Of a DNA stretch of 64,000 nt, positions 1 through 64,000 are shown in pieces; the stretch's first letter is position 1; every line of letters starts with the position of its first letter. The notes under the pieces were generated by a model. That model saw nothing but the letters and a program-made list of their open reading frames with translations, did not search any database and was not told the DNA's origin. The stretch is from Pseudomonas turukhanskensis. GTDB lineage: Bacteria > Pseudomonadota > Gammaproteobacteria > Pseudomonadales > Pseudomonadaceae. The DNA lies in assembly GCF_027922365.1 (NCBI RefSeq), contig NZ_BSFN01000007.1, positions 124,001 through 188,000 of the forward strand, given 5' to 3'. The position numbers and the translations under genes were made by a program.

Positions 1-362
1 GGCGAGTTGATGCCCGAGCCGTTACGGGCTACCAGGGCTTCGGCGGCGCCGATCTGGGTGGCGATCAAAAAGGTTTCTACCGGCAGTTGGCGGGTCGCCG
101 CGGCAGCGAGCGGGCTGGAACCGACATAACCGATCTGCACATCACCGGAGGCCACGGCGGTGATCACTTCGGCGCCGCTGTCGAATTTGCGCCAGTCGAT
201 TTTGCTCTTGCTGGCCTTTTCATAAGCGCCATCGGCCTGGGCCACTTTGGCCGGGTCTACGGTGGTCTGGTAGGCAACGGTGAAATCGGCAGCTTGAGTG
301 CTGATGGCAAAACCACTGAAGGCCAGGGCGGCCAGCAGGCGGAGCGGGGTGAGCGCTTTCAT
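1..362 (-). CDS. tauA: Taurine ABC transporter substrate-binding protein, N-terminal part
   Basis: Only the first 120 codons are in the window; the gene runs off the left edge. The start ATG is at 362, with a GAGGA ribosome site about 9 bases upstream. The protein opens with a Sec signal peptide (residues 1-22, ending in TQAA) and continues with the periplasmic binding-protein fold typical of TauA: TVAYQTTVDPAKVAQADGAY, then the GYVGSSPLAAAATRQLP block. In this family the protein captures taurine in the periplasm for the TauBC importer, and TauD releases sulfite during sulfate starvation. The partner genes would lie outside the window. An SsuA-like protein occurs at 26.3 kb. Confidence 0.88.
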   Translation of the reverse strand, partial: MKALTPLRLLAALAFSGFAISTQAADFTVAYQTTVDPAKVAQADGAYEKASKSKIDWRKFDSGAEVITAVASGDVQIGYVGSSPLAAAATRQLPVETFLIATQIGAAEALVARNGSGINS

Positions 363-846
363 TTTTATACTCCTCAACGGGCTCCGAGCGCTGCGTTGAG
401 CGGGCGGACCTCTGGACGGTAACTAGAAGAAGACGATGTCCGGTGGTCCGGTGATGCAGAGAATAATGGTTCTAAGAATTTAGAAATAAATACTATTTGG
501 TTATTAGCTTAGGTGTGGCGATTTGGTTGCACAGCCCGGGATTACCCGCTGTAGGAGCCAGCTTGCGGGCGAACCCTGGAAACGCTAAAACGCCGTGGGC
601 AAGCACCCGGCGGCCGGCGAGCAGGGGTGTTCGCAGCGGATGTCAAAAAAACGTGAAATTTATTTGTTGAACCGAAAGAAATGCCCCGATATCTCAGTTG
701 AGCAAGCTAGAGGCCACGGCTGGCGTAGGGCCAGCTCGGAAAAATTTGTTTGGCAGGGTTAGCGGCAGTGGCGTTTGTCTACTACGTTGTCTTTGTCGAT
801 TAAACGCATCGTTAATCTGCGCACAATCTATATGGGGACTTTACGG
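363..846. other. Intergenic region between tauA and oprF
   Basis: This 484-bp gap holds the divergent promoters of tauA and oprF. A single REP-like half-element (GTAGGAGCCAGCTTGCGGGC) sits at 551-570. A run near 650-700 is AT-richer. A weak sigma70-like pair, TTGAAC at 667 and TATCTC at 690, can be drawn but is not convincing. No ORF with coding character was seen. Confidence 0.5.
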
Positions 847-1881
847 ATGAAATTGCAAAACACCTTAGGCGTTGTAATCGGTTCGCTGATCGCCGCCAGC
901 TCTTTCCAAGCGTTGGCTCAGGGCCAAGGTGCGGTTGAGATTGAAGGCTTCGCCAAGAAGGAATACTTCGACAGCCAGCGTGATTTCAAAAATGACGGCA
1001 ACCTGTTTGGTGGCTCCATTGGCTACTTTCTGACTGACGACGTAGAGCTGCGCCTGGCCTACGACGAAGTCCACAACGCCGTCACCAACGACGGCCAGAA
1101 CGTCAAAGGCTCGAACACGGCCCTCGACGCGCTGTACCACTTCAACGCCCCAGGTGACACCCTGCGTCCGTACCTCTCGGCCGGCTTCTCCGACCAGAGC
1201 ATCGACCAGAATGGCAGCGGCGGCCGTAACGGCTCAACCTTCGCCAACGTTGGCGGCGGTGCCAAGCTGTACTTCACCGAAAACTTCTACGCCCGTGCCG
1301 GCGTTGAAGCCCAGTACAACATCGACCAGGGCGACACCGAGTGGGCGCCAAGCGTGGGTATCGGTGTGAACTTCGGCGGTGGCAAGAAAGCTGCCGAGCC
1401 AGTGCCGGCTGCAGCGCCTGAAGTGTGCTCGGACAGCGACAACGATGGCGTGTGCGACAACGTCGACAAGTGCCCGGACACCGCAGCCAACGTCACCGTT
1501 GATGCTGACGGCTGCCCAGCGGTTGCCGAAGTGGTTCGCGTTGAACTGGACGTGAAATTCGACTTCGACAAATCGAAAGTCAAAGAAGAAAGCTATGGCG
1601 ACATCAAAAACCTGGCTGACTTCATGAAGCAATACCCAGACACCTCCACCACCGTGGAAGGCCACACCGACTCCGTGGGCACCGACGCCTACAACCAGAA
1701 ACTCTCCGAGCGCCGTGCCAACGCCGTGCGTGAAGTGCTGGTTAACCAGTACGGTGTAGGTGGCGAGCGTGTTAACGCTGTGGGTTATGGCGAATCCAAA
1801 CCGGTTGCCGACAACGCCACCGACGCGGGCCGCGCTGTAAACCGTCGCGTAGAAGCGGAAGTGGAAGCTCAGGCCAAGTAA
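847..1881 (+). CDS. oprF: Major outer-membrane porin OprF
   Basis: 344 residues. The ATG at 847 is preferred to in-frame upstream starts because it begins the signal peptide (residues 1-24, cleaved after FQALA). An eight-stranded N-terminal barrel (about 25-180) is followed by a linker with four cysteines and Asp-rich thrombospondin-3-like repeats (SDSDNDGVCDNVDKCPDT), then an OmpA-like peptidoglycan-binding domain (about 235-340) with GHTDSVGTDAYNQKLSERRA. OprF anchors the outer membrane to the wall and acts as a general porin. In many Pseudomonas the sigX/cmpX genes lie just upstream; here the upstream neighbour is tauA. A strong terminator follows. Confidence 0.96.
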   Translation: MKLQNTLGVVIGSLIAASSFQALAQGQGAVEIEGFAKKEYFDSQRDFKNDGNLFGGSIGYFLTDDVELRLAYDEVHNAVTNDGQNVKGSNTALDALYHFNAPGDTLRPYLSAGFSDQSIDQNGSGGRNGSTFANVGGGAKLYFTENFYARAGVEAQYNIDQGDTEWAPSVGIGVNFGGGKKAAEPVPAAAPEVCSDSDNDGVCDNVDKCPDTAANVTVDADGCPAVAEVVRVELDVKFDFDKSKVKEESYGDIKNLADFMKQYPDTSTTVEGHTDSVGTDAYNQKLSERRANAVREVLVNQYGVGGERVNAVGYGESKPVADNATDAGRAVNRRVEAEVEAQAK

Positions 1882-1902
1882 TTAGCCTGATGCTTTAGAA
1901 AA

Positions 1903-1926
1903 ACCCGGCCTCGGCCGGGTTTTTTT
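1903..1926 (+). terminator. Rho-independent terminator of oprF
   Basis: Perfect 8-bp inverted repeat ACCCGGCC/GGCCGGGT with a two-base centre, followed by seven T. It starts 21 bases after the oprF stop. Confidence 0.9.
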
Positions 1927-1953
1927 ATGGAGCCTCAAAGCGATTCTCCAATC

Positions 1954-2040
1954 CGTAGGAGCCAGCCAGCTTGCTGGCGAAGCTTTTTGCCCTAGCGTGC
2001 CATGCATCAAGAGCTTCGCGAGCAAGCTCGCTTCTACGGG
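1954..2040. repeat. REP doublet, GTAGGAGC family
   Basis: Two facing REP-like units: CGTAGGAGCCAGCCAGCTTG at 1954 and, reversed, TTCGCGAGCAAGCTCGCTTC ending near 2036. Each contains an internal palindrome. Related units occur at 551, 18559, 38308 and 62018. Confidence 0.75.
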
Positions 2041-2139
2041 AAGGGCGTGCCTGCCGTCGCACGTGCGCACATCTCACCATGCAACCCATGCGGTTTTTAC
2101 CGATAATCCCCAGCCTTTCACCACCAACGGAGCACGGGC

Positions 2140-3963
2140 ATGGAGCATGGCGATAGTTTTCTACAGTCGGGAGTGGTCTTCCTCCTGGCGGCCGTGCTGG
2201 TAGTGCCGTTGGCCAAGCGTCTGCAACTGGGCTCGGTATTGGGTTATCTGCTGGCTGGCGTACTGATCGGCCCCTCGGTGCTGGGCCTGATCGGCAACCC
2301 GCAAAGCGTGGCGCAGATATCGGAACTGGGCGTGGTGTTGCTGCTGTTCATTATTGGGCTGGAACTTTCACCCCGGCGGCTTTGGGTGATGCGCAGGTCG
2401 GTGTTTGGGGTAGGTCTGGCGCAGGTGCTGGTCTGTGGTCTGCTGATTGGTAGCATCGCCTACAGCATGTTCAACCAGCCCTGCAACAGCGCGCTGATTC
2501 TCGGCCTGGGCCTGGCGCTGTCCTCCACCGCGTTTGGCTTGCAGATACTGGCCGAGCGCAAGGAACTCAGCAAACCCCACGGCCGCCTGGCCTTCGCCAT
2601 CCTGCTGTTTCAGGACATCGCCGCCATTCCGCTGATTGCCCTGATTCCCATGCTGGGCAGCGCGCACCAGGGCACCTCGGCTGGCGACGAGGTCGGCCAA
2701 CTGGCGAAAATCATCATCAGTATCGCCATCGTCGTCATCGGTGGGCGCTATTTGCTGCGCCCGGTGTTCCGAGTGGTAGCCAAAACCGGCCTGCGTGAAG
2801 TGTCGACGGCCACCGCGCTGCTGGTGGTGCTGGGCACGGCGTGGCTGATGGAGCTGGCTGGCGTGTCCATGGCGCTCGGCGCGTTTCTCGCCGGTTTGCT
2901 GCTGGCTGACTCCGAATACCGGCATGAATTGGAGGCACAGATCGAGCCCTTCAAAGGCTTGCTGCTAGGGCTGTTTTTCATGAGCGTAGGCATGACGGCC
3001 GACTTCGTGTTGCTGCTCAACGAGCCCTGGATAGTGCTGGGTTTTACCTTGATTCTGGTCTGCGCCAAGTTGCCCATACTGTTTGCCATAGGCCGCTGGC
3101 TGGGCGCATTGGATCGGCGCTCGGCCTTGGCATTGGCCGTTGTATTGGCCTCAGGCGGCGAGTTCGCTTTTGTGGTGTTCAAAATGGCCCATCAGCATGG
3201 CCTGTTCACAGACCGCTTGCTGAGCTTGGTGGTGCTGTCGATTACCTTGTCCATGGCGCTCACGCCGTTGCTGCTGCTGGCCATTGGCAAACTGTTCAAG
3301 CCGCAGCCAGTGGCCGAACGCGAACCACCCGAAGAGTACCGGCAGTTCAACGCCGACGCGCCGCGCGTGGTCATCGCCGGCATGGGCCGCATGGGGCAGA
3401 TCGTGGCCCGTGTGCTGCGCGCGCAGCGGGTGCCGTTTGTGGCCCTGGATACCTCGGTGGAAAGCATTGAGCAGCAACGCAAGCTCGGCAGTATGTCGAT
3501 CTTCTACGGCGACCCGCTGCGCCCGGAAATCCTGCACGCGGCCCATGTCGACAGCGCCGAGCTGTTTATTGTCGCCACCGACAACCCTGAGACCAATATC
3601 GAAACCGCGCGGCTGGTGCGCAAGCTGTACCCGCACGTAAAGGTGATTGCCCGGGCGCGCAACCGCCAGCACGTGCACCATTTGATGGACCTGGAGGCCA
3701 CCGCGGTGCGCGAGACCTTCCACTCCAGCCTGGAAATGGGGCGGCTGATTCTGCTGCACCTCGGTTTGAGCCATGACCAGGCCAATGCGCGTATTCGCCG
3801 TTTCCGCCATCACGACGAAGAAGTGCTGCGCCAACAGCATCTGGTCTACAACGACGCGGCTGCGGTAATCCAGACCGCCCGTGAAGCGCGTGCCGAGCTG
3901 GAAAATCTGTTCGAGGCGGACGTGATTGAAGAGCGTGCTGCCATTCGCACGGATTTGCCCTAA
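2140..3963 (+). CDS. Monovalent cation:proton antiporter, KefB/KefC type (CPA2 with TrkA-N domain)
   Basis: 607 residues. The N-terminal ~380 residues form a Na+/H+-exchanger fold with 12-13 hydrophobic segments and the family blocks LGYLLAGVLIGPSVLGLI and LLLFIIGLELSP. A cytoplasmic RCK/TrkA-N domain follows (about 405-520), with the nucleotide-binding motif GMGRMGQIVARVL. Proteins of this type export K+ in exchange for H+ at the inner membrane, and KefB/C proper are gated by glutathione adducts during electrophile stress. No KefF/KefG-like quinone reductase is adjacent, so the glutathione-gated role is not established. The gene stands alone between REP repeats. Confidence 0.88.
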   Translation: MEHGDSFLQSGVVFLLAAVLVVPLAKRLQLGSVLGYLLAGVLIGPSVLGLIGNPQSVAQISELGVVLLLFIIGLELSPRRLWVMRRSVFGVGLAQVLVCGLLIGSIAYSMFNQPCNSALILGLGLALSSTAFGLQILAERKELSKPHGRLAFAILLFQDIAAIPLIALIPMLGSAHQGTSAGDEVGQLAKIIISIAIVVIGGRYLLRPVFRVVAKTGLREVSTATALLVVLGTAWLMELAGVSMALGAFLAGLLLADSEYRHELEAQIEPFKGLLLGLFFMSVGMTADFVLLLNEPWIVLGFTLILVCAKLPILFAIGRWLGALDRRSALALAVVLASGGEFAFVVFKMAHQHGLFTDRLLSLVVLSITLSMALTPLLLLAIGKLFKPQPVAEREPPEEYRQFNADAPRVVIAGMGRMGQIVARVLRAQRVPFVALDTSVESIEQQRKLGSMSIFYGDPLRPEILHAAHVDSAELFIVATDNPETNIETARLVRKLYPHVKVIARARNRQHVHHLMDLEATAVRETFHSSLEMGRLILLHLGLSHDQANARIRRFRHHDEEVLRQQHLVYNDAAAVIQTAREARAELENLFEADVIEERAAIRTDLP

Positions 3964-3973
3964 CGCCATTCTG

Positions 3974-4083
3974 CGTAGGTTGGGTTGAGCCATCGGCGAA
4001 GCCCAACGTGTGCGCGGCAGAGTCTGCACGCGGAACCCTGCGGGTTCCCTGTTGGGCTTCGCGGGCTCAACCCAACCTACGAC
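3974..4083. repeat. REP-like inverted repeat, GTAGGTTGGGTTGAG family
   Basis: Facing units GTAGGTTGGGTTGAGCCATC (from 3975) and GCTCAACCCAACCTAC (to 4080), with GAAGCCCAAC/GTTGGGCTTC as inner arms. A small hairpin, GGAACCCTGCGGGTTCC, lies at the centre. The next 340 bases (4084-4423), before puuA, hold its promoter region and a GTCCACGGCCCTGGCCGTGGAC hairpin-like palindrome around 4383-4404; no gene is apparent. Confidence 0.75.
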
Positions 4084-4423
4084 GGCGAGGTGGGATGAAT
4101 GTTTACCTGCGCCGAAACTAAACATAGTCAGATTTGAATTTAAGCCATCATGGCCGCTGTGTGACTCTGCTAAGCATCTGTTTACAGAGCCTTTCTATTG
4201 AGCACCTCGCTTCCCATCGAATTGGCTTTCTGGGCCTTGTGGCACTGCCGCCATGCCCGTCCGCCAGACGCCGCTTTTCTCTAATCAGGCCTTAGCGCCT
4301 GCCAACGTGCCCCTGCACGTTTTCTGCATAGCCGTTCACGCAGCACGACACCTGAGGGTGCCTCGTTTGTGCGCGGTTGTTTGTCCACGGCCCTGGCCGT
4401 GGACGCAAAAAGAGAGAAGCCCC

Positions 4424-5791
4424 ATGAGTTTTGCCCACACGCAAGAAGCCCGCGATTTTCTTGAACAGAACCCCGATATCGAGGCGTTCGAGCTCTTTAT
4501 CATCGATAACAACGGCGTACCGCGCGGCAAGTTGCTGCACCGCGATGAGCTGCTTGCTGTATATGAGACGGGCCGGCCGCTGCCCAGCACCATCCTGGGC
4601 CTGACCATCAACGGCGATGACGTGGAAAACTCCGGGCTGGTGTGGGACGTGGGCGATATCGACTGCCGCGCCTACCCAGTGGCCGGCAGCCTGACCCGTT
4701 TGCCGTGGCGCCTGATGCCTACTGCCGCCGTGCAGGTGAGCATGCATGGCGAGGAGGGCATGCCCGCGGCGATTGCCGACCCGAGGCGCCTGCTGGAGAA
4801 AGTGATCAACGAGTTGCAAGCCGACGGCTATTACCCGGTGATGGCCGCCGAACTTGAGTTTTACCTGCTGGACCAGAAGCGCGATGCCCATGGCCGCCCG
4901 CAACCGGCGCTGGATGCCGACGGCGGTCGCCCTTATAGCACCCAGGTGTACGGCCTGCGCGAGCTGGAGCAGATCGAGCCCTTCCTCGCCGACCTGTATG
5001 CCGCCTGCAAAGCCCAGGGCATTCCGGCGCGCACAGCGATTTCCGAATACGCCCCCGGCCAGGTGGAAATCACCCTGGAACACCGCACCGACGCCCTGCA
5101 AGCCATGGACGAAGCGGTGCGCTACAAACGACTGGTAAAAGGCGTGGCGCACAAGCACGGCATGACCGCCTGCTTTATGGCCAAACCCTTCGACCATATC
5201 GCCGGCACCGGCATGCATATGCACGTAAGCCTGGCCGACAAGGATGGCCGCAACCTGTTCGCCAGCGAAGCGCCGGAAGGTACGCCGCTGCTCAAACAGG
5301 CGGTGGGCGGCATGCTGTCGACCTTGCTCGACTCGTTGCTGTTCTTCTGCCCGAACGCCAACTCATATCGCCGTTTTCAGGCCAACAGCTACGCGCCGCT
5401 TGCGCCGACCTGGGGCGTTGACAACCGCACCGTGAGCCTGCGGGTGCCGGGCGGCCCGGCCAATAGCCGGCATATCGAACACCGCATCTGCGGCGCTGAT
5501 GCCAACCCGTACCTGGCTGCCGCCGCCATTCTGGCCGGCATTCATCGCGGCATTCGCGAACAGCTCGACCCGGGTGCGCCGATTGAAGGCAACGGGTACG
5601 CCCAGGCCACCGAGGTACTGCCCACCGATTGGCTGACCACGCTGCGCGCGCTGGAGAAATCTGCCTGGGCCCGTGACGCCTTGGGGGAGGATTTTCTGCG
5701 GGTATTCCTCGCGGTGAAAAACGCCGAATACCGCCAGTTTATGGGCGAAGTCGGCGAGCAGGACTGGCGCTGGTACCTGCAACAGGCCTGA
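4424..5791 (+). CDS. puuA: Gamma-glutamylputrescine synthetase (glutamine synthetase family)
   Basis: 455 residues. The ATG at 4424 follows an AGAGAG ribosome site and gives the family N terminus; an upstream in-frame ATG at 4253 would add 57 residues unlike the family. It has the glutamine-synthetase catalytic fold: AELEFYLLDQ with metal-binding Glu, GQVEITLEH, HKHGMTACFMAKPF, GTGMHMHVSL and the RVPGGPANSRHIEHRICGAD block. Members of this subgroup attach glutamate to putrescine or related amines with ATP, the first step of the gamma-glutamylated polyamine pathway. The next gene, a FAD oxidase of the PuuB type, supports this. Plain glutamine synthetase is unlikely. Confidence 0.88.
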   Translation: MSFAHTQEARDFLEQNPDIEAFELFIIDNNGVPRGKLLHRDELLAVYETGRPLPSTILGLTINGDDVENSGLVWDVGDIDCRAYPVAGSLTRLPWRLMPTAAVQVSMHGEEGMPAAIADPRRLLEKVINELQADGYYPVMAAELEFYLLDQKRDAHGRPQPALDADGGRPYSTQVYGLRELEQIEPFLADLYAACKAQGIPARTAISEYAPGQVEITLEHRTDALQAMDEAVRYKRLVKGVAHKHGMTACFMAKPFDHIAGTGMHMHVSLADKDGRNLFASEAPEGTPLLKQAVGGMLSTLLDSLLFFCPNANSYRRFQANSYAPLAPTWGVDNRTVSLRVPGGPANSRHIEHRICGADANPYLAAAAILAGIHRGIREQLDPGAPIEGNGYAQATEVLPTDWLTTLRALEKSAWARDALGEDFLRVFLAVKNAEYRQFMGEVGEQDWRWYLQQA

Positions 5792-5862
5792 ATAATTTCG
5801 TAAGCCCCCGGCCCCGTATGCGTTCCTACAGGGCGAACTCCGAGAGGACGGATAGATTCTGG

Positions 5863-7161
5863 ATGAATGTTATGACTTCGCAACGCAGCAATTCCTACTA
5901 CACCGCCACGCTGAATGAAGAAACCAGCTACCCCCGCCTTGAAGGCGAAGTGCGGGTGGATGTGGCCATTATCGGCGGCGGGTTTACCGGTGTTTCCACC
6001 GCCCTGGAACTGGCCGAACGCGGGCTGAAAGTGGCCATTATCGAAGCCAAGAAAATCGGCTGGGGCGCCACCGGCCGCAATGGCGGCCAGGTCACCGGCA
6101 GCCTGTCCGGCGATGAAGCCATGCGCAAACAAATGCGCGCCAAGCTGGGCGATGACGTCGATGATTTCATCTGGAACCTGCGCTGGCGCGGCCACGAAAT
6201 CATTAAAAAGCGCGTGGAGAAGTACAACATTCAGTGCGACCTCAAACACGGTCACCTGCATGCGGCCTACAAACCCAGCCATATGGAAGGCCTGAAAGCC
6301 AACTACGAAGAAGCGGTTCGCCGTGGCATGGGCGATGACGTGCGCATCGTTAGCGCGGCCGAGATGCCCCGCCTGCTGGAAACCGACATCTACCACGGCG
6401 CCCTGCACAATAAACGCAATATGCACCTGCACTCGTTGAACCTGTGCCTGGGTGAAGTGCGAGCCGCCGAAAGCCTGGGCGCCCTGGTATTCGAAGAGTC
6501 GCCCGTGCTGGAGATCATCCACGGCGACCTGCCGGTGGTGGTCACCGAGCACGGGCGGGTGGTGGCCAACTCGGTGATCCTCGCCGGCAATGCCTACCAC
6601 AAGCTGGAAAAACGCAAGATGGCCGGCATGATCTTCCCGGCCTCTGGCGGCATCGTCGTCACCAAACCCCTGGGCGAGGAGGTGGCCGCCAAGCTCAACC
6701 CGCAGGACCTGGCGGTATACGACTGCCGCTTTGTGCTCGATTACTACCGCATGACTGCCGACAAACGCCTGCTCTTCGGTGGCGGCGCCAACTACTCAGG
6801 CCGTGATTCGCGCGATATCGCCGGCGAATTGCGCCCGGCCATCGAGCACACTTTTCCACGCTTGAAAGGCGTGGAGATCGAGTTTCAGTGGAGCGGCATG
6901 ATGGGCATCGTCATCAACCGCATTCCACAGTTGGGCAAACTGTCGAAAAACGTCTGGTACGCCCAGGGCTACTCGGGCCATGGTGTGGCCACCACCCATA
7001 TCGTCGGCGAGATAATGGCCAATGCGGTGACCGGCTCTCTGGAAAAATTCGATACCTTTGCTGGCGTGAGCCATATCCGCCTGCCGTTTGGCGATTGGGT
7101 GGGCAACCAGATGTTGGCGGTGGGGATGTGGTACTACCAGATGCTTGAACGGTTGCGTTAA
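5863..7161 (+). CDS. puuB: Gamma-glutamylputrescine oxidase-like FAD oxidoreductase
   Basis: 432 residues from the ATG at 5863; ATG 5872 is an alternative, and a GAGAGGA site lies about 14 bases upstream. A Rossmann FAD motif, DVAIIGGGFTGVSTALELAE, is followed by GWGATGRNGGQVTG, the block shared by PuuB/PauB amine oxidases (DAO family). In the known pathway the enzyme oxidises gamma-glutamylputrescine to the aldehyde with H2O2 release. It lies 71 bp after puuA in the same orientation. The dehydrogenase and hydrolase that complete the route are not in this window. Confidence 0.87.
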   Translation: MNVMTSQRSNSYYTATLNEETSYPRLEGEVRVDVAIIGGGFTGVSTALELAERGLKVAIIEAKKIGWGATGRNGGQVTGSLSGDEAMRKQMRAKLGDDVDDFIWNLRWRGHEIIKKRVEKYNIQCDLKHGHLHAAYKPSHMEGLKANYEEAVRRGMGDDVRIVSAAEMPRLLETDIYHGALHNKRNMHLHSLNLCLGEVRAAESLGALVFEESPVLEIIHGDLPVVVTEHGRVVANSVILAGNAYHKLEKRKMAGMIFPASGGIVVTKPLGEEVAAKLNPQDLAVYDCRFVLDYYRMTADKRLLFGGGANYSGRDSRDIAGELRPAIEHTFPRLKGVEIEFQWSGMMGIVINRIPQLGKLSKNVWYAQGYSGHGVATTHIVGEIMANAVTGSLEKFDTFAGVSHIRLPFGDWVGNQMLAVGMWYYQMLERLR

Positions 7162-7172
7162 GGCTTGGCGTA

Positions 7173-7255
7173 TCGGCGGATATCCCCTTGGGATATTCGC
7201 CCCACCTTCTGCGCCCATTCCGTAGGGCGAATATCGCTGAAGGCAATATCCGCTG
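7173..7255. repeat. REP-like doublet, GTAGGGCGAATATC family
   Basis: Facing arms GGCGGATATCCCCTTGGGAT (from 7175) and GTAGGGCGAATATCGCTGAA (from 7222), ending GCAATATCCGC. Related copies lie at 23611, 51312, 59056 and 59811. Confidence 0.75.
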
Positions 7256-7371
7256 TTAAACGTCATGCAAATGCCAACTCCCTTGGCAAATACGTCAGCA
7301 AAGGTAACCGAGCCTTTGCCATCACGCCTCACCCCGGTAGCATCCGGGGTTCGTGGACAAAGGGGCTTTGC

Positions 7372-8289
7372 ATGCATACCAAACTCGACGCCTGCCTGGA
7401 TGCGGTCAATCAGATACTGCTGGGCAAGGAGCCTCAGGTCCGTCTGGCCCTGACTTGTCTGCTGGCCCGCGGCCATTTATTGATCGAGGATTTGCCCGGC
7501 ATGGGCAAAACCACCCTGAGCCATGCTCTGGCCAACGTGCTGGGCCTGAACTTTCAACGAATTCAATTCACCTCCGACCTGTTGCCCGGCGACATTCTCG
7601 GCACCTCGGTGTTCGACAAGGACACGGGCTTGTTCGTGTTTCATCCCGGGCCGATTTTTGCCGAATTGGTGCTGGCCGATGAGATCAACCGCGCCACGCC
7701 GAAAAGCCAGAGCGCGCTGCTTGAAGCCATGGAGGAGGGCCAGGTAACGATCGAGGGCGCCACCCGGCCGCTACCCGAGCCATTTTTTGTAATCGCCACG
7801 CAAAACCCGGTCAGCCAGGGCGGCACCTTTGCCTTGCCCGAATCGCAGCTCGACCGTTTTCTCATGCGCCTGTCGCTGGGCTACCCGGCCAAGGCCGCAG
7901 AAAAAGCCTTGTTGCTCGGCGAGGCACGGCGCGAAATGTTGCCGCGTCTGGACGCGGTACTCAGCCACGAGCAATTGGCCGCTCTGCAAGCCGAAGTGCC
8001 CAAGGTGCGGGCCAGTGATGCCGTGGTCGATTACGTGTTGCGCCTGGTAGAGGCAACCCGCACCCAACCGCAATTTGCCTGGGGCCTGTCGCCACGGGCC
8101 AGCCTGGCATTGCTGGCGGCGGCGCGGGCCTGGGCATTTCTGGCGCAGCGCGACTATGTGATTCCCGAAGATGTGCAAGCGGTGCTGCCGTCTGTGGTGG
8201 GCCACCGCCTGCGCGAGCGTGCCGACCCGACCGGGCACGGTGGCGGCACCCTGGTGCAATGGCTGCTGCGCGAAGTACCAGCGCTTTAA
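7372..8289 (+). CDS. MoxR-family AAA+ ATPase
   Basis: 305 residues from ATG 7372, the start of the conserved N terminus. The Walker A motif is GMGKTTLSHAL; Walker B is LADEINRATPKSQSALLEAM, typical of MoxR; the sensor region is IATQNPVSQGGTFALPESQLDRFLMR. MoxR ATPases act as chaperone-like remodelling factors, usually next to DUF58 and transglutaminase-like or VWA proteins, as here. The following DUF58 gene starts 13 bp downstream, so the three genes form one operon. Confidence 0.93.
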   Translation: MHTKLDACLDAVNQILLGKEPQVRLALTCLLARGHLLIEDLPGMGKTTLSHALANVLGLNFQRIQFTSDLLPGDILGTSVFDKDTGLFVFHPGPIFAELVLADEINRATPKSQSALLEAMEEGQVTIEGATRPLPEPFFVIATQNPVSQGGTFALPESQLDRFLMRLSLGYPAKAAEKALLLGEARREMLPRLDAVLSHEQLAALQAEVPKVRASDAVVDYVLRLVEATRTQPQFAWGLSPRASLALLAAARAWAFLAQRDYVIPEDVQAVLPSVVGHRLRERADPTGHGGGTLVQWLLREVPAL

Positions 8290-8302
8290 TGGCGGGGGGC
8301 TG

Positions 8303-9262
8303 ATGGCCGTGTTCAAACAACGTTGGCAGCGCTGGTTGCAACGGCGCATTCCGCCGGCCACCAGCGTGCTGCTGACTCAGCGACGGATTTTCATAATTCC
8401 GACCCGTATCGGCGCCGCGTTTTCCTTAGCGTTGCTGCTGATGCTGATGGCCGGGATCAATTACCAGAACAGCCCGGCCTACGGCCTGACGTTCCTGCTG
8501 GCGGCGGTGTTTGTCATCGCCATCTTGCACACCTACCGCAATCTGGCCGGCCTGACCTTGCACGCCGCCGGCGGCAGCCCGGTGTTTGTCGGCGAGCAGG
8601 CGACCTTGCGGGTGCGCCTGTCGAGCAATGGGCGGGCGCATCAATCTGTCGCCCTGGGCTGGCCGCCGCAGGACCTGCAGCACTTCGATGTACCGGCCAA
8701 CGGTCTGGCCGAATGCGAGTTGATTGTGCCCGCGCGCAAGCGTGGCTGGCTGCGGCCGGGGCGGCTGCGGGTGGAGAGCCGCTTTCCCCTGGGCATTCTG
8801 GTGACCTGGAGCCTGGTGGATCTGGACCAGGCCGTGCTGGTGTATCCGCGCCCCCTGGCCGGCGACATGCCGGTGGCCGCCGGTACCCGTGAGGATGATG
8901 AAGACCAGGGCGCGCGGGTGCTGGGGCAGGGCGCCGACGATTATCAGGGGCTGAAAACCTATCAGCCGGGCGACTCCAAACGGCGTTTGCACTGGAAAGC
9001 CTATTCCCGTGGCCACGGCCTGCTGGTCAAGGATTTTGCCGCCCTGGCCGGCCGCGATCTGTGGCTGGACTTCAGCGAACTGCAAGGCGATAGCGAAATG
9101 CGCCTGTCGGTGCTGTGCCATTGGGTGCTATCGCTGTCCGAGCGCCAGCAGCCGTTTGCGCTGCGCTTGCCGGGTTTGGTATTGGGCCCGGACAACGGCC
9201 AGACCCACCGCGAAGCCTGTTTGCGTGCCCTGGCCTTGTATGGGCAGGAGAACGTGCGATGA
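8303..9262 (+). CDS. DUF58 domain-containing membrane protein
   Basis: 319 residues from ATG 8303. Two adjacent hydrophobic segments (about residues 37-82) anchor it in the inner membrane. The DUF58 signature DDYQGLKTYQPGDSKRRLHW lies near residue 215, followed by the Lys-Asp/Trp block VKDFAALAGRDLWLDF. It sits between MoxR and TgpA and overlaps TgpA by four bases (ATGA), so the two are translationally coupled. Its biochemical role is unknown; family members always accompany MoxR ATPases. Confidence 0.92.
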   Translation: MAVFKQRWQRWLQRRIPPATSVLLTQRRIFIIPTRIGAAFSLALLLMLMAGINYQNSPAYGLTFLLAAVFVIAILHTYRNLAGLTLHAAGGSPVFVGEQATLRVRLSSNGRAHQSVALGWPPQDLQHFDVPANGLAECELIVPARKRGWLRPGRLRVESRFPLGILVTWSLVDLDQAVLVYPRPLAGDMPVAAGTREDDEDQGARVLGQGADDYQGLKTYQPGDSKRRLHWKAYSRGHGLLVKDFAALAGRDLWLDFSELQGDSEMRLSVLCHWVLSLSERQQPFALRLPGLVLGPDNGQTHREACLRALALYGQENVR

Positions 9263-11250
9263 GCGCGGTGCAAGCGATTCCACGGATCAGCCTGCTGTGG
9301 CTGTTGGTGGCCCAGGTGCTGGTGATCATCCCGCACCTGGCGCATTTGCCGTTGTGGATTGTCGCGTTGTGGCTGGTGTGTGCCGGTTGGCGCGTGCAGA
9401 TCTACCGCATGCGCGCGCAGTACCCGGCCACCTGGCTGAAGTCCGGCCTGACCGTGGGCATTGTCGGGGGCGTGTATCTCTCGCGCGGCAGCCTGATCGG
9501 GTTGGACGCCGGTGTGGTGCTGTTGATCGCCGCGTTTATTCTCAAGCTGGTGGAAATGCGCAGCCGGCGCGATGCCCTGGTGCTGATTCTGCTGGGCTTT
9601 TTTGCCGTGGTGACGGTGTATCTGTTTGATGACCGACTGACTACGGTGGCCTTTACCCTGTTGCCGGTAACCGGTTTGCTGGCGGCGCTGATTGGCTTGC
9701 AACAAAGCCCGCTGCAGCAAAGCCCTTGGCAGCCGTTGCGCTTGGCCGCCAGCCTGCTTGCGCAAGCCCTGCCGCTGATGCTGCTGTTGTTTCTGTTCTT
9801 TCCCCGTTTCGGCCCGTTGTGGTCGCTGCCGATGCCGGATCAGCGTGGGGTAACCGGGCTGTCGGACAGCATGGCGCCTAACGATATTGCCGAACTCAGT
9901 CGCTCCGACGCGCTGGCCTTTCGTGCCAGCTTCGAGGGGGCGCCCCCGCCACGCAATCAGCAGTACTGGCGCGCGCTCACCTTCGACAAATTCGAGGGCC
10001 GGCGTTGGTCGCAGTCCTCTGAAGTGCGCTGGACGTCGGCGCCGAGCTGGACGCCGGCGGGTGAGCCCATCCGATACCGAATCATCATGGAAGCCAGCAG
10101 CAAACCCTGGTTGTTCGGTATCGACCTGGCCACTACCGAGTTGGAACGCACCCGCTTGATGAGTGACTTCCGCCTGGAGCGGCGTGAACCCGTGGACCAG
10201 AAGCTGGTGTACCGCGTCACCTCCTGGCCCCAAGCCCTGCGCGAGCCCACGATGGTCAAGCCGGCGATACGCCGGGTGCTCCAATTGCCCGCCGACGGCA
10301 ACCCCCGTAGCCGTGCCTGGGCGCAGCAGCTCAAAGACCAGTACCCCGACCCGCAAGCGCTGGTGCAGGCGGTGCTCCAGCACTTCAACCGCGAGCCGTA
10401 CTTTTACACCCTGCGCCCGCCGCCGGTGGGCGAGAACAGCATCGATGACTTTCTGTTCGATACCCGCCGTGGTTTTTGCGAGCACTACGCGGGTGCCACG
10501 GCCTTTGTATTGCGCGCGGCCGGGGTGCCAGCGCGGGTGGTAACGGGTTACCAGGGCGGCGAGCTGAACGTCTCCGGCAATTACATTCAGGTACGCCAGT
10601 TCGACGCCCACGCCTGGGTGGAGTATTGGCGCGAAGGCACGGGCTGGACGAGCGTCGACCCTACTTTCCAAGTGGCCCCGCAACGCATCGAACAGGGCTT
10701 GGAGCAAGCGTTGGCGGGCGAGCAGAGCTTTCTGGAAAATTCGCCGCTGTCGTTGCTGCGCTATCGCCACATCGGCTGGCTAAATGACTTGCGCATGAGT
10801 TGGGAAAACCTCAACTACGGCTGGGAGCGTTGGGTGCTGGGCTACCAGCAGGGCACCCAACTGGAGGTGCTGCAGAAGTGGTTCGGCCGCCTGGACTCCG
10901 GTGATTTCGTGTTGGCGTTGGTAGGCGGCGGCGGGGCGGTATTGCTGCTGGTGGCGCTGTGGCTGTTCAAACCCTGGCGCCGCGAGCGCGATGTGCACCA
11001 GCGCCTGTACCTGCGCTTTGAACGGCTGCTGGCCCGTCACGGTGTGCAGCGCCAGCCAGGGGAGGGCGCGCGCGCCTTTGCCCAGCGGGCGGAGCTGGCA
11101 TTGCCGGCTCAGCTGGGGCACATTCGTGCCTTTGCCGATGCCTTCGAGGCACAGCGCTATGGCGGTGCGCCAAGCGCACCGGATCACTTGCAGTGCCACC
11201 TGCGTGCCCTGCGGCGAGCCCTGCCTATACGCTTGTTACGGCGCGATTGA
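9259..11250 (+). CDS. tgpA: Transglutaminase-like membrane protein TgpA (DUF3488)
   Basis: 663 residues, starting at the ATGA overlap with the DUF58 gene. An N-terminal membrane domain of about six segments (residues 10-190) precedes a periplasmic transglutaminase-like domain. The catalytic triad is visible: Cys407 in GFCEHYAGATAF, His451 in QFDAHAWVEYW and Asp467 in TSVDPTFQ. One more membrane segment lies near residue 555-575, then a cytoplasmic tail (DUF4129-like). TgpA is reported as essential in P. aeruginosa and the orthologous operon has the same moxR-DUF58-tgpA order. The natural substrate is unknown. Confidence 0.93.
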   Translation: MSAVQAIPRISLLWLLVAQVLVIIPHLAHLPLWIVALWLVCAGWRVQIYRMRAQYPATWLKSGLTVGIVGGVYLSRGSLIGLDAGVVLLIAAFILKLVEMRSRRDALVLILLGFFAVVTVYLFDDRLTTVAFTLLPVTGLLAALIGLQQSPLQQSPWQPLRLAASLLAQALPLMLLLFLFFPRFGPLWSLPMPDQRGVTGLSDSMAPNDIAELSRSDALAFRASFEGAPPPRNQQYWRALTFDKFEGRRWSQSSEVRWTSAPSWTPAGEPIRYRIIMEASSKPWLFGIDLATTELERTRLMSDFRLERREPVDQKLVYRVTSWPQALREPTMVKPAIRRVLQLPADGNPRSRAWAQQLKDQYPDPQALVQAVLQHFNREPYFYTLRPPPVGENSIDDFLFDTRRGFCEHYAGATAFVLRAAGVPARVVTGYQGGELNVSGNYIQVRQFDAHAWVEYWREGTGWTSVDPTFQVAPQRIEQGLEQALAGEQSFLENSPLSLLRYRHIGWLNDLRMSWENLNYGWERWVLGYQQGTQLEVLQKWFGRLDSGDFVLALVGGGGAVLLLVALWLFKPWRRERDVHQRLYLRFERLLARHGVQRQPGEGARAFAQRAELALPAQLGHIRAFADAFEAQRYGGAPSAPDHLQCHLRALRRALPIRLLRRD

Positions 11251-11269
11251 CGCCTGAGGTTGTTATCCC

Positions 11270-12037
11270 ATGTCTGAATTTCTCGACGCCGTCGTGGCCC
11301 GCGTGCTGCAGCTGGAAGTCAACCTGCTGGCAGGCCGCGAACGCATGGCCGCGCACACCGACCCCGAGGCTTTGCATGATGTGCGCATCGCCATCCGCAA
11401 GCTGCGCAGCTTGCTGCGGCCGTTTCGCAAACTGATTGAACACGATCCGTTGGTGAACGCGGCCGCGGAACTCGGGCGCATTAGCAGCGCCGTGCGGGAC
11501 AACGAAGTGCTGCTCGGCGAGCTGCGTCGCCATGGCGGCCTGGACGCGCTGGCAACGCGCTGGCAGCAGGCGTTGCCAACGCAGTACGAAAGCTTGCTGC
11601 ACAGCGCCGAAGCGTTACGTCTGCAGCGCGCGCTGGATCTGTGGCCAAGCTTCTTCCGCCAGTCACTGCACGATGCGGCGCCGGAGCACCTCAAAGCCTA
11701 TGTCACGCGTCAGCTGGCCAAAGAAAGCAAACGCCTGAGCGAGGCGATGGCCGACCCGGCGCATGACCGCCATCGGCTGCGCATTCTGATCAAACGTGTG
11801 CGCTACTGCGCCGACACCTATCCGCAGTTGGTCAATCTGGCGCCCAAACACCTCAATGCCCTGCGCCGCGCGCAAAACGCCCTGGGCGCCTGGCACGACC
11901 GCCTGCAATGGCTGGCACGGGCCGAGCAGGAGCTTGAGTTGGCGCCGTTGGTGGCACAGTGGCGCAAGGAACTGGCGCAGGCCGAACAACGTTCGGATGT
12001 GGCGCTGGAGAAGCTTGGGCGCGTGTTTTCGTTTTAA
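11270..12037 (+). CDS. CHAD domain protein
   Basis: 255 residues, all-helical, with the CHAD signature histidines and basic residues in ALHDVRIAIRKLRSLLRPFR near the N terminus and a second repeat HDRHRLRILIKRVRYCADTY around residue 165. CHAD domains bind inorganic polyphosphate through these conserved His/Arg/Lys faces and often localise to polyphosphate granules. It begins 19 bp after tgpA and may be the last gene of that operon. No CYTH phosphatase domain is fused or adjacent. Confidence 0.88.
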   Translation: MSEFLDAVVARVLQLEVNLLAGRERMAAHTDPEALHDVRIAIRKLRSLLRPFRKLIEHDPLVNAAAELGRISSAVRDNEVLLGELRRHGGLDALATRWQQALPTQYESLLHSAEALRLQRALDLWPSFFRQSLHDAAPEHLKAYVTRQLAKESKRLSEAMADPAHDRHRLRILIKRVRYCADTYPQLVNLAPKHLNALRRAQNALGAWHDRLQWLARAEQELELAPLVAQWRKELAQAEQRSDVALEKLGRVFSF

Positions 12038-12206
12038 CCCTTCCAGCGCCCTGGGCTTGAGCCTCGAGCTTTTCGCTCTCGGCGCAAAACCATGGAAAGG
12101 TCCAAATTCCCCGGCTAATTGGCTAAACCGGCACTTCCCGACGCTTCCGTCCTTGCGGTGACTTCCCCTACCATCACGTACGCCTTTTTCCCTGTACGAG
12201 AGTTCT

Positions 12207-13004
12207 ATGACTTTTTCCGAGCTGATCAACGCGGTGCGCAGCAACCCGCAGGCCGTGGTGGTGCCCGCCGAATGGGGCCAGGGCCGCGCCGGCTTTGGCG
12301 GGCTGGCCGCCATGCTAGTGTATGAGGCCATGCGTGCCGTGGTGCCGGCCGATCGCCCGGTGCGCTCTCTAGCCATTACCTTTGTCGGCCCGCTGACAGT
12401 GGACGTGCCGGTTAGCCTGCAAGCCGAGGTGCTGCGCGAGGGTAAAGCGGTCAGCCAGGTGCTCGGCCGTGCGGTGCAGAACGGCCAAGTGGTGACCATT
12501 GTTCAGGGCAGTTTCGGTGCCGGGCGTGAGTCGGCTATCGACGTGCCGGCGCTGCCAGCGCCGGTGATGAAACGTGTGGAGGACAGCCCCGAGCTGCCGT
12601 ATCTCAAAGGCGTTACTCCGGAATTCACCCGCTACCTAGCCATGCGTTGGGCCGTGGGCGGCATGCCGTTCAGCAATACCCCGTCGCGGGAAATGGGCGG
12701 TTATGTGCGCTTGCGCGGCGAAGAGCAGGTGAGTGCCGTGGAGGTGTCGCACCTGTTGGCGTTGGTCGACGCTTGGCCACCGGCGGTGCTGCCATTTCTG
12801 CGCAGCCCGGCGCCGGGCAGTTCGCTGACCTGGACCATCGAGTTTGTGCAGCCGATCCCACAGCTGAATACGGATGAATGGTGCCCGTACCTCGCGCAGA
12901 TCGAATACGCCCGCGATGGCTACGGCCATATCGCCGCGCAACTGTGGACGCCGAGCGGGGAGCTGGTGGCCTTGAGTCGCCAGACCGTGACTGTTTTCGG
13001 CTAA
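12207..13004 (+). CDS. Acyl-CoA thioesterase, double hotdog (4HBT_3 / TesB-like)
   Basis: 265 residues. Two hotdog halves are visible: GFGGLAAMLVYEAMRAVV with VRSLAITFVGPLTVDVPV in the first, and GGYVRLRGEEQVSAVEVSHL with WTIEFVQPIP in the second. Members hydrolyse acyl-CoA thioesters in the cytoplasm; the specific acyl chain cannot be read from sequence. It has its own short upstream region (170 bp after the CHAD gene), and a CAAGAGCGAGC/GCTCGCTCTTG hairpin without a T-run follows at about 13021-13044. Confidence 0.82.
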   Translation: MTFSELINAVRSNPQAVVVPAEWGQGRAGFGGLAAMLVYEAMRAVVPADRPVRSLAITFVGPLTVDVPVSLQAEVLREGKAVSQVLGRAVQNGQVVTIVQGSFGAGRESAIDVPALPAPVMKRVEDSPELPYLKGVTPEFTRYLAMRWAVGGMPFSNTPSREMGGYVRLRGEEQVSAVEVSHLLALVDAWPPAVLPFLRSPAPGSSLTWTIEFVQPIPQLNTDEWCPYLAQIEYARDGYGHIAAQLWTPSGELVALSRQTVTVFG

Positions 13005-13157
13005 GCCCCGCGACCTTCTGCAAGAGCGAGCACGCTCGCTCTTGCCCCTCGCTCCACGCCCAATCTGCTTTAGGCATAGCCACTATCGACCCTACTGATT
13101 TCCGCGCGAGCGAGACGGCCAGTAAGGTAGCCCCCATACAGTGATCTGGAGGTGGTT

Positions 13158-13367
13158 ATGGCTCATATCAACATCATGTCCGTGGTTGGCAGTGCCGTTC
13201 CGACTGGCCTGCGCGGCGCCGGCGTTCTCGCCTGCTGGTACGTGATGGTCGATGGTGTGGCGCGCTCCGGCCCGTACACCTCGTTTGAGGCTGCGGCCGC
13301 GAGCAAAACCCTCTGGACCTTCGAATCCCTGCTGCGCAGCAAGCCATCGCACACGCTTGTTGCCTGA
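13158..13367 (+). CDS. Small hypothetical protein
   Basis: 69 residues from ATG 13158, with a strong TGGAGG ribosome site 5-10 bases upstream. The sequence MAHINIMSVVGSAVPTGLRG is followed by WYVMVDGVARSGPYTSFEAA. It has no signal peptide and no domain recognised. Codon use matches neighbouring genes and a clean terminator lies downstream, so it is likely a real monocistronic gene. Confidence 0.65.
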   Translation: MAHINIMSVVGSAVPTGLRGAGVLACWYVMVDGVARSGPYTSFEAAAASKTLWTFESLLRSKPSHTLVA

Positions 13368-13444
13368 CGTTTTCACGCTGCTCCCCCGGCGTACTTGGCA
13401 ACCTCCCCGTTGCCTGTTTTTTTCCTGTGCTGCTCCGCACCTTT

Positions 13445-13470
13445 AGCCCGCCTATATGGCGGGCTTTTCT
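13445..13470 (+). terminator. Rho-independent terminator upstream of earP
   Basis: Perfect 8-bp stem AGCCCGCC/GGCGGGCT with loop TATAT, followed by TTTCT. It ends transcription of the small gene at 13158 before earP. Confidence 0.85.
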
Positions 13471-13514
13471 TTGGGCGGGGTTAAACTGCGCCATCTTTGT
13501 TCGGAAGCCTCAGT

Positions 13515-14642
13515 GTGAAGTGGGACATTTTCTGCAGCGTGGTCGATAACTTCGGCGACATCGGTGTGACCTGGCGTCTGGCTCGGCAATTGGTGGCCGA
13601 GCAGGGCGCCGAGGTGCGCTTGTGGGTCGATGATCTGGCCGCATTTGCGCGTATTTGCCCGGATGCCGATGCCGGCCAGGCGCAGCAGTGGCAGCAGGGC
13701 GTCGAGGTGTGTCGCTGGCCGCAGCAGTGGTTGCCGGTGCTTGCCGCCGATGCGGTGATCGAGGCCTTCGCCTGCACCTTGCCTAACGACTATGTGCAGG
13801 CGATGACGCAGCGGGCACGGCCGTCGCTGTGGCTGAACCTGGAATACCTGAGCGCAGAAGCGTGGGTGGAGGGTTGCCATGGCTTGCCGTCCTTGCAATC
13901 CAATGGTCTGCAGAAGTTTTTCTTTTTCCCCGGCTTTAGCGAAAAAACCGGCGGCTTGTTACGTGAGCGTTCTCTGATCGCCGAGCGTACTGCGCTGCAG
14001 CAGAATGCGGCACAGCGTCTGGCGTTTCTGGCCACGCTTGGAGTGGCGCCGCAAGTCGATGCCTCGTTCTTGTCCCTCTTTGCCTACGAAAACGCCGGGC
14101 TGTCGGAATGGCTCGATGCGCTGGCTGCTGCGCCGCAGCCCAGCCATCTTCTGGTGCCGGAGGGCAGGGTGCTGGGCGACGTGCAACGTTGGCTTGGTGT
14201 TCCGGAGTTAGCTGCGGCTGATGTGCTTCAGCGCGGTAACCTGCGGGTGCAGGTGCTGCCCTTTATGTCGCAGCACGATTACGACCGTCTGCTGTGGTGC
14301 TGTGATTTCAATGCCGTGCGCGGTGAAGATTCCTTCGTTCGTGCGCTGTGGGCCGGGCGGCCCTTGGTGTGGCACATCTATAAACAGGCCGATGACGCCC
14401 ATCTGGAAAAACTCCAGGCGTTCCTGGCGCTGTATCAGCACGGCTTGTCACCTATTGCGCAGGAGGCGCTGGTCGAATTCTGGATGGCGTGGAATACGGG
14501 GGCGGGCATTGCCGCCGGCTGGGAAAATTTACGCAGCGTGCAGGGCGAACTGGCTAGGCATGCCGAAGAGAAGGCTCTGCAATGGGCCTCTCAGGCCGAT
14601 CTTGCGACGGCGCTGGTACAGTTTTACCGAAATTGGCTATGA
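13515..14642 (+). CDS. earP: EF-P arginine rhamnosyltransferase
   Basis: 375 residues from GTG 13515, chosen because it gives the family N terminus (KWDIFCSVVDNFGDIGV); a TTG at 13497 is the only upstream alternative. It transfers rhamnose from TDP-beta-L-rhamnose to Arg32 of elongation factor P, which then rescues ribosomes stalled at polyproline. The two N-terminal aspartates implicated in catalysis (Asp11 and Asp15 here) and the C-terminal nucleotide-sugar motif AVRGEDSFVRA are present. efp follows 45 bp downstream and carries the required Arg32. Confidence 0.95.
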   Translation: MKWDIFCSVVDNFGDIGVTWRLARQLVAEQGAEVRLWVDDLAAFARICPDADAGQAQQWQQGVEVCRWPQQWLPVLAADAVIEAFACTLPNDYVQAMTQRARPSLWLNLEYLSAEAWVEGCHGLPSLQSNGLQKFFFFPGFSEKTGGLLRERSLIAERTALQQNAAQRLAFLATLGVAPQVDASFLSLFAYENAGLSEWLDALAAAPQPSHLLVPEGRVLGDVQRWLGVPELAAADVLQRGNLRVQVLPFMSQHDYDRLLWCCDFNAVRGEDSFVRALWAGRPLVWHIYKQADDAHLEKLQAFLALYQHGLSPIAQEALVEFWMAWNTGAGIAAGWENLRSVQGELARHAEEKALQWASQADLATALVQFYRNWL

Positions 14643-14687
14643 TACGCGGCCTAGAATTTTGTAAATCCATCCAATTCGGATATTCGT

Positions 14688-15260
14688 ATGAAAACCGCAC
14701 AAGAAATGAAGCCTAACAGTGTGGCCCTGATCGACGGCCAACCGTGGCTTATCCAAAAGGCCGAGTTCACCAAATCCGGTCGTAACAGCGCCATCGTTAA
14801 AATGAAGTTGAAGAACCTGCTGTCCGGTTCCTCCACTGAAACCGTTTACAAAGCCGACGACAAAATGGAACCAGTAATCCTGGACCGCGTTGCCGTGACT
14901 TACTCCTACTTCAGCGAGCCGAACTACGTCTTCATGGACGAAGAGTTCAACCAGTACGAGCTGAACTCGGAAGACCTGGAAAGCGTTCTGCCATTCATCG
15001 TTGATGGCATGACCGACGTCTGCGAAGCCGTATTCTTCGAAGGCAAAGTGGTTTCGGTAGACCTGCCGACCACCATCGTGCGTCAAATCACTTACACCGA
15101 AGGTTCGGCTCGTGGCGATACCTCGGGCAAAGTGATGAAGCCTGCCAAGCTGGCTAACGGCACCGAAGTCAAAGTAGCTGACTTCTGCGAGATCGACGAC
15201 TGGATCGAAATCGACACCCGTACTGGCGAGTACAAATCGCGCGCCAAAGCGCCGGTTTAA
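14688..15260 (+). CDS. efp: Elongation factor P, arginine-32 type
   Basis: 190 residues with the three beta-barrel domains of EF-P. The tip of domain I reads [14 protein letters not shown] with Arg at position 32, the site rhamnosylated by EarP; lysine-type EF-P would have Lys there and need EpmA/EpmB. The signature near the C terminus ([17 protein letters not shown]) is intact. It forms a two-gene unit with earP and ends at a strong terminator. Confidence 0.97.
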
Positions 15261-15276
15261 TTACCGCCCAGAAAAA

Positions 15277-15304
15277 AGCCCCGCTGATGCGGGGCTTTTT
15301 TTTG
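15277..15304. terminator. Bidirectional terminator between efp and htpX
   Basis: AGCCCCGC-TGAT-GCGGGGCT stem-loop, preceded by six A and followed by eight T, so it can work for efp (+) and for htpX (-), which converge here. Confidence 0.92.
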
Positions 15305-15350
15305 CCTGGCTTTTAGCTAGCAGCGCCCTTGTTCAGGACGCTGCATTGGC

Positions 15351-16223
15351 TTAGCGGCGAGCTTGCAAAGCAGCGATACGTGCTTCCAGCGGCGGGTGGG
15401 TCATGAACAAGGCTTTAAGGCCTTCGCGCACGCCACCGTTGATGCCGAACGCGGTCATGGTTTCCGGCATATGCACCGGCACACCTTGTTCCGAGCGCAG
15501 GCGCTGCAGGGCGCCGATCATGGCGGCGGTGCCGGCCAGGTTGGCACCGGCTTCGTCGGCACGGAACTCACGGCGGCGCGAGAACCACATGACGATCGTG
15601 CTGGCCAGAATGCCCAGTACCATTTCGGCAAAGAAGGTGGCGACGTAAAAACCGATGCCGTTGCCTTCTTCGTTCTTGAGCAACACCTTGTCGACGAAGT
15701 TGCCGAAGATACGCGCGAAGAACATAACGAAGGTGTTCACCACGCCCTGAATCAGCGCCAGGGTCACCATATCGCCGTTGGCTACGTGGCCGATTTCGTG
15801 GGCCAGTACGGCTTTCACTTCATCGGGCGAAAAACGCTCCAGCAGGCCCTGGCTGACGGCGACCAGCGCGTCGTTACGGTTCCAGCCGGTGGCGAAGGCG
15901 TTGGATTCATAGGCAGGGAAAATACCGACTTCCGGCATTTTGATCCCGGCGTTGCGCGACAGCTCTTCAACGGTTTGCAACAGCCACTGTTCGTGACGGG
16001 TGCGCGGTTGGCTGATGATCTGGGTACCAGTGCTCATCTTCGCCATCCACTTGGACAGGAAGAGCGACACCAGCGAGCCGGCGAAACCGAAAACACCGCA
16101 GAAGATCAGCAGGCTGGTGTAATTCTGGCCCGTGAAGCGATCCACCCCGAGCAATTTGAGGGTGATGCTGGCGATAAGCAGAACCGCCAGGTTGGTGGCC
16201 ATGAACAACATAATGCGCATCAT
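15351..16223 (-). CDS. htpX: Membrane zinc metalloprotease HtpX
   Basis: 290 residues (M48 family). Two N-terminal membrane segments (about 4-25 and 36-58) are followed by the zinc motif [11 protein letters not shown] near residue 140 and two further hydrophobic stretches. The downstream Glu ligand region is [11 protein letters not shown]. HtpX degrades damaged inner-membrane proteins, working beside FtsH, and is usually induced by envelope stress. Neighbours (a 150-aa conserved protein, alaA and msrB) match the arrangement in other Pseudomonas. Confidence 0.95.
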
Positions 16224-16312
16224 GGTGTGAGGTTTCTCCTTTGAGCAAAGACATACGACTAGTGCGGGCTATATAAGGGCGCCCCCCCGCCCTATACAAC
16301 TCGGCTTCTATT

Positions 16313-16765
16313 TCAAACTGTGTCGTTTGAACCGTTGAGGGTGCTGGTAAACAGCAGGCGGGTGAGCCGTGCGATGCGCTCGCCGTGTTGCTGCTGCAAT
16401 GCTTCACGCAACTGGTGGGCGAGGGTGGAATGCACCCGACGCACGCTGGGGGGCAGGGCATCGCCATCTGGCAGAGCATGAGGCACGCCGCGCGACAGGC
16501 GCAGAAAGCCTTTCTCGGTGAGCACCGCCTGGTCCAGGGCATCGTAATGAATGGTCGACTCGTAGCGCAGATAACCCTCATCGGCCAACCACAGCAACGC
16601 GCCGAGGCACGCCTGGTGGCGTTTGCTCGGCAGGCCGAACTCGTCCGGCTCTTCGCGGCCGATCAGGTCTTCGACATACAGGCCCACCTTGCGCGGGAAG
16701 GCCAGGTACAGCGCCAGAAGACCTGTCGCTGCATCTTTATAGAAGTCGTCGATCTGCAGGTCCAT
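16313..16765 (-). CDS. Conserved Pseudomonas hypothetical protein
   Basis: 150 residues, no signal peptide or membrane segment. It opens MDLQIDDFYKDAATGLLALY and has a winged-helix-like middle: ACLGALLWLADEGYLRYEST, then DQAVLTEKGFLRLSRG. It sits 6 bp after alaA and upstream of htpX, all on the same strand, an order I recall from P. aeruginosa. Its function is unknown; a DNA-binding role is a guess from the predicted fold. Confidence 0.75.
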   Translation of the reverse strand: MDLQIDDFYKDAATGLLALYLAFPRKVGLYVEDLIGREEPDEFGLPSKRHQACLGALLWLADEGYLRYESTIHYDALDQAVLTEKGFLRLSRGVPHALPDGDALPPSVRRVHSTLAHQLREALQQQHGERIARLTRLLFTSTLNGSNDTV

Positions 16766-16771
16766 GGCGGC

Positions 16772-17983
16772 TTATTGACTGTAGGTCTTGAGGAAGTTGC
16801 CGATGCGCCCGATGGCCTGGTCGAGGTCATCCAGACGTGGCAGGGTCACCACCCGGAAGTGATCCGGCCACGGCCAGTTGAAGGCCGTTCCTTGTACGAC
16901 AAGAAGTTTCTCGGACAGCAAGAGATCGAGCACAAACTTCTCGTCGTTATGGATCGGGCACACTTTCGGGTCGATTTTCGGAAACGCGTACAGCGCGCCC
17001 ATCGGCTTCACGCAGCTCACGCCCGGAATGCTGTTGAGCAGTTCCCAGGTGCGGTTGCGCTGCTCCAGCAGACGGCCCTGTGGCAACACCAGGTCATTGA
17101 TGCTCTGGTAGCCGCCCAGCGCGGTCTGAATGGCATGCTGGCTCGGCACGTTGGCGCACAGGCGCATATTGGCCAGGATGTCGATGCCTTCGATGTAGCT
17201 CTGGGCCTTGTGCTTGGGCCCGGAAATGGCCACCCAGCCAGAGCGGAAACCCGCCACGCGGTACGACTTGGACAACCCGTTGAAGGTCAGGCACAGCACG
17301 TCCGGCGCGAGCGAAGCCGTGGAAATGTGTACGGCCTCGTCGTAGAGAATCTTGTCGTAGATTTCATCCGAGAACAGAACCAGGTTGTGCTGGCGCGCCA
17401 ACTCGACCATGCCTTCCAGTACTTCCTTGGAATACACCGCGCCGGTCGGGTTGTTCGGGTTGATGATGACCAGCGCTTTGGTATTGGGCGTGATCTTGGC
17501 CTTGATGTCGTCCAGGTCCGGCCACCAGTTGGCCTGCTCGTCGCACAGGTAATGCACCGGGTTGCCTCCGGCCAGGCTGACGGCGGCGGTCCACAGCGGA
17601 TAGTCCGGTGCGGGAATCAGCACTTCGTCGCCATTGTTCAGCAACGCTTGCATCGACATGACAATCAGCTCGGACACTCCGTTGCCCAGGTAAATGTCCT
17701 CGATGCCAACGCCTTCTACCTGCTTTTGCTGGTAGTACTGCATAACCGCTTTGCGGGCGCTGAACAGGCCTTTGGAGTCGCTGTAGCCCTGGGCAGTGGG
17801 CAGGTTGCGGATCACGTCCTGCAGAATTTCCTCAGGGGCTTCGAAACCGAACGGCGCCGGGTTGCCGATATTCAGCTTGAGGATGCGATGGCCTTCCTCT
17901 TCCAGACGTTTGGCGTGCTTGAGCACCGGCCCGCGGATGTCATAGCAGACGTTGGCGAGCTTGTTCGATTTGCTGACCTGCAT
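16772..17983 (-). CDS. alaA: Alanine aminotransferase AlaA (class I/II PLP enzyme)
   Basis: 403 residues. The fold-type I features are present: NIGNPAPFGFEAPEE at the N terminus, INPNNPTGAVYSKEVLEG in the middle, and the PLP-binding lysine in TFNGLSKSYRVAGFRSGW. AlaA (YfbQ) makes L-alanine from pyruvate with glutamate as the amino donor. The start ATG at 17983 follows an AGGA site. It is divergent from msrB and heads a unit with the 150-residue gene. Confidence 0.93.
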   Translation of the reverse strand: MQVSKSNKLANVCYDIRGPVLKHAKRLEEEGHRILKLNIGNPAPFGFEAPEEILQDVIRNLPTAQGYSDSKGLFSARKAVMQYYQQKQVEGVGIEDIYLGNGVSELIVMSMQALLNNGDEVLIPAPDYPLWTAAVSLAGGNPVHYLCDEQANWWPDLDDIKAKITPNTKALVIINPNNPTGAVYSKEVLEGMVELARQHNLVLFSDEIYDKILYDEAVHISTASLAPDVLCLTFNGLSKSYRVAGFRSGWVAISGPKHKAQSYIEGIDILANMRLCANVPSQHAIQTALGGYQSINDLVLPQGRLLEQRNRTWELLNSIPGVSCVKPMGALYAFPKIDPKVCPIHNDEKFVLDLLLSEKLLVVQGTAFNWPWPDHFRVVTLPRLDDLDQAIGRIGNFLKTYSQ

Positions 17984-18156
17984 GTAGGAGTCCTGAATAA
18001 AAAGTGCCGGCGTTGTAGCAAGGCGCTGTAGGCCGTGCGGCTTGGCAGTCTGTAACGCGGATGACAGACTGGCGTCTAAAGTGCGGCAATCATACGTGTG
18101 GCCCGAGCCTTAAAAAAGGTACAGCACGGGCTTTTTTCAGCCAAAGAGGTGACCCC

Positions 18157-18549
18157 ATGGACAAGCTTGAAAAACCGCTGGATACCTGGCGCGAGGAGCT
18201 CTCCGACGAGCAATTCCACGTCTGCCGAATGGGCGGCACAGAGCGCGCCTTCACCGGCAAATACCACGACGACAAAACGCCCGGCGTGTACCACTGCGCC
18301 TGCTGCGATGCCGAGTTGTTCGACTCCCAGGCCAAGTTCGACTCCGGCACCGGTTGGCCCAGCTACTACCAGCCGGCTTCAAACGCCGCCATCACCAGCA
18401 AGGACGACTTCAGCCACGGCATGCACCGTATCGAAGTTACCTGCGCCAAGTGTGACGCCCACCTGGGCCACTTGTTTCCCGATGGCCCGCCACCGACCGG
18501 CATGCGCTACTGCATCAACTCGGCGTCGCTGAAGCTGGTGCCGCGCTAG
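18157..18549 (+). CDS. msrB: Peptide-methionine (R)-S-oxide reductase MsrB
   Basis: 130 residues from ATG 18157 with an AGAGGTG ribosome site. Zinc-binding pairs CACC and CAKC and the catalytic block [12 protein letters not shown] are intact, as is [10 protein letters not shown]. It reduces the R-epimer of methionine sulfoxide in proteins, with thioredoxin as donor. Confidence 0.96.
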
Positions 18550-18558
18550 GCAATGCCC

Positions 18559-18629
18559 TGTAAGAGCCAGCTTGCTGGCGAACGCGGCCACTCGGTTCAT
18601 ACCGCTTTGCCAGCAAGCTGGCTCTTACA
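18559..18629. repeat. REP doublet, GTAGGAGC/TAAGAGCC family
   Basis: TGTAAGAGCCAGCTTGCTGG from 18559, mirrored by CCAGCAAGCTGGCTCTTACA ending at 18629; each half is itself partly palindromic. It lies between the convergent msrB and MFS genes. Confidence 0.8.
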
Positions 18630-18645
18630 AACGCAAAACCCGCCG

Positions 18646-19824
18646 TTAGTGCAGGGGAATATCGTGGGGGACCGCCTTGAGCCGCGGCAGCCACCAGGCC
18701 ACCGCGACATTCAGCGTTAACAGCAGCACCGCAAACACCGGCAACAGTGGCAAGCCCATGTGCGCGCTTAGCCACAAACCACCGAACCAGGCGCCCGCCG
18801 CGTTGCCAAGGTTGAAGGCGGCGTGACTGAGCGTGGCCGCCAGGCTGGCCGACTCGCCGGCCTGTTCCACCAGCAACAACTGCAAGGGCGTGGACACGGC
18901 AAAAGTGGCAATGCCCCAGCCCAGCAGAATCAGCAGGGTTGGAATTTGCAGATGACCAAAGAAATACAAGCCCAACACGAGTAGCGCACTGGTGGCCAAG
19001 GCCTTCGGCACCGCCCGTTGCACGCCCTTGTCAGCCAGGCGGCCGCCAAAGATATTGCCCAACGTCAGACCGATGCCCATCAGCAGGAGGGCGCCATTGC
19101 TCTGGTCCGGCGTAAAACCGGTGACCTCGCGCAGAAACGGGCTGATGTAGGTAAACAGGGTAAACAGCGACACCGAGGTCAGGCTGCACACCAACAGCGC
19201 ATGCAGCACCGGCGGGCGAAAAATGCCGGCCCAACTGCCTGCTGCACTGCGCACGGGCCTGGCCGTGGCCGGTAGCCAGAAAAACTGCGCCACGACGGTG
19301 ACCGCACCAATGCCGGCGACCACAAAAAACGTCACCCGCCAACTGGTGGTTTGCCCCAGCCACGCACCCAGCGGCACGCCTAGCACGTTGGCGATGGTCA
19401 GGCCGCTGATCACCATGGCCATGGCCGACGCTTGCCGATGGGGCGGCGCCAGGTCGCGAGCGAGCAGGGTGGCGCAGCCGAAAAAGCCGGCATGGCTGAT
19501 GGCGGTGGCCAGGCGCGCAGCCAACAGCCAGTGATAATCCGGTGCCAGCGCGCAGGCCAGGTTGCCGAGGGTGTAGGCCAGCATCAGCAAAATCACCGCT
19601 TGCCGGCGTGGCGCGCGGTCGAGCATCGGTCCCAACAACGGCGCGCCGACCACCACGCCCAAGGCATAGGCGCTGACCAGCAGCCCGGCTTCAGCCAGGC
19701 TTACATGCAGATCGGTGGCCAGTTCGGGCAGCAAGCCCATGATGATAAATTCACTGCTGCCCACCACAAAACCGCCAAGGGCGAGGGCAAGAAGGGGCAG
19801 GGACATAAGGGTGCGGGCGTGCAT
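18646..19824 (-). CDS. MFS transporter, DHA1 (AraJ/sugar-efflux-like)
   Basis: 392 residues with 12 hydrophobic segments. Motif A after helix 2 reads GPMLDRAPRRQAV; the first helix contains GGFVVGSSEFIIMGLLPELA, typical of the AraJ/PbuE/NepI group of proton-driven exporters. The substrate cannot be inferred. The start at 19824 has no clear ribosome site; Met at 19806 is possible. Confidence 0.83.
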   Translation of the reverse strand: MHARTLMSLPLLALALGGFVVGSSEFIIMGLLPELATDLHVSLAEAGLLVSAYALGVVVGAPLLGPMLDRAPRRQAVILLMLAYTLGNLACALAPDYHWLLAARLATAISHAGFFGCATLLARDLAPPHRQASAMAMVISGLTIANVLGVPLGAWLGQTTSWRVTFFVVAGIGAVTVVAQFFWLPATARPVRSAAGSWAGIFRPPVLHALLVCSLTSVSLFTLFTYISPFLREVTGFTPDQSNGALLLMGIGLTLGNIFGGRLADKGVQRAVPKALATSALLVLGLYFFGHLQIPTLLILLGWGIATFAVSTPLQLLLVEQAGESASLAATLSHAAFNLGNAAGAWFGGLWLSAHMGLPLLPVFAVLLLTLNVAVAWWLPRLKAVPHDIPLH

Positions 19825-19913
19825 TCAGCGGGGGTTCCAGATCGGGGCGAAGCAACGTCGCGGCTCGTGGCGGCAGGTTGTTTCGGGTAGTGCGGGATGG
19901 GTATTACCCTCAC

Positions 19914-19995
19914 GATTCTGGATTCCCGCCTTCGCGGGAATGACGGCGAAGCATTTAGTGACTCCGTCGTCCCCGCGAAGGCGGGGATCCAGAAT
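19914..19995. repeat. Inverted repeat, CCAGAATC/GGGAATGACG family
   Basis: ATTCTGGATTCCCGCCTTCG, then GCGGGAATGACGG, mirrored by CCGTCGTCCCCGCGAAGGCG and GGGGATCCAGAAT. Related single units are at 42470-42540, 42700-42762, 42870-42910 and 47931-47962. Confidence 0.75.
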
Positions 19996-20048
19996 AGGCC
20001 GGCAAACGATGATTTAACCGTAGGCCGCCTAAAAAGAGGCCGCGCATT

Positions 20049-21095
20049 TTAAGCGCTTTCACGCTCCACCAGTTCGCAATCGAGCAAATTAAGTCGCTCA
20101 AGCGGCTCGCTCGCTTCGACCACGCCCAACGCCTGCAACACCCGTAATGCCGCCACCTCGCCAATCTGCTGGGCCGGCGGCTTGATGGTGGTAAGGCTCG
20201 GCAGGAGCATTTCTGCGAACGCGTAATCACCAAATCCCATTACCGCGCAGTCTTGGGGAATGCGCACGCCGGCGCGCTGGCCCGCCAGCAAACCGCCGGC
20301 GGCGAGGTTGTCGTTGGCGAAGATGATCGCGTCTGGGCGCGGCGAGCGTTTCATCAGCGCGTCCATGGCCTGCTTGCCGCCCTCGAACGGCGTGGCATCG
20401 CTGCTGGGCACAAACACCCATGGCTCAAGGCCAGCCTCCCGCAAGGTCTGCGCATAGCCATCGCGGCGCTCCAAGGCGCTGAAGTCGCCGGCCACGCTGT
20501 TTTGCACAAAGGCAATGCGCTGGTAGCCCTTGCCCAACAGATACTGCGCCGCGCGCACGCCCACCTCATGGTGCAGAAACCCCACCTGCATCGGCGTGCG
20601 CTCGGGGCGGTAGTCCCAGATTTCCACCAGGGGAATATCCGCCTCGGTCAGCATCTTGTCGGTGCCCGGCGAGTGGAAATGGCTGGTCACCACCAACGCC
20701 GCCGGCGACCAACCGAGAAACGCGCGCACCGCGTTCTCTTCCTGCTCTTCAGAGAAATAGCTGGAAGCCAGTAACAGCTGATAACCATGGGCGGCGAGGG
20801 TGTCGCTAAAGCCCTGAATGGTATTGGCAAAGATCGGCCCGGAGATGTTCGGAATCACCATGCCCACGATGCGCCCGCGCGCCGACGCCAAGCCGCCGGC
20901 CACCAGATTCGGCACATAACCCAGCTCGTTGACCACCGCCTGGATGCGCTCGCGCAAATCCGGGGAAACCTGCTCCGGCTGATTGAAATAGCGCGACACG
21001 GTAATGGCCGAAACGCCCACCTGTTTGGCCACGGTGCTCAAGGTGACGCGGCCGGCGCCACGGCGTTTGCGGGTGGGTTCTTTGACGCTGCTCAC
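20049..21095 (-). CDS. LacI-family transcriptional regulator
   Basis: 348 residues from GTG 21095 (AGGAACGG ribosome site); an upstream in-frame TTG at 21146 would place translation inside an operator. The N-terminal LacI helix-turn-helix with hinge (VTLSTVAKQVGVSAITVSRY, then NELGYVPNLVAGGLA) leads into a periplasmic-binding-protein-like effector domain similar to the GntR/gluconate subgroup. It is divergent from a TonB-dependent receptor gene; the intergenic region carries two identical GTTAGCGCTAAC palindromes, the expected kind of LacI-family operator. Its effector is unknown; the family mostly senses sugars or related small molecules. Confidence 0.92.
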   Translation of the reverse strand: MSSVKEPTRKRRGAGRVTLSTVAKQVGVSAITVSRYFNQPEQVSPDLRERIQAVVNELGYVPNLVAGGLASARGRIVGMVIPNISGPIFANTIQGFSDTLAAHGYQLLLASSYFSEEQEENAVRAFLGWSPAALVVTSHFHSPGTDKMLTEADIPLVEIWDYRPERTPMQVGFLHHEVGVRAAQYLLGKGYQRIAFVQNSVAGDFSALERRDGYAQTLREAGLEPWVFVPSSDATPFEGGKQAMDALMKRSPRPDAIIFANDNLAAGGLLAGQRAGVRIPQDCAVMGFGDYAFAEMLLPSLTTIKPPAQQIGEVAALRVLQALGVVEASEPLERLNLLDCELVERESA

Positions 21096-21132
21096 AGTAA
21101 AAGCCGTTCCTGGGCGGGAAAGTGGCGGCCAC

Positions 21133-21144
21133 GTTAGCGCTAAC
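21133..21144. promoter_or_regulatory. LacI-type operator O1
   Basis: Perfect 12-bp palindrome GTTAGCGCTAAC, 38 bp upstream of the regulator start codon, so probably an autoregulatory site. It has the central CG of LacI/PurR-family operators. Confidence 0.8.
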
Positions 21145-21196
21145 AAAACAACATTCGTAAATCACTTTATGGAATATAAAAGTAATTTAATAGTAT

Positions 21197-21226
21197 TTGA
21201 CGCTCTATAAAACGTCCGCTGATACT
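21197..21226 (+). promoter_or_regulatory. Putative sigma70 promoter of the TonB-receptor cluster
   Basis: TTGACG at 21197-21202, 18-bp spacer, GATACT at 21221-21226. The second operator begins 7 bp downstream of this -10, so a bound repressor would cover the start point. Confidence 0.45.
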
Positions 21227-21232
21227 GGCGAT

Positions 21233-21244
21233 GTTAGCGCTAAC
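21233..21244. promoter_or_regulatory. LacI-type operator O2
   Basis: Second perfect copy of GTTAGCGCTAAC, exactly 100 bp from the first and 117 bp before the receptor start codon. Confidence 0.8.
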
Positions 21245-21361
21245 AAGCGCCATGCTGTCGCCACGCACTGCCACTCGTACGAGCGAGACCAGACACCGAC
21301 AGCCTCAACCCAAGCCCACCGCAGCAGTGGGCAACGTCTGGTCTACAAGGGGCAGTTCACG

Positions 21362-23599
21362 ATGCAAACCACCACTACGTTTATCGCCCGTCGCAGCCCG
21401 TTGGCTGTGGCGGTTTTGTTGGCTGTACTCGGCCAGCACGGCGTGGCCGCCGAACAGCCGGCCACCACCAGCGCACAGACCGACGATGCACCGGTACTGA
21501 GCGCCGTTACCGTTACCGCCACCCGCCGCGAAGAGTCGCTGCAAAAGGTGCCGGTTGCCGTCTCGGTGGTCGATGGCGAGCAACTGGAGCGCGACAACCG
21601 CAACAACGTCTCCACCATCGTTCAGCAAGTGCCTACCCTCAACTACCGCAGCGGCGCGTCGAACAAAGACACCTCGCTGTTTATTCGCGGTGTGGGCACC
21701 ATCACCACCTCGCCAGGCATTGAGCCCACTGTGGCTACCGTGATTGACGGCGTGGTGCTGGGCCGCCCGGGCCAGTCCACCCTCGACCTGCTGGACCTTG
21801 AGCGCATCGAAGTGCTGCGCGGCCCGCAAGGCACGCTGTTCGGCAAAAACGCTTCCGCTGGCGTACTCAACATCATCAGTAAAGAAGTGCCGGATGAAAC
21901 CCACGGCTACGTCGACTACTCGCACTTCGGCGGCGGCAACGAAAACCGCCTGCGCTTTGGCATCGGTGGGCGCCTGACCGACACCCTGAAAGGCTCGCTC
22001 ACCACCTTGCTCGGCAAGTACGACGGCAACGTGAAAAACGAATACAACGGCGACGACGCCAACGGCTACGACCGCAAAGGCGCGCGCGGCAAGCTGGAGT
22101 TCGAACCCAACGACGAACTCAAAGTCACCCTGATCGCCGACTACACCCAAGGCAAAGACACTATCCCCAACGGCGTGCTGACCAAGGTCGGCCCGGTGTG
22201 GGGCCAGGCCGTGGACAGCAGCATCAGCCCCAGCGACCACAACCGCAGTATCAACAGCGAAATGAACACCCGCGTCGACGACCGCAACCAGGGGCTGTCC
22301 GGCCAAGTAGACTGGGCGCTGGGCGACTTCACCCTGACCTCCATCACCGCCTGGCGCGGCTGGAACAACACCCAGTACCAGGACGGCGACCGCCTCGCAG
22401 GCATTTTCCCCGGTGCGCCGCAGTCCCACGACAAAGGCCAGCTCGACTACAACCAGTACTCGCAGGAATTGCGCCTGGCCTCGCCCAAAGGCGAGTTCAA
22501 CGAGTACGTGCTCGGCGCCTTCTACATGCACGGCAAGAGCGAAGAAACCTACCAGCGCGCGGTTACCCCGGTCAGTCTGGTGACGCAAAGCGGCCGCGCC
22601 GACTACGAGGCGATCAACGACAGCTACGCGCTCTTCGGTGAAAACACCTTCAACTTCACTGAAGATTTTCGCGGCATTCTCGGCCTGCGCTACACCCACG
22701 ACGACCTGGAATACAAACACGAGCGCGTCGTCACCGCCCCGGCCGCTGGCATTCAGCCCAACTTCGCCAGCGACGGTTCGGTGGACGAGGACGGTTTCAC
22801 CGGCCGCGCCGGTTTCCAGTACGACATCAACGACAACCTGACCAGCTACATCACCTACTCGCGCGGCTACAAAGGCCCGGCGTACAACGTGTTCTTCAAC
22901 ATGCAGCCGCGTGACACCCAGCCGCTGAAGCCGGAAACCTCCAACTCATGGGAAGTGGGCCTGAAAAGCAGCGCCTTCAATAACCGCCTGACCGCCAACC
23001 TGGCGGTGTTCCACACCGAGTATGAAAACTACCAGGCCAACTTCTACGACGTAGTCGCCGGCACCGTGGTAACCCGCCTGATCAACGCCGGCAGTGTGAA
23101 AACCGAAGGGGTGGAACTGGATGCTGCCTTCCAGGCCACCAGCCAGCTGAAATTCAGCGGCGCCCTGGCTTACACCCATGCCCGCGTCGACGAATTCACC
23201 TGCCCGGTGGGTGCGGCGTCCACCTGCGATATCAACGGCAAACCGCTGCCGTTCAGCCCGGACTGGAAAACCTACGTGCGCGCCGACTACAGCATCCCGC
23301 TGGACAACGGCCTCGACGTGGAGCTGAGCACCGACTACGCCTGGCAAGACCAGGTGCAGTACAGCCTCGACCAGAACGAAAACACTATTCAGGGTGCCTA
23401 CGGCATCTGGAACGCCAGCGTCGCACTGGCCGACTACAACCAGGGCTGGCGCGTGGCGCTGCTGGGCAAAAACCTGGCAGACAAGAGCTACTCCAATGGC
23501 CTGGCCTACAGCGGCACGCCAGTGCTCAACTACGCCTACCGCTCGGTGCCGCGTGATGACGAGCGCTACTTTGGCGTAGAGGTGCGTAAGGATTTCTAA
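21362..23599 (+). CDS. TonB-dependent outer-membrane receptor
   Basis: 745 residues from ATG 21362. A signal peptide (1-30, ending GVAA) is followed by a TonB-box-like segment (SAVTVTATRREESLQ), a plug domain with ERIEVLRGPQGTLFGKNASA and a C-terminal 22-strand barrel that ends in Phe (VEVRKDF). There is no STN signalling domain. It imports a scarce substrate across the outer membrane using TonB energy. Its place between a LacI-type repressor and a flavin monooxygenase/SsuA-like protein suggests an organosulfur or sulfonated-sugar substrate rather than iron; this is inference. Confidence 0.92.
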   Translation: MQTTTTFIARRSPLAVAVLLAVLGQHGVAAEQPATTSAQTDDAPVLSAVTVTATRREESLQKVPVAVSVVDGEQLERDNRNNVSTIVQQVPTLNYRSGASNKDTSLFIRGVGTITTSPGIEPTVATVIDGVVLGRPGQSTLDLLDLERIEVLRGPQGTLFGKNASAGVLNIISKEVPDETHGYVDYSHFGGGNENRLRFGIGGRLTDTLKGSLTTLLGKYDGNVKNEYNGDDANGYDRKGARGKLEFEPNDELKVTLIADYTQGKDTIPNGVLTKVGPVWGQAVDSSISPSDHNRSINSEMNTRVDDRNQGLSGQVDWALGDFTLTSITAWRGWNNTQYQDGDRLAGIFPGAPQSHDKGQLDYNQYSQELRLASPKGEFNEYVLGAFYMHGKSEETYQRAVTPVSLVTQSGRADYEAINDSYALFGENTFNFTEDFRGILGLRYTHDDLEYKHERVVTAPAAGIQPNFASDGSVDEDGFTGRAGFQYDINDNLTSYITYSRGYKGPAYNVFFNMQPRDTQPLKPETSNSWEVGLKSSAFNNRLTANLAVFHTEYENYQANFYDVVAGTVVTRLINAGSVKTEGVELDAAFQATSQLKFSGALAYTHARVDEFTCPVGAASTCDINGKPLPFSPDWKTYVRADYSIPLDNGLDVELSTDYAWQDQVQYSLDQNENTIQGAYGIWNASVALADYNQGWRVALLGKNLADKSYSNGLAYSGTPVLNYAYRSVPRDDERYFGVEVRKDF

Positions 23600-23610
23600 A
23601 CCAATACCGA

Positions 23611-23700
23611 TGTAGGGCGAATATCGCCAAAGGCGATATCCGCCGATTCACCGTGCTAGATCCGACGGCGGATATCCGCGATGCGGATATTCGCCCTACA
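23611..23700. repeat. REP-like doublet, GTAGGGCGAATATC family
   Basis: GTAGGGCGAATATCGCCAAA from 23612 and its mirror GATGCGGATATTCGCCCTAC ending at 23699, with internal GCGATATCCGCC/GGCGGATATCCGC arms. It separates the receptor from the monooxygenase gene by 202 bp. Confidence 0.8.
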
Positions 23701-23801
23701 TTCGGCGCATCACCGAGACCGTTTCACCTCCGCGTGCAAAACCCCGTGGCAACCGCCGCAGAGCGAGCCACGGCTTTTCCGTCAGAGCAGGTACAGATGT
23801 T

Positions 23802-25127
23802 ATGAGCAAGCAACCGCGTCAACTCAGCCTCGGCGCATTCTTGATGGCCGGCGGGCACCATGTCGCCGCGTGGCGCCACCCCGACGTGCAAGCCAACCCG
23901 CTGGATTTTTCCAGCTACAAACGCACCGCGCAGATCGCCGAAGCGGCGCTGTTCGATGCCATTTTTGTCGCCGATAGCGTGGCCGCCAGCACCGACGCCA
24001 TCGCCAGCCACACCTCGCGCTCGGTGTACTTCGAACCGCTGACCTTGCTGGCGGCCTTGAGCGCCGTTACCGAGCGCATCGGCCTGATCAGCACCGTCAC
24101 CACCAGCTACAACGAGCCCTACCATGTGGCGCGTAAATTTGCCTCGCTGGACCACCTTTCCGGCGGCCGCTGCGGCTGGAACCTGGTCACCTCAGACGCC
24201 GCCGCCGAGGCCTACAATTTCGGTCGCGACGCCCATATTCCCCACGCCGAGCGTTACGCCCGGGCTCGCGAGTTCCACAAGGTGGTCACCGGCCTCTGGG
24301 ACAGCTGGGCCGACGACGCGTTTGGGCGCGACAAAGAAGCGGGCCAGTTCTACGAGCCGACCAAGCTGCACGTGCTTAACCACGTAGGCGAACACTTCAA
24401 CGTGCAAGGCCCGTTGAACGTCGCGCGCTCGCCCCAGGGCCGTCCGGTGATTGTGCAAGCAGGCTCCTCGGAAACCGGCCGCGAGCTGGCCGCCGAAACC
24501 GCCGAAGTGGTGTTTACCGCGCAAACCTCGCTGGCCAAGGCCCAGGCGTTTTACGCCGACCTCAAAGGCCGCCTGGCCCAATTCGGCCGCCGCGAAGACT
24601 CGCTGAAAATCATGCCCGGCGTATTTGTCGTGGTGGGGCAGAGCACCAGCGAAGCGCGGGAAAAATTCGAGCAGTTCCAGGAGTTGGTCGAGCCGCAAGT
24701 AGGCGTCGCCTTGCTCGGCCGCATGCTCGGCAACTTCGACCTGTCCGGCTACCCGCTGGACGGCCCGTTGCCCGAACTGCCGCTGACCGAGAACGGCCAG
24801 CAAAGCCGGCAGAAACTGCTGACCGAACTGGCTGGCGCGGAAAACCTCACCCTGGCGCAACTGGGCCGGCGCATTGCCGGCGGGCGAGGGCACTACAGCC
24901 TGATCGGCACCGCCAGCGATATCGCCGATGAACTGCAAGCCTGGTTCGAAGGCCGCGCGGCCGACGGCTTCAACGTGCTGGTGCCGCATTTGCCAGCGGG
25001 CCTGGAAGACGTTGCCAACTACGTTGTGCCCGAACTGCAACGCCGCGGCCTGTTCCGCACTCAGTATCAAGGCAGCACATTGCGTGAGCACCTGGGGCTC
25101 AGCCGCCCAGCTAATCAATTTTTTTAA
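23802..25127 (+). CDS. FMN-dependent monooxygenase, NtaA/SnaA/DszA (LLM) family
   Basis: 441 residues of luciferase-like fold. Family blocks visible: LGAFLMAGGHHVAAWRHPD at the N terminus, AEAALFDAIFVADS, FEPLTLLAALSAVTERIGL, the SGGRCGWNLVTS flavin region, and GRPVIVQAGSSETGRELAA. Relatives (NtaA, DszA, SnaA, DmoA) use FMNH2 from a separate reductase and O2 to cleave C-N or C-S bonds. Next to an SsuA-like protein, C-S cleavage for sulfur release is the likeliest role. No flavin reductase is adjacent; a flavin reductase-like gene is at 59.2 kb but need not be the partner. Confidence 0.88.
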   Translation: MSKQPRQLSLGAFLMAGGHHVAAWRHPDVQANPLDFSSYKRTAQIAEAALFDAIFVADSVAASTDAIASHTSRSVYFEPLTLLAALSAVTERIGLISTVTTSYNEPYHVARKFASLDHLSGGRCGWNLVTSDAAAEAYNFGRDAHIPHAERYARAREFHKVVTGLWDSWADDAFGRDKEAGQFYEPTKLHVLNHVGEHFNVQGPLNVARSPQGRPVIVQAGSSETGRELAAETAEVVFTAQTSLAKAQAFYADLKGRLAQFGRREDSLKIMPGVFVVVGQSTSEAREKFEQFQELVEPQVGVALLGRMLGNFDLSGYPLDGPLPELPLTENGQQSRQKLLTELAGAENLTLAQLGRRIAGGRGHYSLIGTASDIADELQAWFEGRAADGFNVLVPHLPAGLEDVANYVVPELQRRGLFRTQYQGSTLREHLGLSRPANQFF

Positions 25128-25148
25128 CCCGCAACCGCAGTCCCGCTT

Positions 25149-25217
25149 TGTAGGGTGTGCTTCGCGCACCAGGCGATATCGCTGTGCACCCCATGGTGCG
25201 CAGAACACACCCTACAA
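25149..25217. repeat. REP-like doublet, GTAGGGTGTGC family
   Basis: TTGTAGGGTGTGCTTCGCGC at 25149, mirrored by GTGCGCAGAACACACCCTAC ending at 25215. Single relatives are at 27228 and 42798. Confidence 0.8.
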
Positions 25218-25239
25218 GAGCCGACCGTGAGGAATTTCC

Positions 25240-26280
25240 ATGACGTATCTCGCCAACCCCGACCGCTATCAATCCATGCCTTACCGCCGCGTTGGTCGCA
25301 GCGGCCTGGTGCTGCCGGCCTTGTCGCTCGGCCTGTGGCACAACTTCGGCGACGCCACGCCCATCTCCACCCAGCGCGCCCTGCTGCGCACGGCGTTCGA
25401 TCTGGGCATCAACCATTTCGACCTGGCAAACAACTACGGCCCACCCTACGGCAGCGCCGAAACCAATTTCGGCCGCCTGCTCAAGGAAGACTTCAGCAGT
25501 CACCGCGACGAACTCATCATCTCCACCAAAGCCGGCTGGGATATGTGGCCCGGCCCCTACGGCCAGGGCGGCAGCTCGCGCAAATACCTGATCTCCAGCC
25601 TCGACCAGAGCCTGCAACGCCTGGGGCTGGACTACGTGGATATCTTCTATTCGCACCGCTTCGACCCCCACACGCCGCTGGAAGAAACCGCCGGCGCGCT
25701 GGCCAGCATCGTCGAGCAGGGCAAGGCGTTGTATATCGGCATCTCCTCCTATTCGGCCGGCAAAACCCGTGAAATCACCGCGCTGCTGCGTGAGCGCCAG
25801 GTGCCGCTGCTGATTCACCAGCCGGCCTACAACCTGCTCAATCGCTGGATCGAAAAAGACCTGCTCGATGCCACCGACGAGGTCGGCGCCGGCGTTATCG
25901 TATTTACCGCCCTGGCCCAGGGCCTGCTCAGCGACAAATACCTCAACGGCGTACCGCAGGACTCACGCGTCAATCGCCCGGGCGGCGGCTCGCTGCTGCC
26001 CTCGCACCTGTCGGACGCCAACATCGAGCGCGTGCGCAACCTCAATGAAATCGCCAAGCGCCGTGGCCAGAGCCTGGCGCAACTGGCCCTGGCCTGGACC
26101 CTGCGCGACCCACGGGTGACCTCGGCCCTGATCGGCGCCAGCCACCCGGAGCAGATCATCGAAAACGTCGCCGCGCTGAACAACTTCGCATTCACTGCCG
26201 AGGAACTCGCCGAAATCGACCGCTTCGCCGTCGAGGGCGGAATCAACCTCTGGGAAAAACCTTCCACCGATTGGGAATGA
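25240..26280 (+). CDS. Aldo/keto reductase, YghZ/AKR14-like
   Basis: 346 residues, TIM barrel with the AKR tetrad: Asp in FDLANNYGPPYGSAE (catalytic Asp and Tyr), Lys in IISTKAGWDMW, and His in DIFYSHRFDPHTPLEE. The C-terminal NADPH-binding segment SALIGASHPEQIIENVAAL is intact. YghZ-type enzymes reduce small aldehydes such as glyceraldehyde 3-phosphate and methylglyoxal. Here it would suit an aldehyde left after the monooxygenase removes sulfite. It ends in an ATGA overlap region with the next gene. Confidence 0.9.
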   Translation: MTYLANPDRYQSMPYRRVGRSGLVLPALSLGLWHNFGDATPISTQRALLRTAFDLGINHFDLANNYGPPYGSAETNFGRLLKEDFSSHRDELIISTKAGWDMWPGPYGQGGSSRKYLISSLDQSLQRLGLDYVDIFYSHRFDPHTPLEETAGALASIVEQGKALYIGISSYSAGKTREITALLRERQVPLLIHQPAYNLLNRWIEKDLLDATDEVGAGVIVFTALAQGLLSDKYLNGVPQDSRVNRPGGGSLLPSHLSDANIERVRNLNEIAKRRGQSLAQLALAWTLRDPRVTSALIGASHPEQIIENVAALNNFAFTAEELAEIDRFAVEGGINLWEKPSTDWE

Positions 26281-26282
26281 CC

Positions 26283-27599
26283 ATGCCTGTAATCAAGTGG
26301 GCTGCCGCGCTTCTGGCGCTGGTGGCCACCAGCCAACTGGCCTTTGCCGACCCCGCCAGCTTGCGCATCGGTTACCAGAAAGGCTCGGCCAGCCTGGTGC
26401 TGGCCAAAGAACACAAACTGCTGGAACAGCGCTTTGCACAAACCGCGATCAAATGGATCGAGTTCCCCGCCGGCCCGCAAATGCTCGAAGCGCTGAATAT
26501 CGGTGCGCTGGACGTTGGCTCGACCGGGGATATTCCGCCGCTGTTCGCCCAGGCGGCCGGCGCCGATCTGCTGTATATCGCCGCCGAGCCGGCCAAGCCG
26601 CAGGCCGAAGTGATTGTGGTGCGCCCCGGCAGTCCGCTGCACAGCGTGGCTGAGCTCAAAGGCAAGAAGGTGGCATTTCAGAAAGGTTCCAGCTCGCACA
26701 ACCTGCTGCTGCGGGCACTGAACAAAGCCGGCCTGGCCATTGGCGATATTCAGCCCGTGTACCTGTCGCCGGCCGACGCCCGCGCGGCGTTTGAGCAGGG
26801 CAGTGTGGACGCCTGGGTCATCTGGGACCCGTACTACTCCGCCCTGGAACTGGAAGGCAAAGCCCGCGTGCTGGCCAACGGCGAAGGCCTGAGGTTGATC
26901 GGCCCGTTCTTCCTCGCCGCCCGGCCCTATGCACAGGCCAACCCCGACTTTGTGCACGCCTTGCTCGACGAACTGGGCAAAGCCGAAGCCCTGACCCGCA
27001 GCGACAAAGCCGCCAGCATTCAACTGCTCGCCGAGTTTATGGGCCTGCCGCCGGCGGTGATCGAGCAAACCTTCAGCCACCGCCCGGCGTCGCCGCCGAT
27101 TGCCGTGAGCGACGAGATTGTTCAGGCGCAGCAGGCTACGGCGGACCTGTTTTTCGCCAATCGGCTGTTGCCTAAAAAAACTGGATGTCGCCAAAGCAGT
27201 CTGGAAGCCCTGATCCGACCTGCTCTTGTAGGGTGTGCTCCGCGCACCAACGATTGCCGGCCCACCGCCGGCGATAGGTCGGCCGCGATGTTTTTGATCG
27301 TCGTGCGACATTTCCCGCTGAGGCACACGGCTCAAAAAAGCCGTTGCCAGCTGCGCCAACGCGGCCCTATAGTCCGCCGTCGCTGCACATCAGCGAGCGG
27401 GTTTGGCGACCCGATTAACCACTGGCGCACCAGCGCCGCAACCAATCCTGCAGGCGCTTTTTTTTGCCCGCAGGATTGTTTATGGCGGCTGTGCGCGGGA
27501 TACCTTCGGGTATGCCGGATTCCTTTGGTTGCCGGTTCGCCAACCCGCGTACAGCCGTCACCCAATCGTTTGGCGACGATGGGTGACGGTTTCACTTAA
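26283..27599 (+). CDS. SsuA-like sulfonate-binding protein with frameshifted C terminus
   Basis: From ATG 26283 (GGGA site 6 bases upstream; ATG 26277 overlaps the previous stop) a signal peptide ends at LAFA, followed by the SsuA fold (RIGYQKGSASLVLAKEHKLL, ALDVGSTGDIPPLFAQAAGA, DAWVIWDPYYSALE). At 27174-27180 there is a run of seven A; with six, translation would continue KKLDVAKAVWKP and stop at 27211-27213, the usual SsuA length of about 309 residues. As written, the frame runs 129 codons further through a REP-like unit and the structured leader, yielding low-complexity sequence unlike any protein. The true gene is almost certainly 26283-27213. No permease or ATPase gene is adjacent. Confidence 0.82.
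   Translation: MPVIKWAAALLALVATSQLAFADPASLRIGYQKGSASLVLAKEHKLLEQRFAQTAIKWIEFPAGPQMLEALNIGALDVGSTGDIPPLFAQAAGADLLYIAAEPAKPQAEVIVVRPGSPLHSVAELKGKKVAFQKGSSSHNLLLRALNKAGLAIGDIQPVYLSPADARAAFEQGSVDAWVIWDPYYSALELEGKARVLANGEGLRLIGPFFLAARPYAQANPDFVHALLDELGKAEALTRSDKAASIQLLAEFMGLPPAVIEQTFSHRPASPPIAVSDEIVQAQQATADLFFANRLLPKKTGCRQSSLEALIRPALVGCAPRTNDCRPTAGDRSAAMFLIVVRHFPLRHTAQKSRCQLRQRGPIVRRRCTSASGFGDPINHWRTSAATNPAGAFFCPQDCLWRLCAGYLRVCRIPLVAGSPTRVQPSPNRLATMGDGFT
27228..27254. repeat. Single REP-like unit, GTAGGGTGTGC family
   Basis: GTAGGGTGTGCTCCGCGCAC from 27228, followed by a small GCCGGC-containing hairpin. It is the half-unit relative of the doublet at 25149. Confidence 0.65.
27398..27589 (+). promoter_or_regulatory. 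Highly structured 5' leader of the DUF3077 gene
   Basis: Within about 190 bases the strand can form: CGGGT/ACCCG (27398-27413); GGCGC/GCGCC (27424-27437); CAATCCTGC/GCAGGATTG (27443-27478) around a loop with eight T; GGATACC-TTCG-GGTATGCC (27498-27516); a 14-bp long-range pair CGGCTGTGCGCGGG/CCCGCGTACAGCCG (27486-27499 with 27544-27557, one G-T pair); and CCGTCACCCA/TGGGTGACGG (27555-27589). The last two overlap by three bases and so are alternatives. The ribosome site AAAGGA follows 13 bases later. The arrangement resembles a conserved leader I associate with DUF3077/DUF6124 genes of Pseudomonas; its mechanism is unknown. Confidence 0.6.
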
Positions 27600-27616
27600 C
27601 CAAAGGAAATCGTGTC

Positions 27617-27865
27617 ATGAACAAAAAATCCAACGTAACCACGCTTGAACCCTTCGACCTCGCAGGCACGGAACCGCTGTTCCTGGTCAACGCTGGCGTA
27701 CCCATCGATGAGGCGCTTTCACGAGCTGCCGACCTGATGATGTACGTTGAAACCCTGGCCGCTGCCGACTCGCTGATGAACAAAGATCACGAGCGAGCCA
27801 TTTTGCAAACACTCAGTGAAATGGCCAAAGCGCTGACCAAAGCGTGCCGTAGCGCCGTAGCCTGA
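27617..27865 (+). CDS. DUF3077 family small protein
   Basis: 82 residues, AAAGGAAA ribosome site. It contains the DUF3077 pattern EPLFLVNAGVPIDEALSRAA, then MMYVETLAAADSLMNKDHE and a helical tail. It is all-helical, cytoplasmic and of unknown function; such genes are frequent in Pseudomonas and often come with this leader. A weak hairpin follows at 27887. Confidence 0.8.
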   Translation: MNKKSNVTTLEPFDLAGTEPLFLVNAGVPIDEALSRAADLMMYVETLAAADSLMNKDHERAILQTLSEMAKALTKACRSAVA

Positions 27866-27886
27866 CGGGCATTTGCCGCGCGTGCA

Positions 27887-27908
27887 GAAGGGGGCGAAAG
27901 TCCCCTTC
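27887..27908 (+). terminator. Weak hairpin after the DUF3077 gene
   Basis: GAAGGGG/CCCCTTC stem with an 8-base loop; T-rich sequence (TTTGTTTTT) follows only after a gap of about ten bases. Confidence 0.45.
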
Positions 27909-27925
27909 ATTACTGCTTTGTTTTT

Positions 27926-28012
27926 CTACAGTCCGCGCCGGTACTGCCTCGGCGTCACGCCGTTCCAGCGTTTGAATGCATGCATGAAATTCGACATTTC
28001 GCCGTAACCCAA
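27926..28012 (-). pseudogene. Duplicated 3' end of an AraC-family regulator gene
   Basis: The minus strand encodes LGYGEMSNFMHAFKRWNGVT followed by PRQYRRGL and a stop. The intact regulator at 30326 ends with the same segment apart from a few changes (K for N, G for R, final T for L), and the DNA is also similar. Homology stops at about 28012, just upstream of the MOSC stop codon. Only the last helix-turn-helix helix is present, so it cannot function. Confidence 0.75.
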
Positions 28013-28045
28013 CTGCGCCGCACCGCCAGAGGCCTGAGCAATTGC

Positions 28046-28741
28046 TCAGCCAGCCGGCCCTGCCAGGCGAGGCGCCCAATCTTCAACCTGACGCTTTTCC
28101 AGACGCCGTTCCAGCGTGCGACGCCAGGAACTGGCCAGCGGCAAGGCCAGGCACTCGCACAGCACCTGCAAGTCGACATCCTGGCTGAACAGCACACCAG
28201 ACAACCGTGCCAGTGGCCACTGCGGATGTGGCCGCGCTTGCACCTGCAAGGTTTGTCCGGCCTGCACCACGCCCGGTTCCAGCACCCGGTAATACCAGCC
28301 GGTACGGCCACTCTGTTGCACCCGCAGCGCCATATCGCGCACGCCAAAGCGATCGCTTAACTTCCAGCACGGCATGCGCCCTTGCGACACCTCCAACAAC
28401 GCCGTACCGGCCTGAATGCGGTCGCCCAGGCAGACGGTCTGTTCGGTCCAGCCGCGGGTGCTGAAGTTCTCGCCAAAGGCACCGGGGCTGGCCAGCAAGG
28501 CGTGGTTACCCAGTTCTTCGGCCCAGGCTTCGTAGTGGTCGAGCGGGTAGTGGTGAATGGCTTTTTCTACGCCGCCGTGCACGCGCAAATCGCCTTGCTC
28601 ATCGCTATCCAGACCGCGCACGGTGACCTGCAACGCGCCGGTCACTGGCTCTTTGACGATGGCACTAAGTGTGCCCGGGCGGCTGAATGGCACCGCGCGG
28701 CCAGTGAGTAGGGTGTCGAGTGTTACTGCCTCGGTAGTCAT
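28046..28741 (-). CDS. MOSC domain protein, YiiM-like
   Basis: 231 residues. The MOSC core has GDLRVHGGVEKAIHHYPLDH and the conserved cysteine in GRMPCWKLSDRFG, with a C-terminal three-helix (3-alpha) region. YiiM-type proteins bind molybdopterin and reduce N-hydroxylated purine analogues, with electrons from a reductase. The start overlaps the MarR stop by four bases, so it is co-translated with that regulator. Confidence 0.88.
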   Translation of the reverse strand: MTTEAVTLDTLLTGRAVPFSRPGTLSAIVKEPVTGALQVTVRGLDSDEQGDLRVHGGVEKAIHHYPLDHYEAWAEELGNHALLASPGAFGENFSTRGWTEQTVCLGDRIQAGTALLEVSQGRMPCWKLSDRFGVRDMALRVQQSGRTGWYYRVLEPGVVQAGQTLQVQARPHPQWPLARLSGVLFSQDVDLQVLCECLALPLASSWRRTLERRLEKRQVEDWAPRLAGPAG

Positions 28742-29301
28742 TCAGCTTCCTCCGCTGTATGGGCACGATGCTCCCAGCAAATCAACTCCACCTCGGCCGG
28801 CGCCAGCGGCTCCTGCGTAAGGCCGCAGTAGGGCACACCGTCGACGCTCTGGTGGTAACCGCAGCTCTTGCACAAACCAAAACCCGGCACGTCTTCGGTG
28901 CGCTGGATGGTGCGCAGCAGCTCCGTAAGCAACCCCTCCAACTGAACCGCGCCAGCGCCCATTTGTGCCGCGGCGTTAGCCAGAAACGCGGGCGGCATCA
29001 CCTCGGCCACCAGGCTGCGGGCCTGTTCGCTGAGCGCCAGGTGCACGCTGCGCCGGTCGCGTTGGTCCTGGGTTTTGCTAATCAACCCTTTGGCTTCCAA
29101 CGCCTTGAGCGACTGCGACACGGTGCCCTTGGTCAGCCCCAGGTAGTCAGTAACTGCCAGCGGGGTATTGGAGTAGCGGTTGCACCGCGCCAGGTACACC
29201 AATGCACTGAGCTGAATAGGTTGCAGCTCGGCTAGCAGCGGGTGCTGGCGAAACCACACACGGTTCAGGCTGGACAGTCGTTCAAGCAAATCGAAGAGCA
29301 C
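28738..29301 (-). CDS. MarR-family regulator with cysteine-rich C-terminal extension
   Basis: 187 residues. A winged helix (residues about 25-115) has LTKGTVSQSLKALEAKGLIS as recognition region and DQRDRRSVHLALS as the wing. The extra tail (from about 145) contains FGLCKSCGYH, PYCGL and ICWEH: four cysteines plus histidines that could bind zinc or an iron-sulfur cluster. Ordinary MarR proteins (about 140-150 residues) lack this. The gene is divergent from a CPVC redox protein; two related sites GTATCGA-A-N7 lie in the shared promoter region. Confidence 0.88.
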   Translation of the reverse strand: MLFDLLERLSSLNRVWFRQHPLLAELQPIQLSALVYLARCNRYSNTPLAVTDYLGLTKGTVSQSLKALEAKGLISKTQDQRDRRSVHLALSEQARSLVAEVMPPAFLANAAAQMGAGAVQLEGLLTELLRTIQRTEDVPGFGLCKSCGYHQSVDGVPYCGLTQEPLAPAEVELICWEHRAHTAEEAE

Positions 29302-29325
29302 CTTGAGCGTCCTCTCGGTGGCGGG

Positions 29326-29369
29326 GAAATAGTAAATCGTAATAGATGGTATCGAATAAATACTATTTC
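29326..29369. promoter_or_regulatory. Inverted repeat and half-conserved MarR-type site
   Basis: GAAATAGTA (29326-29334) and TACTATTTC (29361-29369) form a perfect 9-bp inverted repeat. Within it, GTATCGAATAAATAC (29349-29363) matches the left half of the site at 29403. It sits 25-68 bp upstream of the MarR start. Confidence 0.55.
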
Positions 29370-29402
29370 GGCAAAAGCAGTCTCAAGCGTAGCCTTCGCC
29401 CT

Positions 29403-29417
29403 GTATCGAATCGATAC
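29403..29417. promoter_or_regulatory. Palindromic operator, likely MarR-type
   Basis: Perfect 15-bp palindrome GTATCGA-A-TCGATAC, 24 bp before the start codon of the CPVC protein. It is spaced 54 bp from a related site nearer the regulator gene. Confidence 0.65.
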
Positions 29418-29441
29418 CAATTACTGATCTGGAGAAACGCC

Positions 29442-29672
29442 ATGACCACTGCTCGTTACTACCACGCTGGTTGCCCCGTTTGCATTGAAGCGGAACAGAC
29501 CCTTTTGGGCCTGCTCGACCCCAGCATCAATGTTGAAATCGTGCACCTGGGCGAACAAGCCCAACGCGTCAGCGAAGCCGAACAAGCCGGGGTGAAATCG
29601 GTACCCGCGCTGGTGGTGGAAGGCCAGGTGCTGCACCTCAACTTCGGCGCCGCCATTGCCGATCTCAAATAA
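29442..29672 (+). CDS. Small thioredoxin/glutaredoxin-like protein
   Basis: 76 residues from ATG 29442 (GGAG site). A CPVC active-site motif lies at residues 11-14 after a beta strand (TARYYHAGCPVC), with the cis-Pro region GVKSVPALVVEGQ near residue 50. It is probably a cytoplasmic thiol-disulfide protein, first in an operon with DUF2024 and Rof genes and divergent from the MarR/MOSC pair. Confidence 0.82.
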   Translation: MTTARYYHAGCPVCIEAEQTLLGLLDPSINVEIVHLGEQAQRVSEAEQAGVKSVPALVVEGQVLHLNFGAAIADLK

Positions 29673-29738
29673 CCCCTGCCGAACCCGCTCGCTCCATTTC
29701 GGGCAGAGCGGGTGTAGGCCGCCCCGAGAGAGAACAGC

Positions 29739-29993
29739 ATGAACGTCAAAATTTTCGATACCCATGTGCGCACCCGTGCCGGTCGCTACTTGCACTTCGA
29801 TGTGGTGACCGCCGGCGGCGACAACGCCCAGGCCAGCCAGATTGCCAGCGACTGGTTGACTGCCCAAGGGATGCCCGCCGATGACATTCAGCAAAGTCAT
29901 TGCCAGTACTGCCACAGCGAAATCGCCACCCCGGCGGTGGTGGAAGCGATCAATACACAGGGCTACTACATCATCACCTTGCAAGGGTTTTAG
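29739..29993 (+). CDS. DUF2024 family protein
   Basis: 84 residues with the family pattern: KIFDTHVRTRAGRYLHFDV, then SHCQYCHSEIATPAVVEAIN and QGYYIITLQGF. The CQYCHS motif may bind a metal. The biochemical role is unknown. It lies 66 bp after the CPVC gene and 8 bp before rof. Confidence 0.85.
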   Translation: MNVKIFDTHVRTRAGRYLHFDVVTAGGDNAQASQIASDWLTAQGMPADDIQQSHCQYCHSEIATPAVVEAINTQGYYIITLQGF

Positions 29994-30001
29994 GAGGCCA
30001 T

Positions 30002-30286
30002 ATGCAACGCTGCCAACCGCTTGACTGCGACCTGCACGATTTCCTGGAAATCGCCTGCATGCACGCCTACCCGTTGCGCGTGGAGTTGGTGGACGGCAGC
30101 GAATTTCAGGCCCAGGCACTCACCACGCGCACAACGCCGAGCAAAGAGGAATTTCTGCAATTGCGGGGCACGGACGGCGAGCGTGAAGTACGCCTCGACC
30201 AGTTGCTTGCCATCACACCGTTGAGTGCCCGGGCGCTGTTTGGTCGGGTGGAGTTGGGCAATCGGGTTTGCGCGGTAGCGCCCTAG
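30002..30286 (+). CDS. rof: Rho-binding antiterminator Rof (YaeO-like)
   Basis: 94 residues from ATG 30002 with a strong TAGGAGG site. The Rof fold is recognised by QPLDCDLHDFLEIACMHAYP, then LRVELVDGSEFQAQAL and EVRLDQLLAITPL. Rof binds the Rho hexamer and blocks RNA loading, reducing Rho-dependent termination under stress. It is the last gene of the CPVC-DUF2024-rof unit. Confidence 0.86.
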   Translation: MQRCQPLDCDLHDFLEIACMHAYPLRVELVDGSEFQAQALTTRTTPSKEEFLQLRGTDGEREVRLDQLLAITPLSARALFGRVELGNRVCAVAP

Positions 30287-30325
30287 CTTCTGTGCGGTGT
30301 GCCATGCGCGCACTGCAAAAGCGCG

Positions 30326-31339
30326 CTAAGTCCCGCGCCGGTATTGCCCCGGCGTCACGCCTTTCCAGCGTTTGAACGCGTGCATGAAATTGGACATTTC
30401 GCCGTAGCCCAAACGCTCGGCTATCTCTTCTATGGTCAGCCCGCCGGTGGCCAGCAACTCTTCGGCCAGCGCCTGACGCACTTCTTCCAGCAATTGCCGA
30501 TAGCTGCTGTTTTCGGCCAGCAAGCGGCGTCGCAGGGTGCGGCTGGTCATATGCAGTTCGCCCGCCAGTTGCTCCATATCCGGCAGGCGCCCCGGGTAGG
30601 CTAGCAGCCGGTCTCGGATGCGCCCGCTCAGCCCCGAGCGCACGCGCCGTTTGGTGAGCAGCGCCTGGCATTGCTGTTCGCAGCTATGCATCACTTGCGG
30701 GTTGGCGCCGGGCAGCGGTCGGTCGAGCAGGGCGCGGTCGTACACCAGGCGGTTTTCGGCGGCGCCGAACTCGGGCGCAATACCCAACAGTTCCACGTAG
30801 CGACTGTTATCGGCCGGCGAAGGGGTGGTCAGGGTCAGGCGTTTGAGCGGCACGTGTTGCGAGGTCAGGCCGCGCTGAATGCTCAGTAAGCCGGCCAGGT
30901 CGCGCTCCAGCACAAAGCTGGCGATGGCCGGCGGTAAGTGCTGGGCGTCGAACAGAAAGTGGGCTTCGTCGTCGCGCTCTTCCAGGGTCATGCCGACGAA
31001 GGCGTAAGTCAGGTCGAGGTAGCGCAGGCCCAGGTGTGCGGCGGCGCGAAAGGTGGCACTGCTGAGCATGGCAAAACCCCAGATGCCATAGGTGTTGAGC
31101 TGATAACGCAGGCCGGCCTTGAGGCCAATGCCGGGCACCGGGCCCAAGGCCGCCACCAGGTTGCCAAGCAGGTGCAACTCCTGGGTCGCGTCGATTTCTG
31201 CGCCGGGGTCGGCCAGGCGGGAAAGGTCCAGCCCGGTACCGGCCAGGCACGTGTCCAGCGCCAGGCCCTGGTCTAGGCCGAACTGGGTGAGCAGTTGGGC
31301 ACTGATGGCGCTGCGGCGCGCGGGCCAGGTGGCTGCCAT
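30326..31339 (-). CDS. AraC-family transcriptional regulator (OruR/ArgR-like, arabinose_bd N-terminal)
   Basis: 337 residues from ATG 31339. The N-terminal ligand domain of the type common in Pseudomonas lipid and ketone regulators runs to about residue 220 (YGIWGFAMLSSATFRAAAHL is typical). The C-terminal AraC helix-turn-helix pair contains MTSRTLRRRLLAENSSYRQL and ERLGYGEMSNFMHAFKRW. It is divergent from a monooxygenase-esterase-SDR operon, its probable target. The last 87 bp are duplicated as a fragment at 27926. Confidence 0.9.
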   Translation of the reverse strand: MAATWPARRSAISAQLLTQFGLDQGLALDTCLAGTGLDLSRLADPGAEIDATQELHLLGNLVAALGPVPGIGLKAGLRYQLNTYGIWGFAMLSSATFRAAAHLGLRYLDLTYAFVGMTLEERDDEAHFLFDAQHLPPAIASFVLERDLAGLLSIQRGLTSQHVPLKRLTLTTPSPADNSRYVELLGIAPEFGAAENRLVYDRALLDRPLPGANPQVMHSCEQQCQALLTKRRVRSGLSGRIRDRLLAYPGRLPDMEQLAGELHMTSRTLRRRLLAENSSYRQLLEEVRQALAEELLATGGLTIEEIAERLGYGEMSNFMHAFKRWKGVTPGQYRRGT

Positions 31340-31451
31340 ATTTTGTCCGGAAATCACAATGGGGTGGCCGACTATGCCATAACCCTTGGCGGTTTGGCGT
31401 TCTAGTCTTAGCGCCGTGGCTACAGCCACTTGACCATCAGGGATAACAACA

Positions 31452-32927
31452 ATGAATAAGACATCCCCGTCAGCAGCGCCCGTGCGCGTGCTGATCATCG
31501 GCGCCGGTTTCGCCGGTATGGGCCTGGCCATCCAGTTGCAACGCGCGGGCATCACCGATGTGCTGCTGCTGGAAAAAGCCAGCGACCTGGGCGGCACCTG
31601 GCGCGACAACCGCTACCCCGGCGCGGCCTGCGATGTGCCCTCGCACCTGTATTCGTTTTCCTTTGCCCCCAAAACCGACTGGAGCCGCAAGTTTGCGCCC
31701 CAGGCGGAGATTTTTGCCTACCAGCAACAACTGGCCGACACCTACAACCTGCGCCCGCGTATTCGTTTCAACACCGAAGTGAGCAATGCGGTGTTCGATG
31801 CCGAGGCGGGGCTGTGGCAGGTGACCTGCACCGACGGCACCGTGTTCAGTGCACCGGCACTGGTCACTGCCTGCGGCCAACTCAACCGGCCGCTGCTGCC
31901 ACGGGTTGCCGGGCTGGAAACGTTCAAGGGCGAGGCCTTTCATTCGGCGCGCTGGAATGCCAAGTACGACTTGAGCGGCAAACGCGTGGCGGTGATCGGC
32001 ACCGGCGCCAGTGCGATTCAGTTCATTCCGCAAATTGCCCCTAAGGTGGCGCAGTTGCACGTGTTTCAGCGCTCGGCGGCCTATGTGATCGGCAAGCCTG
32101 ACCGGGCGTACCGTCCTTGGGAGCTCGCGGTGATGCGCCGTTTGCCGTGGCTGCAGAAAATCGACCGCGGCCTCAAATATGTGCAGCACGAGGCGCGGGT
32201 GCTGGCCTTTACCGTGGTGCCGCAAGTGATGAAGGCCATGCGCTTGAACTTTCGCTGGTACCTGCACCGCAGCATCAGCGACCCGGCCCTGCGCCAGCGC
32301 CTGGTGCCGGACTACCCCATGGGCTGCAAGCGCATCCTGATTTCCAACGACTACTACCCGGCACTGGCGCGCGCCAATGTCGAAGTGGTGGACGGCGAAA
32401 TTACCGAGGTGACCGAAACCGGTGTGCGCACAGCCGATGGCCGCGAGCGGACAGTGGACGCGATCATTTACGGCACCGGCTTCGCCGCCACCGATTTTCT
32501 TGCGCCCATGCAAATTACCGGGCTCAACGGCCGCGATCTGAACGAAGCCTGGAAGGAGGGCGCCGAGGCCTATCTGGGCATCAGCGTCAGCGGTTTCCCT
32601 AACCTGTTTATCCTCTACGGCCCCAATACCAACCTGGGCCACAACTCCATTTTGTACATGCTCGAAAGCCAGTTCGCCTACGTGGTGGGCGGCATTCAGC
32701 AATTGCAGCAGCATCAGCTACGGTACATGGACCTCAAGCCCACGGTGCAGGCCGCGTTCAACCACAGGCTGCAAAAAGCCGTGGACCACTCGATCTGGCA
32801 GCAGGGCTGCGACAGTTGGTACAAGACCGCCAGCGGCAAGAACACCGTCAATTGGCCGGGCTTCACCTTCACCTACCGCCACTACACCCGCCGCCCGGAG
32901 CTTGCGAACTATGACTGCATTCGTTGA
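31452..32927 (+). CDS. Flavin-containing monooxygenase, Baeyer-Villiger type
   Basis: 491 residues. The N-terminal FAD motif GAGFAGMGLAIQLQRAG, GGTWRDNRYPGAACDVPSHL, the Baeyer-Villiger-like fingerprint FKGEAFHSARWN near residue 165 and the second Rossmann motif GTGASAIQFIPQIA are all present. Enzymes of this type insert oxygen into ketones to form esters, using NADPH. The next two genes encode an esterase and an SDR, which fits ketone or alcohol degradation. Confidence 0.9.
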   Translation: MNKTSPSAAPVRVLIIGAGFAGMGLAIQLQRAGITDVLLLEKASDLGGTWRDNRYPGAACDVPSHLYSFSFAPKTDWSRKFAPQAEIFAYQQQLADTYNLRPRIRFNTEVSNAVFDAEAGLWQVTCTDGTVFSAPALVTACGQLNRPLLPRVAGLETFKGEAFHSARWNAKYDLSGKRVAVIGTGASAIQFIPQIAPKVAQLHVFQRSAAYVIGKPDRAYRPWELAVMRRLPWLQKIDRGLKYVQHEARVLAFTVVPQVMKAMRLNFRWYLHRSISDPALRQRLVPDYPMGCKRILISNDYYPALARANVEVVDGEITEVTETGVRTADGRERTVDAIIYGTGFAATDFLAPMQITGLNGRDLNEAWKEGAEAYLGISVSGFPNLFILYGPNTNLGHNSILYMLESQFAYVVGGIQQLQQHQLRYMDLKPTVQAAFNHRLQKAVDHSIWQQGCDSWYKTASGKNTVNWPGFTFTYRHYTRRPELANYDCIR

Positions 32928-33849
32928 ACCGCCACGCCTGGGCCAGCGCATTCTGGCCCGCGTGCTGCGCACTAGCCTGATACTGCTGTTCCGCAGCCTG
33001 ATTCGTCCGCCCATGCCCATTGCCGGCCAGCGCGCGATTCTGCGCGCGCTCACGGCATCATCGGTGATCCCCCGCAGCGTGCGCCGGGTAAACAGCACCT
33101 TGGCCGGCATTGCCTGTGAGTGGCACCGCCCGGCCAGCGATACCGAGCACGTGATGCTGTACTTGCACGGCGGCGCGTACCTGATCGGCGCGCCTTCCAC
33201 CCATCGAGGTATTGCCGCCCAATTGGCCCAGCGCGCCAAGCTGGCCGTGTGTGTGCTGGATTATCGACTGGCACCGGAGCACCCGTTCCCCGCTGCGTTG
33301 GAAGACGGCGTAGCGGCGTACCAGGCGCTGTTGGCGCAAGGCTATCGCAGCGAACAGATCGTGCTGGGCGGCGACTCGGCCGGCGGCAACCTGGCCCTGG
33401 GCCTGGTGCTCAAGTTAAAAGCGGCGGGCTTGCCACTGCCGGCGGCGCTGGTGTGTTTCTCGCCACTGACCGACGCCAGCCTTACCCAACTGCACCAACC
33501 GCCAGCCGGCGATCCGTTGCTGAACCTCAAGTGGATCGCGCAGGCCGGCTCGCTGTTTTGCCCCGCGCACATCGACCGCCGCGACCCGTTTCTGTCTCCG
33601 GTGTACGCCGACCTCAGCGGCCTGCCGCCATTGCTGATTCAGGTGGGTGAAGACGAAGTGTTGCTCAACGACAGCCTGCGCCTGGCCGAGCGTGCCACAG
33701 CCGCTGGTGTGGCGGTGCAGCTGCAGCGTTATGCCGGCTGCTGGCACGTATTCCAGGCCCACGCCGGGTTGCTGGATGTGGCCGACCTGGCACTGAACCG
33801 CGTAGCCAGCTTTATGAATGAGCAACTCGCCCACCCGGCAGGAGGCTGA
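32911..33849 (+). CDS. Alpha/beta hydrolase, HSL-family esterase
   Basis: 312 residues from ATG 32911, overlapping the monooxygenase by 17 bases. The oxyanion motif HGGAY, the nucleophile motif GGDSAGGNLALG, and catalytic Asp (QVGEDEVLLND) and His (GCWHVFQAH) are visible. It probably hydrolyses the ester formed by the preceding enzyme. Confidence 0.9.
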   Translation: MTAFVEPPRLGQRILARVLRTSLILLFRSLIRPPMPIAGQRAILRALTASSVIPRSVRRVNSTLAGIACEWHRPASDTEHVMLYLHGGAYLIGAPSTHRGIAAQLAQRAKLAVCVLDYRLAPEHPFPAALEDGVAAYQALLAQGYRSEQIVLGGDSAGGNLALGLVLKLKAAGLPLPAALVCFSPLTDASLTQLHQPPAGDPLLNLKWIAQAGSLFCPAHIDRRDPFLSPVYADLSGLPPLLIQVGEDEVLLNDSLRLAERATAAGVAVQLQRYAGCWHVFQAHAGLLDVADLALNRVASFMNEQLAHPAGG

Positions 33850-33850
33850 G

Positions 33851-34612
33851 ATGGACAACATACTGATCACCGGCGCCGCCTCCGGCATCGGTGCCGCCAC
33901 GGCGCGGTTGTTCCACGCCAAGGGTTGGCAGGTAGGGCTGGTGGATATCAACGGTCCCGCATTGGCCGAGCTTGCCGCCGAGTTGGGCGGGCTCTGGCAC
34001 GCACGGCTGGACGTCACCGATAGCGCCGAGGTGCAGCGCGTGCTCAGCGAATTCTGCGCACTGCACGGCGGGCAATTGCGGCTGCTGTTCAACTGCGCCG
34101 GCATTCTGCGCTTTGGCTTGTTCGAGCAAATCAGCCAGGCCGAGCATGCTGCGATTCTGAACATCAACGTGCTGGGCCTGCTGAATATGACCCACGCGGC
34201 GTTTCCCTACCTCAAGGCCACGCCGAGCGCCCAGGTTATCAATATGGGCTCGGCATCCGGGCTGTACGGCACGCCGCATATGGCCAGCTACTCGGCCTCG
34301 AAGCTGGCGGTGCGTGGGCTGACCGAGGCGCTGGACCTCGAATGGCGTGGTCATGGCATTCGGGTAGGGGATCTGATGCCGCCGTTTGTGCGCACGCCGA
34401 TGGTGTCCAGTCAGCAGTTTGAACCGCCGGCGTTGCGACGCTTAGGTGTGAATTTGACTGCCGAAGAGGTGGCCGATGCCTGTTGGCAACAAGCCCATGG
34501 AGCGGCCGTGCATCGGCCGATCAGTTTGCAGTTCAAGCTGCTGTACTGGCTGGGCCAGGTGTCGCCAGCGTTTATGACGCGCTGGCTGATGGGGGTTATC
34601 AGTCGACCTTGA
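33851..34612 (+). CDS. Short-chain dehydrogenase/reductase
   Basis: 253 residues. The cofactor motif TGAASGIGAATARLF, Asp in LVDINGPAL (suggesting NAD preference), NCAGILRFG, catalytic Ser (NMGSASGLYG) and YSASKLAVRG are intact. ATG 33851 follows the esterase stop by one base, with GGAGG as ribosome site. It may oxidise the alcohol that yields the ketone or the alcohol released from the ester. Confidence 0.92.
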   Translation: MDNILITGAASGIGAATARLFHAKGWQVGLVDINGPALAELAAELGGLWHARLDVTDSAEVQRVLSEFCALHGGQLRLLFNCAGILRFGLFEQISQAEHAAILNINVLGLLNMTHAAFPYLKATPSAQVINMGSASGLYGTPHMASYSASKLAVRGLTEALDLEWRGHGIRVGDLMPPFVRTPMVSSQQFEPPALRRLGVNLTAEEVADACWQQAHGAAVHRPISLQFKLLYWLGQVSPAFMTRWLMGVISRP

Positions 34613-34675
34613 ATCGAAGTTCGTCACCCTTCCCAAAACCGTTCCCGAACCCGGAAAAGGGGACTTTGACTCATT

Positions 34676-34705
34676 AAAAACGCCGACTGATTAGCCGGCG
34701 TTTTT
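34676..34705. terminator. Bidirectional terminator
   Basis: AAAAACGCCG-N10-CGGCGTTTTT stem-loop between the convergent SDR and siderophore-receptor genes. Confidence 0.88.
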
Positions 34706-34718
34706 ATGCGTTAAACCG

Positions 34719-37172
34719 TTAAAAATCGGCTTTCAAGGTCAGGGTGTAGTTGCGTGGATCGCCGAAGACACCGCTGGCGTTCAACCAGCCTACGGACGAG
34801 TAGTAGCGGCGGTCGAAGACGTTGTTGGCGTTGACGGCGATGCTATACGTCTTATCGAACTGGTATGCGATGCGACCGTTCCAGACGCTGTAGCCACCTT
34901 GTTCGATTTTGCCCAGGCCGAAGTTTTGGTTGTACGTCTTGCTTTGCACGGTGCCACCCGCGCCGACGCTAAACTTGTTGTATTCGCCGGGCAGCCTGTA
35001 GTCGCCCCAAATCCGCAACATGTGCATCGGGGTGTAAGAGTTGTACGCGTTGCCTGCTTGCGACGGCAGATCCGGGTCGTCGCCTGGGTCGTTGAGGTTT
35101 TCGGTATGGGTGTAGGTGTAGCCCGCATACAGTTGCAGGTCGGTGATTACCTCGCCGCTGATCTCCGCATCCAAACCCAGCGAACGCGCCTTGCCGCCGG
35201 CCACGTAGCAGTTCGGGCAGGAGTCATCGAGCAGCGCGGCTTTGTTTTTCTGGTCGACGCGGAAGATCGCGAACGACGTATTGACCCGCCCATCCAGCAG
35301 CTCGCCCTTGAGGCCCAGCTCGTAGTTGCTGCCTAGAATGGGTTTCATGGGGGCGCCCTTAACATCGACGACAGTCTGCGGTTTGAAAATGTCGGCGTAG
35401 CTGATGTAGGCCGACCATTCGGGTGTCAGCTCATAGATAAAGCCGCCATAGGGGCTGACTTCACCCGTCTCTTTGGAAGAGGAGGGAAAGGTAACGCCGG
35501 TCACAATGCGTTCGAGGTTGTAGTCATACTTGTAGTTACTGGTGCGTGCGCCGACCACCATTGTCAGTGGATCCAGCAGTTTGTAGCGCACCACGCCGTA
35601 AATGCCGGACTGGGTGATTTTTGCCTGGCTGTAGGCGGAGTAGTTGGGGTTGCTGAGCATCGTGTCGCGGCTGGGTTCTGGCGGTGAGACCGGGTCGTAG
35701 ATGTTTACGACGCCACCTGGGTTGATGTTGCCGCCTTGCAGGTCATCGGTACGCAGTTCGCTGGCGTTGGCACCCACCACCACTTCGTGTTCGCGGCCCA
35801 GGTTTCTGAATTTGCCGGTTAGATTAAGATCCGCGGCCTTGTTTGTGTTCTCGAACTCATAGAGGTAGGCCCGGTTTATACCGCCTGTGCCTGTAGCCGG
35901 GTCTACCGCGCCCCGTTGCCAGCTATAGAACATATCGTTGGTTTCACGCACGTAGGTGGCGGCCCCTTTAAGACGCCAATCTTCATTGAAATCGTGGGTG
36001 ATATCGCTGAAGTATGTCGTCTGCTTGTTGTTCCATTTATTCCAATCCGCTCCGGTGTAGGTAGAACGACTGATGTCCAGCGCGCTGCCGTCTTTGGCTC
36101 GGGGCAAACCGCCGAAAAACGGTTTCGAGTGCAGATCCTCAACGCTTGCGCCTGCAGCGATCACCGTACTGTCGGTGATGTCGTACTCAAGCATCGCGTA
36201 CAGCACATTCTTAGTGCTGTTGGCGTCGTCGTAAAAGTACTCACGGTCTTCGTGGGCAGCTACCACGCGGCCACGCAGCGAACCATCGGAGGTCAACGGC
36301 GTACTGCCGTCGATGGATTGCCGGTAGTTGTCCCAGCTACCGGCACTGGCTTCAATCGATAATGAAGGCTCCGCCTTGGGGCGTTTGCGCACCAGGTTTA
36401 CCGCGCCACTGGCCTCGCCGGCACCTTGCAGCAGGCCGTTGGCGCCGCGCAGGATTTCGACCCGGTCGTATATCTGCGTGTCGGAGGTAAAGCCGCTGCC
36501 TACGCCGTAATAACGGCGGTCCATGGCTACCCCGTCGTATTGAAACGTTTCAACTTCAAAACCCCGGGAGTAAATGTACTTGCCGCCAGACGGGCTCTGG
36601 TAGGTGGTGATGCCGGTGGTGCGCTCCAGCACTTCGTTCAGGGTGTTGAGGTTCTGATCGTCCATCGCCTTACGCGTAACGATGGTTACCGACTGGGGAA
36701 TGTCTTTGAGCTTGTGCTCCCCCTTGCCGATGGTGGCGACATTGGAGGTGTAGCTGCCGCTGTCTTCGGTGGTGGCACCAAGCGCCTGGCCGGTGATGTT
36801 GGCGGGCGACAACGCAGCCGCATCGTCGGCGTTGAGGGGGCGCAATGTCACGCTGTTGCCGTTGAGCTCGTAAGTCAGGCCGCTGCCCTGCAGTAATTGG
36901 TTCAGCGCTTGTGCTGGCTCAAGGTTGCCTTTGAGCGGCTGCGTGCGCAGGTTTTTGATCGCATCCGGGCTGTACAGCAATTGCAGGTCGGCTTGCTGTG
37001 CCAGTGCGTTAAGCGCGCCGACAAGGCTTTGCGCAGGAATATCCAGCGCTACCGGTTCGGCCGTCGCCAGCTGAGAGCTGCCGAGGGCCAGGACGAGCAG
37101 GGTGGGCGACAGCAATGCGCGGGTTTTCTTGTGTACCGCAGCGGCCAGAGGAGAGAGCTGAAGGTTGTACAT
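34719..37172 (-). CDS. TonB-dependent siderophore receptor with STN signalling domain (FpvA/FoxA-like)
   Basis: 817 residues. A signal peptide ends near residue 38 (QLATA), followed by an STN domain (about 45-115, SLVGALNALAQQADLQLLYS), plug (about 150-270, DRVEILRGANGLLQGAGEAS) and a C-terminal barrel ending in Phe (LTLKADF). STN-type receptors pass a ligand signal to an inner-membrane anti-sigma factor (FpvR/FecR-like) that frees an ECF sigma factor; neither gene is nearby. The siderophore is unknown. No convincing Fur box was found upstream. Confidence 0.92.
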   Translation of the reverse strand: MYNLQLSPLAAAVHKKTRALLSPTLLVLALGSSQLATAEPVALDIPAQSLVGALNALAQQADLQLLYSPDAIKNLRTQPLKGNLEPAQALNQLLQGSGLTYELNGNSVTLRPLNADDAAALSPANITGQALGATTEDSGSYTSNVATIGKGEHKLKDIPQSVTIVTRKAMDDQNLNTLNEVLERTTGITTYQSPSGGKYIYSRGFEVETFQYDGVAMDRRYYGVGSGFTSDTQIYDRVEILRGANGLLQGAGEASGAVNLVRKRPKAEPSLSIEASAGSWDNYRQSIDGSTPLTSDGSLRGRVVAAHEDREYFYDDANSTKNVLYAMLEYDITDSTVIAAGASVEDLHSKPFFGGLPRAKDGSALDISRSTYTGADWNKWNNKQTTYFSDITHDFNEDWRLKGAATYVRETNDMFYSWQRGAVDPATGTGGINRAYLYEFENTNKAADLNLTGKFRNLGREHEVVVGANASELRTDDLQGGNINPGGVVNIYDPVSPPEPSRDTMLSNPNYSAYSQAKITQSGIYGVVRYKLLDPLTMVVGARTSNYKYDYNLERIVTGVTFPSSSKETGEVSPYGGFIYELTPEWSAYISYADIFKPQTVVDVKGAPMKPILGSNYELGLKGELLDGRVNTSFAIFRVDQKNKAALLDDSCPNCYVAGGKARSLGLDAEISGEVITDLQLYAGYTYTHTENLNDPGDDPDLPSQAGNAYNSYTPMHMLRIWGDYRLPGEYNKFSVGAGGTVQSKTYNQNFGLGKIEQGGYSVWNGRIAYQFDKTYSIAVNANNVFDRRYYSSVGWLNASGVFGDPRNYTLTLKADF

Positions 37173-37465
37173 GTGGAGTCTCTGAGAATTGGCAGTATGT
37201 GCTTATAAGAGGTATTCGCATTTATGAAACGAATGACACCGAAAAAACCGGAAAAAAAACTTTTCAAGCGCGCGGAATTTTTTCGGCGGGAGCAGAAGGG
37301 CGGTGCAGGCTTGGGCGTGGAAAGTGGGATGGCCAGGCCGATCCCTGTGCGAGATGAGGTTATTTTTGTCGCGACTGTGCGGCTTTACGGTAGGTCGCTA
37401 ACCCCGGAAACGGTTGCCGCGACCTGTATTTGAAGGGGCACTCCTCCTACATCAAACCAGACTGC
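37173..37465. other. Upstream region of the siderophore receptor
   Basis: 293 bp with the receptor promoter (minus strand). AT-rich sequence around 37195-37225 has an imperfect inverted pattern but matches a Fur box in fewer than half of positions. No gene with coding character was seen. Confidence 0.45.
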
Positions 37466-38263
37466 CTATGAAGCCTTACGCCCCGCCATATGCCGCAAAT
37501 ACCCAATCAACTGCCGCAGCTCCTCATCACTGAGCACCTGCGCCGAAAACCCCGGCATCTTGCCCTGCGGCCAGCGCCGCAGGCTTTGCGGGTCGCGGAT
37601 ATAGCGAGCCAGATAACCCTCGGCAAAGTATTCAGTGGGGTTGTGCGGCACATTCAGGTCCGGCCCGAACTGCGCATCGCCAGCGCCATTGAGGCGGTGG
37701 CAAGCCATGCAGTTTTTCTGAAGTTGAGCAAAGCCGGCCTGCACCTCGGCGCTGGCGTCGGCCGCCGGCATTAGCGCCGGAAACCGCTCAGCGACTGGCG
37801 CAATGCGGCTGATCTTGGCCACCTGAAACGGCCACTGCTCAGGGCCGATATGGCTAACCTCCGGTGTGGTCCACACCAGGTAAAACGGCCCGGCGCTGGG
37901 TTTGCCGTTGCCCAGCGCTGGCCAGGGCTGGGCCGGGTCTTCAATGGCCAGCCACGCGCGGCTGCCGGTGGTTTGCAGCAGGGGCCCGGCGGGCAGCTCG
38001 GCGGCAAAGCCATCCAGGGCGACCATTTGCAGGTGGTCGCTGGCTTTTACCCCGTCCAACAGCACCGCCACCGGGATGGCGCGGTAGTGCATGGGGCGCT
38101 CGTAGGCGACGTCCTGGGCAATGTCGATGTCCTGCAATTGCGGGTGGTTGAGTAGCTCGGCAGTGCTCAGGGTGCGGGTGCCGGAGGGCAGGGTGAGGGT
38201 GAGGTCGGCTGCCAGGCTGGGCAAGCTCAGTAGAACAAAAATACCGGCGAACAACGCGCGCAT
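37466..38263 (-). CDS. Periplasmic c-type cytochrome with N-terminal oxidoreductase-like domain
   Basis: 265 residues. A signal peptide (1-18, LPSLAA) leads into a domain reminiscent of the small molybdopterin-oxidoreductase fold (TLTLPSGTRTLSTAELLNHP, then AIPVAVLLDGV), followed by a class I cytochrome c domain (about 175-260) with haem site CMACH and Met ligand in GKMPGFSAQV. It should receive electrons in the periplasm from an unknown dehydrogenase. No partner gene is adjacent. Confidence 0.82.
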   Translation of the reverse strand: MRALFAGIFVLLSLPSLAADLTLTLPSGTRTLSTAELLNHPQLQDIDIAQDVAYERPMHYRAIPVAVLLDGVKASDHLQMVALDGFAAELPAGPLLQTTGSRAWLAIEDPAQPWPALGNGKPSAGPFYLVWTTPEVSHIGPEQWPFQVAKISRIAPVAERFPALMPAADASAEVQAGFAQLQKNCMACHRLNGAGDAQFGPDLNVPHNPTEYFAEGYLARYIRDPQSLRRWPQGKMPGFSAQVLSDEELRQLIGYLRHMAGRKAS

Positions 38264-38307
38264 GGATGGGCTCCATCAAGTGATGCTGCGCACCCTAGCA
38301 CAGCAAA

Positions 38308-38376
38308 AAGCATCGCGGCTGAAGCCGCTCCTACGGTCAGTACAACCTGTAGGAGCGGCTTCAGCCGCGACGCTTT
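38308..38376. repeat. REP doublet, GTAGGAGCGGCTTCAGCCGC family
   Basis: AAGCATCGCGGCTGAAGCCG from 38308 with CTCCTAC, mirrored by GTAGGAGCGGCTTCAGCCGC (38350-38369) and GACGCTT. Head-to-head arrangement 45 bp upstream of the cytochrome gene. Confidence 0.85.
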
Positions 38377-38396
38377 TACCTCAGGAAACAATGCGC

Positions 38397-38492
38397 TCAG
38401 CTTATCAGCCGCGAGAGATTGGGAAGAATCAAAACGACGGTGGTGGCAAAGAGTATCCAGCCGGCTTGGCGGATTTTAGGTTTCTTGATCAT
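38397..38492 (-). CDS. Putative 31-residue single-span membrane protein
   Basis: ATG at 38492, stop TGA at 38397-38399. The peptide has a basic N terminus (MIKKPKIRQAGW), one hydrophobic helix (ILFATTVVLILPNL) and a short polar end. An AAAGG ribosome site lies about 12 bases upstream. Size and charge pattern fit a small membrane accessory protein, but nothing identifies a partner. Confidence 0.4.
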   Translation of the reverse strand: MIKKPKIRQAGWILFATTVVLILPNLSRLIS

Positions 38493-38935
38493 GGCTGTCG
38501 GCCTTTGTTCTTGTTGGCATGCCCAGGCCTTGGCTACGTCCAGCCCCCGACATGCCGTGGCTCAGTAGAAAAATCGCCCCGGCAAAACCCGGCAGCGACG
38601 CCCTAGCTCTATGAACGTTAGCTCTGTAGACGATAGGGGCCGGGTCACACGTGGCTTAGAAGACTTGGTATCAAGAAAAGCGCTGCTTGCGCCCGGCGGT
38701 TATGCCAAAACCTGATATCGGCGACCAACCCCTGTTCCAGACACCTCGCTGCCAGACCCTTAGTGCGCCGTCGGTCACGACCATTCGTCTGAGCACAGTG
38801 GTCAATGGCCCTGAGCATTTCGGTCATTGAGCCTGCGCCATGGGGGGGTAAGGTGTAGCGGCATACAACAACAGGCCAGGTGCGCGGCTGCGCACTGCCG
38901 ATAGCCAGTCCTTCAGCAGAAGGCCAGAGGATGTC
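38493..38935. other. Intergenic region upstream of the thiolase gene
   Basis: 443 bp. It includes the probable thiolase promoter. Short ORFs here (for example from ATG 38611) lack ribosome sites and coding character. No repeat or clear hairpin was recognised. Confidence 0.4.
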
Positions 38936-40141
38936 ATGACCGAAGCATTCATTTTCGATGCGGTGCGTACCCCGCGCGGCAAGGGCAAAAAGGACGGCGC
39001 GTTGCACAGCGTCAAACCCGTCAACCTGATGGCCGGCTTGCTGGTCGCGCTGCAAAAGCGCAACAACCTCGACACCAGCCAGGTGGACGACATCGTGCTG
39101 GGCTGCGTAACCCCGGTGGGCGACCAGGGTGCCGATATCGCCAAGACAGCGCCCATGGTGGCCAAGTGGGATGTGAGTGTGTCTGGCGTGCAAATCAACC
39201 GCTTCTGCGCCTCCGGCCTTGAAGCCATCAATCTTGGCGCGATGAAAGTGCGCTCCGGTTTCGAAGACCTGGTGGTAGTTGGCGGCGTCGAGTCGATGTC
39301 GCGCGTGCCCATGGGCTCGGACGGCGGTGCCTGGGTGATGGACCCGGAAACCAACCTGAGCACCAGCTTTGTGCCACAAGGCATTGGTGCCGACCTGATC
39401 GCCACCCTCGAAGGCTTTAGCCGCACTGACGTCGACTCGTTCGCCTTGCGCTCGCAGCAAAAAGCCGCCCGCGCCAGCGCCGATGGCTCGTTCAAGAAGT
39501 CGCTGATTCCGGTCGCCGACCAGAACGGCATTGTGCTGCTCGACCACGACGAATTTATCCGCGGCGATTCCACCCTGGAGGGCCTCGGCGCGCTCAAGCC
39601 AAGTTTCGAAATGATGGGCCAGATGGGTTTTGATGCCACCGCCATCCGCCAGTACAGCCATGTGGAGCGCATCAGCCACGTGCACACGCCGGGCAACAGC
39701 TCCGGCATCGTCGACGGCGCCGCCGCCATGCTGATCGGCTCGGCGGCCAAGGGCAAAGAGCTGGGCCTGAAGGCTCGGGCGCGCATCGTGGCCACCGCCG
39801 TCACCAGTACCGACCCCACCATCATGCTCACCGGCCCGGCGCCGGCTACCCGCAAAGTGCTGGCCAAGGCCGGCCTGAGCGTGGACGACATCGACCTGTT
39901 CGAAGTGAACGAAGCCTTCGCCTCGGTGGTGATGAAGTTTATGAAAGACATGGGCGTGAGCGAAGAGAAGGTCAACGTCAACGGCGGCTCCATCGCCATG
40001 GGCCACCCGCTGGGCGCCACCGGTTGCGCCATTCTCGGCACGCTGCTCGATGAGCTGGAGAAACGCAACCTGCGCTACGGCCTGGCCACTTTGTGCGTAG
40101 GCGGCGGTATGGGTATCGCCACCATCATCGAACGCATCTAA
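38936..40141 (+). CDS. Acetyl-CoA C-acyltransferase (thiolase)
   Basis: 401 residues. The active-site cysteine lies in [14 protein letters not shown], with [25 protein letters not shown] (catalytic His) and TLCVGGGMG (second Cys) all present. It carries out the thiolytic step of fatty-acid beta-oxidation. The partner multifunctional enzyme follows 164 bp downstream; the pair resembles the P. aeruginosa PA1736/PA1737 type rather than the canonical fadBA operon. The gap between them contains a hairpin element. Confidence 0.92.
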
Positions 40142-40280
40142 GGAGCTTTCAGAAGCTACTGCGCTTGATCAGGCTGCGTTGGAATCCGTTTCGGAATGCT
40201 CATTGGCTACAGCCAACTCCGCTTCCTCAATCGGCTTCCGCCTTGCCTGCTCTTCGCTCGCTACGCTTCTGAAGAGCTCC
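40142..40280. repeat. Covarying hairpin element, copy 1
   Basis: 139-bp imperfect palindrome beginning directly after the thiolase stop. Outer arms GGAGCTTTCAGAAGC (40142-40156) and GCTTCTGAAGAGCTCC (40265-40280) pair with one bulged base. Inner paired blocks include CAGG/CCTG, GGAA-CCG/CGG-TTCC and GGC/GCC at the tip. Unpaired blocks TACTGCGC, CTGCGTT, TGCTCATT, AACTCCGC, GCCTTG and TTCGCTCGCTAC are shared with the copy at 52888, although the stems differ. Confidence 0.78.
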
Positions 40281-40305
40281 CCCACTATCGGGGTAGGAAA
40301 AAGAA

Positions 40306-42450
40306 ATGACTGACGCCATCCGTTATGAAAAAGGTCAGGACAATATCGTCGTCCTGACCATCGATATGCCTGGCCAGAGCGCCAACACCATGAACGCCGT
40401 TTACCGTGAAGCCATGGCCGCGATTGTCACGCGCCTGGAAGCGGAAAAGGCCGACATCGCCGGGGTCATCGTCACCTCCGCGAAGAAAACCTTTTTTGCC
40501 GGCGGCGACCTCAATGAACTGGTGAAAGTCACCAAGGCCGACGCCAGCGATTTCTACCACATGATCCTCAATATCAAGGCCCAACTGCGCCGCCTGGAAA
40601 CCCTGGGCAAGCCGGTGGTGGCCGCCATCAACGGCGCGGCGCTGGGCGGCGGTTGGGAAATCTGCCTGGCCTGCCACCACCGCATTGCCCTCGATAGCAG
40701 CGCGGTGCAACTGGGCCTGCCGGAAGTGACCCTCGGCTTGCTGCCGGGCGGCGGCGGGGTGGTGCGAATGGTGCGCCTGCTCGGCCTGGAAAAAGCCCTG
40801 CCGTACCTGGCTGAAGGCAAAAAGGTACGCCCGGCCGAAGCGCTCAAGGCCGGCCTGATTCATGACATCGCCGCCGACCGCGACGAGATGCTGGCCAAGG
40901 CCCGCGCCTATATCGCCGCCAACCCTACTGCTGTGCAGCCGTGGGACGTGAAGGGCTACAAGATACCCGGCGGCACGCCGTCGAGCCCGAACGTGGCGCA
41001 GATGCTTGCCATCGCGCCCTCGGTATTGCGTGACAAAACCAAAGGTTGCTTCCCAGCGCCGGAGAAAATCATGTGCGCCGCAGTGGAAGGCGCCCAGGTC
41101 GACTTCGATACCGCACAACTGATCGAAGCACGCTACTTCACCGAGCTGACCACCGGCCAGGTGGCAAAAAACATGATTGGCACCTTCTGGTTCCAGCTCA
41201 ATGAAATCAACGCCGGCGGCTCGCGGCCCAAAGACCAGCCCCACTACACAACGAAAAAGGTCGGCGTACTGGGTGCCGGCATGATGGGTGCCGGCATTGC
41301 CTATGTGTCAGCGGTGGCCGGTATCGAGGTGGTGCTTAAAGACGTGTCCATCGAGGCCGCCGAAAAAGGCAAAAGCTATTCGGCCACCTTGCTCGACAAG
41401 AAGGTTAGCCGCGGTCAGATGACCGCCGAAAAACGCGACGCCATTCTGGCCCGCATCATGCCCTCGGTAGATGAAGCCGACTTCGCCGGTTGCGATTTAA
41501 TTATCGAAGCCGTATTCGAAGACCGCGAGCTAAAGGCCAAGGTCACCGCCGCTGCCGAACGCCATGCGCTGGCCGATGCCGTGATTGCCTCCAACACCTC
41601 GACCTTGCCGATTACCAGCCTGGCCAAGGCCGTGGAAAAACAGGACAAGTTTATTGGCCTGCACTTCTTCAGCCCGGTCGACAAGATGCCGCTGGTGGAA
41701 ATCATCAAAGGCGCCCACACCAGCGATGAAACCCTGGCCCGTGGTTTCGACTACGTCATGCAGATCAACAAGACGCCGATTGTGGTCACCGACAGCCGCG
41801 GCTTCTTTACCTCGCGCGTGTTCGGCACCTTTACCAACGAAGGCCTGGCCATGTTGGGCGAAGGCGTTAACGCCGCGATGATCGAGACCGAAGCGCGCAA
41901 GGCCGGCATGCCGGTCGGGCCGCTGGCGATCAGCGACGAAGTGTCGATGAGCCTGATGAACCATATTCGCCAGCAGACCGTGAAAGACCTGGCGGCAGAA
42001 GGCAAACAGATCCCCAACCACCCGGCGTTCGACGTGGTCGACCTGATGCTCAACGAATACAAACGCCCGGGCAAAGCGGCCGGCGGTGGTTTCTACGAGT
42101 ACCCGGCCGGCGGCAAGAAACACCTGTGGCCGGAGCTCAAGGCGCGTTTTGAAAAAGCCGATGCGCAAATCTCGCAAGAAGACGTACGCGACCGCATTCT
42201 GTTTATTCAGGCAATTGAAACCGTGCGCTGTGTGGAAGAGGGCGTGTTGCTGTCCACGGCCGACGCCAACATCGGCTCCATCTTCGGCATCGGCTTTGCC
42301 GCCTGGACCGGCGGGGCGCTGCAATTTATCAACCAGTACGGGCTGCAAGACTTCGTCGCGCGGGCGCAGTACCTGGCTGAGCAATATGGCGAGCGCTTCC
42401 TGCCGCCGGCGTTGTTGCTGGAGAAGGCGGCTAAGGGGCAGGGGTTTTAA
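40306..42450 (+). CDS. Multifunctional fatty-acid oxidation enzyme (enoyl-CoA hydratase / 3-hydroxyacyl-CoA dehydrogenase)
   Basis: 714 residues, FadB/FadJ architecture. The N-terminal crotonase domain (about 1-190) has AAINGAALGGGWEICLACHH and GLPEVTLGLLPGGGG. The NAD-binding domain (about 318-500) has VGVLGAGMMGAGIAYVSAVA and the catalytic HFFSPVDKMPLVEII. A C-terminal dehydrogenase domain follows (RPGKAAGGGFYEYP). It hydrates enoyl-CoA and oxidises the hydroxyacyl-CoA for the neighbouring thiolase. The last 137 bp of the gene are repeated immediately downstream. Confidence 0.93.
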   Translation: MTDAIRYEKGQDNIVVLTIDMPGQSANTMNAVYREAMAAIVTRLEAEKADIAGVIVTSAKKTFFAGGDLNELVKVTKADASDFYHMILNIKAQLRRLETLGKPVVAAINGAALGGGWEICLACHHRIALDSSAVQLGLPEVTLGLLPGGGGVVRMVRLLGLEKALPYLAEGKKVRPAEALKAGLIHDIAADRDEMLAKARAYIAANPTAVQPWDVKGYKIPGGTPSSPNVAQMLAIAPSVLRDKTKGCFPAPEKIMCAAVEGAQVDFDTAQLIEARYFTELTTGQVAKNMIGTFWFQLNEINAGGSRPKDQPHYTTKKVGVLGAGMMGAGIAYVSAVAGIEVVLKDVSIEAAEKGKSYSATLLDKKVSRGQMTAEKRDAILARIMPSVDEADFAGCDLIIEAVFEDRELKAKVTAAAERHALADAVIASNTSTLPITSLAKAVEKQDKFIGLHFFSPVDKMPLVEIIKGAHTSDETLARGFDYVMQINKTPIVVTDSRGFFTSRVFGTFTNEGLAMLGEGVNAAMIETEARKAGMPVGPLAISDEVSMSLMNHIRQQTVKDLAAEGKQIPNHPAFDVVDLMLNEYKRPGKAAGGGFYEYPAGGKKHLWPELKARFEKADAQISQEDVRDRILFIQAIETVRCVEEGVLLSTADANIGSIFGIGFAAWTGGALQFINQYGLQDFVARAQYLAEQYGERFLPPALLLEKAAKGQGF

Positions 42451-42760
42451 GCGGTGTTGGTTTGACGAATCTGGATCCCAGCCTGCGCTGGGATGACGGA
42501 GTTTTTTGAATACCACCGTCATCCCAGCGAAGGCTGGGGCGCTGCAATTTATCAACCAGTACGGGCTGCAAGACTTCGTCGCGCGGGCGCAGTACCTGGT
42601 GAGCAATATGGCGAGCGCTTCCTGCCGCCGGCGTTGTTGCTGGAGAAGGCGGCTAAGGGGCAGGGGTTTTAAACGGTGTTGGTTTGACGAATCTGGATCC
42701 CAGCCTGCGCTGGGATGACGGAGTTTTTTTGAATACCACCGTCATCCCAGCGAACGCTGG
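42313..42760 (+). repeat. Direct tandem duplication of about 223 bp covering the fadB-like 3' end
   Basis: The segment starting GGGGCGCTGCAATTTATCAA at 42313 recurs at 42536, an offset of 223 bp, and remains nearly identical through the gene end and the following GGATCCCAGCCTGCGCTGGG/CGTCATCCCAGCG inverted repeat to about 42760. Differences include one deleted C (42598 region), one G-to-A after the stop and one extra T in a T-run. The junction shares the short sequence GGGGCGCTGC. Confidence 0.9.
42536..42672 (+). pseudogene. Duplicated C-terminal fragment of the beta-oxidation gene
   Basis: It repeats the last ~45 codons of the upstream gene (LQFINQYGLQDFVARAQYL), then loses frame by a single-base deletion (CCTGGTGAG instead of CCTGGCTGAG); the original stop position corresponds to 42670-42672. 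No start codon or ribosome site. It is a recombination by-product, not a gene. Confidence 0.85.
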
Positions 42761-42797
42761 GCCCCCCCACAAGCCGAAACGCGTTCAGCTTGTGATC

Positions 42798-42910
42798 TCG
42801 TAGGGTGTGCTCCGCGCACCGGGCTATTACCGCGTGTACGCCTGCTCCGCGTCGACGACGGAGATTTTCTGAATACCACCGTCATCCCAGCGAAGGCTGG
42901 GATCCAGAAT
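42798..42910. repeat. REP-like units downstream of the duplication
   Basis: GTAGGGTGTGCTCCGCGCAC at 42799 (GTAGGGTGTGC family) and GTCATCCCAGCGAAGGCTGG followed by GATCCAGAATTC at 42880-42910 (third local copy of the CCAGCG family). The 42451-42881 gap therefore consists almost wholly of duplicated or repeat sequence. Confidence 0.7.
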
Positions 42911-43166
42911 TCAAGGCCGAACCCTCACGATCCGCCATTGCACCTACTACAAACCGTCCAAACCCCATCTCCCGCTTACTCGGCGGATTCCCTGCAACTT
43001 GCCGCAGGCTGGCGCTCACCGCCAAATTTGCGGCAATCGCGGTGTTGCATTCAATGGCGCGCGCCACCGAACCGATGGACGCCTGGCCGATGCCTAACAG
43101 GGCAAAGCCGTTGGTGATCACGGTAAAGCCGGCGAGGGCGAGGAAGTTTTTGCAGGGCAGGGTCAT
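42882..43166 (-). CDS. Small hypothetical protein, C terminus probably altered
   Basis: 94 residues from ATG 43166 with a TAGGAC ribosome site. It opens MTLPCKNFLALAGFTVITNG, with a hydrophobic N-terminal helix like an uncleaved signal. The last ~10 residues (ALNSGSQPSLG) are encoded by a REP-like unit, so the original end has likely been replaced. It is the fourth of four small co-oriented genes. Confidence 0.5.
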   Translation of the reverse strand: MTLPCKNFLALAGFTVITNGFALLGIGQASIGSVARAIECNTAIAANLAVSASLRQVAGNPPSKREMGFGRFVVGAMADREGSALNSGSQPSLG

Positions 43167-43210
43167 GGCGTCCTAAACCTTTTCGATAAGGGTGAATGGG
43201 CGTTGCTGGC

Positions 43211-43402
43211 TTAGCCGTGCACCACCGGTGGCAGTGCATGGCCGATAGGTTCAATCAGGGAAATGGGCGCATCACGGCTGACGGCCTGGTGTTGCACACG
43301 GTCGTAGCTGAAGCTGAGGCTCAGCAGGGTAATGGCGGTGAGGGTGTAAACCCCCACGCCAGCCCAGGCGCCGTTGCGTACGTATCTGGCCGTCTGGCTC
43401 AT
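43211..43402 (-). CDS. Small membrane protein of unknown function
   Basis: 63 residues from ATG 43402 with AGGAGAG eight bases upstream. A single hydrophobic helix (GAWAGVGVYTLTAITLLSLS) near residues 10-30 is followed by a polar, proline-containing tail. It lies 19 bp after the next upstream gene (43422-43628), so they are probably co-transcribed. Confidence 0.6.
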   Translation of the reverse strand: MSQTARYVRNGAWAGVGVYTLTAITLLSLSFSYDRVQHQAVSRDAPISLIEPIGHALPPVVHG

Positions 43403-43421
43403 GGATTTTCTCTCCTGACGC

Positions 43422-43628
43422 TTAGCGGCCGCAGCCGGCGTCTGCACCGCAGACCAACTGGCTGATGGCTTGGCGTTCGCTGATGTGCGTTGGCATCTTC
43501 AAGGTCACCAGGTGGCCGTCGAGCAACTGAATGGCGACTTCGCTTTCGAAGTGCAAACCGCTGTCGTCGAGGGTGGCGTAGGTGACGCCATAGGCGTTCT
43601 GGGATGTGGCGCTAAACAGGCTGCCCAT
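43422..43628 (-). CDS. Small conserved hypothetical protein
   Basis: 68 residues from ATG 43628, preferred over ATG 43649 because AAGGAG lies seven bases upstream. The sequence has a beta-rich core (YATLDDSGLHFESEVAIQLL, DGHLVTLKMPTHIS) and ends with two cysteines (LVCGADAGCGR). It has no signal peptide. The family is not recognised. Confidence 0.62.
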   Translation of the reverse strand: MGSLFSATSQNAYGVTYATLDDSGLHFESEVAIQLLDGHLVTLKMPTHISERQAISQLVCGADAGCGR

Positions 43629-43653
43629 GGCGATCTCCTTGGTGGTCATGCAC

Positions 43654-43788
43654 TCAGTGGCGAACGGGTTTCTGCTCGGCTTTCACCGGGGCAGGGGCCT
43701 GGTCGCGGTTGCGATACAGCTCAGCATTCAAATGGCTGGCAAACGCCGAGGCGGCTACAAGGCTGGCAATGGCTCCGAATTTGTTCAT
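43654..43788 (-). CDS. 44-residue hypothetical protein
   Basis: ATG 43788 with AGGAT upstream. It has a short hydrophobic N terminus (MNKFGAIASLVAASAFASHL) resembling a signal peptide and a charged tail (NRDQAPAPVKAEQKPVRH). It is the first of four small genes on the minus strand. Confidence 0.5.
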   Translation of the reverse strand: MNKFGAIASLVAASAFASHLNAELYRNRDQAPAPVKAEQKPVRH

Positions 43789-44133
43789 GGCGATAATCCT
43801 CATCTGGGGTGGGCGGTGTTGCCCGATGGGTCGCATCATTGCCGAGCGCGGCAAAAGCCAGAAGTGAATGGGCAGCATGGTGACTATCGAAGGCAGTGAT
43901 ACAGCGGGGCGGCACTATCATCAGAGGGCGAGGTGGCGTGCGTGGATGCTCAACAAACTGACCACTTCGTAAAATTTTATTGACGAAAGCGCAGGCGGCA
44001 TTTCCGGGCCCGCTTTCACAAATAAATCGGTGAAAGCAAGACCGCTGGCGGTTTATGGGTTTCTTTGCGCGCGCCGCTATGTTAAATAAAACAAACAGCT
44101 GGCCTTCACCTACATCGCTTCAGGAAATCCCTT
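43789..44133. other. Divergent promoter region
   Basis: 345 bp between the small-gene run (-) and the amidotransferase gene (+). AT-rich blocks at 43968-43985 and 44080-44098 may hold promoters. An imperfect CGGCATTTCCGGGCCCGCTT region contains GGGCCC. No gene was recognised. Confidence 0.4.
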
Positions 44134-44862
44134 ATGTCGTTACGTATCTGCATTCTGGAAACAGACATTCTGCGTCCGGAACTGGTTGACCAATATCAGA
44201 GCTATGGCCGGATGTTCGAGCAGTTGTTCGCCCGCCAGCCTATCGCCGCCGAGTTCATCACCTACAACGTGGTGGACGGCAATTACCCCGCAGATACCGA
44301 GCGCTTCGACGCCTACCTGGTCACCGGCAGCAAAGCCGACTCCTTCGGCACTGACCCGTGGATTGAAACCCTCAGAACCTACCTGCTGGACCGCTACCAG
44401 CGGGGCGACAAACTGCTGGGTATCTGCTTCGGCCACCAATTGCTGGCCCTGTTGCTGGGCGGCAAAAGCGAGCGCGCGCACCAGGGTTGGGGCGTGGGTA
44501 CCCACCGTTATCAGGTAGCCGAACAACCGAGTTGGATGAGCCCGGCGATGGACGAGCTGACCCTGCTGATCAGCCACCAGGACCAGGTTACATCGCTACC
44601 GAAAGACGCCACCGTGATCGCCTCCAGCGATTTCTGCCCGATTGCGGCGTATCGCATCAACGACCAGGTGCTGTGCTTCCAAGGCCACCCGGAATTTATC
44701 CACGACTATTCCCGCGCGCTGCTCGACATCCGTCAGCAACACCTCGGTGAGCAGATTTACAAAAGCGGTATCGACAGCCTGCAACACGACCACCACGGCA
44801 CCGCCGTAGCCGAGTGGATGATGCGCTTTGTGGCGCAAGATAAGGCCGCGCAGCCGGCCTGA
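44134..44862 (+). CDS. Class I glutamine amidotransferase-like protein
   Basis: 242 residues. The nucleophile elbow GICFGHQLLALLLGGKSER carries the catalytic Cys (near residue 96) and LCFQGHPEFIHDYS carries His and Glu, completing the triad. Stand-alone proteins of this type resemble the GMP-synthase glutaminase half or YfeJ/GATase1; the acceptor reaction is unknown. The following hairpin terminates the opposite strand. Confidence 0.87.
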   Translation: MSLRICILETDILRPELVDQYQSYGRMFEQLFARQPIAAEFITYNVVDGNYPADTERFDAYLVTGSKADSFGTDPWIETLRTYLLDRYQRGDKLLGICFGHQLLALLLGGKSERAHQGWGVGTHRYQVAEQPSWMSPAMDELTLLISHQDQVTSLPKDATVIASSDFCPIAAYRINDQVLCFQGHPEFIHDYSRALLDIRQQHLGEQIYKSGIDSLQHDHHGTAVAEWMMRFVAQDKAAQPA

Positions 44863-44876
44863 TAGGTGTTCAGGTC

Positions 44877-44928
44877 AAAAAAAGAGGCCCACGCTCCACA
44901 CAGTGACCCTGTGTGAGGCGTGGGCCTC
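44877..44928 (-). terminator. Terminator of the lipase operon
   Basis: Long hairpin with outer stem GAGGCCCACGC/GCGTGGGCCTC and inner stem CACACAG/CTGTGTG. On the minus strand the stem is followed by seven T, so it ends the lipA-lif transcript. Confidence 0.88.
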
Positions 44929-44948
44929 GTTCCTTGAAGCACTAATGA

Positions 44949-45968
44949 TCAGTTGCTGGCTGAGAGCTCCACCGCCGCATCGAGCCGCAGCCGCTCGTTT
45001 TCATTGAATTGCTCGTTGGCCAATTGCTGGATGGCTGTTTCCTTGTCGCCGTCGCTCAAGCCCTTCTGGTTTTGGATCTGCGCCTTAGCTGCAGCGAAGG
45101 TGGCGATGCGCTGTTTCCAGCCAGCACGCTGCTGGTCCAGCGCTTCCAGGCGAGTTGTGGCCTCGGCGCCCACCAGTTGCTGACGCAACGCCCGCACGTC
45201 TTCGGCGCTGGCGCCCTGGGCACGCAGTTGCTCGGTTTGCGCATGCAGCTCGCTCTGCAATTGCGGCATCACACTTTCCTGTAATTCCTCCGGCAAGCCG
45301 GCGCGCAGTTGGTCCATGGCTGCGCCTTTGGCGGCGGCATCCAGTTTGTCGTCGTGCTGGATGGCCAGGCGTTGCAGGGTGAACTGGTTATAGGCTTCTT
45401 CGCTGGCAAAAAACGCTTGGTGAGCCTCGGTGGTGAACACGCGGGCACGCAGGGCCTGCACGGCGCTTTCGCGTTGGCGCAGGGCGTCGAGGTTGGCCAG
45501 TTGCGGCAGGTCGCGTTCGAGCAGCACGAGCTCGCGTTTGTAGTCGATGTAGTGGCTGAGCAGCGCTTGGGCCTGTTCCTGTGCCGGCTGCGGCAGTTGG
45601 CTGGCGATATAGGCACGCAGGCGCTTGACGCTGTCTTGCAGCGATTCCTCACCATAGGCGCTGAGGAAGTAATCGAAAATACGGCGAATGTCGCCGGTAA
45701 TGATCAGGTTGCCGGCGCCATCGACCTGAAAACTGCCGTCCACCTGGGTGCCTTTGAACGACGGCGGCAAGGGGGCGAGGGTGGCGGGTAGAGGGGCGAC
45801 TTGGCTAGTCACCAGATCAGTGGGCGTCTGTACGGCGGCGGCCGGTTTGGCAGCGTTTGGCGTAGCGACCACAGGGCCTGGGGCGCTGGTGTCCAGCGGC
45901 TGCAGATAGAGCATCACCGCCACACACACGGCGAAGGAAACGGGCAGCAACAGCAGCAGTTTTTTCAT
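44949..45968 (-). CDS. lifO: Lipase-specific foldase (lipase chaperone)
   Basis: 339 residues. An N-terminal membrane anchor (4-22) is followed by an Ala/Pro-rich linker and the helical foldase domains. The signature region [18 protein letters not shown] near residue 95 matches the Lif motif. It folds the cognate lipase in the periplasm before type II secretion. It lies 62 bp after the lipase gene on the same strand. Confidence 0.93.
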
Positions 45969-46030
45969 TGATGTTCACTCCAACCAGAAACCCGCAAACC
46001 GGGCCCGGCGGGGCCCGGCTGTCCGTGAAA

Positions 46031-47488
<1,458 letters not shown>

Positions 47489-47860
47489 ATGAATGCTTCT
47501 ACGCTGTTGACTACGCCTGCATCCCTGGCCGCCGCGCCAACTCCTGCTGCCCCAATCAATCTTCGCCCATTGCTGCGTCTGGCCCCGATTACCAGCGGCC
47601 TGGCATTGCGCAATCCAAAAATTCTGCTCGGCGGCAACCACCAGCCCACCTTGTTGCGCTACCTGGAAGGCTGGCCGAAACGCTGGGGCAGGCCGCGTAC
47701 GTTCCAGGTTCAGTTCGTTGGCAGCGACGAGACGCTGCAGCGCTTTGCCCGCGACAGCTTCGACCTGGCCGTGGTGCAGGCGCCAAAGGCTGAAAACCTG
47801 GAAAGTTGCGTGCGTGAGTTGGTGCGGGTGGCGCGTCAGGGGTTGATTACTCGCCGTTGA
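47489..47860 (+). CDS. Conserved hypothetical protein, methyltransferase-like C terminus
   Basis: 123 residues from ATG 47489. The second half (SDETLQRFARDSFDLAVVQA, ESCVRELVRVARQGLITRR) resembles the end of a class I methyltransferase fold, where FDLAVV precedes the final strands, but there is no intact SAM-binding glycine loop. It is divergent from lipA. Confidence 0.65.
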   Translation: MNASTLLTTPASLAAAPTPAAPINLRPLLRLAPITSGLALRNPKILLGGNHQPTLLRYLEGWPKRWGRPRTFQVQFVGSDETLQRFARDSFDLAVVQAPKAENLESCVRELVRVARQGLITRR

Positions 47861-47930
47861 TACCTCGTCGTTTCCGTGTAGGCGGCGGTTTGCACTCCAG
47901 CGTTTTGAGTGAGATCGCGCAAGCCAGAAC

Positions 47931-47962
47931 ATTCTGGATTCCCGCCTGCGCGGGAATGACGG
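47931..47962. repeat. Single repeat unit, CCAGAATC/GGGAATGACG family
   Basis: ATTCTGGATTCCCGCCTGCG followed by CGGGAATGACGG, related to the doublet at 19914. Confidence 0.65.
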
Positions 47963-48090
47963 TAGTCAGGTTGATAACCTCAGTCAGCCGCTGACCGAAT
48001 ACGTCAACCGCCCTTGAGCACATGCGTCATTGAGCCCTTAACCGAGCGGCGCCTACCCTGCGGAACAATAAATTCGCAGGAAGCCACCTC

Positions 48091-49230
48091 ATGCAACGCA
48101 TCCATTTCGAAACCGAGCACAACCTGTTTCGCGAAGCCTTTCGCGCCTTTTTGCAAAAGGAAGTTGTGCCCCATCAGGACGCCTGGGAAGAGGCCGGGGT
48201 GGTCAGCCGCGAAGTGTGGCTCAAGGCGGGCGAAATGGGCTTTCTGCTGCCCTGGGCCGATGAGGAATACGGCGGCAGCGGCCTGAAAGACTTCCGCTAC
48301 GAGCAGATCATGTGCGAGGAGCTGGCCAACATCAACGAGGCCGGTTTTATGCTGCCGCTGCACTCGGCGCTGTGTGGCCCTTATATCGCCGACTACGGCA
48401 ACGCCGAACAGAAAGCCCGTTTTCTGCCGGGCATCATTCGCGGCGAATGCATTCTGGCCGTTGCCATGACCGAGCCCAGCGCCGGCTCTGACCTGGCCGG
48501 CATGCGCACCACCGCTGTCGACAAGGGCGACCACTACGAGCTCAACGGCTCCAAGGTGTTTATCTCCAACGGCCTGCTGGCTGACGTGGTGATCGTTGCC
48601 GCCAAAACCGATCCGGCCAACAAACACGCCATGGGCCTGTTTTTGGTGGAGCGCGGCATGGAAGGCTTCGAGCGCGGGCGTAACCTGAAAAAACTCGGGA
48701 TGAAAAGCCAGGACACCGCCGAGCTGTTTTTCAACAACGTCAAAGTGCCCAAGGAAAACCTGCTGGGCGATGCCAAGGGCGGCTTCTTCTACCTGATGAA
48801 TATGCTCGCCCAGGAGCGCCTGACCAACGCCTGTGGCGCGGTGGGCGGTGCCGAGGCAGCGCTGCAGGTGACCATCGATTACGTGAAAGAGCGCAAAGCG
48901 TTCGACCGGCCGATTTCGCACTTCCAGAACACCCGCTTCAAGCTGGCCGAAATGCGCACCCAGGTGGACGTGGCGCAAGTGTTTGTCGACCGCTGCGTGA
49001 TGGACCACAACCAGAAAAAACTCACCCCCGAAGTCGCCGCCGAGGCCAAACTCTTTACCACCGAATTGCTCGGCAAAGTCGTCGATGAAGGCGTGCAGCT
49101 GCATGGCGGCTGGGGTTACATGTGGGAATACCCGATCTGCAAGATGTACGCGAACGCCCGTATCCAGCGGATATTCGCCGGCACGTCGGAAATCATGAAA
49201 GAGATCATCAGCCGCGGTATGAAACTCTGA
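48091..49230 (+). CDS. Acyl-CoA dehydrogenase
   Basis: 379 residues with the full ACAD fold: ILAVAMTEPSAGSDLAGMRT (FAD/substrate site), SNGLLADVVIVAAKT, QERLTNACGAVGGAEAAL and the C-terminal QLHGGWGYMWEYPICKMYAN region, where the catalytic base is near YANARIQRIFAGTSEIMKE. It oxidises an acyl-CoA to the 2-enoyl-CoA. It is first in an operon with an amidohydrolase and a CoA-transferase/racemase; the set points to a branched or aromatic acyl substrate rather than plain fatty acids. Confidence 0.92.
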   Translation: MQRIHFETEHNLFREAFRAFLQKEVVPHQDAWEEAGVVSREVWLKAGEMGFLLPWADEEYGGSGLKDFRYEQIMCEELANINEAGFMLPLHSALCGPYIADYGNAEQKARFLPGIIRGECILAVAMTEPSAGSDLAGMRTTAVDKGDHYELNGSKVFISNGLLADVVIVAAKTDPANKHAMGLFLVERGMEGFERGRNLKKLGMKSQDTAELFFNNVKVPKENLLGDAKGGFFYLMNMLAQERLTNACGAVGGAEAALQVTIDYVKERKAFDRPISHFQNTRFKLAEMRTQVDVAQVFVDRCVMDHNQKKLTPEVAAEAKLFTTELLGKVVDEGVQLHGGWGYMWEYPICKMYANARIQRIFAGTSEIMKEIISRGMKL

Positions 49231-49248
49231 CACCCGCAGGAGCGTTGC

Positions 49249-50067
49249 ATGAACGCCATTGACGCCTGGGCGCAAATCGCCACCGGCCGTACCCACATCG
49301 AGTTGCCGGAAGTGGCGCGCCTGTTCGAGAAATCCGGCTCGGCGCAGTTGCTGAGCCGGCATCTGGACCCGGCGCAAACCGTGGCGCTGATGGACCAGGG
49401 CGGCGTCGACAAACTGATGCTCGCTGCCTGGTGCCGCCCCGAACGCTGGTTGTGCACCAACGATGAAGTGGCCGTGTTTACCCGCGCCTATCCCGAGCGT
49501 TTTGTCGGCGTGGCGACGGTGGATTTGAGCAAGCCGATGGCTGCCGTGCAGGAGTTGGACAGGGCGGTCAACGAGCTCGGCTGCAAGGCCCTGCGCATTG
49601 TGCCGTGGCTATGGAAACTGCCGCCCAACCACCGCCTGTATTACCCGCTGTATGTGAAATGCATCGAGCTGGATATTCCATTCTGCACCCAGGTGGGCCA
49701 CACCGGGCCGCTGATGCCATCGGAAACCGGGCGGCCAGTGCCGTATCTGGATGAAGTGGCGCTGGACTTCCCCGAGCTGCGTATCGTCGCCGGCCATATC
49801 GGCCACCCGTGGACCGACGAGATGATCGGGCTGGCCTGGAAGCACGACAATATCTTTATCGACACCTCAGCCTACCTGCCGCGCTACTACCCGCCGCAGT
49901 TGCTGCACTTTGTGCAGACGTATGGGCAGGACAAAGTGCTGTTTGGCAGCAACTTCCCGCAGCTGTCGCTGGAAAAATGCATGAGCCAGGTGCAGGACCT
50001 GAACCTCAGCGAGGAGGTGCTGGCCAAGTTCCTCCACGGCAATGCGCGCCAGGTGTTCAAACTCTAG
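49249..50067 (+). CDS. Amidohydrolase family protein (amidohydrolase 2)
   Basis: 272 residues, TIM-barrel metal-dependent hydrolase. It lacks an evident N-terminal HxH pair; features present include CTQVGHTGP, RIVAGHIGHPWTDEMIGLAW and the late Asp-like DTSAYLPRYYP and FGSNFPQLSLEK blocks, as in the ACMSD/decarboxylase-like branch. It could be a decarboxylase or hydrolase of a cyclic acid. It lies 18 bp after the acyl-CoA dehydrogenase gene. Confidence 0.83.
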   Translation: MNAIDAWAQIATGRTHIELPEVARLFEKSGSAQLLSRHLDPAQTVALMDQGGVDKLMLAAWCRPERWLCTNDEVAVFTRAYPERFVGVATVDLSKPMAAVQELDRAVNELGCKALRIVPWLWKLPPNHRLYYPLYVKCIELDIPFCTQVGHTGPLMPSETGRPVPYLDEVALDFPELRIVAGHIGHPWTDEMIGLAWKHDNIFIDTSAYLPRYYPPQLLHFVQTYGQDKVLFGSNFPQLSLEKCMSQVQDLNLSEEVLAKFLHGNARQVFKL

Positions 50068-50100
50068 GCTTGGCCCACGAACAATAAAAAAGGAAACGTC

Positions 50101-51282
50101 ATGAAAGGCCCGCTCTCGTCCCTGAAAGTCCTGGATTTTTCCACGCTGCTGCCCGGTCCCTTTGCTTCGTTGCTGCTCGCCGATATGGGCGCCGAGGTGC
50201 TGCGGGTGGAGTCGCCCAGCCGCATGGATTTGGTACGCGTATTGCCGCCCCACGACAACGGCGTGGCCGCCAGCCATGCCTACCTCAACCGCAACAAGCG
50301 CGCGATTGCCCTGGACCTGAAGCAGGCAGCGGCGGTGGAAGTGGTCAAGCAACTGGTGCAGGACTACGACATCGTGCTTGAGCAATTCCGCCCGGGCGTG
50401 ATGGACAAACTCGGCGTGGGCTATGCCGCGCTCAAGGCTATCAACCCCAAGCTGATTTATGTGTCCATCACCGGCTACGGCCAGACCGGCCCCTACAAAG
50501 ACCGCGCCGGCCACGACATCAACTACCTGGCACTGTCCGGCATCGCCGACCAGACGGGGCGGCTGGACAGCGGCCCGTTGCCCCTGGGTATTCAGGCGGC
50601 CGACATTGCCGGTGGTTCGCTGCACGGCGTGATCGGCCTGCTCGCCGCGGTGATTCAACGCCAGCACACGGGGCAAGGGCAGCAGGTGGATATCAGCATG
50701 ACCGACTGCATCTTTAGCCTGCACGCCATGGCCGGTGCAGGTTACCTGGCCTGTGGCGAGCAGCCGAAGATGGAGAGCCAGGCGCTCAATGGCGGCAGCT
50801 TTTACGACTACTACCGTACCCGCGACGGCCGCTGGTTTTCGGTGGGCAGCCTGGAGCCGCAGTTTATGCAACCGTTCTGCGCCGCCATCGGCCGCCCGGA
50901 ACTGGCCGCCCACGGGCTGTCGCCCAAGCCTGAACAACAGCGCGCCTTGAAACAGCAGATTCAGCTGGAATTCGAAAAGCGCAATTGCGCCGAATGGAGC
51001 GAGATCTTCGCCGCGCTCGATGTCTGTGTTGAACCCACGCTGTCCCTGGCCGAAGCGGTCGAGCATCCGCAATTGCAGGCACGCGAGCTGGTGGTGGAGG
51101 TGCCGCGCGAAGGCCTGGCACCGCAACGGCAGATCGCCAGCCCGATCAAGTTCTCCAGCGGCTCCCCGGAGTACCGGCATATCGGTGCGCCCCTTGGCGC
51201 GCATACCGCCGAGGTCCTGGCTGAGCTGGGATACAGCGCCGAGCAGATTGCTGCGCTGCGCGCGGGCAAGGTCGTGGCCTGA
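50101..51282 (+). CDS. CaiB/BaiF family protein, alpha-methylacyl-CoA racemase-like
   Basis: 393 residues. The class III CoA-transferase fold has LKVLDFSTLLPGPFASLLLA and NRNKRAIALDLK. The racemase subgroup signature GHDINYLALSG occurs near residue 140, with FRPGVMDKLGVGY before it. AMACR enzymes epimerise 2-methylacyl-CoA so that acyl-CoA dehydrogenase can act, which agrees with the gene two places upstream. A CoA-transferase remains possible. Confidence 0.87.
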   Translation: MKGPLSSLKVLDFSTLLPGPFASLLLADMGAEVLRVESPSRMDLVRVLPPHDNGVAASHAYLNRNKRAIALDLKQAAAVEVVKQLVQDYDIVLEQFRPGVMDKLGVGYAALKAINPKLIYVSITGYGQTGPYKDRAGHDINYLALSGIADQTGRLDSGPLPLGIQAADIAGGSLHGVIGLLAAVIQRQHTGQGQQVDISMTDCIFSLHAMAGAGYLACGEQPKMESQALNGGSFYDYYRTRDGRWFSVGSLEPQFMQPFCAAIGRPELAAHGLSPKPEQQRALKQQIQLEFEKRNCAEWSEIFAALDVCVEPTLSLAEAVEHPQLQARELVVEVPREGLAPQRQIASPIKFSSGSPEYRHIGAPLGAHTAEVLAELGYSAEQIAALRAGKVVA

Positions 51283-51311
51283 TCTAGCGCCCTGTGCTAA
51301 AAAGCGGACCT

Positions 51312-51343
51312 CGTAGGGCGAATACGCTTATGCGTATCCGCCG
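51312..51343. repeat. Single unit, GTAGGGCGAATA family
   Basis: CGTAGGGCGAATACGCTTAT followed by GCGTATCCGCCG; the arms AATACGC/GCGTATC pair with small mismatches. Confidence 0.65.
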
Positions 51344-51368
51344 TTTCGCTATTCTCACGGAGCAACAC

Positions 51369-51911
51369 ATGGGCAAGCAATCACGGACAGGCATCGCGCT
51401 GGCACTGCTGTTAAGCACCGGCCTGGCCTGCGCCGAAGAGCCGGCAGGCGAGGGCAGCACCCTCAAGGAATCGGCCAAGGCCGCCGTGTCGACCGCCATC
51501 TCCGCCGGCAAGAACCTGCTGGGCGGCGCTTCCGAAGGCGTCACCGAGGGCCGCGAGGCAACCCAGGGCGCCGATGGCGCGCTGATCATCTCCCAGTACG
51601 AGCAGTTGGCCGACAAGGTGGACGTCAAAGTGCTGAAGGCCGAGGCGGTCGAGGGCAATCTCAGCGTGCTGTTCGGCTTCAAAAACCTGACCGACAAACC
51701 GGTACGCCTGATCAACCTCTGGGACAACGGCGCCTTGCTGGCCATCGACCAGGAAGACTACGCCAGCGGTCTCGCCCCCGACAGCGCCAACCCCGAAGAA
51801 GTGACTGTGCCGGCGAAAATCGGTGTGCGGCAGAAATTTATTTTCGAAGGGCCGGTAGAAGGGCCCAAGGCCGTGCGCCTGTGGGGCAAGGATTTTCCCC
51901 TGAACAAATGA
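51369..51911 (+). CDS. Periplasmic hypothetical protein
   Basis: 180 residues from ATG 51369 with CGGAG about nine bases upstream. A signal peptide ends LACA-EE, and a low-complexity helical stretch (STLKESAKAAVSTAISAGKN) precedes a beta-rich domain (VLKAEAVEGNLSVLFGFKNL, GALLAIDQEDYASGL). No family recognised. It is followed 12 bp later by the NIPSNAP gene. Confidence 0.72.
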   Translation: MGKQSRTGIALALLLSTGLACAEEPAGEGSTLKESAKAAVSTAISAGKNLLGGASEGVTEGREATQGADGALIISQYEQLADKVDVKVLKAEAVEGNLSVLFGFKNLTDKPVRLINLWDNGALLAIDQEDYASGLAPDSANPEEVTVPAKIGVRQKFIFEGPVEGPKAVRLWGKDFPLNK

Positions 51912-51923
51912 CAGGGAGGGCAA

Positions 51924-52250
51924 ATGACAGACAGGGCGAAAACGATGGTCACGTGTTATCTGCGCTACGTGCTGGACCCCAACAAGCTCAAGGAATTCGA
52001 GCACTACGGCAAACTGTGGATACCCCTGGTCGAGCGCTTTGGCGGCCAGCACCACGGTTATTTTTTGCCGTCTGAAGGCGCCAACAATATCGCCCTGGCG
52101 CTGTTCACCTTTCCGAGCCTGGCCAGCTACGAGCAATACCGCCACGACTCCCGGCAAGACCCGGAATGCCTGGCCGCGTTTCAGTACGCGCAAGACACCC
52201 AGTGCATTCTCAGCTACGAACGCAGCTTTTTCCGGCCGGTGTTCGAGTAG
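51924..52250 (+). CDS. NIPSNAP family protein
   Basis: 108 residues. Dimeric alpha/beta-barrel (ferredoxin-like) fold with MVTCYLRYVLDPNKLKEFEH, GGQHHGYFLPSEGANNIALA and SLASYEQYRHDSRQDPEC. NIPSNAP proteins have no settled bacterial function. The ribosome site GGGAGGGC lies just upstream. Confidence 0.87.
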   Translation: MTDRAKTMVTCYLRYVLDPNKLKEFEHYGKLWIPLVERFGGQHHGYFLPSEGANNIALALFTFPSLASYEQYRHDSRQDPECLAAFQYAQDTQCILSYERSFFRPVFE

Positions 52251-52303
52251 GCAGCAAGCAGCTGTCGCAGGCTTGGAGGCTCAGGCCTCAACGCCTATAG
52301 CGC

Positions 52304-52828
52304 TCACACACTTAGGTTGATCAACTCGTCCTCAGTGTCGCCATGATCAGCGCGGTACTCCTGCGTATTTTCATGCACCTGCTGGGCAAACAGCGTCTGC
52401 ACCTTCTCGGCAATGCCGGCTTCCACATTCTGCCGCGCCTCTGGCGTCATATTCGCCAGGTCCTCCTCGGTAATGCCCAGTTCTTCAAGGATCGAGGCCC
52501 GCAGCTTTTCGCCGGGCGTCATGCTCATCCACTCATGGAATTCTTCCGAAGCGCTCTTGCACGTCCTGGCGCTATCGCTTGCGCTCATTTCACTGTCGCT
52601 GCTGTCAGAACCAGAGGTGATGGCATTCAGCGCCACCTTGAGTTTGGCAAAGGCTTCTTCGTCATAACTGCTGCCAGAGTCGGCCACTACCTTGGCATCG
52701 ACCGTGGCGCTGGCCTCCTTGGCCGCCTGCTTTTCAGCAGCGAGTTCGAACTGCTCTTGATTGGTGGGGTTGGCGCGGGTGTGCCATAGCTGGGCGGCAT
52801 AGCTGCCGAGGGAACCGATGGTGCTCAT
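52304..52828 (-). CDS. Hypothetical acidic protein
   Basis: 174 residues from ATG 52828, AAGGA eight bases upstream. It is soluble, very acidic, with Ser/Asp-rich middle (ITSGSDSSDSEMSASDSART) and a helical end (TPGEKLRASILEELGITEED). It has no signal peptide. No family was recognised; I cannot propose a function. Confidence 0.65.
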   Translation of the reverse strand: MSTIGSLGSYAAQLWHTRANPTNQEQFELAAEKQAAKEASATVDAKVVADSGSSYDEEAFAKLKVALNAITSGSDSSDSEMSASDSARTCKSASEEFHEWMSMTPGEKLRASILEELGITEEDLANMTPEARQNVEAGIAEKVQTLFAQQVHENTQEYRADHGDTEDELINLSV

Positions 52829-52887
52829 GGGGCATGTCCTTCGCGTGGCCATTCGATTGAGTCCGTATAGGAGCAACGGCCGTGCCA

Positions 52888-53029
52888 GCAGATCGTGTGA
52901 AAACTACTGCGCTCGGTTTAGCTGCGTTAAAAACAGTCGGAAAATGCTCATTGACTACGTGTCAACTCCGCTTTTCCGCCTGTTTTTGCCTTGCTAAACC
53001 TTCGCTCGCTACGTTTTCACACGATCTGC
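52888..53029. repeat. Covarying hairpin element, copy 2
   Basis: 142-bp imperfect palindrome with perfect 17-bp terminal arms GCAGATCGTGTGAAAAC (52888-52904) and GTTTTCACACGATCTGC (53013-53029). Inner pairs: GGTTTAG/CTAAACC, AAAAACAG/CTGTTTTT, CGGAAAA/TTTTCCG and GAC/GTC at the tip. The unpaired blocks TACTGCGC, CTGCGTT, TGCTCATT, AACTCCGC, GCCTTG and TTCGCTCGCTAC are the same as in copy 1, while almost every stem sequence differs. Confidence 0.82.
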
Positions 53030-53146
53030 CAGGTATCTGATTTGTAAAGAAAACGAAAAAAATCGCAGCGGCATCGAGCGGCAAGCACTGGCCGGTAACC
53101 GGCGAACACTTGCCGCCCGCACAGGACAAAATAAAAGGGGAAACGA

Positions 53147-53392
53147 ATGGATTATCTCGACCTACTGCAATGGCCCGTCATGATCGTCACCGTGGCAGCC
53201 GCCTGGCTGATCGGCGCGCAGAGCGCCCGGCGGCGGATGGTCGGCTTTTGGGTTTTTATTCTGAGCAACGTGCTGTGGGTAATCTGGGGGCTGCATAGCC
53301 ATGCCTACGCGTTGATCCTGCTGCAGTTCTGTTTGTGTGCGATGAACTGTCGGGGGTTGAAGAAGAATGCGGATACGGTGAGTGATAAGTAG
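53147..53392 (+). CDS. Small membrane protein
   Basis: 81 residues. Three hydrophobic stretches can be drawn: MDYLDLLQWPVMIVTVAAAW, VGFWVFILSNVLWVIWGL and ALILLQFCLCAMN, separated by a basic loop (SARRRM) and ending with a charged tail. It resembles the small PnuC/semiSWEET-like two-to-three-helix proteins, but no family can be assigned. AGGGGAAA precedes the start. Confidence 0.68.
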   Translation: MDYLDLLQWPVMIVTVAAAWLIGAQSARRRMVGFWVFILSNVLWVIWGLHSHAYALILLQFCLCAMNCRGLKKNADTVSDK

Positions 53393-53622
53393 AAAAAGTG
53401 AGTGCTGGCGGAGCAAGTAGGCGGGCTTTATCGTGAAGTCGGCCAAGCGCCGCCATGTAGTGCCAGGGGGCTTGGAGTAAAGGTTTGGAGAGATCTTCAT
53501 AAATATTTGACGGTGTCAGCACATTCCTAGATAACAGGCCCGTAGCCCAGGAGGGCAAGCAGATTTTGCAATGAAATCTATGCCTGACTTGATGGGCGTT
53601 ATCTGATGGACCAGAGGACTTC

Positions 53623-53865
53623 ATGTCTCCACATTCTTTCCTGCAAGGCGCAAAAGCGCTGCTTTTTGCTTTGATTTTTGTCCCTCCTGCTTTCGCTGAC
53701 GAGGCCTTAAATGGCCCCGGGGTAAATCGCGACTTCGCCGGAAATGGGCTGTTCGATTCGATCAATCCTTTTTCAGGCTCTCTTAGGATCGTCACGAAGG
53801 ATCTCAAGTTGCCGGGTAACGGCGGGCTGGATGACGCACGTTGTCGAGCCGGGTGCTGCCATTGA
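53623..53865 (+). pseudogene. 5' stub of an Rhs/YD-repeat protein gene
   Basis: From ATG 53623 (AGAGGA site) a signal peptide (1-25, ending AFA) leads into NGLFDSINPFSGSLRIVTKD and LKLPGNGGLD, the N-terminal block that opens secreted Rhs/YD-repeat toxins. The frame then leaves homology at about 53833 and stops after DARCRAGCCH. An intact Rhs protein would run well over 1,000 residues; the central repeats are missing. This is a deletion remnant. Confidence 0.72.
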
Positions 53866-54340
53866 TCGTGGTAAAAACTTAAATGAGCTGATTCATCGAG
53901 GAACGATGAAAGATGGTCGGCACGCAGATTTCAGAGTGAAGAAGATGACTGCTAAAACGTTTATTGTTAGTGATATGCGAGAGCTGATGGTGATGCAACG
54001 TGTCTTCAGGGAGGCAAAGTTTTGCACTGTTCCCGATGATGATGAAATCTCGGATAGCGATATAGTGGCTGCACTGTTTTCTCGTCTTATGAATGCCTTA
54101 ATTGAGGTTGAGGTTGAGGTTATGGGAGAAAGTGCTCGCGCGGATTGGCAAGCCTGGTTAACGATGGATGATCCTATGCGAAGTGAATGGAGCGCGGTAC
54201 GTCTGCGCGCGCAAAGGAAAAAAACTTGGCCCGTAATGAGTGATATGGAACGAAATGAGTACGTTAGGCTTTTGTTCGCTCCTTTTATTATGTCTCAAAA
54301 AGAAATTGATCAGTTTGTTGGAGAGGTTAATGGAGAGTAA
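53831..54340 (+). CDS. Orphan immunity-like or toxin-tail/immunity fusion
   Basis: 169 residues from ATG 53831; starts at 53905 (GAGGA just upstream) or 53947 are equally possible. The first ~38 residues (PGAAIDRGKNLNELIHRGTM, KDGRHADFRVKK) could be the tail of a toxin domain, and the remainder (MTAKTFIVSDMRELMVMQRV onward) a small acidic helical protein like many Rhs/CDI immunity proteins. Composition is AT-rich compared with the flanks. The family is not recognised. Confidence 0.55.
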   Translation: MTHVVEPGAAIDRGKNLNELIHRGTMKDGRHADFRVKKMTAKTFIVSDMRELMVMQRVFREAKFCTVPDDDEISDSDIVAALFSRLMNALIEVEVEVMGESARADWQAWLTMDDPMRSEWSAVRLRAQRKKTWPVMSDMERNEYVRLLFAPFIMSQKEIDQFVGEVNGE

Positions 54341-54348
54341 GCCTGTAA

Positions 54349-54501
54349 AAAGTTGGTGATCAGGTTCTTTGGTTTTTAACCGCTTTTTACGATTTAAGCT
54401 GGTTCGTAAAAATGGAACATTTGGCGCAGGCTAATGTATATATTGTATTGCGTCCATTGCCTAAATGGTTGCGATTTGGGATTGATGCAGGTTCCGAATG
54501 A
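54349..54501 (+). pseudogene. Toxin-tail-like fragment
   Basis: Open frame of 50 codons without a start at its beginning; the only ATG is at 54412. It ends VYIVLRPLPKWLRFGIDAGSE-stop with the last base adjoining the next start codon at 54502. Abutment with an immunity-like gene is typical of a toxin C terminus. The assignment is inference. Confidence 0.35.
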
Positions 54502-54994
54502 ATGAAGAAAAACTATTCAATTGAACAGTGTGTCGGCCTATCTATTGAGGGGCGGTTCTTTGACCTACATAATTGCTTTGATTTCAAAGGCTTTGATTTT
54601 CATGTCGAGGATAGGCGGGTTTGCCTTGTTTTTGAGATAAATGGGATTTTTCGACCGAGTGTGATATAGCGGTTTTGTGGATCAAGTTTGATGAAGTTAG
54701 CCTGTTCGAGTTAAGTGATAATTTTTTCTCTTGTGTTTCAGATTTCTTGGTTGAAATTGGGCAGATCAATATGATTGGGCGTTTTTCCACTTCTATCGCT
54801 TGCCGCCAGAAAAAGTGGAAGGCGTGGACGATATCGAGTTAATCAAATCGTCGGAGCTAACCGTTCGCCTAGTTGATGGCGAGTATTTTTATGTCTATTC
54901 ATATGACGTTAGAGTTTTGGATGAGATTAGGAAAAAATATTCTGTGACGGAGTTATTCTTTTCGAGCTTGAATGACTTGGATATACCCTATTAA
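54502..54994 (+). pseudogene. Immunity-like gene with two frameshifts
   Basis: Translation from ATG 54502 (MKKNYSIEQCVGLSIEGRFF) stops at 54667-54669. If one T is added to the T5 run near 54648 and another to the T5 run near 54782, a single frame of about 163 codons results, continuing through CDIAVLWIKFDEVSLFELSD and FHFYRLPPEKVEGVDDIELI to the stop at 54992-54994. Both breaks being the same kind of homopolymer loss could mean decay or sequencing error. Small acidic protein, AT-rich, no family recognised. Confidence 0.6.
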
Positions 54995-55030
54995 TTTGGG
55001 TTTTTGAAATTACGATTTGTTCTTCGGAAG

Positions 55031-55117
55031 AACGCACAGGGCGGCGACGTCTATATTGTGGACCTGACAGCGAAAAAGGGGGGGGCAACCTCTACCCTTT
55101 GGTGTTGTACTCACTAA
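55031..55117 (+). pseudogene. Second toxin-tail-like fragment
   Basis: Open frame NAQGGDVYIVDLTAKKGGAT followed by STLWCCTH and a stop, without its own start codon, 26 bp before the next immunity-like gene. It contains a run of eight G (55078-55085). A remnant of a toxin C terminus is the best guess. Confidence 0.3.
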
Positions 55118-55143
55118 CCGTCAAACGAAATTTCTGGAGGGGC

Positions 55144-55602
55144 ATGATGGCTCACTCAAGCTTTACTTACGAGCAGTTCTTGGAGTCCAATTCAGGGATG
55201 AGAAAGAACGGATTTGACTACTTGCAATTAGTAAGTAAAGCCACGTCATTGCCCGCAGATTTCTTCCGTTATTTGGCCATTTTGTTTTCGCCCGAGTTTG
55301 TAATGCGGGATGAAAAAATATACTTATTAGAAACTTTTGATGATCAGGCTTATGCTGAATATAAGCAAAGTGGTATGCCTGATGCAGAGTTGCAGTTTTG
55401 GATGAACTTAGTTGAGATTACTGGGGTTTTTGATGTGCTAGGGACTGACGATGCGCTGCATTTCGCCGGCACGCTAGCAAAGGCTTGGAATTTAAAGTTG
55501 ACGTCTGAGTTTGGGGAGGGCGTCGAAAAAGCGAGGGTTATTCATGACGAGGATACTGGCGAGGTTTTCGTGACTATCGGTTTGCATAAGGCAGCTAAGT
55601 GA
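55144..55602 (+). CDS. Hypothetical small acidic protein, immunity-like
   Basis: 152 residues from ATG 55144, with a strong GGAGGGG site. It opens MMAHSSFTYEQFLESNSGMR, with a middle YLAILFSPEFVMRDEKIYLL and an end VFVTIGLHKAAK. AT-rich, no signal peptide, no recognised family. It overlaps the next gene (GTGA), suggesting co-translation. Confidence 0.65.
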   Translation: MMAHSSFTYEQFLESNSGMRKNGFDYLQLVSKATSLPADFFRYLAILFSPEFVMRDEKIYLLETFDDQAYAEYKQSGMPDAELQFWMNLVEITGVFDVLGTDDALHFAGTLAKAWNLKLTSEFGEGVEKARVIHDEDTGEVFVTIGLHKAAK

Positions 55603-55883
55603 GTAAACCTAAATTTGATGATCCGCTGTTAGGCGTCTACTGCTGCTGACATCTGTTTCGCCGGGAACGACCGGTGTTTTTAGTCGTTCGCGAGGGTGGT
55701 GACTGGCAGTTTTTGTGTGGGGGCATGGATCACAATGATCCAAATGAGCTTTATCACGTAAGTATTGGTGCTCTTATCGATGCCGACCTGACCTTGCACC
55801 AAATCTCAGATCTTTCGGCGGAGAGGGAGGCGGAGCGTACAGAAATTGACGGTGAGTGGATTAGAACGCTAGGAATTCAGTAG
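55599..55883 (+). pseudogene. Small conserved gene interrupted by an in-frame TGA
   Basis: From GTG 55599 the frame reads MSKPKFDDPLLGVYCC, then TGA (55647-55649), then HLFRRERPVFLVVREGGDWQ, FLCGGMDHNDPNELYHVSIG, and an acidic end EIDGEWIRTLGIQ. The portion after TGA resembles a small protein type with the DWQFLCGG motif that I have seen beside toxin loci. One base change (TGG to TGA) would explain the break. Re-initiation at GTG 55674 would give 69 residues. Confidence 0.6.
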
Positions 55884-55993
55884 TAGCGAGATGTGCCCCA
55901 CGTTCCAAATGCAAAGCCTTGACCTCCAACCCAGCCCCTCGCTATCAGCAGCTATAGTCATGTCTTACTGCCGAAACAAACGAGGTCCGTCTT

Positions 55994-56251
55994 ATGGACT
56001 GGCTGGTCACCTATAAATACGAGAATGTCGAACGCCACCTCAAGCTCCAGGCCCGTACGGTGCCCAATATTCAGGTGGTGGCTTTTCGGGCGGTGATGGA
56101 GGTGTTTGGGGAGGCGCCGCCGGTGTCCAAGGTGGCCGGGCAGCCGGTGCTGGAGTGGATGCGCGCGTGTGGGGTGGATATCACTGATGTGATTCTGTTG
56201 CGCCGCACCAGTCGCCGGGCCAGCGAGGGAGAAGAGGGGCACGCCCCTTAA
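55994..56251 (+). CDS. Small hypothetical protein
   Basis: 85 residues. Opens MDWLVTYKYENVERHLKLQA and contains FRAVMEVFGEAPPVSKVAGQ. GC content returns to the chromosomal level here, marking the right edge of the AT-rich island. No family recognised; ends 18 bp before the convergent AraC gene. Confidence 0.6.
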   Translation: MDWLVTYKYENVERHLKLQARTVPNIQVVAFRAVMEVFGEAPPVSKVAGQPVLEWMRACGVDITDVILLRRTSRRASEGEEGHAP

Positions 56252-56269
56252 AGCCGCTTTGGCCTGCGG

Positions 56270-56707
56270 CTATTGAGCGGGCTGTTGGCGCCCCGTCTCC
56301 CCAGCCCCCATCCGGTTACGCCACACCATGGGGTTTACCCCTTCGGTCTTGGTGAACGTCCGCGAGAAATGGGCTTGGTCGCAAAACCCGCATTCGGCGC
56401 TGATTTGCGTCAGGGTCATGTCTGACTCCTGAATCAATCGCTTGGCCTGTTCAATTCGTTGCCGGTGAATCCAGTCCTGTGGTGACAACCCGGTGCTGCG
56501 TTTGAAGGCGCGGGAAAAGTGGCTGCGGCTCAGGGCGCAAGCCTGGGCCAGTTGCGGCACGGTGATTTTCTCGCCGAGCAGGGTGTGGATCAGCTTTTTC
56601 GCCAGGCGTTCGCGCCAGGGCGTCAGGCCACCCGTTACCAGGTGTTGGGTATCGTTTTCGTCGTCATGCGCAGGGGCGCAGCGGGGCATCCATTGATAGC
56701 CGGCCAT
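56270..56707 (-). CDS. Short AraC-family regulator (DNA-binding domain only)
   Basis: 145 residues from ATG 56707 with AGAGGACAG upstream. Nearly all of it is the double helix-turn-helix (TVPQLAQACALSRSHFSRAF, then TLTQISAECGFCDQAHFSRT) with a ~50-residue leader and no ligand domain. Such SoxS/MarA-like proteins act by abundance rather than by ligand binding. The GlxA-type gene lies 122 bp upstream on the same strand. Confidence 0.88.
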   Translation of the reverse strand: MAGYQWMPRCAPAHDDENDTQHLVTGGLTPWRERLAKKLIHTLLGEKITVPQLAQACALSRSHFSRAFKRSTGLSPQDWIHRQRIEQAKRLIQESDMTLTQISAECGFCDQAHFSRTFTKTEGVNPMVWRNRMGAGETGRQQPAQ

Positions 56708-56829
56708 GTTCTGTCCTCTGTCCAAAGCTGCGATTGATTCTCGCAGCCGCTTCGCTTGGGACAAAGGCGCAACCAAGGCCCATACCGGCCAACAGGGTGC
56801 GCAATACGGACATGTCTAGAACGGACGTT

Positions 56830-57780
56830 CTAGCCAAACTGTTGGCGGTATTGAATTGGCGTCAAGCCCAGTTTTTCGCTGAAGAGAACCCGCATATGCC
56901 GGGTGCTGCCCAGGCCGGCGCGGTAGGCCACCGTTTTCAGGGGCAAATCGGTGGACTCCAGCAGGCTGCGGGCGCGGTCGATGCGGGCGTGCTGGAGAAA
57001 CTCCATGGGCGTCATTTGTGTTTCGCGGCTGAAGACGCGGGCGAAGTGGCGTGCGCTCATGCCGGCCATGCTGGCCATGCGTTCCACCGGGAATTCTTCG
57101 TCCAGGTGCGCGAGTACGTAGGTCTGCACCTTGTTGATCGGGGTGTCTTGCTCGGCCAGGGCCGCGAGCATGGGGCTGAATTGCGCTTGGCCGCCCTGGC
57201 GTTTCATGGCTACCAGCAGCACTTTGGCAACGTCTACGGCGACGGCTTTGCCGTGGTCTTCGGCCACTACCGCCAGCGCCATGTCGATGCCGGCCGTCAC
57301 GCCGCCGGACGTCAGCAGGCGGCGGTCTTTGATAAAGATCTGATCGGTGCCGATGCGTGCCAGTGGATAGCGTTTGGCCAGGCGGTCGGTGTAGTTCCAG
57401 TGGGTGGTCACCTGGTGGTGGTCGAGCAAACCCGCTTCGCCAAGAATAAACGCGCCGGTGCAAATGGAGCCGTAGAGCGGGCTGCGTTGCACGGCGGTTT
57501 TCAGCCAGCGGGTAACGGCAGGGTAGCGCTCGTTGTAGGCGCCGGGGCCGCCGGGAACCAGAAGCAGGTCGTACGGGTCGCAACCATCGTCGATGCTCAG
57601 GTTGGTTTGCACCGTTATGCCGTTGGAGGCGCGAATCTGGCGCTGATCGCTGCCAATGGTCAGCACTTGATACCACTCGTTTTGCGGTAGAAAACGATTG
57701 GCCACCGAAAACACTTCAAAGGGGCCGGCCATGTCGAGCAATAAAAAATCGGGGAACAACACCATCGCCACGGTTTTCAT
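56830..57780 (-). CDS. GlxA-family regulator (DJ-1/PfpI + AraC)
   Basis: 316 residues. The N-terminal DJ-1/PfpI-like domain (1-180) carries the elbow GSICTGAFILGEAGLL with a Cys at the nucleophile position; the C-terminal AraC domain (about 215-316) has ERMASMAGMSARHFARVFSR and LGSTRHMRVLFSEKLGLTP. These regulators typically respond to amines, betaines or amino acids. Neighbouring target genes are not evident. Confidence 0.9.
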   Translation of the reverse strand: MKTVAMVLFPDFLLLDMAGPFEVFSVANRFLPQNEWYQVLTIGSDQRQIRASNGITVQTNLSIDDGCDPYDLLLVPGGPGAYNERYPAVTRWLKTAVQRSPLYGSICTGAFILGEAGLLDHHQVTTHWNYTDRLAKRYPLARIGTDQIFIKDRRLLTSGGVTAGIDMALAVVAEDHGKAVAVDVAKVLLVAMKRQGGQAQFSPMLAALAEQDTPINKVQTYVLAHLDEEFPVERMASMAGMSARHFARVFSRETQMTPMEFLQHARIDRARSLLESTDLPLKTVAYRAGLGSTRHMRVLFSEKLGLTPIQYRQQFG

Positions 57781-57998
57781 TGATTAACCCGTTGGGTAGT
57801 TAACATGCAGTAAGGCGCTGGTATCGCATGAAGCCGGTTGTTTTTAAAGAGAAAAGTTAATTATGTGCAAGCGCGTCGTCGAGATCTGTGCGCTGGCTTG
57901 AAAACGTCGGAGGAGGGAGTGCCGTGGTGGCCGGCAAAGGCGCGCATACTCAGGGCTTGTGCTGGCTACCTGTCAGCGCACGACACAAGGAACATCCC

Positions 57999-58229
57999 AT
58001 GAGTCAGCGCACTTTTGCCCATCATCTGGTCTGGAACGCGGCGAAACTGGTCGGTAAGGAGCCCCAGGCTTTCCTGGCCATTCGCCGGCAGAAAGGCGGC
58101 GAGGACGCGGTGTATCACCGCATCCTGGCCGAACAGCGTTTCGAGTACAAAATCGATGCGGAAACCGCCGCCCTCGCCGAACTGGCCAAAGTGGTCAGCA
58201 TCGACAAGGACGACAAGCCGGTGTTCTGA
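57999..58229 (+). CDS. Small hypothetical protein
   Basis: 76 residues, ATG 57999 with AAGGAAC upstream. Basic helical N terminus (MSQRTFAHHLVWNAAKLVGK) and an Ala-rich middle. No signal peptide and no family recognised. Convergent with the protease gene, with 10 bp between stops. Confidence 0.6.
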   Translation: MSQRTFAHHLVWNAAKLVGKEPQAFLAIRRQKGGEDAVYHRILAEQRFEYKIDAETAALAELAKVVSIDKDDKPVF

Positions 58230-58239
58230 GCCGGTGTGG

Positions 58240-58959
58240 TTATTCGCTTAGTGTCATGAGGATGTCCGAATACCAGGCGCAGTTCAGGCCCAGGGCTTCG
58301 TCTATTTCCAGGTCGCGGTTTACGTCCAGGCGCGAGGAGTGCACGCCCAGCAGCAGCCAGGGCAGCTCGCGGGTGTCGTCGGCCGGCAGACGCATCACGA
58401 TCGGCGCACCACTGGAACCGCGGTGGGTGCGCGCATCGGTCAGAAAATACCCTTCACCCTTGAATCGCAGGCCAAAGGCCGAGGCGATGCTGGCCTGCCG
58501 CGCAACGGGCATATGGTGCAGGGTGTCGTGGAAACCCAGTGGGAAGCCAACGACCAGCAAGGCGCTGCCAATTTCGATGCCTTTGTTCAGGTCGGCCAGG
58601 TGGTCGGGGGTGAAGGCTTGGTACACAGTGGTTTCGGGCAGGGCGCTGCGGTCGATTTCCACCAGGGCGATATCGATTTCGCCACCCGAATCGGTGCCTT
58701 GGCGCCACAGGCTTTTGCCGTCTTGAAATAACGGAATATTGAAACCGGTGGATTCGGCCAGGTTGTCTTCGTTGGTGTGCAGCTCTATCTGCAGGTGGCT
58801 GGGGTGATGGTCTGTGGGTTCGTCGACCACCACATGACGGCTTGTGACCAGAAACAGACGGTCGTCGCGCGCGAAGAAAAAGCCGCTGGCGTTGGTCAGC
58901 GGGCGTTCGAGGTCGAAGGTGGATACGCGGGTGGCGGCGAGCAGAAGAGGTTCCAGCAT
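58240..58959 (-). CDS. Trypsin-like serine peptidase, probably cytoplasmic
   Basis: 239 residues. Catalytic triad: His in FLVTSRHVVVDE, Asp in GEIDIALVEID, Ser in RTHRGSSGAPIVM. It lacks a signal peptide and a PDZ domain, unlike DegP/DegS, so it is probably cytoplasmic. Substrate unknown. Confidence 0.82.
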   Translation of the reverse strand: MLEPLLLAATRVSTFDLERPLTNASGFFFARDDRLFLVTSRHVVVDEPTDHHPSHLQIELHTNEDNLAESTGFNIPLFQDGKSLWRQGTDSGGEIDIALVEIDRSALPETTVYQAFTPDHLADLNKGIEIGSALLVVGFPLGFHDTLHHMPVARQASIASAFGLRFKGEGYFLTDARTHRGSSGAPIVMRLPADDTRELPWLLLGVHSSRLDVNRDLEIDEALGLNCAWYSDILMTLSE

Positions 58960-59055
58960 GGTGCGGTACGTCCTGTAAGGGAGGGGCGGCGGTGTTAGTT
59001 AAGAAGGCCGTCCTGGCTGGAAGGTTCGAGGGGAATTTTTCGGCTCTGCGCGGCG

Positions 59056-59153
59056 ATGTAGGGCGAATACCGCCGAGGGCGGTATCCGCCGTTGCGAAGG
59101 TTGGGCGCATACCGAGTATCGGCGGATATCCGCTATGCGGATATTCGCCCTAC
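59056..59153. repeat. REP-like doublet, GTAGGGCGAATA family
   Basis: GTAGGGCGAATACCGCCGAG from 59058 with GGCGGTATCCGCC; mirrored by GGCGGATATCCGCTATGCGG and ATATTCGCCCTAC ending at 59153. Confidence 0.8.
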
Positions 59154-59170
59154 GACACCCAACAAAGCGG

Positions 59171-59797
59171 TTATTTGTCGACGACGGGCCGGTGCATATG
59201 AAAGCGTTGGGCTTCACTGATGCTGAAGTAATCGGTAGGGCCACCGCCGCGCATGATGGGCTGCGCCAGCACGGTGTTGTATACCCCATCTTCGAGCATG
59301 GCGGTGTCGATATGCACGGCCACCACTTCACCGAGTACCAGCCAGGTGTCGATTAGCCCACCGTTGGCGTTTTGCAGCTGCACGATATCGCTCAAGCGGC
59401 ATTCGAATGACACCGGGCTCTCCAGTACCCGCGGCGGTTTTACCAGGCGCGAAGGCGCGGTGGCCAGGCCCGCCAGTTCGAATTCGTTCACCTCAGGGGC
59501 CACCAGCGCCGAGCTGGTATTCATCTGCTCGGCCAGTGGGCGGCTGGCCAGGTTCCAGACGAATTCCTTGCTGGCGGCAATATTGCGCACGCTGTCCTTC
59601 CAGCCGATGCTGGAAAAACCAATGATCGGTGGTGTGTAGTTGAAGGCGTTGAAGAAGCTGTACGGCGCCAGGTTGAGCACGCCCTCGGGGCTTTGCGAGG
59701 AAATCCAGCCAATCGGGCGCGGGGCGACGATGGAGTTCAGTGGGTCATGCTTGAGGCCATGGCCCAGCTTGGGTTGGTAGAAGTGAAATTCACGCAT
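59171..59797 (-). CDS. Flavin reductase-like family protein
   Basis: 208 residues from ATG 59797. Split-barrel FMN fold: LNSIVAPRPIGWISSQSPEG, LAPYSFFNAFNYTPPIIGFS, KDSVRNIAASKEFVWNLASR. Such proteins reduce FMN with NAD(P)H or bind FMN without donating it. Flanked by REP-like units; it could supply FMNH2 to monooxygenases elsewhere, but no link is shown. Confidence 0.85.
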   Translation of the reverse strand: MREFHFYQPKLGHGLKHDPLNSIVAPRPIGWISSQSPEGVLNLAPYSFFNAFNYTPPIIGFSSIGWKDSVRNIAASKEFVWNLASRPLAEQMNTSSALVAPEVNEFELAGLATAPSRLVKPPRVLESPVSFECRLSDIVQLQNANGGLIDTWLVLGEVVAVHIDTAMLEDGVYNTVLAQPIMRGGGPTDYFSISEAQRFHMHRPVVDK

Positions 59798-59810
59798 CAG
59801 GGTAGGCCTC

Positions 59811-59845
59811 GGTAGGGCGAATATCGCTGCACGCGATATCCGCCG
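59811..59845. repeat. Single unit, GTAGGGCGAATATC family
   Basis: GTAGGGCGAATATCGCTGCA followed by CGCGATATCCGCCG, 17 bp after the downstream end of ppnN and just upstream of the flavin reductase-like gene. Confidence 0.65.
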
Positions 59846-59861
59846 ATTCGGCGATGGTTCG

Positions 59862-61238
59862 TTAACTGTTAATGACGCGGTAGCAGGGCACATACGCCGC
59901 GCCGCCTGGCAACTTCATCCGGTGCTGCTCCACAAAGGCTTGCAGCAGTTGGTCGAGCGGCTTCATCACTTCGTGGTCACCGTGAATTTCATAGGGGCCG
60001 AATTCTTCGATCAGGCGAATGCCCGTGGCCTTGACGTTGCCGGCGACAATGCCGGAAAACGCCCGGCGCAAATTGGCCGCCAGCTCGTGGGGCGCGATGC
60101 TGCGGCTGAGTTGCAGGGACGCCATATTGGCGTGGGTCGGCTCGAACGGGCGCTGAAAGCCTTCGTCGATTTTCAGCAGCCAGTTGAAGTGAAACGCATC
60201 GGCGCGCTCGCGGCGGAATTGCTTCACTTCTTTCAGGCCGGCCACCATTTGCCGGGCTACTTCGGCCGGGTCGTCGATGATGATCTGGTAATGCGCCTGT
60301 GCGGTTTCGCCCAGGGTCGCGCCGATAAACGCGTGCAACTGTTCGAAATAGGCCTTGGCGCTTCGCGGCCCGGTGAGGATGACGGGGAAGGGCAGGTGCT
60401 GGTTGTCCGGGTGCATCAGAATACCCAGCAGGTACAGAAATTCCTCCGCGGTACCGGCACCGCCCGGGAAAATGATGATGCCGTGGCCTACCCGTACAAA
60501 CGCTTCCAGACGTTTTTCGATGTCCGGCAGAATCACCAGCTCGTTGACGATGGGGTTCGGCGCTTCGGCGGCGATGATGCCGGGCTCGGTCAGGCCCAGG
60601 TAGCGGCCGCCGGTGATGCGTTGTTTGGCGTGGCTGATGGTGGCGCCTTTCATCGGGCCTTTCATCACGCCGGGGCCGCATCCGGTGCAGACGTCCAGGC
60701 TACGCAGGCCCAGCTCGTGGCCGACCTTCTTGGTGTACTTGTATTCCTCGGTGCTGATGGAGTGGCCGCCCCAGCACACGACGATTTTCGGCTCCACGCC
60801 CGGGCGCAGGGTGCGGGCGTTGCGCAGCAGGTGGAAAACGTAGTCGGTGATGCCCTGGGAGGTTTCCAGGTCGATACGTTGGCTGTCGAGTTCGTTCTCG
60901 GTGTAGACGATGTCGCGCAGGGCGCTGAACAGCATTTCGCGGGTGCTGGCGATCATCTCGCCGTCGACGAAGGCATCGGCCGGGGCGTTCAGCAATTCCA
61001 GGCGCACGCCACGGTCTTGCTGGTGGATACGCACTTCAAAATCCTTGTACGCATCGAGAATGGTTTTGGCGTTATCGATATGGGCGCCGGTGTTAAGGAT
61101 GGCCAGGGCGCACTGGCGGAACAAGGCGTAGATGCTGCCGGAACCGGATTCGCTGAGTTGCTGCACTTCGCGTTGGGACAATGTCTCCAGGCTACCTTTG
61201 GGGCTGACTGAGGCGTTGATTACTTGTCTGTGGCGCAT
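59862..61238 (-). CDS. ppnN: Nucleotide 5'-monophosphate nucleosidase PpnN (LOG family)
   Basis: 458 residues from ATG 61238, chosen because GGAAG lies six bases upstream (ATG 61250 is an alternative). The LOG/lysine-decarboxylase-like fold has the signature FPGGAGTAEEFLYLLGILMH near residue 300, with CTGCGPGVMKGPMKGA before it. The E. coli homologue YgdH hydrolyses purine and pyrimidine nucleoside monophosphates to base and ribose 5-phosphate and is stimulated by (p)ppGpp. Confidence 0.92.
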   Translation of the reverse strand: MRHRQVINASVSPKGSLETLSQREVQQLSESGSGSIYALFRQCALAILNTGAHIDNAKTILDAYKDFEVRIHQQDRGVRLELLNAPADAFVDGEMIASTREMLFSALRDIVYTENELDSQRIDLETSQGITDYVFHLLRNARTLRPGVEPKIVVCWGGHSISTEEYKYTKKVGHELGLRSLDVCTGCGPGVMKGPMKGATISHAKQRITGGRYLGLTEPGIIAAEAPNPIVNELVILPDIEKRLEAFVRVGHGIIIFPGGAGTAEEFLYLLGILMHPDNQHLPFPVILTGPRSAKAYFEQLHAFIGATLGETAQAHYQIIIDDPAEVARQMVAGLKEVKQFRRERADAFHFNWLLKIDEGFQRPFEPTHANMASLQLSRSIAPHELAANLRRAFSGIVAGNVKATGIRLIEEFGPYEIHGDHEVMKPLDQLLQAFVEQHRMKLPGGAAYVPCYRVINS

Positions 61239-61512
61239 TCTGACTTCCATGAATGAGGTGCGATGGGCCGCAGAACTGCGGCGCCGTATTGAGAGGATAG
61301 TGTGCCGTGCGGGAGGGTGGGATGTCACAGCGATTGTGAACAACAGACCGAGGCACGGCGGGGTTGTTCCGTTGGCGTAGGCCGGGCTTGGCCTGCGCAA
61401 TCTCACGCTTTCGCATTTTTTGACTTTGCAGTCATGGTCGCGTAATCCCTTTCGTGCTTAACTCTTGCGCCCTTAGTAACCAATAACCTCAACCATAAAA
61501 AGGAATCCGTTC

Positions 61513-62013
61513 ATGGCCCAAGTAACCCTGCGAGGCAACCCTGTTCAAGTCACTGGCGAGCTGCCGCAAGCTGGCCAGCAAGCCCCGGCGTTCAGCCTGG
61601 TTGGCGGCGATCTGAGCGACGTAACCCTGGCCAGCCTGGCCGGCAAACGCAAAGTGCTGAACATTTTCCCAAGCGTTGACACCCCGACCTGCGCCACCTC
61701 GGTACGCAAGTTCAACGCCGAAACCAGCAACCTGGCCAACACCGTGGTGCTGTGCATTTCCGCCGACCTGCCGTTCGCCCAAGCGCGTTTCTGCGGCGCT
61801 GAAGGCCTGCAAAACGTGGTGAACCTGTCCACCATGCGTGGCGCCGAGTTCCTCGCCGACTACGGCGTGGCAATCGCCAACGGCCCATTGGCCGGCGTTG
61901 CCGCCCGTGCCGTCGTGGTGCTGGATGAAAACGACAAAGTGCTACACAGCGAGCTGGTTGCCGAAATCGGTAGCGAGCCGAACTACGAAGCAGCCGTTTC
62001 CGTATTGAAATAA
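61513..62013 (+). CDS. tpx: Thiol peroxidase Tpx (atypical 2-Cys peroxiredoxin)
   Basis: 166 residues. Peroxidatic Cys60 in [12 protein letters not shown] and resolving Cys94 in [12 protein letters not shown] match the Tpx pattern. It reduces H2O2 and alkyl hydroperoxides using thioredoxin. A strong AAGGAA ribosome site precedes ATG 61513. High use of preferred codons suggests abundant expression. Confidence 0.96.
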
Positions 62014-62017
62014 GCCC

Positions 62018-62104
62018 GTAGGAGCGAGCTTGCTCGCGAAACAGGCGACGCGGTCCGACATTTAAGTTGCGTCATCGTTCTTCGCGAGCAAGCTCGCTCC
62101 TACA
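62018..62104. repeat. REP doublet, GTAGGAGCGAGCTTGCTCGC family
   Basis: GTAGGAGCGAGCTTGCTCGC from 62018 and its mirror GCGAGCAAGCTCGCTCCTAC ending at 62103, 44 bp apart. Confidence 0.85.
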
Positions 62105-62145
62105 GCCTATCGCTTTGGATTCACGTAATACCCCGCAACACATGA

Positions 62146-62171
62146 ACGGCCCGCTTAGGCGGGCCGTTTTC
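62146..62171 (+). terminator. Rho-independent terminator
   Basis: ACGGCCCGC-TTAG-GCGGGCCGT stem-loop followed by TTTTCATTT. It separates tpx from the efflux operon. Confidence 0.85.
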
Positions 62172-62289
62172 ATTTACGGCTCAGACGGTTAGCAAATAGT
62201 CAGAGATAGGTAAAAAGCCGGTAAAGAGGCTTTCCGTTCGTCGTGGCAGTGCTTATCGTGCGGGCTCGAATTGCAATCGATGATGCCCC

Positions 62290-63546
62290 ATGACCTTTCG
62301 TACCCTTCGCCCTTGGTTGATCACTGCCGCTGCCTTCGCCGGTGTCGTGCTTCTGGTTATCTGGTTGTCTGCTGCCAAAACCACTGGCGCGCCCGATGGC
62401 AAGGTGCGTGGGCGCCCCGGCATGGGGCCGCCGGGTGCTGCCGCCGGCATGACCGTCAGCGTGGCCAAGGTGCAACGCGCTGACCTTGACGTGCACTACC
62501 ACGCCCTGGGCACCGTGACCGCCTTCAGCACCGTCAACGTCAAGCCGCGGGTCAATGGTGAGCTGGTCAAAGTGCTGTTCACCGAAGGCCAGGAAGTGAA
62601 GGCCGGCGACTTGCTCGCCGTGGTCGATCCCCGTCCTTACAAAGCCGCTCTGGCGCAAGCCGAGGGCACCTTGCAGCAAAATCAGGCTCAGCTGAAAAAC
62701 GCGCAGATCGACCTTGATCGCTACAAGGGCCTGTACGCCGAAGACTCCATCGCCAAGCAAACCCTCGACACCCAGGCCGCCTTGCTCAACCAGTACCAGG
62801 GCACGCTGAAAACCAACCAGGGCCAGGTGGACGACGCCAAGCTCAACTTGGCCTTCACCGAAGTGCGCGCACCCATCAGCGGGCGCCTGGGCCTGCGGCA
62901 GGTGGATGTCGGCAACCTCGTCACTTCCAGCGACACCACGCCGCTGGTGGTCATCACCCAGGTGAAACCGATTGCCGTGGTATTCAGCCTGCCGCAACAA
63001 CAGCTGGGCACCGTGGCCGCACAACTGGGCCAGGCCAAGGCAGCGCCGGTGGAGGCGTTGGACCGCAACAAGGACGTGACCCTGGCCACCGGCGAGCTGG
63101 TCACCCTCGACAACCAGATCGACACCACCACCGGCACCGTAAAGCTCAAAGCCAAATTCGAAAACGCCGATCGCTCGCTGTTCCCCAACCAGTTCGTCAA
63201 CGTGCGCCTGCTCGCCGAAACCCTGCACGACGTGCTGCTTATTCCAGCCAACGCCGTGCAGCGTGGCAACGACGGCACTTACGTGTATGTACTGGGCGAG
63301 GGCGACAAAGTGGCTCAGCGCGCCGTCACCCTGGGCACCAGCGAAGGCGAGAAAGTGGTGGTGGAGAAGGGCCTCAGCGTCGATGAGCAAGTGGTGGTAG
63401 AAGGCACCGACCGCCTGCGCGACGGCATGGCCGTGCGCATTGCCGCGCCCGAGCAAGTGAAGAAGGAAGTGGGGGAAGAAACCGGGCAGAAACCCTTCGG
63501 CCAGGGCGACGCTGCGCCGCAAGGCAAGGACGGAGCCGCGCAATGA
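62290..63546 (+). CDS. muxA: RND efflux periplasmic adaptor, MdtA/MuxA-like
   Basis: 418 residues. An N-terminal membrane anchor (8-28) is followed by lipoyl/hairpin halves ([20 protein letters not shown] and [20 protein letters not shown]) around a coiled-coil hairpin (about 120-180), then a beta-barrel domain and a charged C-terminal tail. Adaptors of the MdtA type work with two paired RND pumps (MdtBC/MuxBC). The next gene overlaps by four bases and encodes the first pump. Confidence 0.9.
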
Positions 63547-64000
63547 ACCCGTCGCGCCCGTTTATCCTGCGCCCGGTTGCGACCACGTTATTGATGATCG
63601 CCATCCTGCTATCGGGGATTATCGCCTACCGCTTTCTGCCGATTTCGGCGTTGCCGGAAGTCGATTACCCGACCATTCAGGTGGTGACCTCGTACCCCGG
63701 CGCCAGCCCGGAAATCATGACCTCGTCGGTGACCGCGCCGCTGGAAAACCAGCTGGGGCAGATTGCCGGTCTGAATGAAATGTCTTCCAGCAGCTCGGGT
63801 GGCGCCTCGGTGATCACCCTGCAGTTCACCCTGGAAAGCAACCTGGATGTGGTGGAGCAGGAGGTGCAGGCCGCCATTAATACCGCCAGCAGCCTGTTGC
63901 CCAATGACCTGCCGTACCAGCCTTCTTACAGCAAGGTGAACCCGGCCGATGCGCCGATCCTGACGTTGGCCATCACCTCCAGCAACCTGCCGTTGCCGCA
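63543..64000 (+). CDS. muxB: RND efflux permease, MdtB/MuxB-like, N-terminal part
   Basis: Starts at the ATGA overlap with muxA; 152 codons are present before the right edge. The first membrane helix (residues about 12-31, [20 protein letters not shown]) leads into [20 protein letters not shown] and [20 protein letters not shown], the N-terminal porter-domain pattern of MdtB/MuxB proton-driven pumps. The rest of the operon lies beyond the window. Confidence 0.9.

Follow-up and report, generated by a model that had tools for sequence, protein, structure and literature searches.

Why should two hairpins of about 140 bp in one genome keep their unpaired bases while the arms around them change together? 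The initial annotation of a 64,000-nucleotide stretch of the Pseudomonas turukhanskensis genome (hereafter, the window) raised this question and proposed that selection keeps a shape plus fixed unpaired motifs, on either DNA or RNA. Both hairpins were present as noted. They folded far better than dinucleotide shuffles (z -4.4 for copy 1 and -12.2 for copy 2), with no shuffle folding as well, and the core pattern TGCTCATT-N-AACTCCGC had exactly two matches in the window, where 0.01 would be expected. R1, a covariance model derived from 18 copies, was significant at the same two places and at no other in the window, with scores of 133 bits for copy 1 and 123 bits for copy 2 (Table 1). Copy 2 lay where it had been placed (52888-53029), but its exact ends are 52889-53028, the extra G/C pair being one base of each target duplication. 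The statement that the copies share almost no stem sequence was somewhat strong, and the single long interrupted hairpin held overall but not in every pair, since some pairs, notably those of the second helix, are often unpaired.

The two window hairpins belong to a large family of very small mobile DNA elements without coding capacity. The best reading of this family, to which we assign a probability of about 0.72, is that of MITEs that combine a conserved hairpin core with exchangeable ends. Its unpaired sequence blocks are fixed, whereas its paired arms, including the ends that borrowed transposases would cut, vary freely yet always jointly.

Table 1. Positions of the two hairpin elements and their parts within the window
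Feature	Position	Strand	Evidence
Copy 1, an old hairpin element lying between two fatty-acid-oxidation genes of the same orientation	40142..40280	+	Fold, R1, orthologues and empty sites, in-place compensatory changes
Copy 1 block I left, TACTGCGC	40157..40164	+	
Copy 1 block II left, CTGCGTT	40174..40180	+	
Copy 1 block III left, TGCTCATT; final 2 bases open the tip stem	40197..40204	+	
Copy 1 block III right, AACTCCGC; initial 2 bases close the tip stem	40215..40222	+	
Copy 1 block II right, GCCTTG	40240..40245	+	
Copy 1 block I right, TTCGCTCGCTAC	40253..40264	+	
Copy 2 left target-site duplication, CCAG	52885..52888	.	Read from sequence and G413 site
Copy 2, intact 140-bp mobile hairpin element	52889..53028	+	Fold, R1, unoccupied site in G413, 91% sister copy
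Copy 2 left TIR, CAGATCGTGTGAAAAC, IS1182 type	52889..52904	+	Compared with insertion-sequence ends
Copy 2 block I left, TACTGCGC	52905..52912	+	
Copy 2 block II left, CTGCGTT	52922..52928	+	
Copy 2 block III left, TGCTCATT	52945..52952	+	
Copy 2 block III right, AACTCCGC	52964..52971	+	
Copy 2 block II right, GCCTTG	52988..52993	+	
Copy 2 block I right, TTCGCTCGCTAC	53001..53012	+	
Copy 2 right TIR, equal to CAGATCGTGTGAAAAC on the - strand	53013..53028	-	
Copy 2 right target-site duplication, CCAG	53029..53032	.	Read from sequence and G413 site

Mobility and the exchange of ends

Copy 2 carries 16-bp terminal inverted repeats (TIRs) and is flanked by a 4-bp target duplication, CCAG. At the same site a related species (G413), which lacks the element, reads GTGCCAG, and a sister of copy 2 with 91% identity lies elsewhere in its own genome (G000:C7:86976-87116) with CATT on both flanks. 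Copy 2 shares its ends with IS1182-family transposons, from which its interior is absent. A 1.6-kb element in a related Pseudomonas shows TIR identity over 16 bases and encodes a 484-aa transposase of the IS1182 family (NF033551, 432 bits, cut-off 270). A 0.9-kb element with IS5-family matches, likewise in a related Pseudomonas, shows TIR identity over 17 bases, and other hairpin copies hold the same blocks inside IS5-type ends. No blocks were found next to the ends of these IS1182-family and IS5-family elements, so the core is apparently the leftover of neither transposon. We accordingly rejected a deletion derivative of one insertion sequence, given that transposons with the same TIRs lack the core next to their ends. 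As a separate observation, four IS1182-family elements (L173, L188, L192 and L196) lie inside terminator-like inverted repeats (e.g. AAAACCGCGGCCC...GGGCCGCGGTTTTT), as though inserted into the loop.

Two features by which type II MITEs are recognised were found here: TIRs common with a full-size insertion sequence around an unrelated interior, and, for copy 2, a target-site duplication together with an unoccupied site, with TACC and TWA duplications at other elements. Like the type II MITEs of bacterial insertion sequences, whose structure and mobilisation in trans have been reviewed (PMC10969869), the elements are short, non-coding and mostly intergenic. They differ in that one block-bearing interior hairpin recurs within the TIRs of several insertion-sequence families and in many genera. 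The mobile MITE nature of copy 2 is well supported, and the earlier suggestion of a non-autonomous mobile element is supported by identical copies at different loci, TIRs, target duplications and the unoccupied site in G413. When copy 2's TIR was sought across its own genome, it occurred only in elements of the hairpin family and in no transposon, which counts against the favoured reading and leaves any present mobility there putative. At one intergenic site, G413 (L549) and the own genome (L138) carry a hairpin element in opposite orientation, reflecting inversion or independent insertion.

Ends could also be fixed in other genomes (G199, G022 and G012), where identical or nearly identical elements, flanked by target duplications, occupy several loci. 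The G199 elements read GAACCTGTTCAC...GTGAACAGGTTC and are mostly flanked by TTA or TAA duplications, those of G022 read CAGACTGTGTG...CACACAGTCTG with TACC duplications, and those of G012 and G009 bear GGTTCTGTACGAAAAG- or GGCTCTGTACGAAA-type end repeats at TA-containing sites. When PF05598 and PF13340 were used to look for helper transposases in distant genomes, no matching TIRs were found, which counts against the favoured reading.

Within the single genome G199, two subfamilies have a common interior and different ends. Between them (L147 and L165) the interior is identical at 91/101 positions, the end repeats differ, and the interior differences include complementary double changes, with AA/TT against GG/CC in one stem and CA/TG against TT/AA in the tip; a third element (L166) is an intermediate with an A.C mismatch. 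Exchange of ends is thus supported within one genome and by between-genome comparison. Both ends may have changed together through copying of one arm onto the other while the palindrome was replicated or repaired. What the initial annotation could not see is that the outer arms that covary are the ends of transposons and vary from one subfamily to the next.

The copies in the P. turukhanskensis genome fall into class A, with GAAAAC-type arms as in copy 2, and classes B and C. Most class B and C copies start 2-12 bp downstream of the stop codon of a gene in the same orientation, some of them past a terminator-like T-run, although these counts are approximate and rest on rough ORF calls; L107, L125 and L129, for example, have a fixed orientation and start right behind the stop codon (TAA-CTAAC-CGATC...). 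In class C the interiors of the copies are nearly identical while the outer arms differ yet remain complementary, which is the least explained feature of the family. Neither the fixed orientation of class B and C copies just behind stop codons nor the differing outer arms of otherwise near-identical copies would be predicted by a plain TIR model. A comparison of 10 class B/C sites with sister species for target-derived arms met spacers that were diverged or held other repeats, and no arm was traceable there. Three copies (L211, L251 and L083) carry extra sequence at the hairpin apex, as if another repeat had been inserted.

Placement directly after stop codons is also a property of integron attC sites, to which the hairpins had been likened. 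The likeness is only formal: both are covarying hairpins with conserved unpaired features. In a rival explanation the hairpins would be single-strand recombination sites, the folded strand being read by a tyrosine recombinase through the bulges. Against it, the copies are dispersed singly and form no arrays, their ends are DDE-type TIRs with target duplications, and the attC core sites (RYYYAAC / GTTRRRY) were not seen by eye in the outer arms of either window copy. We therefore regard this explanation as extremely improbable.

Covariation of the arms and the maintenance of copy 1

Covariation of the stems was overwhelming. In an alignment of 18 own-genome copies (A3), 24/32 pairs had both partners changed in at least one copy, and 96 cells were double-changed against 26 in shuffles, with 14-36 for slid partners. 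Larger sets behaved alike, with 524 double-change cells in 67 own-genome copies (172 in shuffles, slid 91-136) and 436 in 55 copies from other genomes (114 in shuffles, slid 58-99). Block positions in the 18-copy alignments were mostly invariant or nearly so, and three pairs of unpaired blocks were conserved. A fixed shape with fixed unpaired motifs is thus supported by the covariation together with the conserved block pairs.

In RNA helices, G.U is accommodated far more readily than A.C. Across 93 elements in fixed register, G.U was found 13 times and A.C 12 times, and model alignments gave 39 and 38, even though alignment to an RNA model ought to raise the share of G.U; helix 2, in which one position is a fixed G.U in one subfamily, was excluded from the latter count. 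The preference for G.U over A.C that a structured non-coding RNA should exhibit was thus not seen in either count (13 vs 12 and 39 vs 38). Because the two mismatches are equally frequent, the pairing seems from these alignments to be kept at the DNA level rather than as RNA, and the RNA role that had been offered for the covariation is disfavoured. The equality of G.U and A.C fits copying of DNA arms and selection on DNA alike, and the data cannot separate the two.

A structured RNA family, in which the hairpins are transcribed and act as sRNAs or 3'-end mRNA elements so that selection on RNA structure produces the covariation, nevertheless has points in its favour. Rfam lists a family, sX9, as a Xanthomonas sRNA, and this family matches the element's 3' half. 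A small-RNA read set from Thalassospira holds a tip-like sequence, TTCGGTGCTCACGTACTTTTAG, at two places (PMC6413936). Most class B and C copies come after a stop codon and point the same way as the upstream gene, and copy 1 is maintained within a likely operon spacer. On the other hand, the equality of G.U and A.C speaks against RNA pairing, neither window copy scores high enough for any Rfam family, transposon ends accompany identical copies as they move, and the orientation of class A copies, copy 2 among them, is not consistent. Taken together, we judge a structured RNA family to be improbable.

The equality of G.U and A.C, together with the adjacent complementary double changes between subfamilies, would also follow if mutation alone were at work. 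Quasipalindrome correction is an established mutational process, and template switching could keep the arms complementary with no selection on the hairpin, the blocks then being relics of shared ancestry or ordinary protein sites on double-stranded DNA. However, arm copying should erase the mismatched blocks as well, yet these persist over large distances. Mutation alone therefore appears unlikely to us, although it may hold together with the hairpin-core MITE that we prefer.

Copy 1 also bears on this explanation. It lies directly 3' of a thiolase gene, with a hydratase/dehydrogenase gene following 25 bp further on, and orthologous copies were found in 6 other Pseudomonas species (7 copies in all), with a truncated copy in G304 and none in some others. 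In the 7 orthologues, 11 pairs were changed on both sides compared with 4.4 in shuffles and 0-2 for slid partners, and variable columns made up 33/84 of the paired columns and 12/46 of the block columns. Complementary changes were also found at a second site (L136 and its G304 counterpart). Copy 1 is alignable over its full length in the 7 species, whereas the rest of the spacer aligns poorly, which counts against mutation alone. Because of these in-place double changes and the full-length alignability next to a poorly aligning spacer, it is well supported that copy 1 has long been maintained in place, and this maintenance could reflect either a host function or arm copying. The copy is old; it has no clear target duplication and no matching transposon, and its site is unoccupied in some species. 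In element-free species the spacer often holds other palindromic repeats, REPIN-like by appearance. Since many other Pseudomonas species carry such unrelated repeats there, this thiolase / hydratase/dehydrogenase spacer (window 40142-40305 and L396-L418) is a shared site for different hairpin elements.

Distribution and known relatives

The core pattern was found 19 times in the whole P. turukhanskensis genome (0 in the reversed control), and R1 matched 73 copies there. R1 also found copies in 28/31 Pseudomonas genomes, from one to over 70 per genome, and in 64/185 gammaproteobacterial genomes, representing 63/177 genera. A tip-only pattern followed by R1 scoring added copies in Halomonas, Chromobacterium, Nitrosomonadales and Klebsiella. 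Weaker tip-centred matches came from Alistipes and other Bacteroidota, Mariprofundales, Nitrospirales, Mesorhizobium, Rickettsia and some viral contigs, many of them being low-scoring draft or MAG contigs that are to be read with care. The Klebsiella copy scored 42.4 bits with R1, and a homologue of it with ~78% identity occurs in 5375/5426 E. coli genomes at a median of 5 per genome. The best 15 E. coli matches overlap no annotated feature, and one of the copies in E. coli is located between ucpA and cysP. Since this copy itself scored below significance with R1, the E. coli link is indirect. By sequence comparison, then, the family ranges from Pseudomonas to E. coli and beyond.

One of the closest known relatives is Rfam RF02228 (sX9), whose 76-nt model corresponds to the element's 3' half, namely the tip, the CTCCGG block and the CTCGCTACG block. 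In another gammaproteobacterium, positions 1551-1626 of L099 scored 51.6 bits with sX9, above the gathering threshold of 44, whereas matches in L086 and in E. coli were below threshold and the window and own genome gave no hit. Rfam treats one half as a stand-alone sRNA without its 5' arm, whereas the family element is the whole palindrome; sX9 is half of a longer palindrome, and the Rfam consensus structure is therefore probably not the native one. A survey placed sX9 among the 20 most prevalent bacterial sRNAs (PMC9029176). Apart from sX9 and C4 RNAs, Rfam matches were below threshold or unrelated. The window holds a C4 antisense RNA at 27478-27565 with an a1b1 target region at 27367-27417 in a P1/P4-type phage arrangement, which suggests that 27367-27565 belongs to a prophage or phage-derived region.

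Several repeats described earlier resemble the family in part. REP and REPIN elements are likewise intergenic palindromes in Pseudomonas, and the contrast drawn with them was right, as stems vary here; REP units are also much shorter, with conserved stems, a GTAG tag and Y1 transposases, as opposed to 120-160 bp, variable stems and DDE-type ends. The P. fluorescens repeat R178 is intergenic, about 100 bp long, has an internal 11-bp inverted repeat and occurs in 9-28 copies in three strains (PMC2718517). Compared by description, R178 might, as a guess, be an older name for the family. An RSA/BEE95 repeat is named in the reference list of a further paper (PMC3751351). The E. coli homologue is, like the family, a multi-copy intergenic palindrome. 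It may be RSA/BEE95, the agreement being in host and approximate copy number only. Our search found no paper describing the whole family, and queries by sequence strings returned mainly primers; the subscription literature lay mostly outside this search, so a description may exist.

A proposed hairpin core with exchangeable ends

In the hairpin-core MITE that we favour, a single element would be one imperfect palindrome of about 120-160 bp whose outermost stem holds the TIRs. An unrelated full-size insertion sequence would supply the DDE transposase that cuts these repeats in trans, duplicating the target. Between them would lie the conserved hairpin core, in which three pairs of fixed mismatched blocks stand between freely varying stems. 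Complementarity of the arms may be kept by template switching, in which one arm of the DNA hairpin templates the repair of the other, by selection for the DNA hairpin, or by both. Such arm copying would change both TIRs at once and could allow a lineage to switch transposase. Some fixed copies, such as copy 1, may be held in place by selection, and the blocks may bind a widely conserved putative factor.

More tentatively, and with doubt outweighing belief, the core itself could be the persisting lineage, an ancient DNA element in several bacterial phyla that swaps its terminal repeats to fit the host's DDE transposase. Its arms would co-change by hairpin-templated copying, and its three mismatched block pairs would bind one near-universal host factor.

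If the favoured reading is true, scattered or unnamed repeats would be brought into one family, including Rfam sX9, the E. coli homologue and possibly RSA and R178, and sX9 would be corrected to half of a mobile palindrome. The family would offer a testable case of non-autonomous elements that switch transposase by coordinated replacement of both ends. Strong covariation without an RNA meaning would also be a caution for covariance-based RNA discovery.
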